Positions 1 through 64,000 of a DNA stretch of 64,000 bases are shown one piece after another (position 1 is the stretch's first letter; every line of letters begins with the position of its first letter). The stretch is taken from assembly GCA_003161615.1 (NCBI GenBank), contig PMOB01000026.1, positions 31,548 to 95,547 on the forward strand. The letters run 5' to 3'. The stretch comes from Actinomycetota bacterium (GTDB lineage: Bacteria; Actinomycetota; Thermoleophilia; Gaiellales; Gaiellaceae). A model generated the notes under the pieces. That model was not told where the DNA came from. It saw nothing but the letters and a program-made list of their open reading frames with translations, and searched no databases. Made by a program: the position numbers and the translations under genes.

Positions 1-362
1 TCACGCGCGGGGCGCTGACCACGTTCTCGATCGCGAACGACGTCGCGAAGTACTTCGCGATCCTGCCGGCGATGTTCGCGTTCACCTACGCGTCCAAGCA
101 GGGCTCGCGCGGTCCGCTGAACTCGCTCAACATCATGCACCTGGGCGACCCGAAGAGCGCGATCGTCTCGGCAGTCATCTTCAACGCGCTCATCATCCCT
201 GCGCTCGTTCCGCTCGCCCTCAAGGGCGTGAAGTACCGCGCGATCGGCGCCACCGCTCTGCTGCGCCGCAACCTGTTGATCTACGGTCTCGGTGGGATGA
301 TCCTTCCCTTCATCGGCATCAAGCTGATCGACCTCATCGTCCACGGCGTATTCGGAGCCTGA
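1..362 (+). CDS. kdpB: Potassium-transporting ATPase subunit B, C-terminal end (partial)
   Basis: Only the last ~119 residues are in the window; the reading frame is open from base 3 and the gene starts upstream. KdpB is the P-type ATPase subunit of the KdpFABC high-affinity K+ pump in the cytoplasmic membrane. The visible part holds the conserved end of the family: [15 protein letters not shown], then [38 protein letters not shown] and [10 protein letters not shown], covering the last membrane helices. The stop is followed after 7 bp by a KdpD-like sensor. KdpC, which normally follows KdpB, is not here. The identity is certain; whether the pump is complete cannot be judged from this window. 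Confidence 0.95.
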
Positions 363-369
363 GCTCCCG

Positions 370-1461
370 GTGGCGCGTGGCCACTACCGGATCTTGCTGG
401 GCATGGCGGCGGGTGTCGGCAAGACCTACCGGATGCTCCTCGAGGGGCGGCAGGCGCAGGAGGACGGGAAGGACGTCGTAATCGGCTACCTCGAGCCGCA
501 CGATCGCCCAGGCACAACGGTGCTCGCCGAAGGTCTCGAAGTCGTGCCGCGCCTCCGTGCGCAGCACGGCGCGCTCGAGCTCGAGGAGATGGACACCGAC
601 GCCGTGATCGCCCGCGCGCCGCAGCTAGCTCTCATCGACGAACTCGCGCACACGAACACTGCCGAAATGCGCAACGAGAAGCGCTGGCAGGACATCGAGG
701 AGGTTCTCGACGCGGGGATCGACGTCATCTCGACCGTCAACGTCCAGCATCTCGAGAGCCTCAACGACGCGATCTTCGAGCTGACGGAGATCCGCGTTCG
801 CGAGACGTTCCCCGACCAGATTCTCGACGAGGCGGACGCGGTCGTCCTTGTCGACCTCTCCCCGGAGGAGCTGCAGGAGCGCCTGCAGGCCGGCAAGGTC
901 TATCCGGCCGAACGAGCCGCGGTCGCGCTCGAGAACTTCTTCCGCGCGGACAAGCTCGCGGCGTTGCGAGAACTGGCGCTGCGCGAGGTAGCGGACGACG
1001 TCGAGGCGCGTCGCGTCGCCCGCGAACTCGAGCCGCTCAGCAAGCACGCCGTCGGCGAGCGCGTGCTCGCCCTCGTCGAGCCGCAGCCCAAGTCGCAGCG
1101 AATCATGCGGCGCGCCTGGCGCTCGGCCCAGAGGCTCGGGACGACGATGGATGCGGTCTGGGTGCGGAAAGGGGGCTACACGCCGACGCCGGAGGAGACG
1201 ACGCAGCTCGCCGCCCTGCGACGCCTCGCCTCCATCCTCGGCGCGCACTTCATCGAGCAGGACGGCGACGATCTCGTCGGCACCGTACGGCGGGTTGCCG
1301 CCGAGCGCGGCTCGACGTACATCTTCGTCGGCACTCCCGACGAGTCGCGGCGCCGCGAGATCCTCGGCGGCTCGCTGCTCTCGCGGATGGTGCGCGAGCT
1401 GCCGGGGATCGACATTCGCGTCGTTGCCAACCGTGCCGACCGGGACAGGCTCGAGTCATGA
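370..1461 (+). CDS. KdpD-like sensor protein without kinase domain
   Basis: This 363-residue protein corresponds to the cytoplasmic N-terminal half of KdpD only. The KdpD domain occupies about residues 5-215, with a P-loop at GMAAGVGKT near the start and the DELAHTN segment. A universal-stress-protein (Usp) domain follows at about 235-355. The four membrane helices, HisKA and HATPase domains of full KdpD (~890 residues) are absent, and no kdpE or kinase gene follows. In the family this half senses K+ or ATP and, in some bacteria, c-di-AMP. The start is GTG, 7 bp after kdpB, so they are probably co-transcribed. Its stop overlaps the next gene by ATGA. It probably tunes K+ transport without phosphotransfer; that role is inferred. 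Confidence 0.88.
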   Translation: MARGHYRILLGMAAGVGKTYRMLLEGRQAQEDGKDVVIGYLEPHDRPGTTVLAEGLEVVPRLRAQHGALELEEMDTDAVIARAPQLALIDELAHTNTAEMRNEKRWQDIEEVLDAGIDVISTVNVQHLESLNDAIFELTEIRVRETFPDQILDEADAVVLVDLSPEELQERLQAGKVYPAERAAVALENFFRADKLAALRELALREVADDVEARRVARELEPLSKHAVGERVLALVEPQPKSQRIMRRAWRSAQRLGTTMDAVWVRKGGYTPTPEETTQLAALRRLASILGAHFIEQDGDDLVGTVRRVAAERGSTYIFVGTPDESRRREILGGSLLSRMVRELPGIDIRVVANRADRDRLES

Positions 1462-1970
1462 CTGCCGCCGTCGTCGCGCTCGGTTTCCTGGTCGTCGTCC
1501 TCGCCGCGGCGCTCGTCGCGAATCGCGGCGTCCACCTGCGGCGGCCGCAGCCGGGCAGCCGCCGGATTCTTGTGCCGTTCACGGGTGGGACTCTCGACCC
1601 AGCCGTGCTGGCCGCCGCGATCCGCATCGCCCAAACTCAGGACGCGACGCTTGTGCCCGCCTATCTGCTGCGCGTGCCGCTCCAGTACCCGGAGGACTCG
1701 CCGCTTGCACGCGAGGTGGAGGTGGCGCTGCCGCTACTAGAGGCGGTCGAGCATGCGGCGTTGCGGGCGGGCGTCCCCGTCGACGCGCGTGTCGAGAAGG
1801 GACGGACGCCGACCCACGCCTTGCGGCGTCTCTGGGAAGTGGAGCAATTCGACTGGATCGTCGCGCCGGCCTCGGACGGCGAAGACGGAGGCTTCACTCT
1901 GAAGGACGTGACGTGGATCCTCGCGCACGCGCCGAGCCAGACCGTGCTGCTCAAACCGGCCCCCGCCTAG
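1458..1970 (+). CDS. Membrane-anchored Usp-domain protein
   Basis: The protein has 170 residues. One N-terminal membrane helix (about residues 3-22, VVALGFLVVVLAAALVA) is followed by a Usp-like domain that begins RRILVPFTGGTLDPAVLAAA and ends with the strand TVLLKP. The start ATG overlaps the stop of the KdpD-like gene (ATGA), so translation is likely coupled. Usp domains bind ATP or other nucleotides, and several regulate transporters. Together with the neighbours it looks like an accessory protein of a K+ uptake cassette. The exact role is unknown. Confidence 0.8.
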   Translation: MTAAVVALGFLVVVLAAALVANRGVHLRRPQPGSRRILVPFTGGTLDPAVLAAAIRIAQTQDATLVPAYLLRVPLQYPEDSPLAREVEVALPLLEAVEHAALRAGVPVDARVEKGRTPTHALRRLWEVEQFDWIVAPASDGEDGGFTLKDVTWILAHAPSQTVLLKPAPA

Positions 1971-2009
1971 CTCCAGCATTCCGGCCGCGCTGCGCTGTAG
2001 CGTCCCGGC

Positions 2010-4286
2010 GTGAGTTTGCCGCAGCGGAGCGAGGAGGCCCTCGAGCCAAGGCGCCTCCGCCGGGTCCTCGTCGGGCGGCCGATGCGGTCGGGGCAGATGA
2101 ACGAGACGCTGCTGCCGAAGTGGCTCGCGCTCCCGATCTTCGCGTCCGACCCTCTCTCGTCGGTCGCGTACGCGACTGAGTCGGCGCTCGTCGTCCTCAT
2201 CGCCGTTTCGGCGACGTCGGCGCATCTCGTCTTCCCGATCTCGATCGGGATCGCGTGTCTGCTCGGGATCGTCGTCCTCTCGTACCGGCAGACCGTGCGC
2301 GTCTACGAGACGAGCGGCGGCGCGTACGTCGTCGCCCGGGAGAACCTCGGCACGACACCGAGCCTCGTAGCCGCGGCGGCCCTCCTCACCGACTACGTGC
2401 TCACCGTCGCCGTCTCGATCTCGGCCGGCATCTACGCGATCACGTCGTTCGCGCCGTCGCTGCAGTCCCACAAGGTCGGGCTCTCGCTCCTCTGCCTGCT
2501 CGTGATCGTCCTCGTCAACCTGCGCGGCGTACGCGAGTCGGGGCTCCTGTTCGCGCTGCCGACCTACGCCTTCGTCACCTCGATCCTCGTGCTCGTCGGC
2601 GTCGGGATCTTCCAGGACGTCACCGGCAGCCTGCACCACGCAGTCGTCCCGCATCCGCTGCCCGCGGGTGTCGGCGCGATCGGCGTCTTCGTGCTCCTCC
2701 GTGCCTTCTCCTCGGGATCCACCGCCTTGACCGGGGTGGAGGCGATCGCGAACGGCGTCAACGCGTTCCGGCATCCGCAGGGGAAGAACGCCGCGACGAC
2801 GCTCGCCGTGCTCGGGACGATCGCGATCGCGATGTTTGTCGGCGTCTCGTTCCTCGCGGTGCACGTCCACGCACTGCCGAGCTCGACGGACTCGGTCGTC
2901 TCCCAGATCGCGCGGGCGGTGTTCCAGCCCGGCTCGTTCGGCGGCTTCATGTACTACGCCGTGCAGGGGACGACGCTGCTCGTCCTCGTCCTCGCTGCGA
3001 ACACGTCGTTCCAGGGATTCCCGCGCCTCTCGGCGCTGCTCGCCCGCGACCGTTTCGCGCCGCGCCAGTTCTCCAACCTCGGCGATCGCCTCGTCTTCTC
3101 GAACGGGATGCTCGTGCTCGCCGCGGCCGCGGCCGGGCTGCTCGTCGTCTACAAGGCGAACACCAACAGCCTCATCCACCTCTACGTGATCGGCGTCTTC
3201 ACGGCGTTCACGCTCTCGCAGGCTGGGATGGTGCGCTACTGGCTGCGGGTCCGAACGCCCGGCTGGCGCCACCGGATCCTGATCAACAGCGTCGGCGCCG
3301 CGGCGACAGGCCTCGTTGCAGTGATCGTCATCTGGACGAAGTTCGCGGAAGGCGCGTGGCTCGTCACGGTGGCGATCCCGCTGATTGTCATCGCGATGTT
3401 CGGCGTGCGCCGGCACTACGACCGCGTCGCGCGGCGCCTGCGCGCGGGTGCGGCGGCGGTCGCGTCGGCGCCGGATGCGCGAAACCGGACGCTGCTCGTC
3501 GTCGAGTCGCTCGATTCGGCGACGGAGCGCGGGCTCGCTCTCGCCCGCAACATCTCGCCCGAGGGGCTGCGCGCGATCCACGTTCCGCGGCATCGCACCG
3601 ACCCGGGAATTGCACCGCGCTGGTTCCGCTTCTCCGGCGGCACCCCGCTGCTCGAGACGCTCGAGGAGCGGGGTGGACCCGTCGAGACGGTGCTCGACCA
3701 GGTCTGGCGGCTGCCGCGCGGCGAGTCGGACTTCGTCACGGTCGTGATCCCGGAGCAGTTCCGCCGCCGCTCGCTCGTCGAACTGGCCCGGCATCCGTTC
3801 GAGCTCGCGCTGAAGTTCCGTCTCCTGACCGAGTCGAGCGTCGTCGTCGTGGACGTGCCGACAGTGGACGAGGCGCCGGCGTCCGAGCGCTCGCTCGCAG
3901 TCCGGATCTTCGTGTCGGGTGCGAACGCGACCTCGATGCGCGCCGTCAACTGGGCGCAGTCCGTCCGGCTGCCGAACACCCGCGCGGTCAACTTCGCCTT
4001 CGACGAGCTGGAGGCAGCGGAGATGCGGCGCGAGTGGCGAGCCGAGGGAGCGAGAGTTCCGCTCGAGGTGCTCGCGGCACCGTACCGCGACATCGGCGAC
4101 CCGATCCTCGCTTATCTCCGCGAGCTGACCAGCGAGGGGAACGACGTGGTCGTCGTCCTCCCCGAGCTCATCCTGCGCGGCTGGGCGCGGCTGCTGCACA
4201 ACCAGCGCGCGCTGTACGTGAAGCGGCTTCTCCTGCTCGAGCCGAACGTGATCCTCGCATCCGTCCCTTACCCGCTCGTGCGATGA
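2010..4286 (+). CDS. KimA/YdaO-like APC-superfamily potassium transporter
   Basis: The protein has 758 residues. About 12 membrane helices fill residues ~35-480, and a soluble cytoplasmic tail follows (~490-758). The N-terminal block LPIFASDPLSSVAYATES is typical of the YdaO/KimA group of APC permeases, which import K+ by proton symport; older annotation calls them amino-acid permeases. The long tail contains Usp-like alternating strands (RTLLVVESLD, SSVVVVDVP, EGNDVVVVLPE). The start is GTG, 39 bp after the previous gene. The stop overlaps the next ATG (ATGA). The flanking kdpB, KdpD-like and TrkA-like genes make K+ the most likely substrate. An amino-acid substrate is the alternative. Confidence 0.82.
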   Translation: MSLPQRSEEALEPRRLRRVLVGRPMRSGQMNETLLPKWLALPIFASDPLSSVAYATESALVVLIAVSATSAHLVFPISIGIACLLGIVVLSYRQTVRVYETSGGAYVVARENLGTTPSLVAAAALLTDYVLTVAVSISAGIYAITSFAPSLQSHKVGLSLLCLLVIVLVNLRGVRESGLLFALPTYAFVTSILVLVGVGIFQDVTGSLHHAVVPHPLPAGVGAIGVFVLLRAFSSGSTALTGVEAIANGVNAFRHPQGKNAATTLAVLGTIAIAMFVGVSFLAVHVHALPSSTDSVVSQIARAVFQPGSFGGFMYYAVQGTTLLVLVLAANTSFQGFPRLSALLARDRFAPRQFSNLGDRLVFSNGMLVLAAAAAGLLVVYKANTNSLIHLYVIGVFTAFTLSQAGMVRYWLRVRTPGWRHRILINSVGAAATGLVAVIVIWTKFAEGAWLVTVAIPLIVIAMFGVRRHYDRVARRLRAGAAAVASAPDARNRTLLVVESLDSATERGLALARNISPEGLRAIHVPRHRTDPGIAPRWFRFSGGTPLLETLEERGGPVETVLDQVWRLPRGESDFVTVVIPEQFRRRSLVELARHPFELALKFRLLTESSVVVVDVPTVDEAPASERSLAVRIFVSGANATSMRAVNWAQSVRLPNTRAVNFAFDELEAAEMRREWRAEGARVPLEVLAAPYRDIGDPILAYLRELTSEGNDVVVVLPELILRGWARLLHNQRALYVKRLLLLEPNVILASVPYPLVR

Positions 4287-5251
4287 AACTGAAGATCCCC
4301 GATCCGCGTGCGCTCCCGCGGCGGGCGCACCGTCTCGCCCGCTGGACGGGCTCGGTCGCCTATCGCAGCGTCGTCGTGCCGCTGCTCGAGCTGGAGGAGA
4401 CCGAGCACTCGCTCGCGCTCGCTTGCCGGCTTGCCGCTCGGCGGGGCGCCCGAATCGTCCTCGTGGCGCCGCTCGTCGTCCCCCGCGAGCTCCCGTTCGA
4501 CGCCCACTTCGACGCGGAGCGCGCCGAGCTCGAGAGCAGGCTCGAGGAGGCGGCTTCCGTCGTCAGTTCCCGCGGCGTCACCTTGCGGCGAGAGATCGTT
4601 CGCACGCGGCCCGGGCGGCTGGGGGACGATGTCGCACGGGTAGCGGCGGAGCATCGGGCCGAGCTCCTCGTCGTCGGTGCGCCGATCAAGTCGCAGCGCG
4701 GCTTCCGGCGGCCGTTCCCCGAAGAGCTGCTGCCGCTGCTGCGCGCAGCTCCATGCCGCGTGCTGATCGCCACCGGCCCCGTGGCCGGCGGGGGCTTGCC
4801 AGGGCCGCAGGCGACGTTCACGAAGATCCTTGTCCCGATGAAGGTCGGGCCGATCGGGGACGAGATGGTCGCAACTGCGATCAAGCTCGCGCAGGAGCAC
4901 GGCGCGTCCGTCGAGGCGCTCCACGTGACCCGCGTGCCGCTCGACAAGCAGTTCGACGCCGAGCTGCCGGAGCAGGAGAAGCAGGCGGACGCCTCACTGG
5001 CCGAAGCGGCGAGGCTCGGCACAAGCCACCAGGTCGAGGTCGAGGGGCGCTCCGTGCGTGCGCGCTCGATCGGAGAGGCAATCGTCCAGGAGGCGCAGGA
5101 AAGCGGGGCGGATCTGATCGTGCTCGGCTCGTCTCCCCGCTGGCGGCGCCAGTCGCGCTTCTTCTCGCCAACGGTGGACTACGTCCTGAGCAAGGCGCCG
5201 GCCGAGGTGCTCGTGCTTGCGTTCCCCCAGGGCGTTCTCGAAGATGTCTGA
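4283..5251 (+). CDS. Tandem universal stress protein (two Usp domains)
   Basis: The track ORF in this frame is far longer; I take the ATG at 4283, which overlaps the permease stop by ATGA, giving 322 residues. The first Usp domain spans ~25-165 (SVVVPLLELEETEHSLALA ... ELLVVGAPIKSQ ... PCRVLIAT). The second spans ~180-320 (KILVPMKVGPIGDEMVATA ... DLIVLGSSPRW ... AEVLVLAF). Tandem Usp proteins of this size are common in Actinobacteria and bind ATP. Sitting between a K+ permease and RCK proteins, it may regulate uptake. No membrane segment or signal peptide is seen. Confidence 0.85.
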   Translation: MKLKIPDPRALPRRAHRLARWTGSVAYRSVVVPLLELEETEHSLALACRLAARRGARIVLVAPLVVPRELPFDAHFDAERAELESRLEEAASVVSSRGVTLRREIVRTRPGRLGDDVARVAAEHRAELLVVGAPIKSQRGFRRPFPEELLPLLRAAPCRVLIATGPVAGGGLPGPQATFTKILVPMKVGPIGDEMVATAIKLAQEHGASVEALHVTRVPLDKQFDAELPEQEKQADASLAEAARLGTSHQVEVEGRSVRARSIGEAIVQEAQESGADLIVLGSSPRWRRQSRFFSPTVDYVLSKAPAEVLVLAFPQGVLEDV

Positions 5252-5272
5252 GCGAGCTACGCTCCGCGGGCG

Positions 5273-5710
5273 ATGAACCTGAAGGCACTCATCATCGGCT
5301 GCGGCCGCGTCGGCTCGTCCGTTGCGCTGGAGCTGCAAGGGGAGGGCTGGGATGTGACCGTCGTGGACGAGAACCAGGACGCGCTCTCCCGCCTCGGCGA
5401 AAGCTGGCCGGGGACGTTCATCGTCGGCCACGGCATGGACGCCGACCTCCTTCGCGACGCCGGAATCGAAGACGCCGACGCCGTTGTGGTCGCGACCGAC
5501 GGGGACAACACGAACATCGTGATCGGCCAGGTCGCGCAGAAGCGCTTCGACGTCCGGTGCGTCGTCGTCCGCGTCCTCGACCCGGGCCGGGCGAAGTTCT
5601 ACGCCGAGCGCGGCCTCGACACGGTCTGCCCGACGAGCGTCGCGATCGACCGCCTGATGGATGCGGCCCGCACGTGCGCGATTCCGGCTGCGCAGGCGGA
5701 GAGCAACTGA
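5273..5710 (+). CDS. TrkA-N (RCK_N) domain protein
   Basis: This 145-residue protein is a single Rossmann-fold RCK_N domain. It has the dinucleotide motif GCGRVGSSVA near the N-terminus, the acidic end of strand 2 (VTVVDEN), and AVVVATDGDNTNIVI. RCK_N domains bind NAD(H) or nucleotides and gate K+ channels and transporters. No RCK_C domain is present, so it probably acts as a dimer with the next protein. Its TGA overlaps the next ATG (TGATG). It looks like one half of a split Trk regulator. Confidence 0.87.
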   Translation: MNLKALIIGCGRVGSSVALELQGEGWDVTVVDENQDALSRLGESWPGTFIVGHGMDADLLRDAGIEDADAVVVATDGDNTNIVIGQVAQKRFDVRCVVVRVLDPGRAKFYAERGLDTVCPTSVAIDRLMDAARTCAIPAAQAESN

Positions 5711-6372
5711 TGTACGTCATCGTCGCCGGCGGCGGCAAGATCGGCGCCAACGTCACGCGGTCGCTGCTCCGCCTCGGCCACGAGGTGACACTCATCGAGC
5801 AGCGCCGCGACCGCTTCGACCAGCTGGAGGACGAGTTCGAGCACCAGGTGCAGCGCGGTGACGCGACCGAGCTCTACGTCCTCGAGCGCGCGGGCATCGC
5901 GCGCCCGCCCGACATCGTCCTCGCCCTCACGGGCGACGACGAGGACAACATGATCATCGGCCAGATCGCGCGCGAAAAGTACGGCGTGCCGAAGGTGATT
6001 GCCCGCGTCAACGACCCGCGCAACCAGGCGCACTTCGACCTGCTCGGCATCTCGCCGACGATCTGCGCGACCTCGAGCGTCATGGCCCTCGTCGAGCACG
6101 AGGTGCCCGAGCACGACCTCATCCACCTGCTCGAGCTGCGGCAGGAGAACCTCGAGATCGTCGAGGTTCAGATCGACGGAGCCTCCCCGTCCGCCGGAAG
6201 AAGCGTCGAGACCCTGGCGCTGCCCGAGGGTTCGCGGCTCATCTCCGTGATGCGTGACGGCCGCGCCGAGATCGCGGTCGGCTCCACAGTCCTCGAGGCC
6301 GGCGACCAGGTTCTGGCGATTCTCGAGCCGGGTAAAGAGGACGAGCTACGTCGCGTTCTTCTTCGTCGCTAA
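5710..6372 (+). CDS. trkA: TrkA family potassium uptake regulator (RCK_N + RCK_C)
   Basis: The protein has 220 residues. RCK_N covers ~1-135, with GGGKIGANV and the acidic strand end LIEQ. RCK_C covers ~140-220 and ends VLEAGDQVLAILEPG. It is the cytoplasmic regulatory subunit of Trk/Ktr-type uptake or a K+-channel gating protein. RCK_C domains in other bacteria bind c-di-AMP. It is translationally coupled to the preceding RCK_N gene. No TrkH membrane subunit is in the window, so the partner may be the KimA-like permease or a channel encoded elsewhere. Its last 25 bases overlap the proposed start of the next gene in another frame. Confidence 0.88.
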   Translation: MYVIVAGGGKIGANVTRSLLRLGHEVTLIEQRRDRFDQLEDEFEHQVQRGDATELYVLERAGIARPPDIVLALTGDDEDNMIIGQIAREKYGVPKVIARVNDPRNQAHFDLLGISPTICATSSVMALVEHEVPEHDLIHLLELRQENLEIVEVQIDGASPSAGRSVETLALPEGSRLISVMRDGRAEIAVGSTVLEAGDQVLAILEPGKEDELRRVLLRR

Positions 6373-7796
6373 TCGCCCTCGCCGCAGCGGGGGTCATCGC
6401 AGTCGCTTGCGGCAGCGGCGGCGCGTCGGGCGGCGTTCTCGGAGCGCGTGCGGCGAAGTCCACCGCGAGCGCCGACTGGACGCGCTTCGGCTGGGACGCG
6501 CGCCGCAGCAGCGACGATCCGAACGCGACGGGGATTACCGCGGCGAACGCCGGCCGGCTGCGGCGACAGCAGGTGCAGCTGCCGGGCACGGTCGACGCGT
6601 CGGTGATCTACCTCCACGGCGTGACGATCGGCGGCGCCGCCCACAACGCGCTCTTCCTCACGACGACGTACGGGATCACGCTCGCGATCGACGCGAGCAG
6701 CGGCTCGATTCTCTGGCAGTGGAAGCCGCCCAGCTACGCCTCGCTCGCCGGCAGCGCGCAGATCACGAACTCGACGCCGGTCGCCGACCCGGGCCGGCAG
6801 TGGATCTACGCGGCCTCGCCGGACGGGAAGATCCAAAAGCTCTCCGTCGCGAACGGCCACGCAGCCTGGCGCGTCTCAATCACCAAGCTCCCGTCGCGGG
6901 AGAAGATCGGCACCTCCCTCAACTACGCGAACGGGCACATGATCGCGACGACCGGCGGCTACAACGGCGACGCGCCGCCGTATCAGGGACACGTGGCGAT
7001 CATCTCGCCGGGCGGAAAGCTCCTCCATGTCTGGAACTCGCTCTGCTCGAACCGGCACGGTGTGATCGTCCCGGCGTCCTGTCCTGCAAGCGACTCTGCG
7101 ATCTGGGGACGCGCGGGCGCCGTCGTCGTCCCGGGCAGCGGCAACCTCCTCGTCGCGACCGGGAACGCCCCGTGGAACGGCCACACCGACTGGGGCGACG
7201 CGGTGCTGCTCCTCTCACCGAACGCGAAGCTGCTCGGCAACTACACGCCGACGGACACAGCGCAGCTGAACGCGGACGACCAGGATCTCGGCTCGACATC
7301 GCCGGCATTCCTCACGTCGAAGCTGATCGCGCAGGGTGGCAAGGACGGGAAGATCCGGCTCCTCTCGCTCGCGCGCCTGCACGGCACCGCGCCGCACCAG
7401 GGACATGAGCTCCAGATCGTCTCGACACCGTCCGGCTCGGATCTCTTCACGGCGCCCGCCGTGTGGCGGGAGAACGGGCGCACCTGGCTGATCGCAGCGG
7501 ACGGCGGCGCGACGCAGGCGTGGGTACTGCGGAACTCCCGTCTCAACTCGGTCTGGCGGAACGGCAACGCGGGCACGAGCCCGGTCGTTTCCGGCGGGCT
7601 CCTCTGGGTCTACGACCCCGGCGGTGCGCTGCGCGTCTACAAGCCGGCGAGCGGGAAGCTCGTCGCAACGCTGCCCACCGGCGGTGGCCACTGGAACAGC
7701 CCGATCGCGACGGACGGCGTCGTGGCGCTGCCCGAGGGCGACGCAAACGAGCACGCCACGTCCGGCGTACTCGACCTCTGGCGCCTGCCAGGCTAG
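6348..7796 (+). CDS. PQQ-like beta-propeller lipoprotein (start codon uncertain, possibly ACG)
   Basis: The track starts at GTG 6573, but the same frame is open back to 6336. It encodes a perfect lipoprotein signal (hydrophobic LIALAAAGVIAVAC, then Gly/Ser) inside the end of trkA. No ATG, GTG or TTG lies in that stretch. The codon ACG at 6348 sits 7 bases after an AGAGG and gives MSRSSSSLIALAAAG..., so I use it. The mature protein is a PQQ/pyrrolo-quinoline-quinone-type propeller with repeated strand-Trp motifs (GSILWQWKPP, WIYAASPDGKIQKL, GKIRLLSL). It is an extracytoplasmic membrane-bound protein of unknown substrate. A sequence error or a real non-canonical start are both possible. Confidence 0.72.
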   Translation, partial: TSRSSSSLIALAAAGVIAVACGSGGASGGVLGARAAKSTASADWTRFGWDARRSSDDPNATGITAANAGRLRRQQVQLPGTVDASVIYLHGVTIGGAAHNALFLTTTYGITLAIDASSGSILWQWKPPSYASLAGSAQITNSTPVADPGRQWIYAASPDGKIQKLSVANGHAAWRVSITKLPSREKIGTSLNYANGHMIATTGGYNGDAPPYQGHVAIISPGGKLLHVWNSLCSNRHGVIVPASCPASDSAIWGRAGAVVVPGSGNLLVATGNAPWNGHTDWGDAVLLLSPNAKLLGNYTPTDTAQLNADDQDLGSTSPAFLTSKLIAQGGKDGKIRLLSLARLHGTAPHQGHELQIVSTPSGSDLFTAPAVWRENGRTWLIAADGGATQAWVLRNSRLNSVWRNGNAGTSPVVSGGLLWVYDPGGALRVYKPASGKLVATLPTGGGHWNSPIATDGVVALPEGDANEHATSGVLDLWRLPG

Positions 7797-8020
7797 GCGG
7801 GACGGCGGCGGCGCACTGCCGGCGCCTGCTGGCCGAGCGCGGCGTACGCGAGCGCTTGCAGAGACTCGTTGAGCGTGGCGAGCTCGCGGCTGATGCGGAG
7901 GAAGTTCTCGTCGTTGTCGAGCCGCTTGTTCGTCTTCGCGAGCTCGTCGGCGATCCGGTCCAGCCGCTCGAGGATCAGATCGAAGCGCCGGTCGGAGAGG
8001 TCGTGCTCCACGGGAGTCAT
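7793..8020 (-). CDS. Small coiled-coil protein of unknown function
   Basis: This 75-residue, charged, helical protein has no signal peptide. Heptad-like leucines and isoleucines (FDLILERLDRIADELAKTN, then LATLNESLQAL) predict a coiled coil. The tail is Arg-rich. Its ATG overlaps the stop of the upstream HAD gene (ATGA), so the two are probably one operon. It converges on the propeller gene with a 4-bp overlap. I do not recognise a named family. Confidence 0.6.
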   Translation of the reverse strand: MTPVEHDLSDRRFDLILERLDRIADELAKTNKRLDNDENFLRISRELATLNESLQALAYAALGQQAPAVRRRRPA

Positions 8021-8457
8021 CGTAGTTCCGCCAACTCGTCCCGTGAGCTGACGACGACTGCGTCCTCGCCGAGCGCTTCTCGCACCTCGGCGAGCGTGCC
8101 GACGACCTCGACATAGCGGGACGCGCCCGCATGGGCGAGGGCGAGCTCGGCGAGCTCGCGCGGCGCGTCGGTGAAGGCGCCGACGGGCGCGCCGGCTGCC
8201 GCGAGCCGCCGCAGCGCCGCGTTCGTCTCAGCCCGCGGCCGGAACCAGAGCGGCGCCCGGTCGGCCGCGAAGCGCTGCAGGAGCGGCCGCCAGTCGCCAA
8301 GCGTCTCGTCGAGGAGCGGGGCCGCCGCCGCGCGATCGGTTGGCACGTCGAGCTCGACGCGAGCGCGCCGGGACGCGTCCTCGAGCCACGCATCCCAGAC
8401 CGGGCGCGTATCCGCGAGCACGGCATCGAGGTCGACTGCGAGCGCGGGGCCGGCCAC
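8017..8457 (-). CDS. HAD-superfamily hydrolase-like protein
   Basis: I use GTG at 8457 (146 residues) instead of the track start at 8562, because the extra 35 residues overlap the cobalamin riboswitch and read as low-complexity Arg/Pro. A TTG just before it is an alternative. The N-terminus carries the HAD motif I DLDAVLADT (DxDxV/T). Motif II-like AFTDAP follows (G-A-F-T-D), with a short cap between. It is small for the family (~200+), and a clear motif III/IV Lys/DD pair is hard to see. It may therefore be a reduced or inactive phosphatase. It is divergent from the B12 uptake genes and coupled to the coiled-coil gene. Confidence 0.62.
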   Translation of the reverse strand: MAGPALAVDLDAVLADTRPVWDAWLEDASRRARVELDVPTDRAAAAPLLDETLGDWRPLLQRFAADRAPLWFRPRAETNAALRRLAAAGAPVGAFTDAPRELAELALAHAGASRYVEVVGTLAEVREALGEDAVVVSSRDELAELR

Positions 8458-8474
8458 CAAGCTCGATGCTAGTG

Positions 8475-8640
8475 TCCGCCCACAAACCGGCGAGCGGTGA
8501 GGGAACTCCGGTGCAAGTCCGGGACGGTCCCGCCGCTGTAAGGGGAGGCGCTCTTCCGCCACGAAGCCACTGGGTCTCGAGACCTGGGAAGGCGGTGGGA
8601 GAGGGAGCCCCGAGTCAGAAGACCTGTCGCCCGCCGCGAA
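8475..8640 (+). promoter_or_regulatory. Cobalamin (B12) riboswitch
   Basis: The leader of the B12 importer contains the family landmarks in order: GGGAACTCCGGTGCAAGTCC, then GACGGTCCCGCCGCTGTAA, a paired central region, and the B12 box GAGTCAGAAGACCTG near the 3' end. It lies 29 bp before the GTG start of the binding-protein gene. No clear Rho-independent terminator follows, so control is probably at translation by hiding the GGAAGGAGG ribosome site. Cobalamin binding should lower expression of the three downstream genes. Confidence 0.95.
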
Positions 8641-8668
8641 CCCCGAACCCCTCGTGGAAGGAGGATTC

Positions 8669-9532
8669 GTGCATCGCTCTGCCGTTGCATTCCTTGCGGT
8701 TCTCGCAACCGCTCTCGTCGCCGTCTCTCTCTCGGCGGCCGCGTCTCATCGCCTGGCGAAGGCGCACGTCTACCACCGGATCATCTCGCTCTCCCCGACC
8801 GTCACGGAAGACCTGTTCGCGATCGGCGCCGGCAAGCGGGTCATTGCCGTCGACCAGGACTCGAACTACCCGTCGCGGGCGCCGCGGACGAGCCTCTCCG
8901 GCTACACGCCCAACAGCGAGGCGATCGCCAACTACCACCCCGACCTCGTCCTCATCTCGTACAACCCGCACAACTTCGCGGCGCAGATGCGCAGCCTCGG
9001 GATCAAGGTCGTGATGGTCCCTGCGGCGGCGAACCTTGCGCAGACGTACAGCGAGATCCTGCAGATCGGCAAGCTGACAGGGCACCCGAAAGGAGCCGCC
9101 GGCGTCGTCGGCTGGATGAAGACGCGGCTGGCCCAGATCGTCGCGAGCGTGCCGGCTTCTCGCCGCCACCTGCGCGTCTACCACGAGCTCGACCAGACCT
9201 ACTACTCGGCGACGTCGAAGACGTTCATCGGCAGCATCTACAAGCTGTTCGGCTTCACGAACATCGCCGACGCGGCGGACACGAGCGGCAGCGGCTATCC
9301 GCAGCTGTCCGGCGAGTACATCGTTCAGCAGGACCCGCAGATCATCGTCCTTGCCGACACCCGCTGCTGCGACCAGACGGCGGAAACGGTGGCAGCGCGG
9401 CCCGGCTGGAGCGGGATCTCGGCGGTCGTCCACCATCGCGTGGTGGGAGTGAACGACGATGTCGCCTCGCGCTGGGGTCCGCGAATCGTGCAGTTCGCGC
9501 GGCGTGTCGCGGAGATCGCGAAGAGCGGCTGA
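8669..9532 (+). CDS. btuF: Cobalamin ABC transporter substrate-binding protein (BtuF-like)
   Basis: I choose GTG at 8669, 4 bases after GGAAGGAGG, over the track GTG at 8654, which lies inside that Shine-Dalgarno site. The 287-residue product has a signal peptide (AVAFLAVLATALVAVSLSAAA). A class III periplasmic-binding fold follows with the BtuF signature RIISLSPTVTEDLFAIGAGKRVIAVD. A CC pair occurs at TRCCDQ. It captures corrinoids outside the membrane and delivers them to the permease. It is under the B12 riboswitch and coupled to the permease gene by TGATG. A siderophore substrate is excluded mainly by the riboswitch. Confidence 0.92.
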   Translation: MHRSAVAFLAVLATALVAVSLSAAASHRLAKAHVYHRIISLSPTVTEDLFAIGAGKRVIAVDQDSNYPSRAPRTSLSGYTPNSEAIANYHPDLVLISYNPHNFAAQMRSLGIKVVMVPAAANLAQTYSEILQIGKLTGHPKGAAGVVGWMKTRLAQIVASVPASRRHLRVYHELDQTYYSATSKTFIGSIYKLFGFTNIADAADTSGSGYPQLSGEYIVQQDPQIIVLADTRCCDQTAETVAARPGWSGISAVVHHRVVGVNDDVASRWGPRIVQFARRVAEIAKSG

Positions 9533-10602
9533 TGGGAGTAGCGGCGCCGCGAGTCGAGGCAGCGCCCCGGGTCGAGGCCCGGGGCGTCGGCCTCCGTGCC
9601 GGCCTCGTCACGGTCGGCTTCCTCGCCGTCGCGCTCGTCGTTGGGCTCGCGATCGGGCCGGTGCACATCGGCCTGGGCGCGATCCTCCGGTCGGCGTTGT
9701 CGTACGTGCCGGGCCTCCACGTCCACCAGCCGCTCGGCGTGGCCGACCACAACATCCTCTGGCAGCTCCGCGCCCCGCGCGTCGTCCTTGCCGGACTCGT
9801 CGGCGGGATGCTCGCGATCGCGGGAGCGTCGTACCAGGGCGTCTTCCGCAACCCGCTCGCCGACCCGTACCTGCTCGGCGTGGCGGGAGGAGCGGGGCTC
9901 GGCGCGACGCTCGCGATCATCTACGCAGCCACTGCGGCGGGGGGGCGCTGGACGGTGCCGCTCGCCGCCTTCGCCGGCGCGATCGCCGCGGTCGCGCTGA
10001 CGTACGTGCTCGGCCGCTCGGCCGGCGCCGCGCGTACGACAGGCGCGCTTGTCCTCGCCGGCGTCACCGTCGCGACCTTCACCGCAGCCGTGCAGACCTT
10101 CGTCCAGCAGCAGCACACGTCCGTCCTCCAGAACGTCTACGCGTGGCTGCTCGGCGGCTTCTCGACTTCGACGTGGAGCGACGTCGCGATCTGCGCGCCG
10201 TACATCGCAGCGAGCTCACTCGTGCTCGTCCTCCACCGCCGCGTACTCGACGTCTTGAGTCTGGGGGACGACGAGGCGGCAAGCCTCGGGGTGGACGTCG
10301 CGAGGGTGCGGCTGACGATCGTCATCGCGGCGACGCTCGGTACGGCAGCCGCCGTGTCGGTGAGCGGGCTGATCGCGTTCGTCGGGATCATCGTCCCGCA
10401 CACGATCCGGCTGCTCGTCTCGACGAGCTACCGCGCCGTCCTCCCGCTCTCGCTTCTCGCCGGGGCCGGCTTTCTCGTCCTCACCGATGTGCTCGCGCGG
10501 ACGGTGCTCTCGCCCCAGGAACTGCCGATCGGGGTCGTCACCGCGTTCTTCGGCGCGCCGTTCTTCGCGGTCGTCCTCCGCACCTCGCGGTCGATGCGGT
10601 GA
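9532..10602 (+). CDS. btuC: Cobalamin ABC transporter permease (BtuC/FecCD family)
   Basis: The 356-residue membrane protein has about ten helices and typical FecCD-family blocks: LRAPRVVLAGLVGGMLAIAG, QGVFRNPLADPYLLGV, GVDVARVR and the coupling-helix region ISGLIAFVGIIVPH-like (VSGLIAFVGIIVPH). The first ~20 residues are a repeated Ala/Pro/Arg/Val stretch (AAPRVEAAPRVEARG). Genes on both sides overlap it, so it is the middle gene of btuFCD. It forms the channel dimer for corrinoid import. Confidence 0.92.
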   Translation: MGVAAPRVEAAPRVEARGVGLRAGLVTVGFLAVALVVGLAIGPVHIGLGAILRSALSYVPGLHVHQPLGVADHNILWQLRAPRVVLAGLVGGMLAIAGASYQGVFRNPLADPYLLGVAGGAGLGATLAIIYAATAAGGRWTVPLAAFAGAIAAVALTYVLGRSAGAARTTGALVLAGVTVATFTAAVQTFVQQQHTSVLQNVYAWLLGGFSTSTWSDVAICAPYIAASSLVLVLHRRVLDVLSLGDDEAASLGVDVARVRLTIVIAATLGTAAAVSVSGLIAFVGIIVPHTIRLLVSTSYRAVLPLSLLAGAGFLVLTDVLARTVLSPQELPIGVVTAFFGAPFFAVVLRTSRSMR

Positions 10603-11360
10603 TCGAGACCCGCGACCTCTGGGTGCGCTTCGGGCCGGTCGCCGCCGTGCGCGGCCTGACGCTGCGGGCGGAGACGGGCGGCTGGACGGCGCTGATCGGG
10701 CCGAACGGCGCAGGCAAGACGTCGGCCTTGCGTGCGCTCGCCGGGCTCGTCTCGTACCAGGGGAAGGTTCTCGTCGACGGCCGCGACGCACGGAAGCTCG
10801 GCCGCCGCGAGCTCGCGCGGCTCGTCGCCTTTGTGCCGCAGAAGCCGGAGACGCCGCCGGACCTCACCGTCGCGGAGTACGTCCTCCTCGGCCGCACGCC
10901 GCACATCTCGTACCTCGGCGGCGAGAACCGCAGCGACCGCGAGGCAGCCGCACGCGCGCTGCGCAGGCTCGAGCTCGAGCAGTTCGCCGAGCGTCCGCTC
11001 GGGTCGTTGAGCGGCGGAGAGCTGCAGCGAGCGGTGCTCGCACGGGCGCTGGCGCAGGAGGCGCCGCTGCTCCTCCTCGACGAGCCGACCACGTCGCTCG
11101 ACCTCGGCCGCCAGCAGCTCGTGCTCGAGCTCATCGACACATTGCGCGGCGACGGGCTGACGGTCGTCACGACGATGCACGACCTCACGCTCGCCGGCCA
11201 GTACGCGGAACGGCTCATCCTTCTCGACGCCGGCTCGGTCGTCGCGGAGGGAAGCGCCGCAGAGGTTCTCTCGGCGCCGAACGTCGCTGCCCACTACGGC
11301 GCGAACGTCCGGGTCATGGAGGAGGACGGCCGCGTCTTCGTCCTGCCGGTTCGCCGTTAG
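10599..11360 (+). CDS. btuD: Cobalamin ABC transporter ATP-binding protein (BtuD-like)
   Basis: I use GTG at 10599, which overlaps the btuC stop by GTGA, in place of the much longer track ORF. The 253-residue ATPase has Walker A GPNGAGKT, Q-loop FVPQKPE, signature LSGGELQRAVLARAL, Walker B LLLLDEPTTSLD and the H-loop MHDLTLA. It powers the BtuCF system. The order and overlaps make it the third gene under the B12 riboswitch. Confidence 0.92.
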   Translation: MIETRDLWVRFGPVAAVRGLTLRAETGGWTALIGPNGAGKTSALRALAGLVSYQGKVLVDGRDARKLGRRELARLVAFVPQKPETPPDLTVAEYVLLGRTPHISYLGGENRSDREAAARALRRLELEQFAERPLGSLSGGELQRAVLARALAQEAPLLLLDEPTTSLDLGRQQLVLELIDTLRGDGLTVVTTMHDLTLAGQYAERLILLDAGSVVAEGSAAEVLSAPNVAAHYGANVRVMEEDGRVFVLPVRR

Positions 11361-11383
11361 ACGACCGTCCGTACCATCGAGCT

Positions 11384-12103
11384 GTGCCCGCGACCGCGGC
11401 GATCCTCACAATCGGGAACGAGCTCGTCTCGGGAGACGTCCCGAACACGAACGCCTCCTGGCTCGCCCGGCGACTCGCTCCGTTGGGTGTCGAGGTGCGG
11501 CTGACCGCCGCGGTGCCGGACGAGATCGACACCGTGGCGGAGTTCGTTCGCAACGAGGCCGCGCGGGTCGACTTCCTCATCGCGACCGGGGGTCTCGGCG
11601 GCACTCCCGACGACCTGACCCGCGAGGCGATCGCGGCGGCCTTCGGCGTGCCGCAGGAGGAAGTGCCGGAGGTCGCCGCCGAACTGCGCGTCCGCTTCAA
11701 CCGCGACCCCGAGTACGCGGCCCGCTGGGCGCTGTTGCCGCGCGGCAGCCGTCCCCTCGCGAATCCGCTCGGCGGCGCGCCTGGTTTCGCGATCGAGAAC
11801 GTCTACGTCCTGCCGGGGCTGCCGAGCGAGATGGAGGCGATGTTCGCCTCGATCGAGGAGGAGTTCCGGCGCGGCAGCGCGATCGAGTCCTGGCGCCGCG
11901 TCTTCCCGACGTACGAGAGCGTCATCGCCGCGGCGCTCGCGGAGGCAGGCGAGCGCTGGCCGGCAGTCCTCGTCGGCTCCTACCCGAGCTTCGGTTCCGG
12001 CGGCTTCACGGTGGAGGTCGTCCTCAAGTCGAGTGACGTCGGCGCGCTCGCCGAAGCGTCGGCCTGGCTCTCCTCAGCGATCGAAGAGCGCAGCGGACGG
12101 TAG
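11384..12103 (+). CDS. CinA-like molybdopterin-binding domain protein
   Basis: I take GTG at 11384 (239 residues), 23 bp after btuD. The N-terminal ~165 residues are a MoCF/MogA-type domain: AAILTIGNELVSGD, DFLIATGGLGGTPDDLTREA and YVLPGLPSEMEAMF. These match the N-terminal half of CinA/CompA nucleotide-processing proteins. The C-terminal deamidase domain of full CinA (~410 residues) is missing. Known relatives hydrolyse ADP-ribose-like or NMN-related nucleotides; the substrate here is unknown. Its end overlaps the convergent channel gene by 30 bp. Confidence 0.8.
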   Translation: MPATAAILTIGNELVSGDVPNTNASWLARRLAPLGVEVRLTAAVPDEIDTVAEFVRNEAARVDFLIATGGLGGTPDDLTREAIAAAFGVPQEEVPEVAAELRVRFNRDPEYAARWALLPRGSRPLANPLGGAPGFAIENVYVLPGLPSEMEAMFASIEEEFRRGSAIESWRRVFPTYESVIAAALAEAGERWPAVLVGSYPSFGSGGFTVEVVLKSSDVGALAEASAWLSSAIEERSGR

Positions 12104-12667
12104 ATAGAAGGCCGCGATCGCGAACGTCAGCGCGACGCTCGCGAGCGGGCTCCAGACGGCGACGAGGAACGTGGCCGCGTACATCGGGACGCCGGGGTTG
12201 AAGGCCCGGGTGATCGCCCGCACCGCTCCGTCCGGGACGCCGTCCGCGATCAGCCTCCGTCCCCGCGACGCGTACCGCCACCAGGCGTTGTAGACGATCG
12301 CCATCAGGACGAACGTGGCGCAATACGCGTAGACGGCGGCGCGCTCCCCGCTGTGCTGGAGGTTCTGGGCGACGAGCCGCGTGGGGAACGGGAGGAAGGC
12401 GACGGTCATCAACAGCAGGAGGTTGAGGAACATCAGCGTCCGGTCGGCCCGCGCCATCGTCTCGACGCAGAAGTGGTGGTTCATCCAGATGATCCCGATC
12501 GTGAGGAAGCTCGTGGCGTAGGCGAGATACGCCGGCCAGAGGTGAAGGAGCCGGCCGCCGAGATCGCTGCCCGAGTGGACGGCGAACTCGAGCACGAGCA
12601 ACGTCGCCGCGATGGCGAAGACGCCGTCGCTGAACGCTTCGAGCCGCCCGGTTCCCGAGCCTTCCAC
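12074..12667 (-). CDS. TMEM175-like potassium channel (DUF1211 family)
   Basis: The 197-residue membrane protein has about six helices. Helix 1 contains the hallmark RLEAFSDGVFAIAATLLVLEF (FSDGxFAIAxTLL). Bacterial members of this family form K+-permeable tetrameric channels. The rest (HLWPAYLAYATSFLTIGIIW, MNHH) matches the family's second and third helices. It is a single-gene unit, convergent with the CinA-like gene. It adds to the K+ theme of the first 6 kb but is not in that operon. Confidence 0.87.
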   Translation of the reverse strand: MEGSGTGRLEAFSDGVFAIAATLLVLEFAVHSGSDLGGRLLHLWPAYLAYATSFLTIGIIWMNHHFCVETMARADRTLMFLNLLLLMTVAFLPFPTRLVAQNLQHSGERAAVYAYCATFVLMAIVYNAWWRYASRGRRLIADGVPDGAVRAITRAFNPGVPMYAATFLVAVWSPLASVALTFAIAAFYLPSAALFDR

Positions 12668-12698
12668 GTCCGGGATCGTCGTCGATCACCAGGACGTC

Positions 12699-12727
12699 TT
12701 GACGCCTCGGAACGCTAGGTATAGGGT
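12699..12727 (+). promoter_or_regulatory. Promoter of the PadR gene, near-leaderless
   Basis: A -35 box TTGACG at 12699-12704 and a -10 box TAGGGT at 12722-12727 are separated by 17 bases. The -10 ends 8 bases before the ATG at 12736, so transcription should begin at or within one or two bases of the start codon. That implies a leaderless or nearly leaderless mRNA. Confidence 0.65.
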
Positions 12728-12735
12728 GGCGAGGT

Positions 12736-13050
12736 ATGAAGGCCGAGGCGCTGAAGGGGCATCTCGACGCGATGATTCTCGCCGTCGTCGGCGCCGGTCC
12801 GGCGCATGGTTACGCGGTGATCGAGCAGCTGCGCCGTCGGAGCGGGGGAGTCTTCGACCTGCCTGAGGGGACGATCTATCCGGCATTGCACCGGCTCGAG
12901 GCGGACGGTCTGCTCGCGAGCTCGTGGCAAACCGCCGGCGGGCGGCGGCGCCGCGTCTACAAGCTCACTCGGCGCGGCCGGTCGGCACTCGGCGAGCGGC
13001 GCGGCGACTGGCGGCTCTTCGCGCAGGCGGTCGACGGAGTGCTCGCATGA
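12736..13050 (+). CDS. PadR family transcriptional regulator
   Basis: The 104-residue winged-helix protein shows the PadR pattern: MILAVVGAGPAHGYAVIEQL, then LPEGTIYPALHRLEADGLL and the wing with GRRRRVYKLTRRGRSAL. These regulators are usually repressors that respond to small molecules or membrane stress and act on the neighbouring gene. Its stop overlaps the start of the membrane protein that follows (ATGA). PadR plus HAAS-type membrane protein is a known pairing. The likely operator is its own promoter just upstream. Confidence 0.92.
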   Translation: MKAEALKGHLDAMILAVVGAGPAHGYAVIEQLRRRSGGVFDLPEGTIYPALHRLEADGLLASSWQTAGGRRRRVYKLTRRGRSALGERRGDWRLFAQAVDGVLA

Positions 13051-13802
13051 TCGATCGTCTCGACCGCGAGCTCCAGGCTCTCGGCGTTCCCGCGCGGCGT
13101 CGTCGCCGCATTCGGCTCGAGCTGGAGGACCACCTCAGCTGCGACGCCGGAGCCGACCTCGGCGATCCCGTCGATCTCGCACATCGCTTCGCCGACGAGC
13201 TCGGCACGGCATACGCCCGCCGCGCCGGCTATTCGATCTTCGTCGCGCTTGTTCCTGTCGGCCTGCTCGCTGGAGTCCTCGCGCTCGTCAGCGCGGGGAC
13301 GGTCAACGTCGGGACGATCCTCGGCGGGCAGCTCGCCTTCGTCGGCGGCACGCTCGCACTGCTGCGTGCCTGGCGCCTGCGAAACGCGACGGTTGCCTCC
13401 GCCGCCGACGCCACCGTCCTCCGGCGCCGCGTCCTTCTCGGCATCGGCGGCGGCGCGCTGACGCTCGCCTCCATCGCCGTAGCGACCCAGCGCCCGCTCG
13501 CGCTTGCGGCCCTCGCGGTGGGAACCGTGGCGCTCGCAGCCGCAGGTGTCGCGTGGATCGCCGCGTCGCAGCTGCGCCCGCTGGCTGCCGGAGAGCCGCG
13601 CGACCTCTCGTTCGACCTCGGCAGCGCGGAGAGTCCGTGGCGTCTCGCTTTCCTGATCGCCGGCGCGGTTGCGTTCTGCATTGCAGTCGCCGGGATCGCC
13701 CAGTCCGATCCACTCGACGGGCTCGTCCGCGCGGCCGCCGATGGAACGTTGTGCCTCGCCGGCTTTGCGATCCTCGGCCGCCCGCTCGGCCTGCGGCGCT
13801 AA
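13047..13802 (+). CDS. PadR-associated membrane protein with HAAS-like N-terminus
   Basis: The ATG at 13047 overlaps the padR stop (ATGA), giving 251 residues; the longer track start lies inside padR. Residues ~1-55 are a soluble helical Arg/Glu-rich segment resembling HAAS/permease-prefix domains (LGVPARRRRRIRLELEDHL ... RFADELG). About six membrane helices follow (FVALVPVGLLAGVLALV and others). These pairs are thought to form a membrane sensor with its cytoplasmic repressor. The ligand is unknown. Confidence 0.7.
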   Translation: MIDRLDRELQALGVPARRRRRIRLELEDHLSCDAGADLGDPVDLAHRFADELGTAYARRAGYSIFVALVPVGLLAGVLALVSAGTVNVGTILGGQLAFVGGTLALLRAWRLRNATVASAADATVLRRRVLLGIGGGALTLASIAVATQRPLALAALAVGTVALAAAGVAWIAASQLRPLAAGEPRDLSFDLGSAESPWRLAFLIAGAVAFCIAVAGIAQSDPLDGLVRAAADGTLCLAGFAILGRPLGLRR

Positions 13803-13833
13803 AGCCTCCCGAACCCCTCGCTATCCTCGACCG

Positions 13834-15990
13834 GTGGCTGCGACGACGCCGGAGACCTACCTCGCCGACCTGAATCCGGCGCAGCGCGAGGCTGTCCTCC
13901 ACACCGAAGGCCCCGTTCTCGTCATCGCCGGCGCCGGCTCGGGCAAGACCCGCGTCCTCACGCGGCGCATCGCGCACCTGCTCGGCGCCGTCGGCGTGAA
14001 GCCGCCGGAGATCCTCGCGATCACCTTCACGAACAAGGCGGCGGCGGAGATGCGGGAACGCGTCGAGGAGCTCGTCGGCCCGCCCGCGCGTGCGGCCTGG
14101 GTGATGACGTTCCACTCGGCGTGCGGCCGGATCCTGCGGCGCGAGGCGCAGCGCCTCGGCTACCGCTCCAACTTCACGATCTACGACCAGGCCGACCAGA
14201 TCCGCCTCACGAAGCGCTGCCTCGAGGAGCTCGACCGCGACCCGAAGCGCTTCACGCCGCGCGGCATCCACTCCCAGATCTCGAACGCGAAGAACACGCT
14301 CGTCTCCCCGGAGGCCTACGGCGAGCGCGTCGCGAGCTTCTACGACCAGACGGTCGCGGAGGTCTACGACCTCTACCAGAAGCGCCTCTTCGCCTCGAAC
14401 GCCGTCGACTTCGACGACATGCTCTTCCTCACCGTCGACGTGCTCGAGCGGTTCCCCGAAGCGCGGCAGAAGTGGCAGGACGCCTTCCGCTACGTCCTCG
14501 TCGACGAGTACCAGGACACGAACCACGCCCAGTACCGGTTCCTGCAGCTGCTGGCGGAGAAGCACCAGAACGTCTTCGCGGTCGGCGACCCCGACCAGTC
14601 GATCTACGCGTTCCGCGGCGCCGACATCCGCAACGTCCTCGAGTTCGAACGCGACTTCCCCGGCTCGTACACGATCGCGCTCGAGCAGAACTACCGCTCC
14701 ACCCAGAACGTCCTCGACGCGGCGAACGGCGTCATCAAGCACAACCGCGAGCGGAAGGAGAAGAACCTCTGGTCGGAGCTCGGCGAAGGCGATCCAGTCC
14801 GGGTCGTCGAGGTGGAGGACGAGCACGCGGAGGCGCGGTTCGTCGCGGCGGAGATCGCGCTTGGTGTCGAGGAGGGCTTCTCCGGCAACGAGGTCGCGGT
14901 CTTCTACCGGATGAACGCGCAGAGCCGCGTCCTCGAGGACATCCTCGTCCGCCAGGGGGTCGCGTACCAGGTGATCGGCGGCCCGCGCTTCTACGAGCGC
15001 GCCGAGGTCAAGGATCTCGTCGCCTATCTCCAGGTGATCGACAACCCGTACGACGCTGTCTCGCTCCTGCGCATCGCGAACCGGCCGCGGCGCGGCATCG
15101 GCGAGTCGAGCCTCGCCCGCCTCTCGACCTGGGCCGACCAGCGCGAGATCTCCCTCTGGGAGGCGACGGCCGAGGCGGAGATGGCCGGGGTCGGCGCGGC
15201 GCCGCAGAAGGCGCTCAAGGCGTTTCGCGGCACGATCGAGTCGCTCATGTCCGCGGCGATGGAGTACGACGTCCCGGAGCTGATCGAGGAGGTGCTCGCC
15301 CGCAGCGGCTACATGGCCTCACTCGAGGCCGAGCGGACGATCGAGGCGCAGGGCCGGATGGAGAACCTGCAGGAGCTCGTCTCCGTCGCCCGCGAGTGGC
15401 GGGAGCAGACCCAAGAGGCGACGCTCTCCAGCTTCCTGCAGGAGATCTCCCTCTACTCCGACCAGGACGCGATCCGCGGCGACGGCTCCCTCGTGACGCT
15501 GATGACCCTCCACAACGCCAAGGGCCTCGAGTTCCGCGCGGTCTACATGATCGGGATGGAGGAGGGGATCTTCCCTCACTCCCGCTCGATCGAGGAACAG
15601 GGGATCGAGGAGGAGCGGCGGCTCTGTTACGTCGGCATGACCCGGGCGAAGGAGCGGTTGACGCTCCTGCACGCCTCGTCGCGAATGCTCTACGGCGGCC
15701 GCAACCACAACCTCCCGTCGCGCTTCCTCGACGAGGTGCCGGACAAGCACGTCGAGCGCGAGCGGCTGCGGCCGAGCTCATGGTCGGGCTACGGCTCGCC
15801 GCGTCTCAGCCAGGTCGCGCCCCGTGAGGACGTGCCGAGCCTCTCCACCGGCGACTCCGTCCGCCATTCGACGCTCGGCGAGGGCGTGGTCGTGCGGGTC
15901 GAGTCCGGCGGGATGGTCACCGTCCGTTTCGCGGACGACGGCAGCGAACGGAAGCTCATGCTCGACTATGCGCCGCTCGAAAAACTCTAG
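13834..15990 (+). CDS. pcrA: ATP-dependent DNA helicase PcrA/UvrD
   Basis: GTG at 13834 gives 718 residues, normal for the family. All superfamily-1A motifs are visible: Q motif LNPAQREAV, Walker A GAGSGKT, Ia ITFTNKAAAEMRER, Walker B DEYQDTN, motif III GDPDQSIYAFRGA, motif IV YRSTQ, motif V LMTLHNAKGLEF and motif VI YVGMTRAKERL. The C-terminal ~45 residues form the Tudor-like domain (HSTLGEGVVVRVESGGMVTVRF) that binds RNA polymerase in PcrA. It unwinds 3'-5' in nucleotide excision repair and replication. It stands alone between the PadR pair and the peptidase. Confidence 0.95.
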   Translation: MAATTPETYLADLNPAQREAVLHTEGPVLVIAGAGSGKTRVLTRRIAHLLGAVGVKPPEILAITFTNKAAAEMRERVEELVGPPARAAWVMTFHSACGRILRREAQRLGYRSNFTIYDQADQIRLTKRCLEELDRDPKRFTPRGIHSQISNAKNTLVSPEAYGERVASFYDQTVAEVYDLYQKRLFASNAVDFDDMLFLTVDVLERFPEARQKWQDAFRYVLVDEYQDTNHAQYRFLQLLAEKHQNVFAVGDPDQSIYAFRGADIRNVLEFERDFPGSYTIALEQNYRSTQNVLDAANGVIKHNRERKEKNLWSELGEGDPVRVVEVEDEHAEARFVAAEIALGVEEGFSGNEVAVFYRMNAQSRVLEDILVRQGVAYQVIGGPRFYERAEVKDLVAYLQVIDNPYDAVSLLRIANRPRRGIGESSLARLSTWADQREISLWEATAEAEMAGVGAAPQKALKAFRGTIESLMSAAMEYDVPELIEEVLARSGYMASLEAERTIEAQGRMENLQELVSVAREWREQTQEATLSSFLQEISLYSDQDAIRGDGSLVTLMTLHNAKGLEFRAVYMIGMEEGIFPHSRSIEEQGIEEERRLCYVGMTRAKERLTLLHASSRMLYGGRNHNLPSRFLDEVPDKHVERERLRPSSWSGYGSPRLSQVAPREDVPSLSTGDSVRHSTLGEGVVVRVESGGMVTVRFADDGSERKLMLDYAPLEKL

Positions 15991-16026
15991 GCGTGTAGGG
16001 TCCCGACCCTCTTGGGAGGGAGGAAG

Positions 16027-16653
16027 GTGCTGTTGGCAGCCGCATGCGCGGCTGCGCTGGTTCTCGCTGCGCCCGCGGCGGCTCAGTCGCGCGCGCACTC
16101 CTTCGTCTGGCCCGCCTCCGGCACGATCACGAACCCGTTCGGCATCACCGACATGGGATTCCACCCCGGCATCGACATCGGGATGCTCCGCTCGCTCGAC
16201 ATCCGTGCCGCGACGGCGGGGGTCGTGGCCGCGGTCGGCTACACGACCGGCTTCGAGGGATACGGCAACATCGTCCTCGTCGACGACGGCTCTGGCCTGC
16301 AGACCCTGTACGCGCACCTCTCGCAGCCGCGCGCGAGGATCGGCGAGCACGTCGTCCCCGGTCAGCTCCTCGGGATCGCCGGCTGCACCGGCAGCTGCAC
16401 CGGCACGCATCTCCATTTCGAAGTCCGTCTGCACGGAACGGCGATCAATCCGCTGCGCTTCCTGCCCGGCGGGATTCCGGCGGCGCCCGCGGGACCGGCC
16501 TTCGCCCGGCGGCTCGAGATGGCGCACGCCGCCCGGACGATGCTCACGCACCTGACGGGATTCCGTCTCGCCACCTGGCTCGGGCCTCGGCAGAGGGCGG
16601 CACGGCCCAGCCTCGTCCGGTTGCTGGCGGGTGCGGCGCGTCTGTCGCGCTAG
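16027..16653 (+). CDS. Secreted M23 (LytM) zinc metallopeptidase
   Basis: Three starts are possible: TTG 16012, GTG 16027 and TTG 16033. The run GGGAGGGAGGAAGG lies at 16014-16027, so it cannot serve the first. I use GTG 16027 (208 residues); TTG 16033 has better spacing. A signal peptide (LLAAACAAALVLAAPAAA) leads into a LytM domain with HPGIDI and HLHFEVR as metal ligands, and a GxxGCTGSCTGTH loop. It should cleave peptidoglycan cross-bridges outside the membrane. The C-terminal ~60 residues (AHAARTMLTHLTGF...) are Arg-rich and not family-typical. Confidence 0.88.
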   Translation: MLLAAACAAALVLAAPAAAQSRAHSFVWPASGTITNPFGITDMGFHPGIDIGMLRSLDIRAATAGVVAAVGYTTGFEGYGNIVLVDDGSGLQTLYAHLSQPRARIGEHVVPGQLLGIAGCTGSCTGTHLHFEVRLHGTAINPLRFLPGGIPAAPAGPAFARRLEMAHAARTMLTHLTGFRLATWLGPRQRAARPSLVRLLAGAARLSR

Positions 16654-16781
16654 AACCTGCCGAATCCTGCCGCGAAACCTCGAAAGAGGGACTCGAAGTT
16701 GCTACCTCTTCCGGGGGATGCTAGAAACCGCCCCTAGACCTAAATTCCGGCTCTCCCCCGAGGCTGGAGGGAACTGCGTAC
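16654..16781 (+). promoter_or_regulatory. Structured 5' leader of the subtilase gene
   Basis: The 128-bp gap folds readily. There is a perfect CCTC-GAAA-GAGG hairpin at 16678-16689, followed by GGGACTCGAAG. A GGGG/CCCC pairing and a CTAG/CTAG pairing lie around 16711-16738. A last hairpin (CCGGCT...AGGCTGG) runs just into the GGAGGG ribosome site. The GNRA-capped stem followed by GGGACnCnAAG recalls the c-di-GMP-I (GEMM) aptamer, but two conserved positions differ. It is probably a regulatory leader; the ligand is not established. Confidence 0.4.
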
Positions 16782-18560
16782 ATGCGGACTCCCAAGCGAG
16801 AAAGTCTTCCACGGGCCATCAGGTGCCTTGGCCTGCTCAGCGCTGTTGCCGCAGCGGCGGCTCTGGCTGCGTCCGCATCGCACTCGCCGCGCCCCGTCCA
16901 GCCATCGAGCGCCTTCGTGTCGCCGCAGCTCGTCGCGGCCGCGCGCGCTCATCCGGGGCGCGTCTTCCACGTCATCCTGCAGGGAGCCGGATCGCGTGGA
17001 GAGCGGACGGTCGTCTCGGCCGTCCGGCGTGAGGTAAGCGGCAAGGGCGTCGGTCTTGGACGCCGCCTCGGGACGATCGCCGGCGCCTCGGCCGGTGTCA
17101 CGGGCGGCCAGTTGCTGGCGCTCTCGCGGACGAAGGGAGTCGCCGCGATCACGCTCGACCGCCCGGTGCGCCTCGCCGGACTGACGAATTCCCAGGACTG
17201 GCCCGCCGCAGCGACCGTCAAGGCGACGTGGCCGTCGGTGACGAGCGGCTCGCTGCCGACGCCGCCGGCGATCGCCGTCGTCGACTCGGGCGTGCAGGCC
17301 AATCGCGCCGACTTCGGCAACGGCTCACGCGTCATCGCGCAGACGACGATCGTCAACAGCGGCACGCCGAACTCCGCGGGAGACGGCTACGGCCACGGCA
17401 CCTTCGTGGCGGGCATCGCCGCCGGCAACGGGAAGGGCTATGCCGGTACGTCGCCAAGCGCGCCGATCGTCTCGATCGACGTCTTGAACGACCAAGGGAT
17501 GGCGCTCACGAGTGACGTGATCGCGGCCTGTGACTGGATCGTTCAGCACAAGACGCAGTACAACATCCGCGTCGCGAACTTCTCGCTCAACTCGACGGCG
17601 CCGGCGAGCGTGTTCTGGGATCCGCTCGATCGCGCGGTGGAGAAGCTCTGGTTCGACAACGTCGTCGTCGTCGCGGCAGCCGGCAACTACGGCACGGGTG
17701 ACGCGCCAAGCGGAGTCTTCTATGCGCCCGGAAACGATCCGTTCGTGATCACGGTCGGCGCGGACGACACGGGCGACACGAAGAAGCCGGGGGACGACAC
17801 TGCCGCGCCGTGGTCGGCCTGGGGCTACACGTACGACGGCTTCGCCAAGCCGGATCTCTCGGCGCCGGGCCGGTACATGATTGGGCCGGTTCCCGACAAC
17901 TCCACGCTCGCGACGACGCGGCCCGACTCGATGGTCTCCTCGGGGTACATCCAGCTCTCGGGGACGTCGTTCGCCACGCCGGTCGTCTCGGGTGCGGCGG
18001 CCTACCTCCTCGCTCTCAACCCGAACTGGACGCCCGACCAGGTCAAGGGCGCCCTCATGCTTGCGGCCAAGCCGGAGAAGTCCGCCACGCCGGGCTCGGT
18101 CGGGGTCGGGCTCGTCGATGTCAACGCGGCTGGGCAGGTCACCTCGCCACCCAACCCGAACCTCGGGCTCGACAGTTTCGTCGGGGCGGATCCGGGCGGT
18201 GGGTCGATCCCGGTCTTCAACTCGTCCGCGTGGCAGCAGACGGCTCTGAGCGATCCCTCTTGGGATGCCGCCTCCTGGGGATCCGCCTCTTGGGGCTCGG
18301 CTTCATGGGGCTCCGCCTCATGGGGATCGGCTTCGTGGGGGTCGGCTTCGTGGGGATCGGCCTCGTGGGGCTCCGCTTCCTGGGGCTCGTCGACTCTCGC
18401 GCAGAGCCTGGCGAGCGCGTCGTGGGGCTCGACCGCGCCTAGCGCAGTCGCGACCGCAGACGTGCGCTCCGAGCGTGGCCACCCGTATCTGATCCGGAAG
18501 CATCGAGCCTTCCTCCGGAGCCGCCGGCTTTCAGGACGCTCCCGCGCGGCTGCGCACTAG
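16782..18560 (+). CDS. Secreted subtilisin-like serine protease (S8) with C-terminal SWG repeats
   Basis: The protein has 592 residues. A signal peptide (LGLLSAVAAAAALAASAS) precedes an inhibitor-I9-like propeptide (~45-125). The S8 domain has Asp in IAVVDSGV, His in GHGTFVAGIAAG and Ser in SGTSFATPVVSGAAAYLL, with the oxyanion Asn in AAAGNYG. After the catalytic domain come eight exact five-residue repeats ASWGS and one more copy downstream, then a basic tail (RKHRAFLRSRRLSGRSR). Similar SWG/SWN runs occur in other actinobacterial subtilases; their role is unclear. The start is ATG with GGAGGG about 10 bases upstream. A long structured leader precedes it and c-di-GMP genes follow at 9 bp. 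Confidence 0.93.
   Translation: MRTPKRESLPRAIRCLGLLSAVAAAAALAASASHSPRPVQPSSAFVSPQLVAAARAHPGRVFHVILQGAGSRGERTVVSAVRREVSGKGVGLGRRLGTIAGASAGVTGGQLLALSRTKGVAAITLDRPVRLAGLTNSQDWPAAATVKATWPSVTSGSLPTPPAIAVVDSGVQANRADFGNGSRVIAQTTIVNSGTPNSAGDGYGHGTFVAGIAAGNGKGYAGTSPSAPIVSIDVLNDQGMALTSDVIAACDWIVQHKTQYNIRVANFSLNSTAPASVFWDPLDRAVEKLWFDNVVVVAAAGNYGTGDAPSGVFYAPGNDPFVITVGADDTGDTKKPGDDTAAPWSAWGYTYDGFAKPDLSAPGRYMIGPVPDNSTLATTRPDSMVSSGYIQLSGTSFATPVVSGAAAYLLALNPNWTPDQVKGALMLAAKPEKSATPGSVGVGLVDVNAAGQVTSPPNPNLGLDSFVGADPGGGSIPVFNSSAWQQTALSDPSWDAASWGSASWGSASWGSASWGSASWGSASWGSASWGSASWGSSTLAQSLASASWGSTAPSAVATADVRSERGHPYLIRKHRAFLRSRRLSGRSRAAAH
18270..18389 (+). repeat. Eight tandem 15-bp repeats encoding ASWGS
   Basis: Eight in-frame copies of a 15-bp unit (consensus GCNTCNTGGGGNTCN) lie back to back in the subtilase gene. 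The third bases differ between copies while the peptide stays identical, so the peptide is under selection; this is not a recent slippage product. A ninth copy lies ~30 bp further on (SASWGST). Confidence 0.95.
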
Positions 18561-18569
18561 GCGGCTCGT

Positions 18570-19940
18570 TTGATCGCGACTGCGGCAAGACGGCTTCCAC
18601 TGCCGCGGCGCCGGCCGAGCACTCCCGGCCCGCTGACGCCGGCGGCCTGGCTCTACTGGTCGACGATCGTCCTTCCTGCGGCCGCGGGACTGCTGCTCGG
18701 TCTCGCGCGGCTGCACAACGAGCCGTGGAGCCGCTTCGCCGTCCTGCTGGCGCTCGCTTCCGTCTCGCAGCTGCTCTCGTTCCATCTGCACCGGAGTCGC
18801 GTCTTCCATACCGGGATTGCGTTCACGGTGGCCGCGGCGCTCCTCCTGCCGCCAGAGCTGATCATTCTCATCTGCGTCCTGCAGCACGTGCCCGAGTGGA
18901 TGCGGCAGCGCTACCCCTGGTACATCCAGACGTTCAACATCGCGAACTACGTGGCAGCCGGAGTCGGCGCCTGGGCCATGGCGCAGGCAGTCGGGTTCCC
19001 TGGGTCGGGGGAGCGGGAAGCTCTGGCCGGCGCGCTCGCGGCGCTGACGTTCGTGGTCATCAACCGCGTTCTCCTGCTGCCGATGCTTTCCCTCGGCCGC
19101 GGCCTCGGTCCCCGCGAGACAGGCTTGCTCGACTTCGAGGACATCTCCCTCGAGCTCGTGCTCTCCCTCATGGCCGTCCCGTTCGCGGCGATCTGGGCGC
19201 ACAGCGTGTCGCTCGCCGCGCTCTCGCTCGTGCCACTGTTCGTCGTCCACATCACCCAGCGTGCCGTGCTCAGGCTCGAGGAGGCGGGCGACACGATCCG
19301 CCGGCAGAACGAGTCCCTCGAGGAGGCCCACCTTGAGCTCATTCGCTCCACGACCGCTGCGCTCGAGGCGCTCTCGGCGACGGTCGACCTCAAGGACAAG
19401 TACACCGCCGGCCACTCGCGCCGCGTCGCGCAATACGCGCGGGAAATCGCAGCGCAGTTGAACCTCGAGGACGCGCTGATCGAGGTCGTCGGCCAGGCCG
19501 CGCTGCTGCACGACATCGGCAAGATCGCCGTCCCTGACGCCGTGCTCCTCAAGGAGGGCGAGCTGACCCAGGCCGACGAGACGGTCATGCGCACCCATCC
19601 GGAGGAAGGCGCGAGGATCATCGAGCGCTACGGCTACCTCGGCGAGATCGTCCCCGGTATCCGCTTCCACCACGAGCGGCCGGACGGGCGGGGCTATCCC
19701 ACGGGGCTGATGGGGGAGGAAATCCCGCTGGTCGCGCGGATCATCCACGTCGCCGACTCGGTCGACGCGATGACGACCGCGCGCGTCTACCGCGACGCGC
19801 TGAGCTTCGACGCGGCGATGGCCGAGATCCGGCGCCATCGCGGCTCGGATTTCTGCGAGTCCTGCGTCGACGCGCTCGAGCGGGCGGTTGCAACGCGCGA
19901 CGGTCTGCTCGGCCGGCTCCGGGGAGTCGCTGCGGCATGA
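18570..19940 (+). CDS. Membrane HD-GYP domain protein (c-di-GMP phosphodiesterase)
   Basis: The 456-residue protein (TTG start, 9 bp after the subtilase) has ~7 N-terminal membrane helices up to ~residue 235 and a short coiled linker (RLEEAGDTIRRQNESLEEAH). An HD-GYP domain follows, with GHSRRVAQYA, LLHDIGKIAVPD and HHERPDGRGYP. HD-GYP enzymes hydrolyse c-di-GMP to GMP or pGpG. The membrane domain shares a ~55-residue block with the next gene product (FHTGxAF...LLLPPEL...QHxPEWxRQRYPW). Its stop overlaps the next start (ATGA). Both proteins may read the same membrane or cell-wall signal and change c-di-GMP in opposite directions. Confidence 0.92.
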   Translation: MIATAARRLPLPRRRPSTPGPLTPAAWLYWSTIVLPAAAGLLLGLARLHNEPWSRFAVLLALASVSQLLSFHLHRSRVFHTGIAFTVAAALLLPPELIILICVLQHVPEWMRQRYPWYIQTFNIANYVAAGVGAWAMAQAVGFPGSGEREALAGALAALTFVVINRVLLLPMLSLGRGLGPRETGLLDFEDISLELVLSLMAVPFAAIWAHSVSLAALSLVPLFVVHITQRAVLRLEEAGDTIRRQNESLEEAHLELIRSTTAALEALSATVDLKDKYTAGHSRRVAQYAREIAAQLNLEDALIEVVGQAALLHDIGKIAVPDAVLLKEGELTQADETVMRTHPEEGARIIERYGYLGEIVPGIRFHHERPDGRGYPTGLMGEEIPLVARIIHVADSVDAMTTARVYRDALSFDAAMAEIRRHRGSDFCESCVDALERAVATRDGLLGRLRGVAAA

Positions 19941-21151
19941 CCGTGGTGGCGTACGCGAAGACGCTCCGCCGGCCGCGCGTGCTCGGGCTGCCCGATCGCG
20001 CCCGGATGTTCCTGTACGGGACGATCGCCGTTGCCGTCGTCGCGGCGGGCGCCACCTCGACAGGGTCGGTGGCCCATACGCGCTGGATCGACTTCGGCGT
20101 CATTCTCGGCGCAGCCTGCCTCGCCCAGGTCTTCGCGACCCACACGTCCGGCAACCAGGTCTTCCACACGGGTCTCGCCTTCTCGGTCGCGGCAGCGCTT
20201 CTCCTGCCGCCGGAGCTCGTCGTCGCCGTCTGCGTCCTACAGCACTTGCCGGAGTGGCTTCGCCAGCGCTACCCGTGGTTCATCCAGAGCTTCAACATCG
20301 CGAACTTCACCCTCAGCGCCCTCGCGGCGTGGTCGGTGCGGGCGGCGTTCGGAAGGACGGGTGTCCACGTCGTGGCTGGGGCGAGCATCTCGGCCGTGCT
20401 GGCCGCCGCTGCCGCCGCGGCTGCGTTCCTGCTCGTCAACCACCTCCTCCTCGCCCGGATGCTGCAACTCGCCCGCGGCCACGACGTCGAGGAGAGCGGG
20501 CTGTTCTCGCTCGACGCGTTGATCGCGGACGGCGCTCTCGCGTCGGTCGGCATCGGCGTCGCCTTTGCCCTCCTGCACGGGCCGGCCCTCGCCATCGTGG
20601 TGGCCGTCCCGCTCGTTCTGATTCAGCGCGCGCTCGCCTTGCCGTCGCTACGGGAGCAGGCAAACACCGACCACAAGACCGGCCTTCTCAACTCGCGCGG
20701 AATCGACCAGCCCGCCCGCAACGAGTTCGTCCGCGCGCAGCGACTCGGCCGCTCGATGTCGGTGCTCATCTGCGACGTCGACGACATGCGTGGGATCAAC
20801 AACCGCTTCGGTCACCTGCAGGGTGACGCAGCGCTCGCGGCGGTCGCGGAGTCCTTCCGGATGGAGCTGCGGCCGTACGACATCTGCTCGCGCTTTGGCG
20901 GCGACGAGTTCCTCGTCGTCCTGCCGGAGACAGAGCAGCGAGACGCCGTCGCGGTCGCCAGCCGGATCCAGGCATGGCTCGCCACGCATCCGATCGAGAC
21001 GAAGCACGGGCTGTTCGAGGTCGGACTCTCGATCGGCGCGGCGTCGCTGCGGGAGGACGAGCTACAGATCGGCAGCATCATCGGCCGCGCCGACGCCGCG
21101 ATGTACATCGCGAAGCGCGCCGGTCGCACCTCCTTCCTCACCGTCGGCTGA
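19937..21151 (+). CDS. Membrane GGDEF domain protein (diguanylate cyclase)
   Basis: The 404-residue protein has ~7 membrane helices (to ~235) homologous to those of the HD-GYP protein before it. A GGDEF domain follows, with CDVDDMRGINNRFGH, the intact active site FGGDEF and an RPYD motif five residues upstream, which fits an inhibitory I-site (RxxD). It should make c-di-GMP from two GTP and be subject to product feedback. It is coupled to the phosphodiesterase by ATGA. The tRNA gene follows after 30 bp. Confidence 0.92.
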   Translation: MTVVAYAKTLRRPRVLGLPDRARMFLYGTIAVAVVAAGATSTGSVAHTRWIDFGVILGAACLAQVFATHTSGNQVFHTGLAFSVAAALLLPPELVVAVCVLQHLPEWLRQRYPWFIQSFNIANFTLSALAAWSVRAAFGRTGVHVVAGASISAVLAAAAAAAAFLLVNHLLLARMLQLARGHDVEESGLFSLDALIADGALASVGIGVAFALLHGPALAIVVAVPLVLIQRALALPSLREQANTDHKTGLLNSRGIDQPARNEFVRAQRLGRSMSVLICDVDDMRGINNRFGHLQGDAALAAVAESFRMELRPYDICSRFGGDEFLVVLPETEQRDAVAVASRIQAWLATHPIETKHGLFEVGLSIGAASLREDELQIGSIIGRADAAMYIAKRAGRTSFLTVG

Positions 21152-21181
21152 AGATAGGCGCCGGTACAATCCGGCCGACCG

Positions 21182-21254
21182 GGGCGGTTAGCTCAGTTGG
21201 GAGAGCACCAGCTCGACAAGCTGGGGGTCACTGGTTCGAGCCCAGTACCGCCCA
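21182..21254 (+). tRNA. tRNA-Val (anticodon GAC)
   Basis: The 73-nt cloverleaf is complete without encoded CCA. Acceptor GGGCGGT pairs with ACCGCCC, discriminator A. D-stem is GCTC/GAGC. Anticodon stem CCAGC/GCTGG holds loop TCGACAA, reading GAC at positions 34-36. T-arm is ACTGG-TTCGAGC-CCAGT. Position 33 is C where nearly all tRNAs have U. The amino acid is assigned from the anticodon. The FemAB-like gene begins 26 bp downstream. Confidence 0.93.
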
Positions 21255-21280
21255 TTCCCGGCGTCTCTGCGGACACGGCT

Positions 21281-22273
21281 GTGTGGCTCGACGTCTCCCG
21301 GCGTTGCGAGTACGCAACGTTCTTCCACACGCCCCTGTGGTCGGAGCTCATCACGCGCGCGTTTCCGGCTCTTCGCAACGCGACCCGCTACGAGACCTTG
21401 GCCAATGGCGTGCGTGTCGTCTTCCCTCTCGTGGAGGTCGATCGACGTCTCCACGGCCGCAGCATGGTCGCACACTCGAGCGGCTTCGGGTATTACGGCG
21501 GGCCGATCGCCGACGGCCCTCTCGACGAGCGTGCGCTCGGTCGCGTCTATCGCGATGCGCTTCGTGGCCGCATCGGCGACCTGGAGGTCTTCCAGAATCC
21601 TCTCGCACCGTTCCCGCCGCCCCGCCCTCGCACCGCGAGAGTGCAGGAGGACTTCACGGACATGGTGTCTCTCGAGGGCGGCCCGTCGCGCGTGATGGAG
21701 CGCTTCGACGGCGAGCGTCGGCGGTTGGTCAAGAAAGGGAAGGCGTCGGGTGTGCGATCGAGGATCGCTACGACGAAAGATGACTATCGGAGCTATTTCG
21801 CGACCTACCAGGACTCCCTGAACCGTTGGGGAGAAGGGCTCGTCGGTGAGCCAGTACCGTGGAATCTGTTCGAGGCGTGTCACGACCTTGCAGGCAGACA
21901 TCCGGCCCATCTGAAGCTTTGGCTGGCCGAGCAGGACGGTGAGACGCTCAGCGGAATCGTTTGCCTCTACTGGAATCGGCATGTGTCCTGCTGGCACGCC
22001 GCGGGATCCGCGCGGGGGCGCGAGTCGTTTGCACTCTTCGTCCTGATGGCAGATGCCATGGAGGAGGCTTGCGACAGTGGTTTCTCGTGGTTCGATCTCC
22101 ACGGAAGCGGGGGACTCGAGGGCGTTGCCTGGTACAAAAGCCGGTTCGGCGGCGAACGCAAGCCGCTCGTTCGAGTCCGCTACCAGACGCCCCTGGTTCG
22201 GTTCGCCGGCACGGCTCGAAACAGGCTTGGTGCGCTGCGAGCCCTGACCGGTGGCAAGCTCAGGACGCCTTGA
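21281..22273 (+). CDS. FemAB/GNAT-type acyltransferase
   Basis: The track ORF starts inside the tRNA; I use GTG at 21281 (330 residues). The sequence fits the FemAB-like/BioF2-like GNAT group: CEYATFFHTPLWSELITRAFP near the N-terminus, RRLVKKGKASGVRSRIATT in the middle, and the second GNAT half (WLAEQDGETLSGIVCLYWNRHVSCWHAAGS ... WYKSRFGGE). Relatives add amino acids to peptidoglycan precursors or modify polysaccharides. It is oriented toward, and overlaps by 14 bp, the acyltransferase-3 gene. Its codons use A/T at third positions more often than its neighbours, and it sits right behind a tRNA, so acquisition by transfer is possible. Confidence 0.78.
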   Translation: MWLDVSRRCEYATFFHTPLWSELITRAFPALRNATRYETLANGVRVVFPLVEVDRRLHGRSMVAHSSGFGYYGGPIADGPLDERALGRVYRDALRGRIGDLEVFQNPLAPFPPPRPRTARVQEDFTDMVSLEGGPSRVMERFDGERRRLVKKGKASGVRSRIATTKDDYRSYFATYQDSLNRWGEGLVGEPVPWNLFEACHDLAGRHPAHLKLWLAEQDGETLSGIVCLYWNRHVSCWHAAGSARGRESFALFVLMADAMEEACDSGFSWFDLHGSGGLEGVAWYKSRFGGERKPLVRVRYQTPLVRFAGTARNRLGALRALTGGKLRTP

Positions 22274-24038
22274 CCGTGGTTGCGATCACGCGCGCGTAGA
22301 TCAGGCACCCGCTCGGGTAGGGGTGTGTCCCGTCCGAGAGCATCGAGTTGTTCGAGTGCGTGTACCAGTCGGCGAGGTGCGCCGTGCGCCAGCCGTGCAG
22401 CCAGGTGCCGAGCGCGCGATTCGACTCCTGCTCCCAGCTCGTCGAGTTCCGGACGTTGACGACGATCACGTCGGGCACTCCGTGCAGCGCGGCTTTGAGC
22501 CGCACGAGGTCGTGGTAGAGGAGCGGGCCGTTGTTGCCGACCTGGAGGATGACGGTCTTCGGTAGGTGGCCCCACTTGTGGCGGATCCGCTGGAGCTCGG
22601 CGATCGTGTCGTCGATCTGCCGCGCGACGAGAGCGTCAACGCGAACGCGGTTGTGGAGGGCCGTCCGTAGCTCCGAGGCGCAGCCGAGCATCACGGAGTC
22701 GCCCAGCGCGAGGATCCGTCCGCCCGGCGGTCCTGGCTGATTCGACTTCTTCTTGTGGTGCTGCGTTGTCGTCGTAGTTGTCGTCGCAGTCGTCGTGGTG
22801 GTGGTCGTGGTCGTCGGGCGTGTGCTTGCCACGGCGTTGAGCGCCGAGGGAGTCAGGAAGAGGACGACGAAGCCCGCGACGAACGCGGCGGCGCCTGCGG
22901 CGACGATCTCGAGCCGCCGCCTTGCCTGGAACTTCGCCAGCCGGCGCTGCAGGCTGCCGGTGCGGATCGGCTGCTCGACGAAGCGGTAGGAGAGCGCGGC
23001 GGCGATGACGGTCAGCGCCGCCTGCGCCGCGATGATGCGCGGCCCCGTCCACGAGACGTCGAGGCCGGGGCGGGTGATGGCGATGATCAGCCAGTGCCAG
23101 AGATAGATGCCGTAGCTCCGCTCGCCGATCCAGCGGAGTGGTGCGATCCCGAGCGCCTTGCCGAGGCGCGTCGCAGGATGCGCGACCGCCGCGATGAGTA
23201 CCGCAAAGCAGAAGGACGCCGCGAGGTCGCCGCCCTGGTAGATCGACGCGTAGTAGTCGTGCACCGTCCAGAACAGGTAGATCGTCGTCCCGAGCGCGGC
23301 GACGCCGAGCAACTCGAGCAGCGGTAGCGAGCGCCTGATCCGCTCGACGTACGGCCAGAGAAGCGCGAGCAGGATGCCCATCAGCAGCAGGAACGCGCGC
23401 GTGTCCGTCCCGTAGTAGACGCGCGACGGGTCGCTGTCCGGCCCCTGGTAGAGGAGCCACATCAGCGCCGCCGAGCCGGCGATCCCGGCCGCGACGAGGA
23501 ACGGCAGATAGCGCCGGCCGAGGAAGACGAGCCCCGGCACGAGCAAGAGCGGCCAGACGATGTAGAACTGCTCCTCCACCGCGAGCGACCAGAAGTGCTG
23601 CAGGAGCGACGGCTGGCCCATGAGGGTGAAGTAGGAGTGGTTCGCGACGATCAGGTGCCAGTTCGCGTAGTAGAGAAGCGAAGGGACTGCGTCGCTCCTT
23701 GTCCTCGCGAGATCGGTGCGCGCGAAGATTGAGGAGAGCAGCAGCGAGGCAAGTACCACGACGACGACCGCCGGGAACAGCCTCCGCGCACGCCGACCCC
23801 AGAAGCGGAGCAGCACGATCCGGCCGTGGTGCTCCCACTCGACGAGCAAGATCGACGTGATCAGGTAGCCGCTGAGGACGAAGAACAGGTCGACGCCGAA
23901 GAAGCCGCCCGGCAGCCACGGGCTCCCGTCCGAATGCGGCCGCGCGTGGTAGAGGAAGACGCCCGCGACCGCCAGCGCTCGCAGCCCGTCGAGGCCGGGG
24001 CGGTAGGTGAGATGAGGTCCTTTGGCCGGCTTGGGCAC
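22260..24038 (-). CDS. Acyltransferase-3 (OafA/YrhL) fused to SGNH-like domain
   Basis: The 592-residue protein (GTG start) has an acyltransferase-3 domain of ~10-11 helices (to ~390). Conserved elements are RPGLDGLRALAV, FFGVDLFFVLSGYLI, FWSLAVEEQFYIVWP and RSYGIYLWHWLI. A Thr-rich linker with runs of up to nine threonines and a Lys/His stretch leads to an SGNH-like extracellular domain (~435-592) with ILALGDSVMLG, VGNNGPL and SDGTHPYPSG. It transfers acyl groups, typically acetyl, to cell-surface sugars; the SGNH part completes transfer outside. With the FemAB-like gene next door, a cell-envelope modification role is likely. Confidence 0.92.
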   Translation of the reverse strand: MPKPAKGPHLTYRPGLDGLRALAVAGVFLYHARPHSDGSPWLPGGFFGVDLFFVLSGYLITSILLVEWEHHGRIVLLRFWGRRARRLFPAVVVVVLASLLLSSIFARTDLARTRSDAVPSLLYYANWHLIVANHSYFTLMGQPSLLQHFWSLAVEEQFYIVWPLLLVPGLVFLGRRYLPFLVAAGIAGSAALMWLLYQGPDSDPSRVYYGTDTRAFLLLMGILLALLWPYVERIRRSLPLLELLGVAALGTTIYLFWTVHDYYASIYQGGDLAASFCFAVLIAAVAHPATRLGKALGIAPLRWIGERSYGIYLWHWLIIAITRPGLDVSWTGPRIIAAQAALTVIAAALSYRFVEQPIRTGSLQRRLAKFQARRRLEIVAAGAAAFVAGFVVLFLTPSALNAVASTRPTTTTTTTTTATTTTTTTQHHKKKSNQPGPPGGRILALGDSVMLGCASELRTALHNRVRVDALVARQIDDTIAELQRIRHKWGHLPKTVILQVGNNGPLLYHDLVRLKAALHGVPDVIVVNVRNSTSWEQESNRALGTWLHGWRTAHLADWYTHSNNSMLSDGTHPYPSGCLIYARVIATTVKAS

Positions 24039-24048
24039 GTTGAAGAGG

Positions 24049-25011
24049 TTAGGCGGTTCTCGACGGAGCCGTGAGCTCCTTCTCGACGATCTCCGCGAGG
24101 CACTGCGCGGTTTGGCCGAGCGCTCGTTCGCGGCCGCACAGTGCCACGAGAGATACGGCGTCGACCGGTGCTTTCGTCACGAGCTCGCCGACGACGACGA
24201 GTGCCGGAACGCCGGCGCGGGAGGCCCGCTCGAGCACGCCTCCGACGACCTTGCCGGTGAGTGACGTCGCGTCGAAGAGGCCTTCGCCCGAGATGACGAG
24301 GTCTGCTTCGAGGAGACAAGAGTCGAGATCGAGCCTGTCCGCGACGAGATCGAAGCCGCGGACGAGCGTCGCGCCGAGCGCAGCGAGGCCTCCCGCGAGC
24401 CCGCCGGCCGCACCGGCGCCGGGGAGGTCGGGGACGTCGAGGGCGGCGAGCCGGTCGCGCAGCACCGAGACCTGCTCCGGCGTCGCTCCCTTCTGCGACG
24501 CGAAGATCTCGGCGGCTTCGAGGAAGCGCGCGTCGACGTCGCACGCAACCTCCACGGGAACCAGCAGCGGAAGGATGGAACGGAGCGCCTCGACCGCGCC
24601 GGAGCCGCCGTCCGTCGATGCAACGCCGCCGACCGCGACGACGATGCGCTCGGCTCCGGCTGCGATCGCGGCGGCGACGAGCTCGCCGACGCCGCGGCTC
24701 GTCGCGCGGAGCGGGTCGTTCCCTGCCGCGCCGCCGGCGAGCGAGAGCCCGCACGCCAGCGCTGCCTCGATCAGCGCGGTCCCGTCGTCGTCGAGCCGCC
24801 ACGCGGCCTCGATCGGGTCGCCGAGAGGCCCTGTCACGACCGTGGTCCGGTTGCCGCCGCCGAGCACGTCGAGCGTCCCCTCGCCGCCGTCGGCGAGCGG
24901 CAACTCCACAGCCTTCCGGCCCGCGCGTGCCGCCCCGGCCGCGATCGCGGCAGCAGCCTCGCGCGCCGTCAGCGTGCCGCGGAACTTGTCGGGGGCGACG
25001 AGGACACGCAT
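24049..25011 (-). CDS. Glycerate kinase (GlxK/GarK family)
   Basis: The 320-residue protein matches the glycerate 2-kinase family from its first residues: [20 protein letters not shown], then [41 protein letters not shown] and [17 protein letters not shown]. It phosphorylates D-glycerate to 2-phosphoglycerate in glycolate or sugar-acid breakdown. It is shorter than the usual ~370-380 residues; the loss is in the middle and near the C-terminus, while the core motifs remain. It lies 10 bp behind the acyltransferase gene's start on the same strand, so it is transcribed first. Confidence 0.9.
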
Positions 25012-25124
25012 GTCTTCCGGATTCTCGCTACCGTTTCCGCTGTTCTAGTACCGAGCGCGCACCGGGGCCGCACTACCAGTGCCTCCCAGTCCGTTCAGAG
25101 CTTCCGCGGAGGGAGGTGTTTCAT

Positions 25125-25331
25125 ATGGCAACCGGAACCGTGAAGTGGTTCAACGATGCGAAGGGGTATGGCTTCATCACCCCTGACGAGGGCGGCAAGG
25201 ACGTCTTCGTCCACTTCAGCGCGATCACCAGCGAAGGCTTCAAGACCCTCGCCGAAGGCGCGCGCGTGGAGTTCGAGCCCGCCGAGGGCGAGAAAGGCCC
25301 CGAGGCCCGCAACGTCGTGCCTGTGGTGTAA
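25125..25331 (+). CDS. Cold shock protein (CspA family)
   Basis: The 68-residue single cold-shock domain has both RNA-binding motifs, KGYGFIT and [11 protein letters not shown] at 25125 follows a strong GGAGGGAGG at normal spacing; the longer track ORF starts are inside the upstream antisense gene. It binds single-stranded RNA/DNA as an RNA chaperone. It is a one-gene unit, divergent from glycerate kinase. A 113-bp region in front holds its promoter and untranslated leader, with no box I can assign. Confidence 0.96.
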
Positions 25332-25338
25332 CCGGGTA

Positions 25339-25371
25339 GAGCGCGGGCGTCTCGCCCGAGGCGCCCCCGCT
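25339..25371 (+). terminator. Hairpin after the cold-shock gene
   Basis: CGGGCG-TCT-CGCCCG pairs perfectly at 25344-25358, with an outer GAGCG/CGCTC pairing. Only TCCCTTCC follows, not a U-run, so termination efficiency is uncertain. Confidence 0.45.
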
Positions 25372-25394
25372 CCCTTCCATCTACCAGGAGTTCA

Positions 25395-25859
25395 GTGGAA
25401 ACTCGCTTTCACGGAACACTGACGAGTCTGCGGCCGGCCGACGGCGGCGACGTCGACCGGCTCGTTGCCTGGCATGCCGATCCGGACGTCGCGCGCTACT
25501 GGGACGACGAGACGTTCACGCGCGCCGAGATGGAGGAGAGGCTGGCGCGCGCGGACGTCGAGGCGTGGATCGTGGAGGAGAAGGGCGACCCGGTCGGCTA
25601 CCTCCAGGTTCATCCGGAGGGCCTCGACATGTTCCTCGTCCCGGGTGCTCGCGGCCGCGGACTCGGTCCGGACGCCGCCCGGGCCATGGCCCGCCACCTC
25701 ATCGACGAGTGTGGCCGGGGTCGCGTCACCGTCGACCCGTACGCGTGGAACGACGGCGCCGTGCGTGCCTGGGAGCGCGCCGGCTTCGTCGAGGTGTCGC
25801 GCCATCAACCTGACGACGGGCACACCGCAGAGTGGGTGCTCATGGAGTACGTGGGGTAA
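25395..25859 (+). CDS. GNAT family acetyltransferase, AAC(6')-like
   Basis: The 154-residue protein starts at GTG with AGGAG seven bases before. It has GNAT motif A in FLVPGARGRGLGPDAARAMARHL and motif B around WNDGAVRAWERAGFVEV. The N-terminus (LRPADGGDVDRLVAWHADPDVARYW) and ending resemble aminoglycoside 6'-N-acetyltransferases of the RimJ/AacA type. Resistance function cannot be claimed from sequence alone; most such genes have other substrates. It lies between csp and thrS. Confidence 0.8.
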   Translation: METRFHGTLTSLRPADGGDVDRLVAWHADPDVARYWDDETFTRAEMEERLARADVEAWIVEEKGDPVGYLQVHPEGLDMFLVPGARGRGLGPDAARAMARHLIDECGRGRVTVDPYAWNDGAVRAWERAGFVEVSRHQPDDGHTAEWVLMEYVG

Positions 25860-25962
25860 GCTCGTGACGTGCACGCTGCGCGGACATCGACAGCCACACT
25901 CGCCGGCTAGCCCGGCGACTCGTCGTTCCTTTCCGGCTGTCCGTTCCAGGAGGTGCATGTAG

Positions 25963-27867
25963 ATGAAGGTCGTCCTTCCCGACAAGTCAGAGCTCGAGCT
26001 TCCCGCTGGTGCGACCGGCCTCGACGCCGCGCGCGCGATCGGGCCGAAGCTCGCGGAGCAGGCCGTCCTGGTTCGTGTCGACGGGCAGGTGCAGGATCTC
26101 CGGACGCCGCTCGGCGACGGCGACGAGATCCAGCTCCTGACGACGCGCGACACGCAGGATCCTGACGCGCTCGCCGTCCTCCGCCACTCGTCGGCGCACC
26201 TGCTCGCGGAGGCCGTCCGGCGCCTCTACCCGGGCGTCAAGATCGCGATTGGCCCGCCGATCGAGAACGGCTTCTACTACGACTTCGACTTCCCCGAGCC
26301 GCTCCGAGAGGAGGATCTCGAGCGCATCGAGGCCGAGATCAAGCGCGAGATCTCCGAAGGCCGCCACTGGGAGCGGAGCGAGATCTCGCGCGACGAGGCG
26401 AAGACGCGCTTCGCAGCCGAGGGCGAGCCGTACAAGGTCGAGCTCGTCGACACCGCAGACGGCGACATCTCCCTCTACACGCAGTCGCACGACGGCTCCG
26501 ACGACTTCACGGATCTCTGCCGCGGCCCGCACCTCCAGAACTCGAAGCCGATCAAGGCGCTCAAGCTGACGCACCTCGCCGGTGCGTACTGGCGCGGCGA
26601 CTCGACCAAGCCGCAGCTGACGCGGATCTACGGCACCGCCTTCTACTCGCAGGAGGATCTCGACGCGTATCTCGAGCGGCTGGAGGAGGCGCGCCGCCGT
26701 GACCACCGCCGGCTCGGAGTCGAGCTCGACCTCTTCCACCTCTCCGAGGCGTCCCCCGGCTCGCCGTTCTGGCATCCGAAGGGCATGGTGGTGTGGAACG
26801 AGCTCGAGGACCTGCGCCGCCGCGAGAACGCGAAGCGCGGCTACGCCGAGGTGAAGACGCCGCTGATCTACGACAAGAGCGTCTGGGAGACGAGCGGCCA
26901 CTGGGAGAAGTTCCGCGACAACATGTTCCTCGTAGCCGGCGAGGGCGAGGAACCGCACGCAGGGCTGAAGCCGATGAACTGCCCGGGCCACATGCTCCTG
27001 TTCGGCTCACAGCTGCGGAGCTACCGCGATCTGCCGATTCGCTACGCCGAGTCGTCGACCCTGCATCGCAACGAGCTCGCCGGGACGCTGCACGGCCTGC
27101 TCCGCGTCCGCCACGTGACGCAGGACGATGCGCACATCTTCTGCACGGAAGAGCAGGTCCCTGGCGAGATCGACGGCTGCATCGAGTACGCGAAGACGCT
27201 CTACGAGCTCTTCGAGGTCGTCCCGCACGCGGAGCTCTCGACCCGGCCGGAGAACCGGCTCGGCTCCGACGAGGAGTGGGATCGCGCCGAGGGAATCCTC
27301 CAGGAGGCGCTAGAACGGCACGGGATCCCATACGTGATCGGCGAGGGCGAGGGGACGTTCTACGGGCCGAAGATCGACCTCCACATGGACGACGCGCTCG
27401 GCCGTTCCTGGCAGATGGGAACGATCCAGGCGGACGCGCAGATGCCGAAGCGCTTCGGCCTTACGTACATGGGCGCCGACAACACCGAGCACACGCCGGT
27501 CGTCATCCACCGCGCCTTGCTCGGCTCGCTCGAGCGCTTCGTCGGGATCCTGACCGAGCACTACGCGGGCGCCTTCCCGTTCTGGCTCGCGCCGGTGCAG
27601 GTGCGGGTGCTGCCCGTCGGAGACGCGCACCTCGACGCTGCGCGGACGCTCGTTCTCCGCTTGCTCGAAGCCGGCTACCGGGCCGAGGTGGCGGAGCCGA
27701 GCGAGACGATCGGCAAGCGAATCCGGGCCGCCGAGCTGGAGAAGATCCCGTTCACGGTGGTCTACGGCGACCGCGAAAGCAACGAGAGCCTCGCGGTGCG
27801 CGATCGCGGCGGCGAGCAGTCCGAGTTGTCGCTCGCGTCCTTCGTCGACCGACTTGCTACCCTCTGA
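25963..27867 (+). CDS. thrS: Threonyl-tRNA synthetase
   Basis: The 634-residue protein is of normal length. The TGS domain (~1-60), the editing domain with HSSAHLLAEA and the second-additional domain with DLCRGPHL come first. The class II core follows with PMNCPGHM (zinc Cys), TLHRNELAGTLHGLLRVRHVTQDDAH and HTPVVIHRALLGSLERF, then the anticodon-binding domain (~530-634). It charges tRNA-Thr. ATG follows AGGAGGTG at short spacing. No T-box motif is visible upstream; a TCGCCGG...CCGGCGA hairpin at about 25900 is the only structure. Confidence 0.97.
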   Translation: MKVVLPDKSELELPAGATGLDAARAIGPKLAEQAVLVRVDGQVQDLRTPLGDGDEIQLLTTRDTQDPDALAVLRHSSAHLLAEAVRRLYPGVKIAIGPPIENGFYYDFDFPEPLREEDLERIEAEIKREISEGRHWERSEISRDEAKTRFAAEGEPYKVELVDTADGDISLYTQSHDGSDDFTDLCRGPHLQNSKPIKALKLTHLAGAYWRGDSTKPQLTRIYGTAFYSQEDLDAYLERLEEARRRDHRRLGVELDLFHLSEASPGSPFWHPKGMVVWNELEDLRRRENAKRGYAEVKTPLIYDKSVWETSGHWEKFRDNMFLVAGEGEEPHAGLKPMNCPGHMLLFGSQLRSYRDLPIRYAESSTLHRNELAGTLHGLLRVRHVTQDDAHIFCTEEQVPGEIDGCIEYAKTLYELFEVVPHAELSTRPENRLGSDEEWDRAEGILQEALERHGIPYVIGEGEGTFYGPKIDLHMDDALGRSWQMGTIQADAQMPKRFGLTYMGADNTEHTPVVIHRALLGSLERFVGILTEHYAGAFPFWLAPVQVRVLPVGDAHLDAARTLVLRLLEAGYRAEVAEPSETIGKRIRAAELEKIPFTVVYGDRESNESLAVRDRGGEQSELSLASFVDRLATL

Positions 27868-28030
27868 CCTCTGAAAAGCAGGGGCGGACCCGTTCCTCAC
27901 CTTCTGGCCCACACGGCGCTGGCAGGTTCAACCGAGTCGCGAACGACGAGGAAACGGGCCGCTGCATGACAGCGGCTTTTCAGTTCCCGAATCCAAATAG
28001 GAGGAACAAGCCCGACTTGGTGACTACCAC
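27868..28030 (+). promoter_or_regulatory. infC operon leader with mini-ORF
   Basis: The 163-bp gap before infC carries a terminator-like hairpin (see separate entry), then AGGAGG at 27999-28004. That site is 26 bases from the infC TTG, too far to serve it. It does serve a five-codon reading frame, TTG GTG ACT ACC ACT TGA (28017-28034), whose stop overlaps the infC start (TTGA). A coupled leader peptide or simple re-initiation is plausible. infC-rpmI-rplT operons in other bacteria are controlled by L20 through leader attenuation. Confidence 0.5.
27958..27980 (+). terminator. Rho-independent terminator/attenuator before infC
   Basis: GCCGCTG (27958-27964), loop CATGA and CAGCGGC (27970-27976) form a 7-bp perfect stem followed by TTTT. 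It lies between thrS and infC. It can end thrS transcription, and as it is upstream of infC in the same direction it could also act as an attenuator of the ribosomal-protein operon. Confidence 0.7.
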
Positions 28031-28720
28031 TTGAGGCCCAGACGCCGGCCGTTCGATCAGGTCCGCCCGTCGCCACGCGACACGACGCGCATCAACGACG
28101 CGATCAGGTCGTCGCGCGTGCGGCTGATCGACGACGACGGTGCTCAGCTCGGTATCAAGACCACGGACGAGGCGCGGGAGTACGCCTACGGCAAGAACCT
28201 CGACCTAGTCGAGGTCGCCGCCCAGGCCGATCCTCCTGTCGCCAAGGTCATGGACTACGGCAAGTACAAGTACGAGCAGGAGCAAAAGGCGAAACAGGCC
28301 CGCAAGCACCAGAGCCAGATCCAGGTCAAGGAGATCAAGCTCCGGCCAAAGATCGGCATTCACGACTACAACACCAAGAAGGGGCACGTCGAGCGATTCC
28401 TCAACCAGCGCGCGAAGGTGAAGGTCACGATCATGTTCCGGGGTCGCGAGACGACCCATCCGGAACGGGGCCGCGACCTGCTCCTCCGGCTCGCCGACGA
28501 ACTCAAGGAGATCGGGCAGATCGAGTCCCAGCCTCTCCTTGACGGACGCAACATGGTGATGCTGCTGGGCCCGACAAAGAACGCAGGAGTGAAACGAGAT
28601 GCCGAAGACGAAAACACGCAGCGCAGCGAAGAAGCGCTTCAAGGTAACGGGGACGGGCAAGCTCCTGCGCCGGCCGGCGATGCGCAGCCACAACCTGGAG
28701 AAGAAGTCGTCGAAGCGTAA
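28031..28720 (+). CDS. infC: Translation initiation factor IF-3
   Basis: The protein has 229 residues from TTG. The N-domain starts at [18 protein letters not shown]; the linker is Lys-rich ([15 protein letters not shown]); the C-domain has [13 protein letters not shown] and [14 protein letters not shown]-3 binds the 30S subunit, blocks 50S joining and checks the start codon. No ATG, GTG or ATT is available; TTG is the only start before the conserved core, so an atypical start fits the known self-regulation of infC. The last ~40 residues (acidic, Pro/Gln-rich) are encoded across rpmI in another frame, a 122-bp overlap. Confidence 0.95.
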
Positions 28721-28796
28721 GCGCGGCTTCCGTAAGTTCCGCGAGGCGACCGGCGCCGACCGCGCCGAGATCAAGAAGATGCTGGGGATGCGCTAG
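28599..28796 (+). CDS. rpmI: 50S ribosomal protein L35
   Basis: The 65-residue basic protein has the L35 pattern [24 protein letters not shown], then [21 protein letters not shown] follows AGGAG at normal spacing. Its first 122 bp also encode the IF-3 tail in a different frame. It ends directly at the rplT start. Confidence 0.97.
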
Positions 28797-29180
28797 ATGC
28801 CGAGGGTCAAGCGTTCCGTCCACGCGCAGAAGAAGCGCCGCAAGGTCCTCGAGCAGGCGAAGGGCTATTGGGGCCGTAAGAGCACGCACTACCGCTACGC
28901 GAAGGAGCAGGTCGAGCACTCGCTCGTCTACGCCTACCGCGACCGGAAGGTGCGCAAGCGGGAGTTCCGGAAGCTCTGGATCACCCGGATCAACGCCGCC
29001 GCGCGCGCGAACGGCCTCTCCTACAACCAGTTCGTGCACGGTTGCTCGAAGGCGGGGATCGAGCTCGACCGGAAGGTGCTCGCCGACCTCGCCGTCAGCG
29101 ATCCCGTCGCGTTCGGGGCGATCGCCGAAAAGGCGAAGTCCGCGCTCGCCACAGCGGGCAGCTCCGCGCCGGCAAGCTGA
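28797..29180 (+). CDS. rplT: 50S ribosomal protein L20
   Basis: The 127-residue protein carries the canonical L20 sequence: [29 protein letters not shown], the long basic helix, and [23 protein letters not shown]. It is an early 23S-binding assembly protein, and a translational or transcriptional repressor of this operon in studied species. ATG abuts the rpmI stop. The stop codon overlaps the presumed CTG start of the next gene. Confidence 0.98.
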
Positions 29181-29851
29181 TCACCTCGCGCGACAACGAG
29201 CGGCTCAAGCTGCTCCGCAAGCTCCACGAGCGGCGCTGGCGGGACAAGCTCGGGCTGTTCGTGGTCGAAGGGGAGGATCTCGTCGAGGCCGGCCTGGCCG
29301 CCGGTCTCGAGCCTGCCGACGTGCTCGTCGCGGGCGAGGACGTCGGCGCTGCGCTGCTCGCCGAGGTCTCGTCGCTCGCGCACCCGCCGCGCGTCGTCGG
29401 CGTCTTCCGCCGCGACGACCTGCCGCGCGGCACGCGTCCGGTCACGCTCGCGCTCTGGCGCGTTGCGGATCCGGGAAACGTCGGGACGCTGTTGCGCGCC
29501 GCCGACGCATTCGGTGCCGGCGTGGCGCTCTCTGACGGCTGCGCCGATCCGACCGGGCCGAAGGCACTGCGGGCATCGATGGGAGCGATCTTCCGCGTTC
29601 CGGTCGCCGGCTTTGCCGAGCCTGGCGGCCGGCGCGTCGCCCTCGTGCCGCACGGTGGCACGCCGCTGCCCGAGCTCGCGCCCGGCGGCGACGTCGTGCT
29701 CGTCCTCGGCGCAGAGCGCGACGGCCTGCCGGCCGAGGTGGCCGGGGCCTGCCAGGAGCAGGTCTCGATCCCGCAGCCCGGCGGCGGAGAGTCGCTCAAC
29801 GTCGCGATCGCAGGCGCAATCGCGCTCTACGAGCTGTCTCGCAGCAGCTGA
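29177..29851 (+). CDS. TrmH/SpoU family RNA 2'-O-methyltransferase
   Basis: The conserved N-terminus [20 protein letters not shown] begins with CTG at 29177, overlapping the rplT stop (CTGA). The only canonical start in frame upstream is TTG 29042 inside rplT, and the next downstream GTG would cut the substrate-binding domain. I therefore infer CTG (224 residues). A SpoU substrate-binding domain is followed by the knotted catalytic domain: motif 1 [19 protein letters not shown], motif 2 [12 protein letters not shown] and motif 3 [22 protein letters not shown]. It methylates ribose 2'-OH in rRNA or tRNA; the site is unknown. The place after rplT is conserved in many Actinobacteria. Confidence 0.88.
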
Positions 29852-29873
29852 AGCGAGGTCTTCTCAGAGGAAC

Positions 29874-29904
29874 AAAAAAAGACCGGCCCCGTTAGGGGCC
29901 GGTC
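29874..29904 (-). terminator. Strong Rho-independent terminator (minus strand)
   Basis: GACCGGCCCC (29881-29890), a four-base loop, and GGGGCCGGTC (29895-29904) pair perfectly. Reading on the minus strand the stem is followed by seven T (29880-29874). On the plus strand it is followed by CAAAG, so it is directional. It ends the minus-strand transcript coming from the methyltransferase side or from the candidate small RNA. Confidence 0.9.
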
Positions 29905-30045
29905 CAAAGAATTCGCCGAGTCCGTTTCGCTTTCGTCCCCCTCATCCAACCGGCCTTCCGACTTAGGATTGCTCCCTTACCGTTTGACCGCTCGGTCGAG
30001 GCTTCGACCTACTCGCGTTCGGTGCTCGGCGCAAGAGGAAACCTA
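29874..30045 (-). ncRNA. Candidate structured small RNA with own promoter and terminator
   Basis: On the minus strand TTGATC, 17 bases, TAGGTT (30045-30040) fit a housekeeping promoter, with a predicted 5' end near 30033. A 10-bp perfect hairpin (GACCGGCCCC-TAAC-GGGGCCGGTC) followed by seven T ends the transcript at 29874. Between them, CGCCGAG (30031-30025) pairs with CTCGGCG (29920-29914) to close a domain holding GGTCGA-AGCC-TCGACC and an ATCC..CGG-AAGG-CCG..GGAT hairpin. No ORF of note is present. I do not recognise RNase P, tmRNA, SRP or 6S signatures. The alternative is a long 3' UTR of the methyltransferase operon. Confidence 0.5.
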
Positions 30046-30105
30046 GGGGATAGTCGACACCGGATCAAGACCCCCCGTCAACGATTTTGTCGCAATTTGC
30101 GCGGA

Positions 30106-30807
30106 TCACTTTCGCGCGGCGATCCAGACGCTGTCCTCGCCTCCGGCGAACGGGCGCCGGTCGAACCAGCCGTAGCACGCGATGACGTCGAAGCCGGCCT
30201 CGGCGAGGAGTGAGTGCCATCGCTCGGGCTCGAGCCACCAGAGCGTCATCGTCGAGGAGCCCGCCGGCCCGCGCACCGAGAGCGTCAGCGTCTGCTCCTC
30301 GAGATCCCAGTCGGCCCGCTCGTCGATTCCGGGCTCGCGCTCTATCCAGCGGCCGTGCGTCTCCTCGATGTCGGCGCGCGACGGCGTGAAGACGTCGAAG
30401 ACGAGCCGCCCGGCCGGACGGAGCAGCTCCCGCGCGGCTCTCAGGGCTGCGAGCCGCTCCTCGTCGTCGCGCAGATGGAGATACGCCCGGAACGGGCAGG
30501 TCACGAGCGAGACGCGCTCGTCCACCGGCGGGTTGAGCAGGTCTCCGAGCCGCAGGTCGAGCCGAGCACCGATGCCGGCCTCGCGTGCGCGCTCCGCGCA
30601 GACCGCGAGCATCTCCGCCGACGAGTCGACGCCGATCACGTCGATGCCGGCCATCGCCGTCGGGATCGCGATGCGACCAGTGCCGACGCCGAGCTCGACG
30701 ACCGGGCCGCCGGCCTCGAGCGCCTCGTCGACGTAGAAGGAGATGTCCTCGATGACGCTCGCGCTCCACGGGTCGTAGAGGCGCGCGATTGCGTCGTACG
30801 CACTCAC
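30106..30807 (-). CDS. Class I SAM-dependent methyltransferase (second of tandem pair)
   Basis: GTG at 30807 overlaps the stop of the upstream paralogue (GTGA), giving 233 residues; the longer track ORF is wrong. SAM motif I is PVVELGVGTGRIAIP, the acidic strand-2 end is GVDSS and motif IV-like LVTCPFRAYLHL follows. The C-terminal half has beta-rich substrate-binding sequence (MTLWWLEPERWHSLLAEAGFDV). It resembles the paralogue before it over its full length. The substrate is unknown. Confidence 0.85.
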   Translation of the reverse strand: MSAYDAIARLYDPWSASVIEDISFYVDEALEAGGPVVELGVGTGRIAIPTAMAGIDVIGVDSSAEMLAVCAERAREAGIGARLDLRLGDLLNPPVDERVSLVTCPFRAYLHLRDDEERLAALRAARELLRPAGRLVFDVFTPSRADIEETHGRWIEREPGIDERADWDLEEQTLTLSVRGPAGSSTMTLWWLEPERWHSLLAEAGFDVIACYGWFDRRPFAGGEDSVWIAARK

Positions 30808-31490
30808 GCCGGCTTGCGGGTGACCCAGACCATCTCGAGCGATTCGTCCGCGTACGGCTCCTGGTCGAAGCCGCCGTAGAGCGCCTCGACCTCCAGGCCC
30901 GCGACGTCGATCAGCCCTTCCCACTCGGACTTCGTCGCCCACCAGAGGCGAATGGTCGCTCCGTCGTCGCGCGTGATGTCGATGCGGTTGTCGGCGGGCG
31001 CGTAGTGGATCGTGTGGACGACGCCGTTCTGATCCTGCGTCTGGCCGTCGATCCGCGCGGCGATCGTGTGGCTGAAGACGAAGGCGTTGAACGCGAAGCG
31101 GCCGCCGGGGCGCAACGACCGCGCGACCCGCTCGAAGACCTCCCGCTTCTGTGTCCAGCCGTGGAGGTGGAGGAGCGAGCGAAACGGGACGTAGATCAGC
31201 GCCGCAGGCTCGTCGAGCTCGAGCTCGCGTACGTCGCCGAGCCGCAGTTCGAGCGGCAGGCCCGACGAGCGCTCCCGGGCGATCTCGAGCATCGCGGGAG
31301 ACGAGTCGATCCCGAGCACCGGCTTGCCGGTCTCGCGCACGACCTCGATCGCGACCCGGCCGCTGCCGACCATCAGCTCGACGATCGGCCCGTCGGCCTC
31401 GCGCGCGAGGCGGAGGTAGTGCGCCACGTCCTCGGTCATGTGCGCGGCCCACGCGTCGTAGATGGGCGCCCACGGGTCGTACTCGCTCAT
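30804..31490 (-). CDS. Class I SAM-dependent methyltransferase (first of tandem pair)
   Basis: I use ATG at 31490 (MSEYDPWAPIYDAW, 228 residues) instead of the track start 31535, which would run into the pheS promoter. Motif I is PIVELMVGSGRVAIE, strand 2 ends GIDSSPAM, and LIYVPFRSLLHLHG matches the second copy's LVTCPFRAYLHL. The two genes are clearly duplicates and translated in coupled fashion. It is divergent from pheS, with 29 bp between starts, so the two promoters must overlap. Confidence 0.85.
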   Translation of the reverse strand: MSEYDPWAPIYDAWAAHMTEDVAHYLRLAREADGPIVELMVGSGRVAIEVVRETGKPVLGIDSSPAMLEIARERSSGLPLELRLGDVRELELDEPAALIYVPFRSLLHLHGWTQKREVFERVARSLRPGGRFAFNAFVFSHTIAARIDGQTQDQNGVVHTIHYAPADNRIDITRDDGATIRLWWATKSEWEGLIDVAGLEVEALYGGFDQEPYADESLEMVWVTRKPA

Positions 31491-31519
31491 CCGGAGGATC
31501 GTATGGATACAGTCGCCGG

Positions 31520-32536
31520 GTGGAGGCCGAGGCACTTCAGAAGGAGGCGCTCGCCGCTGCAGAAGCGGCGCAAACGCTCGCGCAGCTCGACGAGGCGCGC
31601 GTCCAGTACCTCGGTCGCAGCAGCGAGTTGAAGCTGGCTCTGCGCGAGGTGCGCGACCGCGAGACGGGGATGGCGCTCAACGCCGTGCGCGAGGCGCTCG
31701 AGGCGGCGTTCGCGGCTCGGCAGTCCGAGCTCGAGCGAGCGGAGCTCTCGGCGCGGCTCACGACCGAGCGCGTCGACGTCACGCTGCCGGCCGAACTGCT
31801 CGGCGACGTGCGCGTCCGGCCGCGCGGATCGCTCCATCCGACGACGCTCATCCGCCGCGACGTCGAGGACGCGTTCATCGGGCTCGGCTACGAGATCCGC
31901 GAGGACCGGGAGATCGAGACGGTCGAGTACAACTTCGACAAGCTCGCGTTCCCGGCTTGGCATCCGGCGCGATCGTCGCGCGACACCTTCTACGTCGACG
32001 CCGACACTGTCCTGCGCACGGAGACGTCGCCGTCACAGATCCACATCCTCGAAGAGAAGCCGCCGCCGGTCTACATGGTCTCGATCGGCCGCGTCTACCG
32101 CCGTGACGCGATCACGCCGACGCGCTTCCCGATCTTCCACCAGTTCGAGGGACTTGCGATAGACCGGGGCATCACGATGGCCGACCTGAAGGGGACGCTG
32201 CTGCACGTGATGCGCGCGCTCTTCGGCGAGGAGCGCGAGGTGCGCTTCCGCACGCACTACTTCCCGTTCACCGAGCCGTCGATGGAGCCGGACGTCTCGT
32301 GCGGCGTCTGCGGCGGTAGCGGCTGCCCGACGTGCAAGTGGTCGGGCTGGATCGAGATCGGCGGCTCGGGGATGGTCGACCCGCAGGTACTTGCGAACGT
32401 GGGGCTTGATCCGGGCGAGTGGGGCGGCTTCGCCTTCGGGCTCGGGCTCGAGCGCGCGGCGCAGCTGCGCTACGACATCCCGACGATCAGGCCGTTCTGG
32501 GAGAACGACCTGCGCTTCGTGAGGCAGTTCCGATGA
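31520..32536 (+). CDS. pheS: Phenylalanyl-tRNA synthetase alpha subunit
   Basis: GTG at 31520 gives 338 residues, normal length; the track start lies far inside the antisense gene. An N-terminal coiled coil is followed by the class II core: HPTTLIRRDVEDAFIGLGYE, DTFYVDADTVLRTETSPSQI, RRDAITPTRFPIFHQFEGL and GFAFGLGLERAAQLRYDI. A CxxCxxxGCPTCKWSGW cluster is present, as in many PheS. It forms an alpha2beta2 enzyme with PheT. Stop and pheT start overlap (ATGA). Confidence 0.97.
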   Translation: MEAEALQKEALAAAEAAQTLAQLDEARVQYLGRSSELKLALREVRDRETGMALNAVREALEAAFAARQSELERAELSARLTTERVDVTLPAELLGDVRVRPRGSLHPTTLIRRDVEDAFIGLGYEIREDREIETVEYNFDKLAFPAWHPARSSRDTFYVDADTVLRTETSPSQIHILEEKPPPVYMVSIGRVYRRDAITPTRFPIFHQFEGLAIDRGITMADLKGTLLHVMRALFGEEREVRFRTHYFPFTEPSMEPDVSCGVCGGSGCPTCKWSGWIEIGGSGMVDPQVLANVGLDPGEWGGFAFGLGLERAAQLRYDIPTIRPFWENDLRFVRQFR

Positions 32537-34785
32537 GAGTGCCGCTCTCGTGGCTGCGCGAGTACGTGCGCGTCGAAGCGGACGCGGCGCGGATCGCGGA
32601 CGCGCTCTCGATCTCGGCCGCCGAGGTGAACACGATCGAGCGCCGCGGGCCGGCCGACACGTCGCTCTATGTCGTCGGACGCGTGCTCGGGGCCGGTAAG
32701 CATCCGAACGCCGACCGGCTCCAGCTGTGTCAGGTCGACGTCGGAGAAGGCAAGCCCGCGCAGATCGTCTGCGGCGCCTGGAACTTCTCCGCCGGCGCGA
32801 CCGTCGCCGTCGCCAAGGCGGGTGCGACGCTCCCGAACGGGCTCACGCTCGAGCGCCGCGAGCTGCGCGGTGAGATGTCGGAAGGGATGATCCTGGCCGA
32901 GGACGAGATCGAGCTCGGCGCCGATCACACCGGGATCATCGTCCTCGCCGACGGCCTCGAGCCGGGGTCGCCGCTCGCGAACGCGGTGCCGCTCGTCGAG
33001 GAGATCCTCGACATCGACCCGACCGGCAACCGCGTCGATCTCCTCTCGGTCTACGGATGTGCGCGCGAGGTCGCCGCGCTCTTCGACGGCGAGCTGCTGC
33101 CCATGCCGGGCACCGACCCTGCGCAGGATGGCGAGGAGAAGGTCGAGATCGAGATCGACGACCTCGACGGCTGCCCGCGCTACGTCGGCCGTCTCTTCCG
33201 CGACGTCACGATCGCCGAGTCGCCGCTCTGGTTGAAGGCGCGGCTGCGCGACGCGGGCGTCCGCTCGATCTCCAACGTCGTCGACGTCACGAACTACGTG
33301 ATGCTCGCCCTCGGCAACCCGCTGCACGCCTTCGACTACGACAGGCTGGAAGGCGGCCGCATCGTCGTCCGGCGCGCGAGGAAGGGAGAGGAACTGCGGA
33401 CGCTCGACGGCACGCAGCGCGCGCTCGAGAAGTCCGACCTCCTGATCGCCGACGCGAAGCGCGCGGTCGCGCTCGCGGGGATCATGGGCGGCGAGGAGAC
33501 CGAGGTCTCCGACACGACGACGGCCATCCTCCTCGAGGCAGCGAATTTCGAGCCGGTCGGGATCCTGCGGAGCTCCGAGCGGCTCGCGCTGCGCACGGAA
33601 GGGTCGAACCGTTGGGAGAAGGGCGTCGATCCTTATCTCGCCGGACCGGCGGCAACGCTCGCGACGCAGCTGCTCGTCGAGCTCGCCGGCGCGCGCTGGC
33701 CCGGCGCGGCGGACGTTCAGGGCGAGCTGCCGCAGCCGTCGGTCATTCCGCTTCGTCCCGAGCGGACGAACGAGGTGCTCGGGCTCGACGTGGCGCCCGA
33801 GCGGCAGGAGGAGATCCTCCGCCGCGTCGGCTTCGAGCGCGAGAAGGCGGGCTTCCGCGTGCCGACCTGGCGCGCGCGCGACGTGACGAGGGAGATCGAC
33901 CTCATCGAGGAGGTGGCGCGCTTCCAGCTGTCCGAGATTCCGTTCACGCTGCCGCGCCGCGAGGCGATGTTCGGCCGGCTGACGCGCTGGCAGCGGCTGC
34001 GGCGCGTCGTCGAGGACGTCCTCGTCGGCTGCGGCTGGTCGGAGGCGTACACGCCTTCGCTCGTCCCCGCCGGCCCGATCGTCCTGCCGGAGCCCATTTC
34101 CGCCGAGCTCGGAGCGATGCGCGAGACGCTCCTGCCGAGCCTCGTCGAGGCGGCGCGCGCGAACCGCGCCGTCGATGTCGAGAATGTCGCGCTGTTCGAG
34201 ATCGCGCACGCGTATCCCGAGCGTGGGCGCGAGCCCTGGCACGTCGCGGGGATCGTGGACGGCGGCTTCGCCGAGGCGAAGTGGGCCGTGGAGCAGATCT
34301 ACGCGGCGGCCGGCATCGAGCCGGCGTACGAGCGGGCGAGCGAGCCCTTCCTCCACCCGGGCAAGGCTGCGCGCACGGCCGAGGGATGGGTCGGCGAGCT
34401 CCATCCGGCCGAGCTCGAGGGCACCTGGGGCGCGTTCGAGCTCGATCTCGACGCGCTCGCCGCCGCGGCGGGGGAGACCGTGCGGTTCGAGGAGGTCAGC
34501 CCGTACCCGGAGCTGCGGCAGGACCTCGCGTTCGTCGTCGACGAGGACGCTTCGGCGGCCGAGCTTCTCGCCGCGGTTCGCGCGGCGGGCGGCGAGCTTC
34601 TCCGTGGCGTCGAGGTGTTCGACGAGTACCGCGGCGCGCAAACCGGTGAGGGGAAGCGCTCGCTCGCCTTCCGGCTCGCCTTCGGCTCCACCGAGCGGAC
34701 GCTGACCGACGAGGACGTCGCGCCGCTGCGCGCGGCGATCGCCGACGCGGTCGGCAAGCAGTTCGGCGCTGTGCTGCGCGCCTAG
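32533..34785 (+). CDS. pheT: Phenylalanyl-tRNA synthetase beta subunit
   Basis: ATG at 32533 gives 750 residues. The usual order of domains is visible: N-terminal MRVPLSWLREYV, the tRNA-binding EMAP-like domain (~40-150; VGRVLGAGKHPNADRLQLCQVD), B3/B4 editing region, B5 domain, the catalytic-like module (~460-640), and the C-terminal FDX-ACB domain ending near TLTDEDVAPLRAAI. It provides tRNA recognition and editing of mischarged Tyr. It is coupled to pheS and converges with the DUF3618-like gene with a 4-bp overlap at the stops. Confidence 0.97.
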   Translation: MRVPLSWLREYVRVEADAARIADALSISAAEVNTIERRGPADTSLYVVGRVLGAGKHPNADRLQLCQVDVGEGKPAQIVCGAWNFSAGATVAVAKAGATLPNGLTLERRELRGEMSEGMILAEDEIELGADHTGIIVLADGLEPGSPLANAVPLVEEILDIDPTGNRVDLLSVYGCAREVAALFDGELLPMPGTDPAQDGEEKVEIEIDDLDGCPRYVGRLFRDVTIAESPLWLKARLRDAGVRSISNVVDVTNYVMLALGNPLHAFDYDRLEGGRIVVRRARKGEELRTLDGTQRALEKSDLLIADAKRAVALAGIMGGEETEVSDTTTAILLEAANFEPVGILRSSERLALRTEGSNRWEKGVDPYLAGPAATLATQLLVELAGARWPGAADVQGELPQPSVIPLRPERTNEVLGLDVAPERQEEILRRVGFEREKAGFRVPTWRARDVTREIDLIEEVARFQLSEIPFTLPRREAMFGRLTRWQRLRRVVEDVLVGCGWSEAYTPSLVPAGPIVLPEPISAELGAMRETLLPSLVEAARANRAVDVENVALFEIAHAYPERGREPWHVAGIVDGGFAEAKWAVEQIYAAAGIEPAYERASEPFLHPGKAARTAEGWVGELHPAELEGTWGAFELDLDALAAAAGETVRFEEVSPYPELRQDLAFVVDEDASAAELLAAVRAAGGELLRGVEVFDEYRGAQTGEGKRSLAFRLAFGSTERTLTDEDVAPLRAAIADAVGKQFGAVLRA

Positions 34786-34976
34786 CTCGCGCGGCGGCGA
34801 GCGAGCTTCAACGCGACGCGAAGCACGACGGCGGCGCCTGTTGCTACGCCGACTCCCGCGCCGACCTTCTTGCCCTTTGCAGTGGCGAGACCGAGCTCCG
34901 CGCGTAGCGATGAGACCGCGGCCTTCAACTCGCGCCGCTCGTCGGCGAGCTCCTTGCGCAGCTCCGAGTCACTCAC
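34782..34976 (-). CDS. Small DUF3618-like membrane-associated protein
   Basis: The 64-residue protein has a charged helical N-half (MSDSELRKELADERRELKAAVSSLRAEL) and a glycine-rich hydrophobic segment (~40-58, VGAGVGVATGAAVVLRVAL) ending in Arg. The 'ELRKEL...R.EL' start is typical of DUF3618 proteins, which lie next to DUF1469 genes. It overlaps that gene by 8 bp. Function is unknown; an envelope role has been suggested for this pair. Confidence 0.7.
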   Translation of the reverse strand: MSDSELRKELADERRELKAAVSSLRAELGLATAKGKKVGAGVGVATGAAVVLRVALKLARRRAS

Positions 34977-35340
34977 CCCTGAGCATCTCCCGGGTCAGCT
35001 GTGCCTCCTTGATCGCGGCTTCCGGGACCGCTCTCGAGCCGCGCCGGAGAAGCATGATGCCCAGGAGGGCGAGCAGGATGGAGGCAAGAACAAGCCCGCC
35101 TGCAACGAGGAGCAGTGCGACCCAGATACGCACGTGCGTGGCGAGAAAGGCCGTGCCTCCTGCCAGGGCGAACGCGAGTGCGAAGAAGCTGACAACCGCG
35201 GCGACGAGCGTGAGGCCGATCCCGGCGCCGAGCGCGATCGCCTTCCGCTTCAGCTCCGTCAGGGCGAGCTGAAGCTCGAGCTGGACGAGCGAGCGCGCGT
35301 GGTCAGCGACGCGCTTCGTCGCGTCCGTCAGACCGGGCAT
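34969..35340 (-). CDS. Holin-X/DUF1469-like membrane protein
   Basis: ATG at 35340 gives 123 residues, within a longer open frame in the track. A helical N-terminus (ARSLVQLELQLALTELKRKA) leads into two long hydrophobic helices (~45-75 and ~82-105). This is the actinobacterial phage-holin-like superfamily III (DUF1469) pattern. Despite the name, these are chromosomal proteins of unknown role. It is coupled to the gene upstream by TGATG and to the DUF3618-like gene downstream. Confidence 0.8.
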   Translation of the reverse strand: MPGLTDATKRVADHARSLVQLELQLALTELKRKAIALGAGIGLTLVAAVVSFFALAFALAGGTAFLATHVRIWVALLLVAGGLVLASILLALLGIMLLRRGSRAVPEAAIKEAQLTREMLRGE

Positions 35341-35981
35341 CAGGACGGGCGCCGGCCGATGCTGAAGAGGGCTCCTTGCGTGCCGATGGGATTGACGTCG
35401 CTCAAGACGCGCGTGATCTGGACGTGTCCCGCGATCGCGGCCTCGTCGAGGCGGGCTAGGCAGCGGCCGACCATTCCGGCGGAAGCGCCGTAGCCGCGCG
35501 AGTTGGCGGAGCGGAAGCGGAAGCCCGGACGTCCTGCCGACTGAATGGGGTTGAGCGGCGCGCAGAGGACAGCGCCGCGGTCGACGTCGGCGCTCGACTC
35601 GAGCTCGAGCTCGACGACGAGATCGCTCCAGTCTGCGGGGAGGACCGCGAGCGCGGCGTTCCATTCGGCCGCGAGCGTCCGCGGCGCCACGACCGCCGGC
35701 GCTTCGGCCTCGCTCGCCGAAACGAGCTCCAGCTGGCCCGCGATTCCCTCCGCGTCGATCCGGCTCAACAGCCGGCGCGCCGCCTCGGGTCCGATCCCGT
35801 GTCCGGTGCGGTTCACGGAGAAGCGGATCGTGTCGCCGGAGAAGCCCGGGCCGGCCGGCCCGAGCAGCGCAGCGGCGCGCTCGCGCGCGGCGTCCGGCTC
35901 GATCCGAAGCCTCAGTCGAACGTCGCTCCAGCTCGGATCCAAGCCGTTTTCGACCCCGTTCCACTGCTCGACGAGCCGCAC
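35340..35981 (-). CDS. Unknown protein with internal tandem duplication
   Basis: I use GTG at 35981 (213 residues). No known domain is recognised. Two copies of a ~70-residue unit are visible: WSDVRLRLRIEP...GDTIRFSVNRTGHGIGPE...LLSRIDAEGIAGQLELV and WSDLVVELELES...RPGFRFRSANSRGYGAS...CLARLDEAAIAGHVQIT. Each predicts beta strands followed by a helix with the motif LxRxDxxxIAGxxxx. There is no signal peptide. It is first in a three-gene unit with DUF1469 and DUF3618-like genes and divergent from pdhA with 24 bp between starts. Confidence 0.72.
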   Translation of the reverse strand: MRLVEQWNGVENGLDPSWSDVRLRLRIEPDAARERAAALLGPAGPGFSGDTIRFSVNRTGHGIGPEAARRLLSRIDAEGIAGQLELVSASEAEAPAVVAPRTLAAEWNAALAVLPADWSDLVVELELESSADVDRGAVLCAPLNPIQSAGRPGFRFRSANSRGYGASAGMVGRCLARLDEAAIAGHVQITRVLSDVNPIGTQGALFSIGRRPS

Positions 35982-36005
35982 GGCGCGAACCGTACACTCC
36001 GGCCC

Positions 36006-36977
36006 GTGGCGAGGGTTGAGGCAAGGGCGAGCCTGGCGAAGGCGGATCTCCAGGACGTGCTGCGGGAGATGCTGCTCATCCGGCGATTCGAGGAGAAGGT
36101 CGAGGAGCGCTTCCGCGCCGGCGAGCTCCCGGGCTTCCTCCACGTGGCGATCGGCCAGGAGGCGTGCGCCGTCGGCGTCTGCCGCGCGCTCGAGGACGGC
36201 GACGTGATCGCGTCCACCCACCGCGCGCACGGCCACACGCTCGCGAAAGGGACGCACCCGAACGAGCTGATGGCCGAGCTGTACGGCAAGCAAGAGGGCT
36301 GCTCGCACGGCTACGGCGGGTCGATGCACCTCTACGACATCGAGCGCGGCAACCTCGGCGCGAACGCAGTCATCGGCGGTGGCCTGCCCCAGATCACCGG
36401 AGCGGCGCTCGCCTTCCAGTTGCGCGGCGAGCCGCGCGTTGCGGTCGCTTTCTTCGGGGACGGCGCGACGAACATCGGCACCTTCCATGAGGCTTTGAAT
36501 CTCGCGCAGCTGTGGAAGGTTCCCGCGGTCTTCGTGCTCGAGGACAACAAGTGGGCGGAGTCGACGCCGGAGAGCCAGCACTCGCCGATCCGCGACCTCT
36601 CCGAGCGCGCGAAAGCGTTTGGGATGAAGACGATGAAGGCGGACGGGCAGGACGTCGAGGCCGTCTACAAGACGGCGCGGAAGGCGCTCGACCACGCGCG
36701 CGGCGGCGACGGGCCGGTCTTCGTCCACCTCGACACTGTCCGCTTCTCCGGTCACTACATCGGCGATCCGCAGGTCTACAGGGACAAGGACGAGGCTCGT
36801 GAGCTGCGGGAGACGCGTGATCCGGTCGAGCTTCTGCGCGCCAAGATCGAGCTGTCCGACTCCGACTTCTCCGAGCTCGACACGGAGGTGACCGAGATCG
36901 TGGAAGCCGCGCTCGAGTTCGCGAAGAACGGCACGGATCCCGCGCCCGAAGACGCGCTGAAGAACGTCTATGCCTGA
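36006..36977 (+). CDS. pdhA: 2-oxoacid dehydrogenase E1 component alpha subunit
   Basis: GTG at 36006 gives 323 residues. The thiamine-pyrophosphate motif starts GDGATNIGTFHEALNLA and ends EDNKWAES, where many relatives have a second Asn (ENNxYA). Other blocks are RRFEEKVEERF, LHVAIGQEACAVGV, STHRAHGHTLAKG and HLYD. It is the decarboxylating subunit with the next gene. Pyruvate, acetoin or branched-chain 2-oxoacids are all possible substrates; I cannot choose by eye. Its end overlaps the E1-beta start by 8 bp. Confidence 0.9.
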   Translation: MARVEARASLAKADLQDVLREMLLIRRFEEKVEERFRAGELPGFLHVAIGQEACAVGVCRALEDGDVIASTHRAHGHTLAKGTHPNELMAELYGKQEGCSHGYGGSMHLYDIERGNLGANAVIGGGLPQITGAALAFQLRGEPRVAVAFFGDGATNIGTFHEALNLAQLWKVPAVFVLEDNKWAESTPESQHSPIRDLSERAKAFGMKTMKADGQDVEAVYKTARKALDHARGGDGPVFVHLDTVRFSGHYIGDPQVYRDKDEARELRETRDPVELLRAKIELSDSDFSELDTEVTEIVEAALEFAKNGTDPAPEDALKNVYA

Positions 36978-37950
36978 GCTGACGTACCGGGAAGCAGTGC
37001 GGGACGCGCTCGTGCAGGCGATGCGCTCCGACGAGGACGTGTTCATCATGGGCGAAGACATCGCCGAGATGGGCGGCTCGATGGGCGTGACGGCCGGCAT
37101 GCTCGACGAGTTCGGCCCGGAGCGCGTCCGCAACACGCCGATCTCCGAGATGGCGCTCGCCGGCGCTGCGATCGGTGCGGCGATGCAGGGAATGCGCCCG
37201 ATCGCGGAGATCATGTACGAGGACTTCATGACGCTCGCCGCCGAGCAGGTCGTCAACCAGGCGGCGAAGCACCGCTACATGTCCGGCGGGCAGGTCACGG
37301 TGCCGGTCGTATTCCGCACGCAGGGCGGCGCCGGCTGGTCGCCGGGGGCGCAGCACGCGCAGCAGCTCGAAGCGTGGTTCGTCCATATCCCTGGGCTCAA
37401 GGTCGTCTTCGCCTCGACGCCCGAGGACGTCCGCGGGCTCCTCTGGTCGTCCATCTACGACGACAACCCCGTCGTGTTCTTCGAGCACCGCACGCTCTAC
37501 CCGATCAAGGGGAACGTTCCCGAGGAGATCGAGCCGATCCCGCTCGGGCGCGCGCGCGTCCACCGCGAGGGCGAGGACGTGACCGTGATCGCGACGGGCC
37601 GGCTCGTGCACGAGTCGCTGCGCGCGGCGGAGGAGGCGGAGAGCGACGGGATCTCGGTCGAGGTCGTCGACCCGCGCACGCTGCAGCCGCTCGACGAGGA
37701 GACGCTGGTCGGCTCGGTGAAGAAGACGAACCGCGCGGTCGTCGCGCACGAGGCGGTGACTCGGATGGGCTTCGGCGCCGAGGTGGCGGCCCTCCTCCAG
37801 TACCAGGCGTTCGACTGGCTCGACGCGCCGATCGAGCGCGTCGGCGCCAAGTTCACGCCGCTCCCGTTCGCGCCGGTGATGGAGAACTTCGTCATCCCGG
37901 ACGCGGCCGACGTGCTCGCGGCGATCAAGCGGACAGTGGGGAAGGGCTAG
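36970..37950 (+). CDS. pdhB: 2-oxoacid dehydrogenase E1 component beta subunit
   Basis: The 326-residue protein has the transketolase-like pyrimidine domain (ELTYREAVRDALVQAM, FIMGEDIAEMGGSMGVT, RVRNTPISEMALAGAAIGAAM) and a C-terminal domain (RAVVAHEAVTRMGFGAEVAA). It pairs with E1-alpha to decarboxylate the 2-oxoacid and acylate the lipoyl group of E2. It is directly followed by the E2 gene with no gap. Confidence 0.93.
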   Translation: MPELTYREAVRDALVQAMRSDEDVFIMGEDIAEMGGSMGVTAGMLDEFGPERVRNTPISEMALAGAAIGAAMQGMRPIAEIMYEDFMTLAAEQVVNQAAKHRYMSGGQVTVPVVFRTQGGAGWSPGAQHAQQLEAWFVHIPGLKVVFASTPEDVRGLLWSSIYDDNPVVFFEHRTLYPIKGNVPEEIEPIPLGRARVHREGEDVTVIATGRLVHESLRAAEEAESDGISVEVVDPRTLQPLDEETLVGSVKKTNRAVVAHEAVTRMGFGAEVAALLQYQAFDWLDAPIERVGAKFTPLPFAPVMENFVIPDAADVLAAIKRTVGKG

Positions 37951-39153
37951 GTGGCCACCGAGGTCATTCTCCCGCGGCTCGGCCAGGGCATGGAGTCCGG
38001 CACGATCGTTCGCTGGCTCAAGTCGGAGGGCGAGGCGGTGGAGAAGGGCGAGCCGCTCTTCGAGCTCGACACCGACAAGGTGACGCAGGAGGTCGAGGCC
38101 GAGGCGAGCGGCGTCCTCCTCAAGATCGCGGTGACGGCGGGCGAAGTTCCCGTCGGCCAGACGGTCGCGTTCATCGGCAAGGAGGGTGAGGACGTTCCCG
38201 ATGTGGCTTCCGAGCCGGCGCCGGCGGAGAAGGCCCCGGAGCCGGAAGCGGCCGCCGAGCCCGAGCCCGCGCCCGTCGAGGAGCCCGCGGCGAACACGAC
38301 GAACGGGCGCGTCAAAGCCTCGCCGCTCGCGCGGCGTCTCGCACGCGAGCGCGGTATCGATCTCGGCTCCATCCGTGGCACAGGCCCGGAGGGCCGCATC
38401 GTCGCCGAGGATGTCGAGCGCGCCGAGGCGGGCGGCCCGTCGACAGCATCTGTGCCGTCGCGGCCAGTTCCCACCGGCGAAGTCCAGCGCATCCCGCTCA
38501 CGAACATCCGCAAGACGATCGCCCGCCGCCTCACCGAGGCGTGGCAGATCCCGGTCTTCCAGCTTCAGACCTCGGCCGACATGACCCGCGCGAACCTCGT
38601 CGTCGCGAAGCTGCGCGAGCGTGACCCGGATGTGCGGGTCACCGTGACCGACCTCCTGACCAAGATCTGCGCCCAGGCGCTCATTCGTCACCGAGAGGTC
38701 AACGCGGAGTTCACGGAGGAGGCGATCCTGCTCCACCCGAGTGCGAACGTCGGCATCGCGGTCGCCGCGCCGCAGGGCCTCGTCGTCCCCGTCGTCCTCA
38801 GCGCCGAGCGTCTCTCGCTCACCGAGATCGCGGCGGTGCGCGGCGATCTCGTCGGTCGCGCCCGCGACAACAAGCTGCGGACGGAGGATCTCGAAGGCGG
38901 CACGTTCACGATCTCCAATCTCGGCATGTACGCCGTCGAAAGCTTCACCGCAGTCCTCAACCCGCCGCAGGCGGCCATCGTCGCCGTCGGCGCATCCGAG
39001 GACCGCGTCGTGCCGGTCGACGGCGAGCTCGTCGTCAGGCCGATGCTCACCCTCACGGCCACCTTCGACCATCGAGCCGTCGACGGCGCGCCGGCCGCCG
39101 CGTTCCTCCAGACGCTGAAGGAGAATCTCGAGCTTCCGGGGCTCGCGCTCTAG
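37951..39153 (+). CDS. pdhC: 2-oxoacid dehydrogenase E2 component (dihydrolipoyl acyltransferase)
   Basis: GTG start, 400 residues. One lipoyl domain (~1-78) has the lipoylated Lys in FELDTDKVTQEVEA. An Ala/Glu/Pro linker, a peripheral-subunit-binding domain (~125-160; ASPLARRLARERGIDLGSIRGTGPEGRI) and the catalytic domain (~175-400) with FDHRAVDGAPAAAFL (HxxxDG) follow. It transfers the acyl group from lipoate to CoA and forms the complex core. The E3 gene follows two short genes and a hairpin chain ~1.2 kb later. Confidence 0.93.
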   Translation: MATEVILPRLGQGMESGTIVRWLKSEGEAVEKGEPLFELDTDKVTQEVEAEASGVLLKIAVTAGEVPVGQTVAFIGKEGEDVPDVASEPAPAEKAPEPEAAAEPEPAPVEEPAANTTNGRVKASPLARRLARERGIDLGSIRGTGPEGRIVAEDVERAEAGGPSTASVPSRPVPTGEVQRIPLTNIRKTIARRLTEAWQIPVFQLQTSADMTRANLVVAKLRERDPDVRVTVTDLLTKICAQALIRHREVNAEFTEEAILLHPSANVGIAVAAPQGLVVPVVLSAERLSLTEIAAVRGDLVGRARDNKLRTEDLEGGTFTISNLGMYAVESFTAVLNPPQAAIVAVGASEDRVVPVDGELVVRPMLTLTATFDHRAVDGAPAAAFLQTLKENLELPGLAL

Positions 39154-39162
39154 GACTGCGTC

Positions 39163-39498
39163 ATGCCGCCGACCGTCTGGTATCGCGTTCGCGACCTCGA
39201 GGAGGGGAGGCGCTTCTACCGCGAGACGCTCGGCTTCGAGGAGCTCGGCGTCGATTTCGACGAGCGCTGGTCGACGCTGCGCCGCGGCGAGATGGAGATC
39301 GGGCTCGCGGAGGGCGAGCCGAGCGAGGACGGCGTCGCGCACGTCGACGTCGATGACCTGAAGGCCGAGGCGGATCGTCTCCGCGAGGCGGGCGTCGAGG
39401 TCGGGATCGTGGTCGAGCTGCATGGAGCGATGCGGCTGCTCGACGTCTTCGATCCCGACGGGAACCGGATCCAGTTCGCCCAGGAGCTGGGCGCGTAA
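39163..39498 (+). CDS. VOC/glyoxalase family protein
   Basis: The 111-residue protein is one vicinal-oxygen-chelate module: VWYRVRDLEEGRRFYRETLGF at the start, LAEGEPSEDGVAHVDVDDL in the middle and DVFDPDGNRIQFAQE at the end. Members act as metal-dependent isomerases, dioxygenases or resistance proteins; the substrate here is unknown. It lies 9 bp after E2 and 2 bp before the next gene, so it belongs to the dehydrogenase operon. Confidence 0.85.
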   Translation: MPPTVWYRVRDLEEGRRFYRETLGFEELGVDFDERWSTLRRGEMEIGLAEGEPSEDGVAHVDVDDLKAEADRLREAGVEVGIVVELHGAMRLLDVFDPDGNRIQFAQELGA

Positions 39499-39500
39499 CG

Positions 39501-39947
39501 ATGCTTCGGCCGGCCGACCGCCAAGACATGCGCTTCCTCCGCGACATGCTGCGGCACGCCTACCACTGGCGGATCGCGGAGAATCCCGACCTCCCCGTCT
39601 TCCGCTACGTCCAAAATTGGGGACGCCGCGGTGACGGCGGCGTGATTGCCTTCGCCGGGCCGAACGTCTACGGCGCAGCCTGGTATCGGCTCTTCCCGGC
39701 GAGCATGCCCGGCTTCGGTTTCGTGGACGAGGAGACGCCGGAGCTGACAGTCGCCGTCGTCCCCAGCCACCGCGGCCACGGCACGGGAGGCGAGCTGCTC
39801 GAGGCGTTGCTCGAGCGCGCCCGCGCGGACGGCTTCGCGCGCGTCAGCCTCAGCGCCGAGCCGGGCCAGACGGGCTTCTACGAGAAGTACGGCTTCCGCG
39901 AGCACAGCCGCGAGGACGGAACCGTGAGGATGGTCGCCGACCTCTAG
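39501..39947 (+). CDS. GNAT family N-acetyltransferase
   Basis: The 148-residue protein has GNAT motif A in LTVAVVPSHRGHGTGGELLEALLERA and motif B in VSLSAEPGQTGFYEKYGFREH. The N-terminal part (MLRPADRQDMRFLRDMLRHAYHW) is of the type seen in small-molecule or protein acetyltransferases. It ends the E1-E2-VOC transcript; the stop is followed at once by the first hairpin of the 39.95-40.39 kb chain. Confidence 0.87.
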   Translation: MLRPADRQDMRFLRDMLRHAYHWRIAENPDLPVFRYVQNWGRRGDGGVIAFAGPNVYGAAWYRLFPASMPGFGFVDEETPELTVAVVPSHRGHGTGGELLEALLERARADGFARVSLSAEPGQTGFYEKYGFREHSREDGTVRMVADL

Positions 39948-39950
39948 CTC

Positions 39951-40393
39951 GCGAGAGCTTTGCTCTCGCTCGCCGGGAGAAGGAACTCCGCGGGCCGGAA
40001 GCGCGGTTCCGTCCCGCTCCGTGTTGTTTCCTGCTGGTGATGCTCTGGATGGACCGGCTACCTCGTGCGCTCGCGCGCGGCGTAGGCCGGCGCGAGCGCA
40101 GTGCGGCCTCCAGCTAAGTCGCCGCCGCAGCGGCTGTCTTAGCCTCCGGCCTCTTGCCGCACCGTGGTTCAACCGGCTCGAACCTCAGGCGGACCAGGCG
40201 GCGGCGTAACCCCCGTTACGCCGCCGCGGAGTAGCGAGCGGGCACGCCGCAGGCCTGCGCGCTCGCGACGGAAGAGCGATCACGAACCTTGCGTCAGCCC
40301 CAACGAGCTCTCCGCACGTAGCCGGCCGGAGACCCCGCTCTCCGGCCGGCGGAGTTTCTTCCCCACCTAGCGAGAGCGCAGCTCTCGCTAGGT
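39951..40393. repeat. Intergenic chain of perfect hairpins
   Basis: No gene is present. At least eight stem-loops follow one another: GCGAGAGC-TTT-GCTCTCGC (39951-39969); GGAA..CCGCG/CGCGGTTCC (39982-40010); an 11-bp TGCGCTCGCGC/GCGCGAGCGCA stem with an inner 4-bp stem (40066-40100); GCTAAG/CTTAGC enclosing GCCGC/GCGGC (40113-40142); GGTTC/GAACC (40166-40184); a 13-bp stem with loop CCCC (40198-40227); GCGAGCG/CGCTCGC (40234-40266); a 12-bp stem GCCGGCCGGAGA (40321-40350); and a 13-bp stem ACCTAGCGAGAGC with loop GCA (40365-40393). The first and last share GCGAGAGC-N3-GCTCTCGC. It may be a structured RNA, a terminator/RBS-control region of the E3 gene, or a palindromic DNA element. Confidence 0.75.
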
Positions 40394-40400
40394 TTCCAAT

Positions 40401-41810
40401 ATGGACGTTGACGTCGCTGTTCTCGGCGGTGGGCCGGGCGGGTACACCGCCGCCATCCGCGCCGTGCAGCTCGGCGCGAAGGTCGCCTGCATCGAGATGG
40501 AGCCCGAGCTCGGCGGCACATGCCTGCGCGTCGGGTGCATCCCGACGAAGGCGTGGGTGCAGACCGCGTTCGCCCTCAAGGAGGCGGAGGAGCACTTCGG
40601 AAAGTTCGGCGTCTCGGTCGGCGAGGCGAAGCTCGACTTCGCCGCCTCGAACGCCTGGAAGGACGGCGTCGTCAAGCAGATGACGTCGGGCGTCGCAGGG
40701 CTCTTCAAGGCGAACGGCGTCGAGTGGGTCAAGGGCAAGGGCACGTTCAAGGACGCGAACACGATCGCGGTCGAGGGTGGGGAGGACGTCACCTTCAAGT
40801 CTGCGATCGTCGCCACCGGCTCGTTCCCGCTCCGTCCGCCGATCGAGGGCCTCGACTCGCCGCGCTGCGTCGATTCGACGGGCCTCCTCGCCCAATCAGA
40901 GGTGCCCGCCCGGCTCGTCGTTCTCGGCGGCGGCATCATCGGCTGCGAGTTCGCCTCGATCTTCAACCGTTTCGGCTCCGAGGTGACGATCGTCGAGATG
41001 CTCGACTCACTCATCCCGCTCGAGGACGCGGACGCGGCGAAGGAGCTCGCGAAGCAGTTCGCCAAGCGCGGCATCTCCCTTCAGCTCGGCAAGCAGTGCT
41101 CGAAGGTCGAAGACGACGGCTCCCAGCTCACTGTCCACTACGGCGACGGCGAGACGGTGCAGGCCGACCTGATGCTCGTCTCCGTCGGGCGCGCTCCGCT
41201 CGTCGAGGGGCTCGGTCTAGAGGCCGCCGGCGTCGAGTTCGACAAGCGCGCAGGGATCGCGACCGATGAGCACCGCCGCACTAGCGTCCCGCACATCTAC
41301 GCGGTCGGCGACTGCGCAGGCTACTGGCAGCTCGCGCACACGGCCTTCCGCGAGGGCGAGGTCGCGGCCGAGAACGCCACCGGTCACGAGGCGACGGTCG
41401 ACGCGCGTGCAGTACCGCGGCCGATCTACACCGATCCCGAGATCGCGGGCGTCGGGCTGACCGAGGCCCAGGCGCGCGAGCAGTACGGCGACGACGTCGC
41501 CGTCGGACAGTTCCCCTGGGTCGCCAATGCGCGCGCGGTGATGCAGGACGAGACGGTCGGCTGGGTGAAGTCGATCCACGAGACGCGCTACGGCGAGCTG
41601 CTCGGCCTCATCATGGTCGGGCCGCACGTGACCGACCTGATCGAGGCGGGTGTCGTCGCGATCGACGCGGAGTCGACGGTCGAAACGGTGGCCGACGGAA
41701 TCGCGCCGCATCCGACGCTGTCGGAGGCGATCAAGGAAGCAGGGTTGGTCGCGCTGGGGCGGGCGATCCACGTCCCGAACCGCAAGCCACGCGCCAAGAC
41801 ACCGGCGTAA
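40401..41810 (+). CDS. lpdA: Dihydrolipoyl dehydrogenase (E3)
   Basis: The 469-residue flavoprotein has the FAD motif VAVLGGGPGGYTAA, redox disulfide GGTCLRVGCIPTK, NAD motif LVVLGGGIIGCEFASIF, second FAD block HIYAVGDCAG and the C-terminal dimer interface with HPTLSE. It re-oxidises lipoyl groups of E2 and reduces NAD+. ATG lies 7 bases after a 13-bp hairpin, and only the AGG of that stem could act as ribosome site. Expression may thus depend on opening the hairpin. It belongs functionally to the E1/E2 genes upstream. Tandem terminators follow. Confidence 0.95.
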   Translation: MDVDVAVLGGGPGGYTAAIRAVQLGAKVACIEMEPELGGTCLRVGCIPTKAWVQTAFALKEAEEHFGKFGVSVGEAKLDFAASNAWKDGVVKQMTSGVAGLFKANGVEWVKGKGTFKDANTIAVEGGEDVTFKSAIVATGSFPLRPPIEGLDSPRCVDSTGLLAQSEVPARLVVLGGGIIGCEFASIFNRFGSEVTIVEMLDSLIPLEDADAAKELAKQFAKRGISLQLGKQCSKVEDDGSQLTVHYGDGETVQADLMLVSVGRAPLVEGLGLEAAGVEFDKRAGIATDEHRRTSVPHIYAVGDCAGYWQLAHTAFREGEVAAENATGHEATVDARAVPRPIYTDPEIAGVGLTEAQAREQYGDDVAVGQFPWVANARAVMQDETVGWVKSIHETRYGELLGLIMVGPHVTDLIEAGVVAIDAESTVETVADGIAPHPTLSEAIKEAGLVALGRAIHVPNRKPRAKTPA

Positions 41811-41889
41811 ACGCTCCGTAAAACCGGGACGGGAAGCCCACGCCGCAACAATTCGCGGGGCCACACTGCCGGTGGACATCCTCGTCCCT

Positions 41890-41972
41890 GTCCCGGGTCG
41901 AGCGCCGCCCGCGGACGACCCGGGACTGTTCTTTCGGAAGGGCCGCCACCCGCAGGGCGGCTCTTCCGTTTT
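41890..41972 (+). terminator. Tandem Rho-independent terminators after lpdA
   Basis: The first hairpin, GTCCCGGGTCG/CGACCCGGGAC (41890-41926), is followed by TGTTCTTT. The second has a 13-bp stem, CGGAAGGGCCGCC/GGCGGCTCTTCCG (41935-41968), followed by TTTT. Together they insulate lpdA from the hisC group. Confidence 0.88.
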
Positions 41973-42031
41973 CTGCGGAGGCTCGCTCCGTCGCGATGCG
42001 CTAGCCTCGGTCCGAGGACAGGAGGAGAGCT

Positions 42032-42157
42032 ATGAGCATCGTCAACAGGCGGAACGCAGTCGTGGGCTGGCTCACGCTGAAGATCGGGAAGGTCGTCGCG
42101 CGCCGGCAGGCGAGGAAGGTGGCCCGCAAGCTCCCGTTCGGGCGCGGGAAAACCTGA
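42032..42157 (+). CDS. Small basic peptide (41 residues) upstream of hisC
   Basis: This ORF is too short for the track. ATG at 42032 follows a strong AGGAGGAG at good spacing. The product (starting MSIVNRRNAVVGWLTL) is rich in Arg and Lys, with one short amphipathic or hydrophobic stretch (AVVGWLTLKIGKVVA) and a basic tail ending FGRGKT. One base separates its stop from the TTG of hisC, so translation may be coupled. I do not know a function; a membrane- or RNA-binding peptide would fit the composition. Confidence 0.6.
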   Translation: MSIVNRRNAVVGWLTLKIGKVVARRQARKVARKLPFGRGKT

Positions 42158-42158
42158 T

Positions 42159-43253
42159 TTGAGTCTCTTCCGCGACTCGATCGCCGAGCTCGTCCCGTAC
42201 GAGCCGGGCAAGCCGGTCGAGGCGGTACAGCGGGAGCTCGGGCTCGAGCGGGTCATCAAGCTCGCTTCCAACGAGGGGCCGTTCCCGCCCTTCCCTGCCG
42301 CGCTCGAGGCGATGGCCGGCTCGGCGCACGAGCTGAACCGCTATCCCGACGGCGGCGTCTGGGAGCTGCGGAAGGCGCTCGCCGACCGCGCAGGGGTCGC
42401 GTTCGAGGAGCTGGTCGTCGGCGCGGGGGCGGACGGGATCATCGACCTCCTCTCGCAGGCGACGCTCGACCCGGGCGACGACGTCGTCTGCGGCTGGCCG
42501 TCCTTTCCCTCCTACGTTCTCGACGCGGCGAAGCTCGGGGCTGAGGCGAAGCGGGTGCCGCTGCGCGCCCACACGTACGACCTCGACGCAATGCTCGAGG
42601 CAATCGGCCCACGGACGAAGCTCGTTTACGTCTGCCATCCGAACAACCCGACGGGCACGGCGAACGGGAGGAAGGAGCTCGTCGCGTTCCTCGACCGGCT
42701 GCCGGAGCACGTTCTCTGCGTGCTCGACCAGGCGTACTTCGAGTACATCGACGACCCGGACTACGCCGACGGCATCGCGCTCTTCCGCGAGGGGCGGCGA
42801 CTGGTGGTGCTGCGGACCTTCTCGAAGATCTACGGGCTCGCAGGCCTGCGGGTCGGCTGGGCGGTCGCGCCTGCGGATGTCGTGATCGCGACATCGAAGG
42901 TGCGCCGCGCGTTCGACGTCACGGCGCAGGCGCAGGCGGCGGCGCTCGCGAGCCTCGACGATCCGGCCGAGATCGCGCGGCGCCGCGAGCTGAACGCGAC
43001 CGGACGGGAGCGACTCGCCGAGATCCTGCGCGGCCACGGGCTCCAGCCGGTCGAGCCGGCGCTCGGCAACTTCCTCTTCGCCGACGTCGGCGGCGGTCGC
43101 GCGATGTTCGAGCGGCTGCAGCGGGAAGGCGTGATCGTCCGGCCGCTCGACGGCTTCGGCGCGCCGGAGGCGATCCGCGTCAGCGTCGGGACGCCGGAGG
43201 AGAACGAGCTCTTCGAGGTTGCGCTCGGACACGTCCTTTCTGGCGTCTCGTAA
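42159..43253 (+). CDS. hisC: Histidinol-phosphate aminotransferase
   Basis: TTG start, 364 residues. A fold-type I PLP enzyme with KLASNEGPFPPFPAALEAM, NRYPDGGVWELRKALA, VCHPNNPTGT, LDQAYFEY and the PLP-lysine motif FSKIYGLAGLRVGWAV. The C-terminal part (EGVIVRPLDGFGAPEAIRVSVGTPEENE) is typical of HisC. It converts imidazole-acetol phosphate to histidinol phosphate; some relatives act on aromatic amino acids. No other his genes are near, so it is either a stand-alone copy or a broad aminotransferase. Confidence 0.88.
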   Translation: MSLFRDSIAELVPYEPGKPVEAVQRELGLERVIKLASNEGPFPPFPAALEAMAGSAHELNRYPDGGVWELRKALADRAGVAFEELVVGAGADGIIDLLSQATLDPGDDVVCGWPSFPSYVLDAAKLGAEAKRVPLRAHTYDLDAMLEAIGPRTKLVYVCHPNNPTGTANGRKELVAFLDRLPEHVLCVLDQAYFEYIDDPDYADGIALFREGRRLVVLRTFSKIYGLAGLRVGWAVAPADVVIATSKVRRAFDVTAQAQAAALASLDDPAEIARRRELNATGRERLAEILRGHGLQPVEPALGNFLFADVGGGRAMFERLQREGVIVRPLDGFGAPEAIRVSVGTPEENELFEVALGHVLSGVS

Positions 43254-43289
43254 ACGGCTGACACGGGTGGTACTTTCGGGCGCACGCGC

Positions 43290-44558
43290 GTGAGGCTGTC
43301 GGCTGCCCAACTTGCCCCGCTCCGGCTCCCGGGGTTCCGGAATCTCTTCCTCGCCACGCTCGGCTCGAGCGTCGGCACGCTGCTGGCCGCCGTCGCGCTT
43401 GCGATCGACGTAGCCGACCGGACGAAACACTCCTCTCACACCGGCCTCTGGGTCGCCGCGGTGCTCGTCGTCGAGTTCCTGCCGACGATCGCGGTCGGGC
43501 TGCTGCTCGGGCCGCTTCTCGACCGGCTCGAGCGCCGCGCGCTGATGATCGCGGCCGACGTCCTGCGCGTCGGGGTCTTCGTCGCACTGCCGTTCGCCTC
43601 GAACGCGTCGACCGTCGTCGCGCTCGCGCTCGTCGCCGGGCTCGCGACCGGCTTCTTCCGGCCGGCGGTCTATGCCGGGGTGCCGAACCTCGTCGGCGAG
43701 GACGTCCTGCCGCAGGCGAACGCGCTGCTGCAGACGGTGGAGAACCTCAGCTGGACGATCGGGCCGGTCGTCGGCGGCCTCCTTACTGCCGCTGCGGGGC
43801 CTTCAGCTGCCTACGGCATCAACGCAGCGTCGTTCGTCGTCTCGATCGTGCTCGTAGTCCGGATTCCGCCGAACCTCCTCCAGAGCGAGCGTGCGCTCTC
43901 GCGCGGCCACTGGCGCGACCTCGCCGACGGCTTCGCCGCCGCGCTCCGCTCGCGCTCGATGCTCGCGGTGCTCGTCGCCTGGGGCGTGGCCTCGCTCGGC
44001 GTCGGCGCCGCAAACGTCTCGGAGATCTTCCTCGCCAAGAACACGTTCTCGGCCGGCGACTTCGGTTACGGCCTTCTCTACGGCGCGATCGGGATCGGCC
44101 TCGTCGTCGGCAGCTTCGCGAGCGCCGCCGTGCTCGAGCGGCTCGGCGTCGCGGCGGCGTACGGCGCGAGCCTCCTCGTGATGGCGATCGGCTATGCGGC
44201 GACCGGCGCGAGCCCCAACGTCTGGGTCGGCGCTGTCTGCTGCGCGGTCATGGGCGTCGGGAACGGCGCGGCGGTGGCGAGCAACGCGCTGCTCGTCCAG
44301 CGCGGCACGTTCGACGCGCTGCGCGGCCGCGCGCTGACGTTCGTCATGAGTGCGACGTACCTCGCCGTCGGGATCGGCGAAGGCGTCGGAGGCGTGGTGC
44401 TCCATCGCGTCGGCGCACGCTGGGAATGGGGCGGCGCGGGAGTGGCCCTGACCGTCGCCGCGCTCGCCGGCTGGGCGCTCGCGCGGAGCCTCGGCGGCGA
44501 GACGGCGGCCGACGGTGAGCTCCTGACAGACACTGCTTCAGCCGTAGCCGCCAACTAG
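43290..44558 (+). CDS. Major facilitator superfamily transporter
   Basis: The 422-residue protein (GTG start) has ~12 helices. Family features are the start APLRLPGFRNLFLATLGSSVGT, LLLGPLLDRLERRALMIAADVLR in loop 2-3, and QTVENLSWTIGPVVGGLL. It resembles the MFS_3/enterobactin-exporter-like (EntS) group. The substrate is unknown. It lies 5 bp before meaB. Confidence 0.85.
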   Translation: MRLSAAQLAPLRLPGFRNLFLATLGSSVGTLLAAVALAIDVADRTKHSSHTGLWVAAVLVVEFLPTIAVGLLLGPLLDRLERRALMIAADVLRVGVFVALPFASNASTVVALALVAGLATGFFRPAVYAGVPNLVGEDVLPQANALLQTVENLSWTIGPVVGGLLTAAAGPSAAYGINAASFVVSIVLVVRIPPNLLQSERALSRGHWRDLADGFAAALRSRSMLAVLVAWGVASLGVGAANVSEIFLAKNTFSAGDFGYGLLYGAIGIGLVVGSFASAAVLERLGVAAAYGASLLVMAIGYAATGASPNVWVGAVCCAVMGVGNGAAVASNALLVQRGTFDALRGRALTFVMSATYLAVGIGEGVGGVVLHRVGARWEWGGAGVALTVAALAGWALARSLGGETAADGELLTDTASAVAAN

Positions 44559-44562
44559 CATC

Positions 44563-45567
44563 GTGCGGGTGCCGACCCGCCGCGACTGGACACGCGAGGA
44601 TCTCGCCGCCGGCATCCGCAGTGGCGACCGGCGCGCTCTTGCTCGCGCGATCTCACTCGTCGAGGACGGCGACCCGCTTGCCTACGGCGTCGTCGCCGAC
44701 GTCTATCCCCACACCGGCTCCGCCTACTCCGTCGGCATCACCGGCCCGCCGGGCGTCGGCAAGTCGACTCTCGTTTCCGCCCTGATCCGCCACGTCCGGG
44801 AGCAGGGCAAGGCGGTCGGCGTCGTCTCGGTCGATCCGTCGAGCCCGTTCACGCACGGCGCCCTGCTCGGCGATCGGATCCGGCTCAGCGACCACTTCCT
44901 CGACCCCGAGGTCTTCATCCGCTCGATGGGGACGCGCGGCCATCTCGGCGGGCTCGCCGAGGCGACGCTGCAGGCGCTGCTCATCCTCGATGCCGCCGGC
45001 AAGGATCTCGTCTTCCTCGAGACGGTCGGCGCCGGCCAGAGCGAGGTGGAGATCATCGGGATCGCCGACACGGTCGTCCTCGTCCTGATGCCCGGCTCGG
45101 GCGATGCGGTGCAGGCGTTGAAGGCGGGGATCATGGAGATCCCGGACGTGATCGCGATCAACAAGATGGATCACCCGGCCGCGAAGACGATGCTCAACGA
45201 GGTGCGCTCCATCCTCGGGCTCGACCGCAAGCGCGACTGGAATCCGCCGATCGTCCTCACCGAGGCGGTGCGCGGCGAGCAGGTGCCGGAGCTGTGGGAG
45301 AAGATCGCGGAGCACCGCTCCTTCCTCGAGCAGAGCGGGGAGCTCGAGGAGCGCCGGCGGGCGAATCTCGCGCGGGAGGTTTTCGCGGTGGCGGCGAGCC
45401 GCGCCGGCCGTCATCTCGAGCGGGCGGTGGCGGACGACGCCGAGCTGCGGCGACTGCTCGCCGAGGTGCAGGCGCGGGAGCTCGACCCGCTGACGGCGGT
45501 GCAAGAGATACTCGAGAAGGTCTTCCGAATCCACGATGGCGACAGTGACGGCACCCGGACTTCCTGA
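44563..45567 (+). CDS. meaB: MeaB/ArgK-type G3E GTPase (methylmalonyl-CoA mutase chaperone)
   Basis: The 334-residue protein (GTG start) has G1 GITGPPGVGKSTL, DPSSPFTHGALLGDRIRL, switch region ETVGAGQSEVEI and G4 NKMD; the C-terminal helices form the dimer arm. MeaB loads and protects adenosylcobalamin in methylmalonyl-CoA mutase, or a related acyl-CoA mutase. No mutase gene is in the window. The last 32 bp overlap ilvA, suggesting translational coupling with threonine breakdown. Uptake of B12 is encoded at 8.5-11.4 kb. Confidence 0.92.
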   Translation: MRVPTRRDWTREDLAAGIRSGDRRALARAISLVEDGDPLAYGVVADVYPHTGSAYSVGITGPPGVGKSTLVSALIRHVREQGKAVGVVSVDPSSPFTHGALLGDRIRLSDHFLDPEVFIRSMGTRGHLGGLAEATLQALLILDAAGKDLVFLETVGAGQSEVEIIGIADTVVLVLMPGSGDAVQALKAGIMEIPDVIAINKMDHPAAKTMLNEVRSILGLDRKRDWNPPIVLTEAVRGEQVPELWEKIAEHRSFLEQSGELEERRRANLAREVFAVAASRAGRHLERAVADDAELRRLLAEVQARELDPLTAVQEILEKVFRIHDGDSDGTRTS

Positions 45568-46720
45568 GATCGAGCGCGCGCGCGAGCTGCTCGACGGCGT
45601 TGCGCGCGTCACTCCGGTCTACCCGTCCGAGACGTTCTCGCGGCTGGCCGGCCGTCCCGTCACGCTCAAGGCGGAGAACCTGCAGCGGACGGGCTCCTTC
45701 AAGATCCGCGGCGCCTACACGAAGCTGTCCTCGCTCAATCCTGAACGGCTCGCGGCGGGCGTCGTCGCGGCGAGCGCCGGCAACCACGGCCAGGCGGTCG
45801 CGTGGGCGGCGCGCGAGCTCGGCGCGCCGGCGCGGGTGTTCATGCCGCACGACTCGCCGATGGCGAAGTTCGACGCGACGCGAAGTTACGGCGCCGACGT
45901 CGAGCTGACCGGACAGGCGATCGAGGAGTCGATCACCGCCGCACTCGCCTACGTCTCCGAAACGGGCGCGACGTTCATCCATCCCTTCGAGGATCCGGTG
46001 GTCATCTCCGGCCAGGGGACGATCGGCCTCGAGATCGCGGAGCAGGTCTCCGAGCTCGAGACGGTCGTGATCCCGATCGGCGGTGGCGGGCTCGCGTCCG
46101 GCATCTCGCTCGCGCTGCGCGCGGTGCGGCCGGGGCTTCGCCTCGTCGGCGTCCAGGCGACGGGAACGCGACCCGGCGGCTCGGGGTTCACGATCGCCGA
46201 CGGCATCGCCGTGAAGGAGCCGGGCGAGCTGACGATGGGGATCCTCTCCGAGACGCTCGACGAGATCGTTTACGTCGAGGATGAGCAGATCGCGGAGGCG
46301 ATCGTGCTTCTCGCCGAACGGACGAAGCTCGTTGTCGAGGGAGCCGGTGCCGTCGGCGTGGCCGCGCTTCTCGGCGGCGCCCTCGCGGGCACGGGACCGG
46401 TGCTTTCGCTCCTCTCCGGCGGCAACATCGACGCGTCGCTCATGGTGCAGGTGATGCGGCGCGGCCTCGCGCTGAGCGGCCGCTACCTCGTTCTGCGGAC
46501 GCGCGTGCCCGACCATCCCGGCGAGCTCGCGAAGCTGCTCGGCCTTCTCGCGGCCGAGCGCGTCAACGTCGTCGAGGTCGAGCACCAGCGGGAAGCGGTC
46601 GGAGTCCCGGTCGGCTACACCGGCGTCGAGCTGACGCTGCTCACACGCGACACCGCGCACTGCGACCAGCTCATGGCGCGACTCGCGGAGTGGGGCTACC
46701 CGGTCGAGCGGCTCGACTGA
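45536..46720 (+). CDS. ilvA: Threonine ammonia-lyase (catabolic type with ACT domain)
   Basis: The 394-residue PLP enzyme has the Lys in TGSFKIRGAYTKL, phosphate loop GGGGLASG, SAGNHGQAVAW and the C-terminal Ser in LSGGNID. A single ACT-like domain covers ~325-394 (RTRVPDHPGELAKLLGLLAAERVNVVEVEHQRE). It makes 2-oxobutyrate from threonine; serine can also be used. Length and single ACT match the TdcB-like/short IlvA type. Its ATG lies 32 bp inside meaB in another frame. Confidence 0.93.
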   Translation: MATVTAPGLPEIERARELLDGVARVTPVYPSETFSRLAGRPVTLKAENLQRTGSFKIRGAYTKLSSLNPERLAAGVVAASAGNHGQAVAWAARELGAPARVFMPHDSPMAKFDATRSYGADVELTGQAIEESITAALAYVSETGATFIHPFEDPVVISGQGTIGLEIAEQVSELETVVIPIGGGGLASGISLALRAVRPGLRLVGVQATGTRPGGSGFTIADGIAVKEPGELTMGILSETLDEIVYVEDEQIAEAIVLLAERTKLVVEGAGAVGVAALLGGALAGTGPVLSLLSGGNIDASLMVQVMRRGLALSGRYLVLRTRVPDHPGELAKLLGLLAAERVNVVEVEHQREAVGVPVGYTGVELTLLTRDTAHCDQLMARLAEWGYPVERLD

Positions 46721-46739
46721 GTCGAACTCGGGCGCAGAC

Positions 46740-48074
46740 TCAACTGCCGCAGCGGCGGAAGCCGGACAGCTCGCCGCCACGCGCGTGCCAACCGACGATG
46801 CCGCCCACGAGCACGGGCCTCGCCGCGACGCCGGCGGCCTGCAGCACGCTCGCGGCGATCGCCGCTCGCGGGCCTGACTCGCAGATCGTCACGACCGGGC
46901 GTCCGTCGAGTAGCCCCGCCTCCGCCGCGGCTCGCGCCGTCCGGTACGGAAGATGGCGCGAGCCGGGGATGTGTCCCTCGTCCCGTTCGTCCGCCTCCCG
47001 CACGTCGAGCAGCTCGACCGCGTTGTCGGCCAGCAGCCGCTCGAGCTCCTCGAGCGAGACGGGCTCGAGCTGTTCGTCGCCGCCGCCCTCCTGCCAACCG
47101 GCGAGATCGAAGACCGCAACCGCCTGCAGCGACAGCGCCGCGTCTCGTGCCTCGGCCTCGTCGCTCGCGTGGATCACGACCGGCAGCTCGGGCAGGACGA
47201 ACGCCGCCTTCGTCGCGAAGCTCGAGCCGGAGACCGGAATCCCGACAGCGCCGGGACGATGGCCCGCCGCGAAGAGCGCCGTGTCGCGGACGTCGAGGAC
47301 GACGGCGTCGCCCGGCACATCGCCCGTCCGCTCCAACTCCGGCTGCGCGCCGAGAAGCTCGCCGCGGTTCAGCTCGACGATCCGCTCCATGTTCGGCGGC
47401 CGCGGAGGCTGGACGAGCGCCGCGGCCATGAAGTCCGCGAGGTCGCCCTGCAGCGCGTGGTTGAAGCGGCGCTCGAAGCCGATCGTCGTCGAAGCCTTTG
47501 AGCTCATCGCAGCGCCGCAGAGCGAGCCGGCGACGTGACCGGGGAAGACCTCGACGCCGTCGCCGAGCTCGACGAGGCGCCGCAGGCTGTGGAAGAGGCC
47601 TTCGCCTCCCTCTTTCGCGTCGACCGCGAGATCCGGGCGGGCGGCGTCGCCGACGAAGAGCGAGTCGCCGGTCAGGACGAGCCAGGGCTCGTCGCCGCGC
47701 GAACGGTCGACGACCGCGAAGCAGCAGTGCTCGGGCCGGTGGCCCGGTGTGTGGATCGTCCGCAGGACGACGTCGCCGACCTCGATCTCCGTTCCGTCGG
47801 CGAGCGGCTCGTGCTCGAAGGTCACGCCCGCGGCGGAGTGCACCCGAATCGGGACGCCGTGCTCGAGCGCGAGGCGGCCGTGGCCCGAGACGTGGTCGGC
47901 GTGGGTGTGCGTCTCGAGGACGCCGACGAGCCGGACGCTGCGCCGGTTCGCCTCATCCAGGAGCGGCTCGATCGCGTAAGGAGGATCGACAGCGACGGCG
48001 ACTCCGGCGTGCTCATCTCCGACGATGTACGAGGCACAGCCGAGATCGTCGGCGACGAACTGGCGGAACAGCAC
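46740..48074 (-). CDS. Persulfide dioxygenase-like MBL hydrolase with two rhodanese domains
   Basis: The protein has 444 residues (GTG start). The metallo-beta-lactamase fold (~1-240) has THTHADHVSGH, TPGHRPEHCCF, TGDSLFVGD and FPGHVAG, as in ETHE1/Blh-type persulfide dioxygenases. The first rhodanese domain (~250-345) lacks an active-site Cys (PVVIHASDEAEA). The second (~355-444) has CESGPRAA, a normal CxxGxR loop. It probably oxidises glutathione- or other thiol-bound persulfide to sulfite and moves sulfane sulfur. It is convergent with ilvA and divergent from the CopC-CopD gene. Confidence 0.9.
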   Translation of the reverse strand: MLFRQFVADDLGCASYIVGDEHAGVAVAVDPPYAIEPLLDEANRRSVRLVGVLETHTHADHVSGHGRLALEHGVPIRVHSAAGVTFEHEPLADGTEIEVGDVVLRTIHTPGHRPEHCCFAVVDRSRGDEPWLVLTGDSLFVGDAARPDLAVDAKEGGEGLFHSLRRLVELGDGVEVFPGHVAGSLCGAAMSSKASTTIGFERRFNHALQGDLADFMAAALVQPPRPPNMERIVELNRGELLGAQPELERTGDVPGDAVVLDVRDTALFAAGHRPGAVGIPVSGSSFATKAAFVLPELPVVIHASDEAEARDAALSLQAVAVFDLAGWQEGGGDEQLEPVSLEELERLLADNAVELLDVREADERDEGHIPGSRHLPYRTARAAAEAGLLDGRPVVTICESGPRAAIAASVLQAAGVAARPVLVGGIVGWHARGGELSGFRRCGS

Positions 48075-48101
48075 GGCGCGAACCTAGCACCCGATGCGGC
48101 T

Positions 48102-50045
48102 ATGAATCCGAAAGTGAAGCGCGTTCTTCCCGCTGTCGCGTTCCTCGCGCTGGCCCTGCCGGCCGCGGCGTCGGCGCACGCGAATCTCGTTTTGACGGAG
48201 CCTGCGTCGGGGGCCGTCGTCGCCCGCGCGCCGGCCGTCGTGCGGGTCGTCTTCGACGACGTCGTGCGCGTCGGGCCGGGGATCGAGGCCGTTCGGAACG
48301 GCGGCGGCTCCGTCCTCGGCGGCGCGCCGACCACGCAGGGGAAGACGCTCGTCGTGCCGCTGCGGCCGCACCTCCCGGATGGCAACTACTCCGTCCGCTG
48401 GTCGATCATCTCCGACGACGGGCACCTCGAGTCGGGCGTCCTCGCGTTCGGCGTAGGTGTCGGCCGCGCGCCGCCGACTGCGGTTCTGACGGCGGAGTCG
48501 ACGGGTCCGGGACTGGGGATCACGTCGGCGCGCTGGCTCTTCCTCGCGGGCGTCCTTGCCGCCGTCGGGATCGCGCTCTACACGCTGCTCGTCTTGCGCG
48601 GTGTGGAAGGGGACGCGGGCAGGCGCCTCGCGATCGTGCTCGGGGTGGCGGCGGTGCTCGCGGCGATCGGGGCGGGGATCGAGGCGCATCGCGTCGGGCT
48701 CGAGACGCGGTATGGCGCGGCGATGGGTGCCGGCTTCGCGGTGGCGGGCCTCGTCGCGCTCGGGGCGATCGTGGCGCTGCGGCCGGCGCTCGTCCTCGCG
48801 CTCGGCCTCGCTGCGGTGCCGGCGTTCTCGGGTCACGCCCTCGACCCTGGCCTGCCGCTCGTGAATCTGCCTGTCGACATCGCGCACGTCCTTGCCGCGT
48901 CTGCGTGGGTCGGCGTCCTGTTCGGGCTCGTCGTCGTGCCCGGCGATAGGCGTCGAGCCGGTCTGCTCGCCGGCGGCGGAGTGATCCTGCTCGGGCTGAC
49001 GGGAGCGGTGCGCGCGGGCTTCGAGCTGACCTCTGTCTCCCAACTTTGGGACACCTCGTACGGCCAGGCGATCCTCGTCAAGACCGGCATCGCGCTCGCC
49101 GCGCTCGGGCTCGGCTCGCTCCTCCGCACCCGGATCAGGCGGCGGGCGGCGCTCGAGCTCGTGTTCGTCGCGGGCCTCGTCGTCGCGGTCGCGGTGCTCG
49201 TGCAGCTTCGGCCGGGGCGGAACTACGTCCCGGTGTCAGCTCGCCCGAGCGCGCTCGAGCCGACGCCCGACCCGCCGGCCCCGCCGCCGGGCGCGATCGT
49301 CCTCGCGCGCGAGGCCGGTCCGCTCGCGGTCGCGCTCGAGGCCGAGCCTCACCTGCTGACCGCGATCGTCCTCTCGCCGGCCGGCGGCGGGATGAGCGGC
49401 CTGCGCGTCCGTTTCCTCCCATCGGGCGTCACTGCCACACCCTGCGGAAGCGGCTGCTACCGCGCCGCCGTCACGCCCGGTCGCCAAATCCGGGTCGAGG
49501 TGGACGGCTTCGGCTCGCCGGAGACCGCGTCGTTCGCGCTACCGCGCCACGCGCCGTCCGCCGCCGCCATCGTCCGCCGCTTCGAGCAGGCGTATCGCTC
49601 GCTGCGCGGCGTCACCTTCGAGGAGCGGCTCGCGTCGAGCCCGACGAACGCGATCGTGTCCCGCTGGCGGCTCGAGCTGCCCGACCGGATGGAGTACGTG
49701 ATCACCGGCAACCAGGCGGCAGCCGGGATCGTGATCGGCGGCCGCCGCTGGGATCGCAGCTCGGCCCGTGGGCGGTGGCAGCCGTCCACCCAGGATCCGA
49801 AGCTGCCCGAGCCGTCGCCTCTATGGGAGCGCGTTACGAACGCGCACGTCCTTTCCGTCCGCGGACGCTGGGAGACCGTCTCGTTCGCGGACCCGACCCT
49901 CGGCGCCTTCTTCTTCCTCACCTTCGACCGCCACACGCTGCTGCCGCGGATCGTTCGCATGACCGCGTCCGCGCACTTCATGTCCGACCGCTACGCGGGC
50001 TTCAGCTCCGGACGGGAGATCCGTCCGCCTCGCTCTCCTCGTTGA
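48102..50045 (+). CDS. CopC-CopD copper protein fused to a LolA-like domain
   Basis: ATG at 48102 gives 647 residues; the longer track start is inside the antisense gene. A signal peptide (VAFLALALPAAASA) precedes a CopC domain (HANLVLTEPASG..., first mature His as copper ligand, with DGHLESG). A CopD-type membrane domain has ~8 helices (~135-395). After a Pro-rich linker come a YtkA-like region (~410-490) and a C-terminal ~150-residue domain (FEQAYRSLRGVTFEERL ... HTLLPRIVRMTASAHF) that resembles LolA/LppX-type lipoprotein carriers. It should bind periplasmic-side copper and move it across the membrane. It converges with ctaG, overlapping by 44 bp. Confidence 0.87.
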   Translation: MNPKVKRVLPAVAFLALALPAAASAHANLVLTEPASGAVVARAPAVVRVVFDDVVRVGPGIEAVRNGGGSVLGGAPTTQGKTLVVPLRPHLPDGNYSVRWSIISDDGHLESGVLAFGVGVGRAPPTAVLTAESTGPGLGITSARWLFLAGVLAAVGIALYTLLVLRGVEGDAGRRLAIVLGVAAVLAAIGAGIEAHRVGLETRYGAAMGAGFAVAGLVALGAIVALRPALVLALGLAAVPAFSGHALDPGLPLVNLPVDIAHVLAASAWVGVLFGLVVVPGDRRRAGLLAGGGVILLGLTGAVRAGFELTSVSQLWDTSYGQAILVKTGIALAALGLGSLLRTRIRRRAALELVFVAGLVVAVAVLVQLRPGRNYVPVSARPSALEPTPDPPAPPPGAIVLAREAGPLAVALEAEPHLLTAIVLSPAGGGMSGLRVRFLPSGVTATPCGSGCYRAAVTPGRQIRVEVDGFGSPETASFALPRHAPSAAAIVRRFEQAYRSLRGVTFEERLASSPTNAIVSRWRLELPDRMEYVITGNQAAAGIVIGGRRWDRSSARGRWQPSTQDPKLPEPSPLWERVTNAHVLSVRGRWETVSFADPTLGAFFFLTFDRHTLLPRIVRMTASAHFMSDRYAGFSSGREIRPPRSPR

Positions 50046-50742
50046 GGAGACGGACGACGAAATAGCCCATCGTGAGGAGGAAGACGAGCGTCTGCTCGCC
50101 GTTCATGAGGATGCCGCCGAGATTCTGGTCGCGCGTCGGCGACAGTCCCCACAGCCGAGGCGCGTGCTCGTAGAACGAATAGAACGCGCTGCTCGAGAAG
50201 ATGTAGGCGAGCCCGAGGAAGGCGGAGCCGACGAAGGCGACCGCGAGGTAGGCAAGCCCGGCCGGCGGGCCAAGCCGGCCGCTGATGATCGGCCACCAGA
50301 AGAGCAGGCCGGCGGCGATCAGGATCGCGTGCTCGATGTTCAGTCCCCAGCCGGTGCGCAGGGCCCAGTCGTAGAACGGCGCGACGTGGGTCAGGTACCA
50401 GGCGGCGAGCCAGACGGGGAGGATCCACCGCGAGCGGATCCGTCCGAGGCCGTGGCGGGCGAGGTTGTCCCGCATCGCCGGAGTCATGCCGAGCATCACG
50501 AGAAGCGGTGCGATGTCGGCGATGAGCCCGTTCTGCAGCAGGTGGATGAGCAGGAGGTAGTGCGCCGCGATGTTCTCGAGCGGGGAGTTGAGCGAGGCCG
50601 CGATCAGGAAGAGGCCCGATCCGAAGGCGATGAGCCGCCAGCGCGGCGGCGGGTCGCGCCGTGCCGCGCGCCAGTAGAGGGCGGCGGCTGCGACTGCGAG
50701 CGCGAGAAAGAGCGGCTCGAAGCCGAAATCCGTCGGGCTCAT
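50002..50742 (-). CDS. ctaG: CtaG-type cytochrome c oxidase assembly protein (copy 2)
   Basis: The 246-residue membrane protein has about seven helices. Conserved His/Met-containing helices AAHYLLLIHLLQNGLIADIAPLLVMLG and HAILIAAGLLFWWPI match the caa3-type CtaG family that helps copper insertion or assembly of heme-copper oxidases. It is coupled by ATGA to the paralogous gene upstream. Sequence similarity between the two is moderate, so they may form a heterodimer. Confidence 0.87.
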   Translation of the reverse strand: MSPTDFGFEPLFLALAVAAAALYWRAARRDPPPRWRLIAFGSGLFLIAASLNSPLENIAAHYLLLIHLLQNGLIADIAPLLVMLGMTPAMRDNLARHGLGRIRSRWILPVWLAAWYLTHVAPFYDWALRTGWGLNIEHAILIAAGLLFWWPIISGRLGPPAGLAYLAVAFVGSAFLGLAYIFSSSAFYSFYEHAPRLWGLSPTRDQNLGGILMNGEQTLVFLLTMGYFVVRLLNEESEADGSPVRS

Positions 50743-51509
50743 GCGGCGGCCAGGCGGGCGCCCGGCCGCCAGCGCGGGCGCAACAGCAGCGCGACGCAGA
50801 TCCCGAGCGTCAGGAGCTGCTCGGCCATCATCACGATCCCGGAGACTTGCTGGTCCGCGAGCGCCGAGAGCCCGTACGCGCCGTGGTAGTACGGGTAGAG
50901 CGGCGTGAAGGAGAAGACGAGGACGTCGGTGAGGATCTGTCCAGCCGCGAACATCATGGCCGCGAGCGCCACGCGGCCGCCGACGGTCAGCCGGCGGTGC
51001 GAGCCGGGATCGACGAGCAGCGTCCAGACGAGGATCCCGCAGAACGTCCAGCAGAGGTGCTCGAAGTCGTGGAGGTTCTGGTGGGCGAGCGCGAGGTCGT
51101 AGAGGTACGGCACATGCCAGATCGCGAGGTTCGCCGCCCAGAGCGAGAACGCGACGCGCGGGCGGAGGAGCGTGCCGAGGACTGAGCGGACTCCCGCGTT
51201 GCGCGCGAGCGGCGCCAGCACCGGCGCGGGGAGGAGGAAGACGAGCAGCGGGCCGCGCAGCGCCAGGATCATCAGCGCCGGGCCCATGTCGCCGATCAGG
51301 ACGTGCTGGGTCATGTGCGCCGAGAGGAGCTTGGAGTCGGCGAGCCGGTCGAGCGGGCCGACAAGCGCGAAGAGCGTCACCGCGAGCCCTACCGCGAAGA
51401 GCGCGACGCGATCCCAGCCGGCGAGGTCCGCGCGCCCGCGGCGCCGCAGCCGCACGACCGCCTGGGCGAAGAGCAGTGCCGCTACAGCGGCGAAGACGAG
51501 CGGCAGCAC
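50739..51509 (-). CDS. ctaG: CtaG-type cytochrome c oxidase assembly protein (copy 1)
   Basis: The 256-residue protein (GTG start) has ~7 helices. SAHMTQHVLIGDMGPALMILALRGPLL is the family signature, followed by WHVPYLYDLAL and DFEHLCWTFCGILVWTLL. It is first in a two-gene unit with its paralogue. CopC-CopD converges on the pair, so this 3.4-kb stretch is a copper-supply locus, although no oxidase subunit is in the window. Confidence 0.9.
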   Translation of the reverse strand: MLPLVFAAVAALLFAQAVVRLRRRGRADLAGWDRVALFAVGLAVTLFALVGPLDRLADSKLLSAHMTQHVLIGDMGPALMILALRGPLLVFLLPAPVLAPLARNAGVRSVLGTLLRPRVAFSLWAANLAIWHVPYLYDLALAHQNLHDFEHLCWTFCGILVWTLLVDPGSHRRLTVGGRVALAAMMFAAGQILTDVLVFSFTPLYPYYHGAYGLSALADQQVSGIVMMAEQLLTLGICVALLLRPRWRPGARLAAA

Positions 51510-51525
51510 GAAGGGATTGTGCCGC

Positions 51526-52659
51526 TCAGAGACCCAAGTGCCGCGCGATCACCATCCGCTGCACCTCGTTCGTCCCCTCGCCGATCTCGAGGATCTTCTG
51601 GTCGCGGTAGAGGCGCGAGATGGCGAACTCCTCCATGAAGCCGTAGCCACCATGGATCTGGAGGGACGAGTTGACGACGCGGTTCGAGAGGAGCCCCGTG
51701 AAGAGCTTCGCCTGCGCCGCCGCGAGCGCGTATTCGCGGCCGTGATCCTTCAGCCAGGCGGCTTTGTAGACGAGCTGGCGGCCGGCGTCGATCTCCGTAG
51801 CCATGTCCGCGAGCTGGAACTGGATCGCCTGGAACTCCGCGATCGGCTTGCCGAACTGCCGCCGCTCCTTCGCGTAGCCGAGCGCCAGGTCGTACGCGCC
51901 CTGCGCGAGCCCGACGCCCATTGCCGCGACCGAGATCCGCCCGCCGTTGAGGATCTCCATGAACTGCTGGAAGCCGCGCCCGCGCTCGCCGAGGAGGTTC
52001 CCCTCCGGCACGGCGCAGGAGTGGAACGACAGCTCGCGCGTGTCCGATGCGTGCCAGCCGAGCTTCTTCATCGGCGCCGAGATCTCGTAGCCGGGCGTGC
52101 CGTTCGGGACGACGATGTTCGAGATCTCGTTCTCGCCCGTGACTGCTGTGATCGTGACGCAGGCGCTGATGTCGGTGCCCGCGTTCGTGATGAAGATCTT
52201 CGAGCCGTCGATCACCCACTGGCCGTCGCGCAGCTCGGCCTTTGTGCGTGTCGCACCGGCGTCGGAGCCCGCGTCCGGCTCGGTCAGCCCGAACGCGGCG
52301 AGGCCTTGCCCCGAGGCGAGCTTCGGCAGCCATTCGCGCTTCTGCTCCTCGTTGCCGAACAGGAGGATCGGCATCGTGCCGAGAGACGTGTGCGCGGCGA
52401 CGGTGATCGCGACGGACGAATCGATCCGCGTCAGCTCCTCGATCGCGATCGCGTACGAGACGGTGTCGCCGCCGGCGCCGCCGTACTCCTCCGGGATGGG
52501 CAGTCCCATCAGCCCGAGCTCCGCGAGCTCCGCGACGATCTCGTATGGGAAGCGCGCTTCTCGGTCGAGCTCCTCGGCGACCGGCGCGACCTTCGACTCT
52601 GCGAAGTCGCGGACGGTCTTGCGGATCAGCTCCTGTTCGTCAGAGAGCTCGAAGTTCAC
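51526..52659 (-). CDS. Acyl-CoA dehydrogenase
   Basis: GTG at 52659 overlaps the pepA stop (GTGA), giving 377 residues; the longer track frame is wrong. ACAD motifs are complete: FELSDEQELIRKTVRDFAE, GLTEPDAGSDAGA, the FAD-binding middle domain, GRISVAAMGVGLAQGA and the catalytic Glu region LEIGEGTNEVQRMVIARHLGL. It oxidises an acyl-CoA to the enoyl-CoA and passes electrons to ETF. Chain preference (short or branched) is suggested only by length and overall type. Confidence 0.94.
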   Translation of the reverse strand: MNFELSDEQELIRKTVRDFAESKVAPVAEELDREARFPYEIVAELAELGLMGLPIPEEYGGAGGDTVSYAIAIEELTRIDSSVAITVAAHTSLGTMPILLFGNEEQKREWLPKLASGQGLAAFGLTEPDAGSDAGATRTKAELRDGQWVIDGSKIFITNAGTDISACVTITAVTGENEISNIVVPNGTPGYEISAPMKKLGWHASDTRELSFHSCAVPEGNLLGERGRGFQQFMEILNGGRISVAAMGVGLAQGAYDLALGYAKERRQFGKPIAEFQAIQFQLADMATEIDAGRQLVYKAAWLKDHGREYALAAAQAKLFTGLLSNRVVNSSLQIHGGYGFMEEFAISRLYRDQKILEIGEGTNEVQRMVIARHLGL

Positions 52660-54140
52660 GCGAACGACTCGCCGAGCTCGGCGATGAGCCGGACGCCCCA
52701 GCCCGTCCCGCCGGGAACGAGGAGATAGTCGCCCCGGCTGCGCTCGATGAACGCCGGGCCGGCGCAATCGACGTGCGCCCAAGGCCCGTCGCCGGCGAAC
52801 TCGTGCAGGAACTCCGCGGCGAGGGCGGGGGACGCCTCGCGCAGAGTCGAGCCGTTCTTCATGTCCGCGAACGCGGAGTCGATGTAGCGGCGGTAGCGCG
52901 GATGGAGCGGGAAGGGCCAGACCCAGTCGCCGCTGCGCTTGCCCGCCTCGACGATCCGCTCGAGCCATTCGCCGTCGTTCGCGAAGACGCCGGAGTAGAG
53001 GTCGCCGAGCGCGAGCGCCATCGCGCCGGTCAGCGTCGCCATGTCCATGACGTGTGTCGCGCCCTCGCGCCGTGCGTACCAGAGCGCGTCGGCGAGGACG
53101 AGCCGTCCCTCGGCGTCGGTGTTGATCACCTCGATCGTCTTGCCGTTCGCGGCGTGAAGGATGTCGCCCGGCCGGAAGGCGCTGCCGCCGGGCATGTTCT
53201 CCGCGGCAGCGAGCAGCGCGATCGCGCGCACCGGCGTCCCGAGCGCGGCGAGCGCGCCGATCCCGTGCAGGGTCCCCGCGCCGCCGGACATGTCGCCCTT
53301 CATGTTCTGCATCCCGGAGCCGGGCTTGAGCGAGATCCCGCCGGTGTCGAAGGTGACGGACTTGCCGACGAGCCCGAGCAGGACGTCCTTGTTCGTTACC
53401 TCGGGCGGCTCGTAGCGGAGGATCACGAGGCGCGGCTCGTTGCGACTCCCCTGGCCGACGGCGAGGAGCGCGCCCATGCCGAGCTCGCGCATCTGGTCCG
53501 GGCCGAGGGATTCGGCTGTCAGATACTCGTGCTCCGCGGCAAGCTGTTCCGCCTCCTCCGCGAGCGTCGCCGGGGTGAGCTCGTTCGGCGGCATGTTCGC
53601 GAGATCGCGGGCGCGGCTCGAGCGCTCTGCGAGCAGCGCCGCACGCTCGACGGCGGCGCGCAGCTCGGGCGTGTCCTCGTGGCCGATGACGATCTGCTCG
53701 AGCGCCCGCGACTCGTCCTTCGACTTCCAGCGGCCGGGCGAGTAGGAGCCGAAGATCGTGCCCTCGACGAGCGCCGCTGCCTGCTCGGGCAGCGGCACGG
53801 GAAGCGACTCGTCGAGCAGCCAGACAAGCGTTCCGCCGGCGCGCGAGAGCGCATCGGCAGCCGCAGCGCCCGCGGTGCGCAGCGCGTCCGCATCGACGTC
53901 TTCGCGTTTGCCAACGCCGGCGGCCACGAGTCGCGGCGCCTGCAGCTCTCCGTCGAGATGCAAAAGGAGGGCCTCGCCCTTCTCCCCGCGCAGATCGCCG
54001 CTCTCGACCAGTCGCGCGAGCAGGCCGCGGAGCTTCTCGTCGACGATCGCTGCGCCGTCGCCACCGAGTGGCTGCGCAACCGGCAGCGCGAGCGCGTCAG
54101 CTTTCACCTGTCCGGGGAGGGCAATCTCCACCTTGACCAT
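52656..54140 (-). CDS. pepA: Leucyl aminopeptidase (M17)
   Basis: The 494-residue protein has a variable N-terminal macro-like domain and the conserved M17 catalytic domain. It has VGKSVTFDTGGISLKPGSGM (metal ligands Lys and Asp), MKGDMSGGAG, and the signature NTDAEGRLVLADAL. It removes N-terminal residues from peptides as a hexamer with two metal ions. It is coupled to the acyl-CoA dehydrogenase gene, with which it has no evident biochemical link. Confidence 0.95.
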   Translation of the reverse strand: MVKVEIALPGQVKADALALPVAQPLGGDGAAIVDEKLRGLLARLVESGDLRGEKGEALLLHLDGELQAPRLVAAGVGKREDVDADALRTAGAAAADALSRAGGTLVWLLDESLPVPLPEQAAALVEGTIFGSYSPGRWKSKDESRALEQIVIGHEDTPELRAAVERAALLAERSSRARDLANMPPNELTPATLAEEAEQLAAEHEYLTAESLGPDQMRELGMGALLAVGQGSRNEPRLVILRYEPPEVTNKDVLLGLVGKSVTFDTGGISLKPGSGMQNMKGDMSGGAGTLHGIGALAALGTPVRAIALLAAAENMPGGSAFRPGDILHAANGKTIEVINTDAEGRLVLADALWYARREGATHVMDMATLTGAMALALGDLYSGVFANDGEWLERIVEAGKRSGDWVWPFPLHPRYRRYIDSAFADMKNGSTLREASPALAAEFLHEFAGDGPWAHVDCAGPAFIERSRGDYLLVPGGTGWGVRLIAELGESFA

Positions 54141-54203
54141 CGCGGCGCGATGCTAGCTGTCCGAGACGTAAACTCGCCCCGCAAACCGAGCAAGGAGCGA
54201 CAG

Positions 54204-54518
54204 ATGGCACAAACCGTGCAGGAGTTCTTCGACACTCTCGCCGACCGCGCCGACACCAGTCAGACGGCCGGGATGAACAACTCCTACGCCTTCGACATCG
54301 AGGGCGCAGGCCAGTGGACAGTCAAGGTCACCGAGGGTGCGGTCGCAGTCGGCGACGGCCTGGAGGACGCCGACGTCACGATCAGCACCTCGCAGGAGGT
54401 CTTCGAGAAGATCATCGCCGGCGAGCAGAACCCGACGAGCGCCTACATGACCGGCAAGCTGAAGCTGAAGGGCGATATGGGCGCCGCCATGAAGCTCCAG
54501 AAGCTCTTTCCCAGTTAG
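54204..54518 (+). CDS. SCP2 sterol-carrier domain protein
   Basis: ATG at 54204 with AAGGAGCG before it gives 104 residues. The product is a single SCP2 domain: VQEFFDTLADRADTSQ, AYAFDIEGAGQW-like strand, then VTISTSQEVFEKIIAGEQNPTSAYMTGKLKLKGDMGAAMKLQKL. SCP2 domains hold lipids or acyl-CoA in a hydrophobic pocket. It is a single gene, divergent from pepA and convergent with the GNAT gene (1 bp between). Confidence 0.92.
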   Translation: MAQTVQEFFDTLADRADTSQTAGMNNSYAFDIEGAGQWTVKVTEGAVAVGDGLEDADVTISTSQEVFEKIIAGEQNPTSAYMTGKLKLKGDMGAAMKLQKLFPS

Positions 54519-54519
54519 G

Positions 54520-55383
54520 TCAGCGCCCGAAAGAGATCTCGGCCGACTCGCAGACGCGGCGGTAGCCGATCCGTTCGTAGATCGCGTTCGAGGTCGGATT
54601 GGCGAGGTCGGTGTAGAGGAAGCAGAAGCGGCGGCCGCCCTCCACGAGGCGGCCGTCGAGCAACTGCTGCGACAACTCGGCGGTGACGGCCGTCGCGTAG
54701 CCGCGCCCGCGGAGCTCCGGCGGCGTGTAGACGGGGCCGACGCGGATTCCGTTCGGCGTCCGCCCGCCCCAGCCGGCGAACGAGACCACTTCGCCGCCGT
54801 CCTCCCAGAGCAGGATTCCCGTGCGCGGGGAGGAGAGGCGGTGGTCGACGGTCGCCTCGGCCATGTCGCGGCCGGGGCCGCCCTCGTGCAGCACTTCCTC
54901 GCCGAAGGCGATCCACCAGCGGAGCACGAGGGCGCGGTCGTCCATCGTCGCAACGCGCGCCGTGCCCCGAACCGGCGGCAGCTCCTCGACGCGCTCGAGG
55001 GCGTAGACGCCCTGTCGCATGCCGAGCCGCGCCGTCGTCCCGGCGCGGGGCGCCCACAGCTGTGCGAACGCCTCGGCTTCGGGCGTCGCGCCGACGACTC
55101 CGGGGAACTCCTCGGCGGCAACGGCAGCGGCGAGCGCGGCGAGGGCTTCGTCCGACTCGGGGACGCCGAGGATGAGGTTGTACGGCGGCGTCCGCAAGGC
55201 TGCGGCGACAGGCCGGCCATCGTCGGAGACGAGCCACAGGTGCCGCTCGGGATAGAGGTCTGGGGTGTCGCGGATCGTTCCCGCGATGCCGAGCAGGAGG
55301 TTGTGACGCGCCTCGTCGGCGAGCAAGAGCGGCTCGGCCCGCGCGAGGAACTCGCCGGCGTCGTCGAAGCGCTCGACGTTCAC
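54520..55383 (-). CDS. GNAT family acetyltransferase (two-lobed)
   Basis: GTG at 55383 overlaps the stop of the biotin carboxylase gene (GTGA), giving 287 residues. The C-terminal half is a classic GNAT domain: VGPVYTPPELRGRGYATAVTAELSQQLL (motif A) and LYTDLANPTSNAIYERIGYRRV (motif B). The N-terminal half is a degenerate GNAT-like lobe (FLARAEPLLLADEARHNLLLG). The substrate is unknown. It is co-translated with the carboxylase. Confidence 0.85.
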   Translation of the reverse strand: MNVERFDDAGEFLARAEPLLLADEARHNLLLGIAGTIRDTPDLYPERHLWLVSDDGRPVAAALRTPPYNLILGVPESDEALAALAAAVAAEEFPGVVGATPEAEAFAQLWAPRAGTTARLGMRQGVYALERVEELPPVRGTARVATMDDRALVLRWWIAFGEEVLHEGGPGRDMAEATVDHRLSSPRTGILLWEDGGEVVSFAGWGGRTPNGIRVGPVYTPPELRGRGYATAVTAELSQQLLDGRLVEGGRRFCFLYTDLANPTSNAIYERIGYRRVCESAEISFGR

Positions 55384-56999
55384 TCGTCGAGCTCCACGAG
55401 CACCGCTCCACTCCCAACGCGGTCGCCCTCGCTCACGTGTACCGCGCGCACCGTCGCAGCGTACGGCGAGACGAGCGGCGTCTCCATCTTCATCGCCTCG
55501 AGGACGACGAGGGGCTGGCGTGCCGAGACCTCGGCGCCGGCCTCGACGAGGACGCGGATCACGGTGCCCGGCATCGGCGCGACGACCGCTGACTGTTCCT
55601 CGGCTCCCGCGCCAGGCCCACCGGCAAGCGCGTCGGCGTCCAGTGCCGCCTGCGGCGCGGGCGCGGGGAGGTTGAGACGCCACGGCTCGCTCCAGACTGC
55701 GGTGGGCGCAGTCACCGGCCACTCGGACATTGGCGGGGTCTCGGTGAGGAACGCGGTCGTGACGCGTCCGGCCCGGACGAGCGGGTGGGAGACGAGCCAG
55801 CGCAGGAACGGCAGGTTCGTCGTCACGCCGCCGACCTCGGTCTCGCGCAGCGCCTCGGCGAGCCTGTCGAGCGCCTCCTCGCGCGTGTCACCGGCGGCGA
55901 TGAGCTTCGCAATCATCGGGTCGTACGCCGTGCCGATCTCGTCGCCTTCGCGCACCCCGGCGTCGACGCGGATCCCCTCCGGCAGCCGCAGCTTCTCGAG
56001 CGTGCCCGCCTGCGGGAGGAACGTCCGCGGATCCTCGGCGTAGAGCCGCACCTCCACCGCGTGACCTCGCAAGTGACAATTCGTTACTGAGTCGGACAGC
56101 GCTTCCCCGGACGCGATTCGCAGCTGCTCCCGCACGATGTCGACGCCGGTCACGAGCTCGGTCACCGGATGCTCGACCTGGATCCGCGCGTTGAGTTCGA
56201 GGAACCAGAAGTCGCGGCCGTCGAGGACGAACTCCGCCGTGCCGGCGCTCTCGTAGGCGATAGCGCGCGCGAATGCGACCGCGGCGTCGCTCATCCGCTG
56301 CCGCAGCTCCGGGTCGAGCGCGGGGGAGGGCGACTCCTCGAGCACCTTCTGGTGACGGCGCTGGATGGAGCAGTCGCGCTCGCCGAGCGCGACCACAGTG
56401 CCGTGCGTGTCGGCGAGCAGCTGGATCTCGACGTGACGCGGCCGCTCGAGGTAGCGCTCGCAGAAGACGGTGTCGTCTCCGAACGCAGCCGCGGCCTCCC
56501 GGCGCGCCGCCGCCAGCGCGTCGTCGAGATCTTCCTCGCTGCGGACGATGCGCATGCCGCGGCCGCCACCGCCTGCCGCCGCCTTGACGAGGAGCGGGAA
56601 GCCGATCTCTTCCGGAGTCCCGCTCGGGAGGACGGGAACGCCAGCAGTACGAGCCGCTTCCTTCGCCGCGAGCTTGTCGCCGCCTGCGCGCAACGCCGCC
56701 GGCGGCGGTCCGACCCAGGTCAGCCCCGCCTCGAGAACCGCCTCGGCGAGCTCTGCGCTCTCGGAGAGGAAGCCGTAGCCGGGATGGACGGCGTCGGCGC
56801 CGGACTCGAGCGCCGCACGAACGTGCTCGGCCGGGTCGAGGTAGGAGGCGATCTCGACCAGCGCATCCGCCGACTCGGCGTGGAGCGCGTCGCGGTCGTC
56901 GGGCGCCGCGACCGCGACCGTCTCGATGCCCTCCTCGCGGCAGGCGCGAAAGATGCGCAACGCGATTTCCCCACGGTTCGCGACCAGCAGCCGGCGCAT
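55380..56999 (-). CDS. accA: Acyl-CoA carboxylase biotin carboxylase/BCCP fusion
   Basis: The 539-residue protein has biotin carboxylase N-domain (MRRLLVANRGEIALRIFRAC, HPGYGFLSES), ATP-grasp (KAAAGGGGRGMRIV, ELNARIQVEHPVTE) and C-domain up to ~445. A linker rich in Ala and a BCCP domain with biotinyl Lys in EAMKMETP follow. This is the alpha subunit of acyl-CoA (acetyl-, propionyl- or 3-methylcrotonyl-CoA) carboxylases in Actinobacteria. The carboxyltransferase subunit is not here. It is shorter than most alpha chains (~580-660), mainly between BC and BCCP. Confidence 0.92.
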   Translation of the reverse strand: MRRLLVANRGEIALRIFRACREEGIETVAVAAPDDRDALHAESADALVEIASYLDPAEHVRAALESGADAVHPGYGFLSESAELAEAVLEAGLTWVGPPPAALRAGGDKLAAKEAARTAGVPVLPSGTPEEIGFPLLVKAAAGGGGRGMRIVRSEEDLDDALAAARREAAAAFGDDTVFCERYLERPRHVEIQLLADTHGTVVALGERDCSIQRRHQKVLEESPSPALDPELRQRMSDAAVAFARAIAYESAGTAEFVLDGRDFWFLELNARIQVEHPVTELVTGVDIVREQLRIASGEALSDSVTNCHLRGHAVEVRLYAEDPRTFLPQAGTLEKLRLPEGIRVDAGVREGDEIGTAYDPMIAKLIAAGDTREEALDRLAEALRETEVGGVTTNLPFLRWLVSHPLVRAGRVTTAFLTETPPMSEWPVTAPTAVWSEPWRLNLPAPAPQAALDADALAGGPGAGAEEQSAVVAPMPGTVIRVLVEAGAEVSARQPLVVLEAMKMETPLVSPYAATVRAVHVSEGDRVGSGAVLVELDE

Positions 57000-57036
57000 G
57001 GCGACGGAGTCTACGTTTGCCCTCTACCCTTCCCGA

Positions 57037-58635
57037 ATGAGGCGGGGGATAGCTCTCATGGCAGTCCTGTGCGCGGCGGCTGGGGCGACATCGGCGCGCG
57101 CCGGTACCGAGCTGGTCGTGACCGGCCACGGCTGGGGACACGGCGTCGGGATGAGCCAGTGGGGCGCCTACGGCTACGCGCGCCACGGCTGGAGCTACCG
57201 CCGGATCCTCTTCCACTACTACCCCGGCACGAAGCTCGGGCGCAGCAGCGAGCCGCGCGTCCGCGTCCTTCTCGCGCAGAACGTCCACGTCGCGACGATC
57301 GGCTGCGCGGCGCCGCTGAAGGTCAACAACGGCCGGACCTTCACCCATCGCTTCAAGGCCGGGACGTTCGGGGTCGGCCCGCGGCTCGTTCTTCCCATCC
57401 GGAAGGACGGACGCGGACGGTCGCTCGGCCATCTCGCGGTCTTCAGCTGCGCGCGGGCGCCACTCACGCTCGACGGGCGCTCCTACCAAGGCACCTTCGT
57501 GGTGCGCGGCAACGGCTCGACGCTCGACGTCGTCAACGCGCTCAAGCTCGACACCTATGTCCGCGGCGTCGTTCCGTCGGAGTCGCCGTCCCGCTGGCCG
57601 CTCGCCGAGCTCGAGGCGCAGGCGGTCGCGGCGCGCTCGTACGCGGTCGCCGAGTTGAAGTCGAAGGCGAGGTACGACCTTCTCCCCGACACACGCGACC
57701 AGGTCTACGGCGGTGTCGCCGCCGAGCGGCCGCACAGCGATCTCGCCGTCTACAAGACGCGTGGCCAGATCCTCACCTGGGATGGAGGTGTCGCCCGGAC
57801 GTACTACTCGTCGAGCTCGGGCGGCCGCACCGAGTCGGTGCAGGACGCGTGGCCGGGGGCCGCTCCGATCCCGTATCTCCGCTCGGTGCCGGATCCGTAC
57901 GACACGTTCTCGCCGCATCACGACTGGGGGCCGTACGCGTTCACCGGGTCGCGGCTCGCGCAGCGGCTCGGGTTGCGTGGGACGATCGAGTCCGCGCGGA
58001 TCGAGCGGGACTCGAGCTGGCGGGTTTCTTCGGTGCGGCTGCGGCTCTCCTCCGGCGCGACGGCCAGCCGCAGCGGAGCCGCGGTCGCGCAGGCGCTCGG
58101 CCTCCGCTCGACCTGGTTCTCCATCGGCGAGCTCGAGCTGTCGACGAGTGAGCAACGCGTCCTCTACGGTCGCGCCGTCCGCGTCGTCGCTCGCGCGGTC
58201 GGCGCGAAAGGCGCGCGGCTCCAGCAGCAAAGCGGCGACGGCTCGTGGCGGACCATGCGTCGCGTCCGCGGCAGGACGGAGCTCTCGCTCGTGCCGCACG
58301 CGAGCACGGCGTTCCGGCTTCTCGTGCCCGGGACGAGCGGCACGAGCGTCGACGTCGCCGTCGCGCCGCGATTGCGTGTCCAGGCGCTCGGCACGCATCT
58401 TCTCGGCGGCGAAGTCCTGCCGCACACCGCCGGGCCGGTCGAGGTGTGGAGGCTGGAGCGCGGCGCCTGGACGGTCGTCTCCCGGCCGCACGTCCTGCCA
58501 AGCGGCGACTTCAGGACGCCGCTGCGCCTGCGCCCGACCGTCTACCGGATCACCGCCGGCGGCGACGGCGTGCTCGCCTCGACCCGGACTCGACTCGTCG
58601 TCACACGCTCGCTTCTCGCGACGCTGCGCCACTAG
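57037..58635 (+). CDS. Secreted SpoIID/LytB domain protein
   Basis: ATG at 57037 gives 532 residues. A signal peptide (ALMAVLCAAAGATSARA) precedes GHGWGHGVGMSQWGAYGYA, the signature that in SpoIID/LytB proteins lies near the end of the domain. The SpoIID fold follows, with VVPSESPSRWPLAELEAQAVAARSYAVAE and STGGRTES-like SSSGGRTESVQDAW. The C-terminal ~200 residues are beta-rich and may be wall-binding. SpoIID enzymes are lytic transglycosylases of denuded peptidoglycan. The lineage is not spore-forming as far as the window shows, so a wall-remodelling role is more likely. Confidence 0.87.
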   Translation: MRRGIALMAVLCAAAGATSARAGTELVVTGHGWGHGVGMSQWGAYGYARHGWSYRRILFHYYPGTKLGRSSEPRVRVLLAQNVHVATIGCAAPLKVNNGRTFTHRFKAGTFGVGPRLVLPIRKDGRGRSLGHLAVFSCARAPLTLDGRSYQGTFVVRGNGSTLDVVNALKLDTYVRGVVPSESPSRWPLAELEAQAVAARSYAVAELKSKARYDLLPDTRDQVYGGVAAERPHSDLAVYKTRGQILTWDGGVARTYYSSSSGGRTESVQDAWPGAAPIPYLRSVPDPYDTFSPHHDWGPYAFTGSRLAQRLGLRGTIESARIERDSSWRVSSVRLRLSSGATASRSGAAVAQALGLRSTWFSIGELELSTSEQRVLYGRAVRVVARAVGAKGARLQQQSGDGSWRTMRRVRGRTELSLVPHASTAFRLLVPGTSGTSVDVAVAPRLRVQALGTHLLGGEVLPHTAGPVEVWRLERGAWTVVSRPHVLPSGDFRTPLRLRPTVYRITAGGDGVLASTRTRLVVTRSLLATLRH

Positions 58636-58644
58636 CCTGCCTGC

Positions 58645-59361
58645 ATGAACCCAAGCTTTCTGTTGGGCGGCGAGCTCGAGGTGCGCCGCGTCGGCTTCGG
58701 CGCGATGCGGATCGTCGAGGATCCGGACGAGGGGAGGAGCGTCCTCCGCCGCGCGCTCGAGCTCGGCGTCAACTTCGTCGACACCGCCGATGTCTACGGT
58801 GCCGGCCGCAGCGAGGAGCTGGTCGCCGAGGCGCTCCATCCGTATCCGCCGGGACTCGTCATCGCGACGAAGGGCGGGCTAGGGCGCGGCTTCCAGGAAA
58901 GGCACCGCGACGCGCGTCCCGAGCGGCTACGCGAAGCATGCGACGAAAGCCTCCGCCGCCTGCGGCTCGAGCGGATCGACCTCTACCAGCTGCACCGGCA
59001 CGACCCGGAAGTGCCGATCGAGGAATCCGTGGGGGCGCTCGAGCAGCTGCGGCAGGAAGGGAAGGTCCGCTTGATCGGGCTTTCGAACGTCTCGGTCGGC
59101 CAGCTGCGTGCGGCGCAGTCGGTGACGTCGATCGCGTCCGTTCAGAACGAGTACAACCGCGGCCTGCTCACCTCGGAGGACGTGCTGGCGGCGTGCGAGG
59201 CGGACGGGATCGCGTTTCTGCCCTGGCGTCCGCTCGGTGAGGGGCTTCAGTCTCCGGCGGAGGAGATCCGCTGGCTCCTCGACCGCTCGCCCGTCATCCT
59301 GCCGATCCCGGGGACGTCGAAGGTCGAGCACCTCGAGGCCAACATGGCCACCGTGCCGTGA
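58645..59361 (+). CDS. Aldo/keto reductase, shortened C-terminus
   Basis: The 238-residue TIM-barrel oxidoreductase has catalytic Asp and Tyr in NFVDTADVYGAGRSEELVAEAL, Lys in VIATKGGLG and His in LYQLHRHDPEVPIEESVGAL. NADPH-phosphate contacts PIPGTSKVEHLEANM are near the end. It is shorter than usual (~270-320) because the region after FLPWRPLGEG has a deletion and the C-terminal helices are lost. Its last 68 bp overlap a convergent permease gene. It may still fold, as all four catalytic residues remain. Confidence 0.88.
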   Translation: MNPSFLLGGELEVRRVGFGAMRIVEDPDEGRSVLRRALELGVNFVDTADVYGAGRSEELVAEALHPYPPGLVIATKGGLGRGFQERHRDARPERLREACDESLRRLRLERIDLYQLHRHDPEVPIEESVGALEQLRQEGKVRLIGLSNVSVGQLRAAQSVTSIASVQNEYNRGLLTSEDVLAACEADGIAFLPWRPLGEGLQSPAEEIRWLLDRSPVILPIPGTSKVEHLEANMATVP

Positions 59362-60160
59362 CCGACGCCGCCGCGAACGAAAGCGCATAGATCACGGCCG
59401 CCACTCCGATGATGGCGCTGCTGGGCGGGAACGACGGGATCACGTAGGCGAGGACGACCCCGAGCCAGAGCGAGGCGATTGCGAACACGCTGGAGAGGGT
59501 GAGCGCGAGGTACGGGCTCGCCGTGAGCCGAGCGGCGGCCCCGGCGGGCACGGCGATCAGCCCGAGCATGAGCAACGCGCCGACGACCTGCGTCGCCTCG
59601 GCCGCGTCGACGCCGACGAGCACGAGGAACCCGGCTCCGAGCGCGGTCACCGGCAGACCTTGGGCGGCGGCCACCTTGGAGTCGATCGTGGCGCAGAGCA
59701 GCGGCCTGGCGATCGCGAGCATGATCACGAAGAGCGCCACGCCGATCACCGCGGCCAGCCGTGCCTGGCCCCCGCTCAGTCCGAAGATCGAGCCGAACAG
59801 AGTGCGGGCGGCGATGACGCCGTTCCCGCCGCGGCTCGAACGGTTGAAGAGGTCGAGGAAGAAGGCGCCGAGGCCGAGCACCCAGGCGAGCGTCGTCCCG
59901 ATCGCGACATCGTCGCTCGCGGCCCGGTCTCCGAGCAGGGCGAGGAGCAGCGCGACGACGACTGTTGCAGCGAACAGGCCGAAGCGAAGATCGACGCCCG
60001 CTGCCGCCGCTGCGAGGGCGCCGGTGAAGGAGACGTGGCTGAGCGTGTCGCCGGCGAAGACCTGGCCGCGAAGAACTACGAAGTAGCCGATCGCCCCACT
60101 CGCGAGCGCGATCGGCGTTCCGGCGAGCAACGCGAGCCGGATGAAGTCCTGCGACAGCAT
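59294..60160 (-). CDS. znuB: Zinc/manganese ABC transporter permease (second)
   Basis: ATG at 60160 gives 288 residues with ~8 helices of the ABC-3 family: GAIGYFVVLRGQVFAGDTLSHVSFTGALAAAAAGVDLRFG near the start and VVGALLMLGLIAVPAGAAARLT near the coupling region. It is the last gene of znuACBB and coupled by TGATG to the other permease. The C-terminal end (~20 residues, Arg/Pro/Ser) is antisense to the reductase gene's end and may be a run-on extension. Confidence 0.88.
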   Translation of the reverse strand: MLSQDFIRLALLAGTPIALASGAIGYFVVLRGQVFAGDTLSHVSFTGALAAAAAGVDLRFGLFAATVVVALLLALLGDRAASDDVAIGTTLAWVLGLGAFFLDLFNRSSRGGNGVIAARTLFGSIFGLSGGQARLAAVIGVALFVIMLAIARPLLCATIDSKVAAAQGLPVTALGAGFLVLVGVDAAEATQVVGALLMLGLIAVPAGAAARLTASPYLALTLSSVFAIASLWLGVVLAYVIPSFPPSSAIIGVAAVIYALSFAAASVTARWPCWPRGARPSTSPGSAG

Positions 60161-60975
60161 CACGACCTCACGAGCCGGCGGAAGAGCCGCGCAGCGAGGT
60201 ACACGGCGAAGGCGAGCGTCGTCACATAGAAGCCGACCGAGTAGTCGGTGTAATACGAGAGCAAGAGCCCGGTCCAGGTGACGAGGAGCCCGATCGCGAC
60301 GCTGAGGCCGATCCCGCCGGCGATGCTTGACGTGAGCTGCTGTGCGGCGGCGGCCGGAGCGACGAGGAGCGCGAAGACCAGCAGGACGCCCGTGATCTGC
60401 GCGGTGGAGGCCACGGCGAGGCCGAGGACGAGCAGGAAGGCGATCTCGAGGGCGCGCACCGGCACACCTCCGGCGCGAGCGACAAGGTCGTCGATAGAGC
60501 TGAAGAGCAGCGGCCTGCCTACGACCGCGAAGAACGCGAGTGCGCACACGGCAACACCGGCGAGGACATCCACCTGCGTCGCCGTGATCCCGAGGAAGGA
60601 GCCGAACAGAAGATTCTCGAGGTTCTCGAGAATCCCGCCGTAAAGACTCAGGAAGAGGAAGCCGAGGGCGAAGCCGGTGACCTGGACGGCGCCGATCACG
60701 GCCGACTCCTGGGCGAGATTTCGCCGATTGTCCGTCCGCGAGCCGGCGGCGATCGCGGCGGCCGCGATCCCACATGCGGCGAAGTAGCCGAGTGGCAGCG
60801 GCAAGCCGGCCAGCGCGGCGCCGCTCGCTCCGGGGAACGACATCACCGAGAGGGCGTGCCCGGCGAACGTCTGCCGGCGAAGCACGACGAACCAGCCGGT
60901 GACCGCCGCCATCACGGCGACGATCGTCCCCGCCTCGAGCGCGTGGACCATGAACGGGTAGGCGAAGAAGCTCAC
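60160..60975 (-). CDS. znuB: Zinc/manganese ABC transporter permease (first)
   Basis: GTG at 60975 overlaps the ATPase stop (GTGA), giving 271 residues. ABC-3 family helices are clear: VTGWFVVLRRQTFAGHALSVMSFPGASGAALAGLPLPLGYF and ITGVLLVFALLVAPAAAAQQL. It differs from the second permease in the conserved histidine loop (GHALS versus GDTLSH), so the two probably form a heterodimer. Confidence 0.9.
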   Translation of the reverse strand: MSFFAYPFMVHALEAGTIVAVMAAVTGWFVVLRRQTFAGHALSVMSFPGASGAALAGLPLPLGYFAACGIAAAAIAAGSRTDNRRNLAQESAVIGAVQVTGFALGFLFLSLYGGILENLENLLFGSFLGITATQVDVLAGVAVCALAFFAVVGRPLLFSSIDDLVARAGGVPVRALEIAFLLVLGLAVASTAQITGVLLVFALLVAPAAAAQQLTSSIAGGIGLSVAIGLLVTWTGLLLSYYTDYSVGFYVTTLAFAVYLAARLFRRLVRS

Positions 60976-61775
60976 GGATGCGCGTGCCGGTCGGCGTGGT
61001 GCGCGGGAGCCTCCGGGAGGCCGACGACGACCAGCCGTCCGTCGGACGTGCGCAGCACCTCGATCGGCGTCCGGTACAGGGCGGTCAACGTCTCGTTCGT
61101 GATCACCTGTGCCGGAGGGCCGGCGAGAACGCGGCCGCCGGCGACGTAGATGACGCGGTCGAGGTACGGGAGCAGCGGGTTGACGTCGTGGGCAACGAGC
61201 AGCACCGTCACGTCTCGCTCGCGCCGGATCCGGTCGACGAGAGCAGAGACCGAGCTCTGGTTCGGCAGGTCGAGGCTGTCGAGCGGCTCGTCGAGTAGCA
61301 GGAGTTGGGGCGAGCTGATCAGCGCCCGCGCGATCAGGAGTCGCTGCTGCTCGCCGCCGGAGCACTCGCCGATTGCCCTGCCGGCGTACTCGGTCGCACC
61401 GACGAGCTCGATTGCCTCCTGCACCTGCGCGCGGTGGCCATCACGCCACGGGAGCGGCAGGCCGAAGCGCGTCCCGTCGAGGCCGAGTCGGACGACGTCG
61501 GTGCCGCGGATCCGCGGCGTCTGGTCAAACGCGTGCCGCTGTGGCACGTAGCCGATTTCGCTGCCGTGGGTGCCCGGAGCTGCGCCGAGTACGGAGACGG
61601 TGCCGGCGCTGGGACTGAGGAGGCCGAGCAGCAACTCGATCAGCGTCGACTTGCCGGCGGCGTTCGGCCCGAGCACCGCGACGAACTCCCCCCGTTCGAT
61701 GTCGACATTCGCCCCGCTCCAGACGGTGCGGCCGTCTCGTGCGACCGCCACATCCGCCAGTTCGATGGCGGGCAT
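60972..61775 (-). CDS. znuC: Zinc ABC transporter ATP-binding protein
   Basis: ATG at 61775 gives 267 residues. Walker A GPNAAGKST, Q-loop YVPQRHAFD, signature CSGGEQQRLLIARAL, Walker B LLLLDEPLDSLD and H-loop AHDVNPLLPYLD are complete. A His-containing tail (APAHHADRHAHP) ends the protein, as in several ZnuC. The gene is 5 bp after znuA and overlaps the first permease gene. Confidence 0.92.
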   Translation of the reverse strand: MPAIELADVAVARDGRTVWSGANVDIERGEFVAVLGPNAAGKSTLIELLLGLLSPSAGTVSVLGAAPGTHGSEIGYVPQRHAFDQTPRIRGTDVVRLGLDGTRFGLPLPWRDGHRAQVQEAIELVGATEYAGRAIGECSGGEQQRLLIARALISSPQLLLLDEPLDSLDLPNQSSVSALVDRIRRERDVTVLLVAHDVNPLLPYLDRVIYVAGGRVLAGPPAQVITNETLTALYRTPIEVLRTSDGRLVVVGLPEAPAHHADRHAHP

Positions 61776-61780
61776 GTCTT

Positions 61781-62695
61781 CTACCTCCCGGTCGCCGCGT
61801 GCAGCGCGTTGATCAGTCCCTTTAGCTCGGCCACCTGCCACTGCTCGAAGGTGTCGCCCGCGGGCGAGAGCGTCTCGGTCACCGTCGCGATCGGGATGTG
61901 CTTGGAGCGGCAGATCGCATTGATCCGCTGGATGTCCGGCGTCGCGTTCTGGCTGTTGTAGATCCAGACCTTGATCAGTCCCCTCTGCGCCTGCGCGTCG
62001 ACCGTCTCCTTGTCCTGCGCGCTGATCTCTGTGCCCTCCGCGACGGCCTTGGCGAAGCTGTAGGGAGTGAGGAGCTTGAGGCCGAGCGCCTGGCCGAGAG
62101 GCTGGAAGATGCTCTCGCTGTAGCCGATCGGCACGCCGGAGAAGCGCGTGCGGATCTCGGCGCTCAGATGGTTGTACGTCGAGAGCGAGCTGCGCTCGAA
62201 GTGCTGCTCGCGTGCCGCGAAATATGTCTTGTCGGCCGGATCGAGCTTGTCGTAGTCGGTGACGATCGCGGCGATCACCTTCTGCACACTCGTCGGCGAG
62301 TACCACTGGTGCGGGTTGTCGCCATCCACGAGACCGAGCAGGTTGCCAACGTCGAGCGTCGTCCGGCCCGAGACCGGGTTCGCTGCGAGCAGGCGCGACG
62401 CCCACGTGTCGTAGCCGATGCCGTTCACAAGCGCGAGCTTCGCGCCGGCCAGAGTACGGGCGTCGCCGGCCGTCGGCTCATACGAGTGGGGGTCGGTGCT
62501 CGGGTTGACGATGATGCTGTGCACCGAGACCTTTGAGCCGCCAAGCTGGGAGGCGATGCTGCCCCAGAAGTTCTCCGCAGCGACGACCTGCAGCTTCCCC
62601 TGCGCGGCAGCCGGATTCCCGCCGCCGCAGGCGGTGAAGGTGATGGCCGCGAGTGTGCTCCCCGCGACTACGAGAATGGTTCTCACTATCATCAC
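61781..62695 (-). CDS. znuA: Zinc ABC transporter substrate-binding lipoprotein
   Basis: The 304-residue protein has a lipoprotein signal (VVAGSTLAAITFTAC followed by Gly/Gly/Gly). The ZnuA/TroA fold follows, with metal ligand candidates His in NPSTDPHSYEP, His in NPHQWYSP, and Glu/Asp later. The long His-rich loop of Gram-negative ZnuA is absent. It captures zinc, or possibly manganese, outside the membrane. It is first in the operon and divergent from zur, with 17 bp between start codons. Confidence 0.9.
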   Translation of the reverse strand: MMIVRTILVVAGSTLAAITFTACGGGNPAAAQGKLQVVAAENFWGSIASQLGGSKVSVHSIIVNPSTDPHSYEPTAGDARTLAGAKLALVNGIGYDTWASRLLAANPVSGRTTLDVGNLLGLVDGDNPHQWYSPTSVQKVIAAIVTDYDKLDPADKTYFAAREQHFERSSLSTYNHLSAEIRTRFSGVPIGYSESIFQPLGQALGLKLLTPYSFAKAVAEGTEISAQDKETVDAQAQRGLIKVWIYNSQNATPDIQRINAICRSKHIPIATVTETLSPAGDTFEQWQVAELKGLINALHAATGR

Positions 62696-62707
62696 GAGCT
62701 AGAATAG
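62672..62707. promoter_or_regulatory. Divergent zur/znuA promoter with candidate Zur box
   Basis: TAGAAT (62700-62705) reads as a -10 box on the plus strand, seven bases before the zur GTG. The same bases read as TATTCT (62706-62701) on the minus strand, five bases before the znuA ATG. Both mRNAs would be leaderless or nearly so. The inverted repeat GAGAA-TGG-TTCTC (62672-62684) resembles Fur/Zur operators and covers the zur -35 region and the first codons of znuA. Confidence 0.55.
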
Positions 62708-62712
62708 GGCAC

Positions 62713-63135
62713 GTGTCAACCGAAGCGCAAGATCTGTCCGCTCTTCTCGATCGCCATGGCGTCCGCGCAACCCCGCGACGGCTCGAGGTGCTCCAGGAAC
62801 TCGCGCGCGAGCCCGACGACGTGACGGCGCAGGAGCTCTGGAGCCGGTTGCGCAGGGGTGCCTCGACCACCGGGCTTGCGACCGTCTACCGGACGCTCGC
62901 CCTGCTGAGCGACGCAGGCGTGGTCGATGTCCTCTCCCACCACAGCGGCGAGCAGTGCTATCGCCTCTGCGGCGAGGCGCACCATCATCACCTCGTCTGC
63001 GAGCGCTGCCACCGCGTCGTGGAGGTGGAGGAGTGCGACCTCGGCGGCTGGGTGAACAAGGCCGCGAAGCGCCACGGCTTCGTCGCCACCGAGCATCGCG
63101 TCGAGATCAGTGGACTTTGCGCAGCCTGCCGGTAG
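62713..63135 (+). CDS. zur: Fur family metal regulator, probably Zur
   Basis: GTG at 62713 gives 140 residues; the track start lies inside znuA. The winged helix has GVRATPRRLEVLQEL and TTGLATVYRTLALLSDAGVV. The metal sites follow: HHSGEQCYRLCGEAHHHHLVCERCHRVVEVEE, and the C-terminal CAAC. CERC plus CAAC form the structural zinc site. Its position back to back with znuACBB indicates zinc-dependent repression of both. Iron (Fur) or peroxide (PerR) sensing is less likely. Confidence 0.93.
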   Translation: MSTEAQDLSALLDRHGVRATPRRLEVLQELAREPDDVTAQELWSRLRRGASTTGLATVYRTLALLSDAGVVDVLSHHSGEQCYRLCGEAHHHHLVCERCHRVVEVEECDLGGWVNKAAKRHGFVATEHRVEISGLCAACR

Positions 63136-63145
63136 GGTCGCGCTG

Positions 63146-63700
63146 ATGCGCATCGCAGCCGTTCTCGTGGTCACCCTGGCGCTCTCAGGCTGCGCGATAG
63201 GCAGCACGAAGACATCGACGGTGACCGTCACGCGGACGGTCACGACGCAGACGACTCCGACTCCAGGCGGCGCACTCGCGCAGACCGACAACGCCCGCTA
63301 CTTCGGCACGCCGGTCTCGATCACGCAGGCCGACCCGCGCCACTACCTGCTCGTCATCAAGCCGCAGTTCTTCCTTGTCGGCGTCACCGCGAACGTCGCC
63401 TTCGCGGCGTCGCAGGGAACGGCATGCGCTCCGCTCACGTGCCCCGGCGTCCCCGACGACCGTTGGGTGATCCCCGCGGGAAGCCAGAACCTGACGTTCG
63501 CCCTTCCCGCCAAGACGAGCGGCACCGTGCTGACTCTCGGCAAGCAGCAGATGCAGACGACGACGGTGACGGCCGCGCAGCTGGCCGCGATCATCGGCGG
63601 CGCGAAGACGCCGAAGCTCGTCGAGCCGCTCGACTCAGGGCTCTGGCTGACGGTCGACGTCGACAAGGTGACGTCGTTCGCGCAGCAGTTCCAGCCCTAG
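63146..63700 (+). CDS. Lipoprotein of unknown function
   Basis: ATG at 63146 gives 184 residues. The signal ends in LVVTLALSGC, a good lipobox. A Thr/Val-rich linker (TKTSTVTVTRTVTTQTTPTP) follows. The mature domain predicts beta strands, with CAPLTC as the only cysteine pair and FALPAKTSGTVLTLG later. No family is recognised. It is 10 bp after zur in the same direction, so it may be zinc-regulated; this is inferred. The stop overlaps the convergent hydratase gene (CTAG). Confidence 0.75.
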   Translation: MRIAAVLVVTLALSGCAIGSTKTSTVTVTRTVTTQTTPTPGGALAQTDNARYFGTPVSITQADPRHYLLVIKPQFFLVGVTANVAFAASQGTACAPLTCPGVPDDRWVIPAGSQNLTFALPAKTSGTVLTLGKQQMQTTTVTAAQLAAIIGGAKTPKLVEPLDSGLWLTVDVDKVTSFAQQFQP

Positions 63701-64000
63701 GGCTTCCAGCTCGGAGGGCGCTTCTCGAGGAAGGCGCGCAGACCTTCCTGGCCCTCCTCGCTCGTCCGGCGCTCGGCGATCCAGCGCGCCGTCTCCGGGC
63801 CGTCCGGCCGCTCGCGCACGAGCCGCTTCGCCCACCGCGCGGCGTGCGGTCCGGCGCCGAGCAGCTCCCCGATGATTCGCTCGACCGCGGCGTCGAGGTC
63901 GTCCGCGACCTCGTGGACCAAACCGATCCGCAGCGCCGCCTCCGCGTCGAAGCGCTCACCCGTCAGGAAGTACCGCCGCGCGGCCGACGGGCCGATCTTG
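63697..64000 (-). CDS. Enoyl-CoA hydratase/isomerase family protein (partial, C-terminal end)
   Basis: Only the last ~100 residues are in the window and the start lies beyond 64000. The part seen matches the crotonase family after its second active-site loop: IGPSAARRYFLTGERFDAEAA, LRIGLVHEVADDLD, a helical region, and the end TSEEGQEGLRAFLEKRPPSW. The last motif is the typical hydratase terminus. It hydrates enoyl-CoA or carries out a related reaction. It fits the fatty-acid/acyl-CoA theme at 51-57 kb. Confidence 0.9.
   Translation of the reverse strand, partial: KIGPSAARRYFLTGERFDAEAALRIGLVHEVADDLDAAVERIIGELLGAGPHAARWAKRLVRERPDGPETARWIAERRTSEEGQEGLRAFLEKRPPSWKP

What the first reader, a model, noticed from the sequence alone, without database searches (positions are those of the whole stretch)
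39951..40393. A 440-bp chain of at least eight near-perfect hairpins in front of the E3 gene
Seen directly: successive inverted repeats with stems of 8-15 bp, several perfect (13 bp with loop CCCC at 40198-40227; 12 bp at 40321-40350; 13 bp with loop GCA at 40365-40393; 11+4 bp at 40066-40100). The first and last hairpins carry the same palindrome GCGAGAGC-N3-GCTCTCGC, as if bounding one element. No ORF is convincing and no known ncRNA signature (RNase P, tmRNA, SRP) is visible. The last stem ends seven bases before the lpdA ATG and contains its only possible ribosome site. Inference: a structured RNA or a palindromic element controlling E3 relative to E1/E2.
Basis: partly seen in the sequence, partly recalled or inferred. 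Interest (0 to 1): 0.75.

Follow-up and report, generated by a model that had tools for sequence, protein, structure and literature searches.

The report
Dispersed palindromic mobile element, hairpin-ended
The "hairpin chain" before the E3 gene is one copy of an undescribed, gene-less ~450-bp mobile-type repeat of soil Thermoleophilia that lands on gene stop codons and keeps its DNA hairpins by paired mutations; it is not a dedicated switch for E3.

Summary
The hairpins are real, non-random (fold z -8.5 as RNA, -9.4 as DNA) and at the stated places. The segment is not specific to lpdA. It is one of 7 long and about 10 partial copies of a dispersed repeat in this 2.3-Mb genome. Related copies occur in most congeners and, as divergent subfamilies, in a second genus; relatives lack it between the GNAT gene and lpdA. 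Full copies are mostly 375-460 bp, gene-free and bounded by ~80-bp inverted repeats made of two or three hairpins. Ends usually coincide with TAG stop codons of flanking genes. In the end hairpins 97% of cells stay paired, 15 of 22 pairs change on both sides, and there is no G-U bias. End stems differ completely between copies, yet the outward strand mostly shows a G-N-A or G-NN-A loop closed by C-G, the class of exceptionally stable DNA mini-hairpins also found in Streptomyces telomere overhangs. Best reading: a non-autonomous (MITE/REPIN-like) element whose hairpins act as DNA, moved in trans by an enzyme I did not find. IS630 is essentially absent; RAYT-type transposases occur in most congeners but unlinked, and none was found in this genome. 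Control of E3 is at most a side effect.

The parts
39945..40394 (+). whole element (this copy), between the GNAT gene and lpdA; left TA = 39945-39946, right terminal TA not kept in this copy
   Evidence: homologous copies align over this span; end models hit 39945-40024 (+) and 40314-40394 (-); empty in relatives
39945..39947 (+). TAG: stop codon of the GNAT gene and first three bases of the element
   Evidence: sequence; same coincidence at other copies
39946..39974 (.). hairpin A, left end hairpin (GCGAGAGC-TTT-GCTCTCGC core at 39951-39969)
   Evidence: covariation
39990..40017 (.). hairpin B, loop GCGCGG, preceded by GGAACT; second part of the left inverted repeat
40066..40100 (.). hairpin C, nearly invariant core (GTGCGCTCGCGCGCGGC..AGGCCG.C.CGAGCGC)
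40105..40151 (.). hairpin D (GGCC..GCTAAG..CTTAGC..GGCC), also present in the g6 subfamily
40166..40184 (.). small stem GGTTC/GAACC whose sequence differs between copies
   Evidence: alignment
40198..40227 (.). hairpin E, 13 bp, loop CCCC
40231..40269 (.). hairpin F (loop GCA here, GAA in other own-genome copies)
40321..40350 (.). hairpin B', mirror of B in the right inverted repeat
40365..40393 (.). hairpin A', right end hairpin with GCA loop
39501..39947 (+). GNAT acetyltransferase gene upstream
   Evidence: Pfam Acetyltransf_1
40401..41810 (+). lpdA, dihydrolipoamide dehydrogenase (E3); native ribosome site of relatives missing here
   Evidence: Pfam Pyr_redox_2 / Pyr_redox_dim; junctions

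Best explanation
The segment is one copy of a non-autonomous, mobile-type repeat family: mostly 375-460 bp, no gene, ~80-bp terminal inverted repeats each made of two or three hairpins, and a centre of further hairpins. SHOWN: dispersal; copies clustering by genome at mostly different sites; empty sites in relatives; ends abutting stop codons; hairpins kept by paired changes; a recurrent loop type at the ends. INFERRED: insertion at a TA inside a stop codon (the element starts with G, so TA+G restores TAG and the hit gene keeps its end). Also INFERRED: each end is recognised as an extruded or single-stranded DNA hairpin (GNA/GNNA loop on the outward strand) by an enzyme supplied in trans that I did not identify. 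Any effect on lpdA is local and incidental.
For: Own genome: 7 long copies (the other six 76-83% identical to this one) plus partial ones; 25 strong end repeats. Present in 10 of 15 congeners and, as related subfamilies, in several members of genus g6 and in G015. Seven G000 copies form one clade, 97/97. Empty sites: 36-48 bp at GNAT-lpdA; other sites, one fitting a TA duplication (TGCTCTAACCGAG in G002 against TGCTTTA..TACCCGAG). About 12 of 25 ends have the neighbour's stop codon as the element's own TAG, while TAG ends 11 of 39 genes in the window. Covariation: 96.9% of cells paired against 79.9% shuffled, 15/22 pairs with double changes, 0/500 shuffles; within G000 alone 97.3% against 78.3% Watson-Crick. 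Wobble cells: G-T 17, A-C 18 over whole elements. Loops: 75 distinct end hairpins with 34 distinct inner stems; inward strand TNC in 38 of 52 triloops and T-NN-C in 17 of 20 tetraloops, i.e. GNA/GNNA outward; background hairpins of the window 1 of 27. GNA/GNNA = exceptionally stable DNA hairpins (PMC4686876).
Against: No autonomous copy or transposase with these ends was found: widely spaced end pairs hold ordinary genes. No near-identical copies were seen, so movement does not look recent. Only one site supports the TA duplication cleanly, and this window's right end lacks the TA. Some insertions are old and shared (lpdA site in G001; L005 site in G001 and G014). Palindromes can also keep their pairing through template-switch repair without selection. 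Transcription was not testable.
Confidence: 0.75

Rival explanations
1. Structured RNA: the copies are transcribed and the conserved object is a multi-hairpin RNA (regulatory, mRNA-stabilising, or a terminator at gene 3' ends).
For: Strong covariation, very low RNA folding energy, position at gene 3' ends, nearly invariant core hairpin C; B' followed by TTTCTT resembles an intrinsic terminator; one G002 copy has a hairpin with a T-run as its outer end (L193).
Against: No Rfam hit. G-T and A-C cells are equally rare (17 against 18; 5 against 10 in the ends), where RNA selection should favour G-U on one strand. End loops are GNA/GNNA, and only 3 of 17 outward tetraloops are GNRA. Hairpins that an inbound transcript meets first lack T-runs.
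Confidence: 0.15
2. REP/REPIN-type element moved by a single-copy Y1 (RAYT) transposase: TAG plus an imperfect hairpin at each end would be the equivalent of the GTAG tag plus hairpin.
For: Y1_Tnp genes in 14 of 16 congeners, mostly one per genome. TAG at the 5' foot of the hairpin and inverted pairing of ends resemble GTAG repeats, which also sit downstream of genes (PMC3733652).
Against: No Y1_Tnp found in G000 or G013, both rich in copies; G010 has four Y1 genes but was not among the genomes with element hits. No end repeat near any of 12 Y1 loci. TAG may simply be the target stop codon. Elements are ~450 bp with multi-hairpin inverted repeats, not 20-40 bp.
Confidence: 0.2
3. Classical IS-derived MITE with TA duplication, moved by an IS630/Tc1-type enzyme as RUP or Correia elements are thought to be (that parallel is from general knowledge).
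For: TA at both ends of most copies; one clean TA-duplication site; inverted repeats; short stubs TA-GCTGAGC-TA and TA-CCGGGC-TA at one site.
Against: DDE_3 absent from G000 and from all congeners but one hit in G005. The hairpin-in-repeat design and the loop rule are not features of that family as I know it. The stub motif TAGCTNAGCTA occurs at one orthologous site only.
Confidence: 0.2
4. Domesticated chromosomal structure, e.g. a protein-binding or supercoiling-related site at gene ends, no longer mobile.
For: Pairing is conserved in diverged copies; some sites are shared between species; copies lie mostly between convergent genes or behind genes.
Against: Most sites are lineage-specific and copies cluster by genome; some congeners have none of this subfamily.
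Confidence: 0.15

Closest known systems
MITEs of bacteria (RUP, Correia/NEMIS, BOX and others)
   Same: short, gene-less, inverted-repeat ends, dispersed between genes, apparent TA target
   Different: no parent transposase found; the repeats are chains of hairpins whose stems drift by paired changes; a recurrent G..A loop type; ends fused to stop codons
REP / BIME / REPIN elements with RAYT transposases (PMC3733652, PMC3116915)
   Same: imperfect hairpins with a TAG foot, often as inverted pairs, enriched downstream of genes
   Different: 450 bp with 7-8 hairpins rather than 20-40 bp units; tag is TAG, not GTAG; no RAYT found in this genome or linked elsewhere
Streptomyces telomere palindromes (PMC4513846)
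   Same: tandem palindromes whose 3'-strand hairpins are closed by sheared G:A in GCA loops
   Different: lies inside chromosomal contigs between genes, both ends inverted, many copies; no terminal-protein system was searched for
d(GCGNAGC)-type DNA mini-hairpins (PMC4686876)
   Same: GNA or GNNA loop on a C-G-closed stem
   Different: that is a physical hairpin class, not a genetic element

Membership tests
MITE | multiple dispersed non-coding copies with terminal inverted repeats | tested here: met
MITE | target-site duplication at empty/occupied pairs | tested here: inconclusive
   one clean TA site; other sites too diverged, and this copy's right end lacks the TA
MITE | ends shared with a known autonomous insertion sequence | tested here: not met
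   no TIR pair was found to enclose a transposase in the sampled genomes
IS630/Tc1-derived MITE | DDE_3 transposase in the genome or close relatives | tested here: not met
   0 in G000, 1 hit in 16 genomes
REP/REPIN with RAYT | RAYT (Y1_Tnp) gene in the same genome or flanked by the repeats | tested here: not met
   none found in G000 (95% complete); present in 14 of 16 congeners but without nearby end repeats
REP/REPIN with RAYT | GTAG or CGTC tag at the hairpin foot | tested here: inconclusive
   TAG is kept but the preceding base varies, and TAG doubles as the stop codon
Streptomyces-type telomere | 3'-strand hairpins with sheared G:A (GNA) loops | tested here: met
   loop sequences, compared with PMC4513846; the sheared pair itself is inferred from sequence
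Streptomyces-type telomere | located at replicon ends with terminal protein genes | tested here: not met
   long copies lie inside contigs between genes; terminal-protein genes were not searched
known structured RNA | match to an Rfam covariance model | tested here: not met
   only a sub-threshold 19-bit hit outside the element
known structured RNA | transcription and RNA-type pair evolution | tested here: inconclusive
   no G-U excess; transcription not testable

The most novel reading that the evidence does not exclude
A new class of single-strand-DNA-dependent mobile element: a gene-less unit resembling two telomere-like arms placed back to back, whose ends are recognised only as folded G-N-A-loop DNA hairpins. 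Stem sequence is free to drift as long as it pairs, and insertion into stop codons keeps genes intact.
Probability: 0.2. Interest if true: 0.85.

Novelty: new variant of a known kind. Interest (0 to 1): 0.62.

Why it matters
Few bacterial repeats show constraint on DNA hairpin shape instead of sequence. Here stems have turned over completely while pairing, loop type and position at stop codons persist across two genera. If confirmed, the family is a natural test for proteins that read extruded or single-stranded hairpins. It also shows how an element can settle in a compact, gene-dense genome without breaking genes, and it warns that covariation alone does not prove an RNA.

Tried and rejected
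lpdA-specific leader or riboswitch: rejected by copies elsewhere and empty sites. Known ncRNA: no Rfam hit. Plasmid, phage or viral origin: no match. Autonomous copy: the two widely spaced end pairs in g1 (G001:C247, G002:C64) and one in g6 (G020:C77) hold ordinary genes such as sensor/cyclase genes, so they are unrelated half-elements. Excision footprints: TAGCTNAGCTA occurs only at one orthologous site in two genomes. IS630 and Y1 enzymes: see rivals. Integron attC-like sites: GGCTAAG/CTTAGCC looked similar by eye but does not fit the attC core consensus as I know it; not pursued. No paper in the held library joins Thermoleophilia with MITEs.

Full report
OBSERVATION. Folding of 39944-40393 gives z -8.5 (RNA) and -9.4 (DNA), with no shuffle as stable. 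The likeness of first and last hairpin is the outer part of an imperfect terminal inverted repeat of ~75-80 bp.

WHAT IT IS. A search of the same genome (2.32 Mb, 35 contigs, 95% complete) finds the segment again in six long copies of 76-83% identity and several partial ones. A covariance model of the end repeat finds 25 strong ends and two more at contig ends. Ten of 15 congeners carry the element. A motif scan of 85,462 species found matches essentially only in Thermoleophilia/Actinomycetota soil MAGs, with one short contig binned as Acidobacteria; viral contigs, plasmids and phages have none. A model of the inner hairpins C+D reaches a second genus of the family, g6. Its elements, also mostly 375-460 bp, have different sequences but the same plan: an end hairpin, further hairpins in the inverted repeat, and the shared hairpin D. 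A third subfamily occurs in G015 of the window's own genus. Half-elements (end repeat to hairpin D) are common.

MOBILE BEHAVIOUR. The seven long G000 copies form one clade (97/97) although they sit at different loci. Relatives have the GNAT-lpdA site empty, with 36-48 bp and a ribosome site in the better aligned ones, except G001, which has a left-half copy. Other sites are empty in congeners too. At one site G002 reads TGCTCTAACCGAG where G000 has TGCTTTA-element-TACCCGAG, i.e. a TA duplication. At another site G000 and G001 hold elements in opposite orientation, G014 a 101-bp remnant, and G011, G004 and G006 stubs of 6-7 bp between TA and TA. So some insertions are old and decay by deletion. 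No near-identical copies were seen, so I do not claim present activity.

STOP CODONS. Ends in G000 read TAGCTCGCGA.. or close to it in most cases. In about 12 of 25 ends in G000 the flanking gene's in-frame stop is exactly this TAG. Relatives with empty sites mostly have a native TAG or TAA there, although at the lpdA site several have TGA. TAG ends 11 of 39 genes of the window. Inference: the target is a TA, and because the element begins with G, TA+G restores a stop codon.

STRUCTURE BELONGS TO DNA? In 28 ends, 96.9% of cells pair against 79.9% after shuffling; 15 of 22 pairs changed on both sides; no shuffle reaches this. Inside G000 alone, 97.3% Watson-Crick against 78.3%. Changes jump from one Watson-Crick pair to another; G-T (5) is no commoner than A-C (10) in the ends, and 17 against 18 over whole elements. 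RNA selection should leave G-U on one strand. The end loops are the strongest clue. Over 75 distinct end hairpins with 34 distinct inner stems, the inward strand shows T-N-C (38 of 52 triloops) or T-NN-C (17 of 20 tetraloops), nearly always closed by C-G. The outward, 3'-terminal strand is therefore G-N-A or G-NN-A. The g6 and G015 ends mostly obey the same rule by inspection. Ordinary hairpins of the window do so once in 27. GNA and GNNA loops define exceptionally stable DNA mini-hairpins (PMC4686876), and the GCA loops of Streptomyces telomere overhangs are closed by sheared G:A pairs on the same (3') strand (PMC4513846). Only 3 of 17 outward tetraloops are GNRA. I infer that the ends matter as folded DNA. 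A caution: palindromes can also homogenise their arms by template switching, which would mimic selection on pairing but would not explain the loop rule; and the hairpins are related by descent, so the counts are not independent events.

WHO MOVES IT. Unknown. The three widely spaced end pairs hold ordinary genes. IS630-type DDE_3 is absent from G000. Y1 (RAYT-like) genes occur in 14 of 16 congeners but were not found in G000 and are not near end repeats. A missing 5% of the G000 assembly could hide one.

lpdA. The gene order is E1 alpha - E1 beta - E2 - glyoxalase - GNAT - lpdA, all on one strand. In this genome the purine-rich ribosome site of relatives is gone and the element's last hairpin abuts the start. 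Expression of E3 may therefore be altered here, but as a consequence of the insertion.

NOVELTY. I found no description in the held library. It is a new family in the broad class of palindromic/MITE-like repeats, with unusual traits. Whether it represents a new mechanism is open.

Noticed in passing
window 40389-40401: lpdA in this genome lacks the purine-rich ribosome-binding site that its congeners have just before the start codon; the element's last stem abuts the start.
   Followed up: partly
L255 (G009:C5:52700-53450) and L033 (G014:C65): A different repeat with GTGCCAGGCAC and GACATGTC motifs sits at or beside sites of this element; it looks like a separate repeat family.
   Followed up: no
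L242-L253: Diverse Y1 (RAYT-like) transposase genes, mostly one per genome, occur in 14 of 16 genomes of the genus; two genomes with many elements had none found.
   Followed up: partly
L236 (PLJR01000189.1): A 3.7-kb contig binned as Acidobacteria carries the end motif at its very end; misbinning or transfer.
   Followed up: no
G000:C22 end (L017) and G000:C18 start (L013): Contigs break inside element copies, so copy number is underestimated and very similar copies may be lost from assemblies.
   Followed up: no
L283-L288, L290-L295 (G015): Half-elements ending just after hairpin D are frequent, often running from a stop codon to the next gene's start, as if the half were itself a unit.
   Followed up: partly
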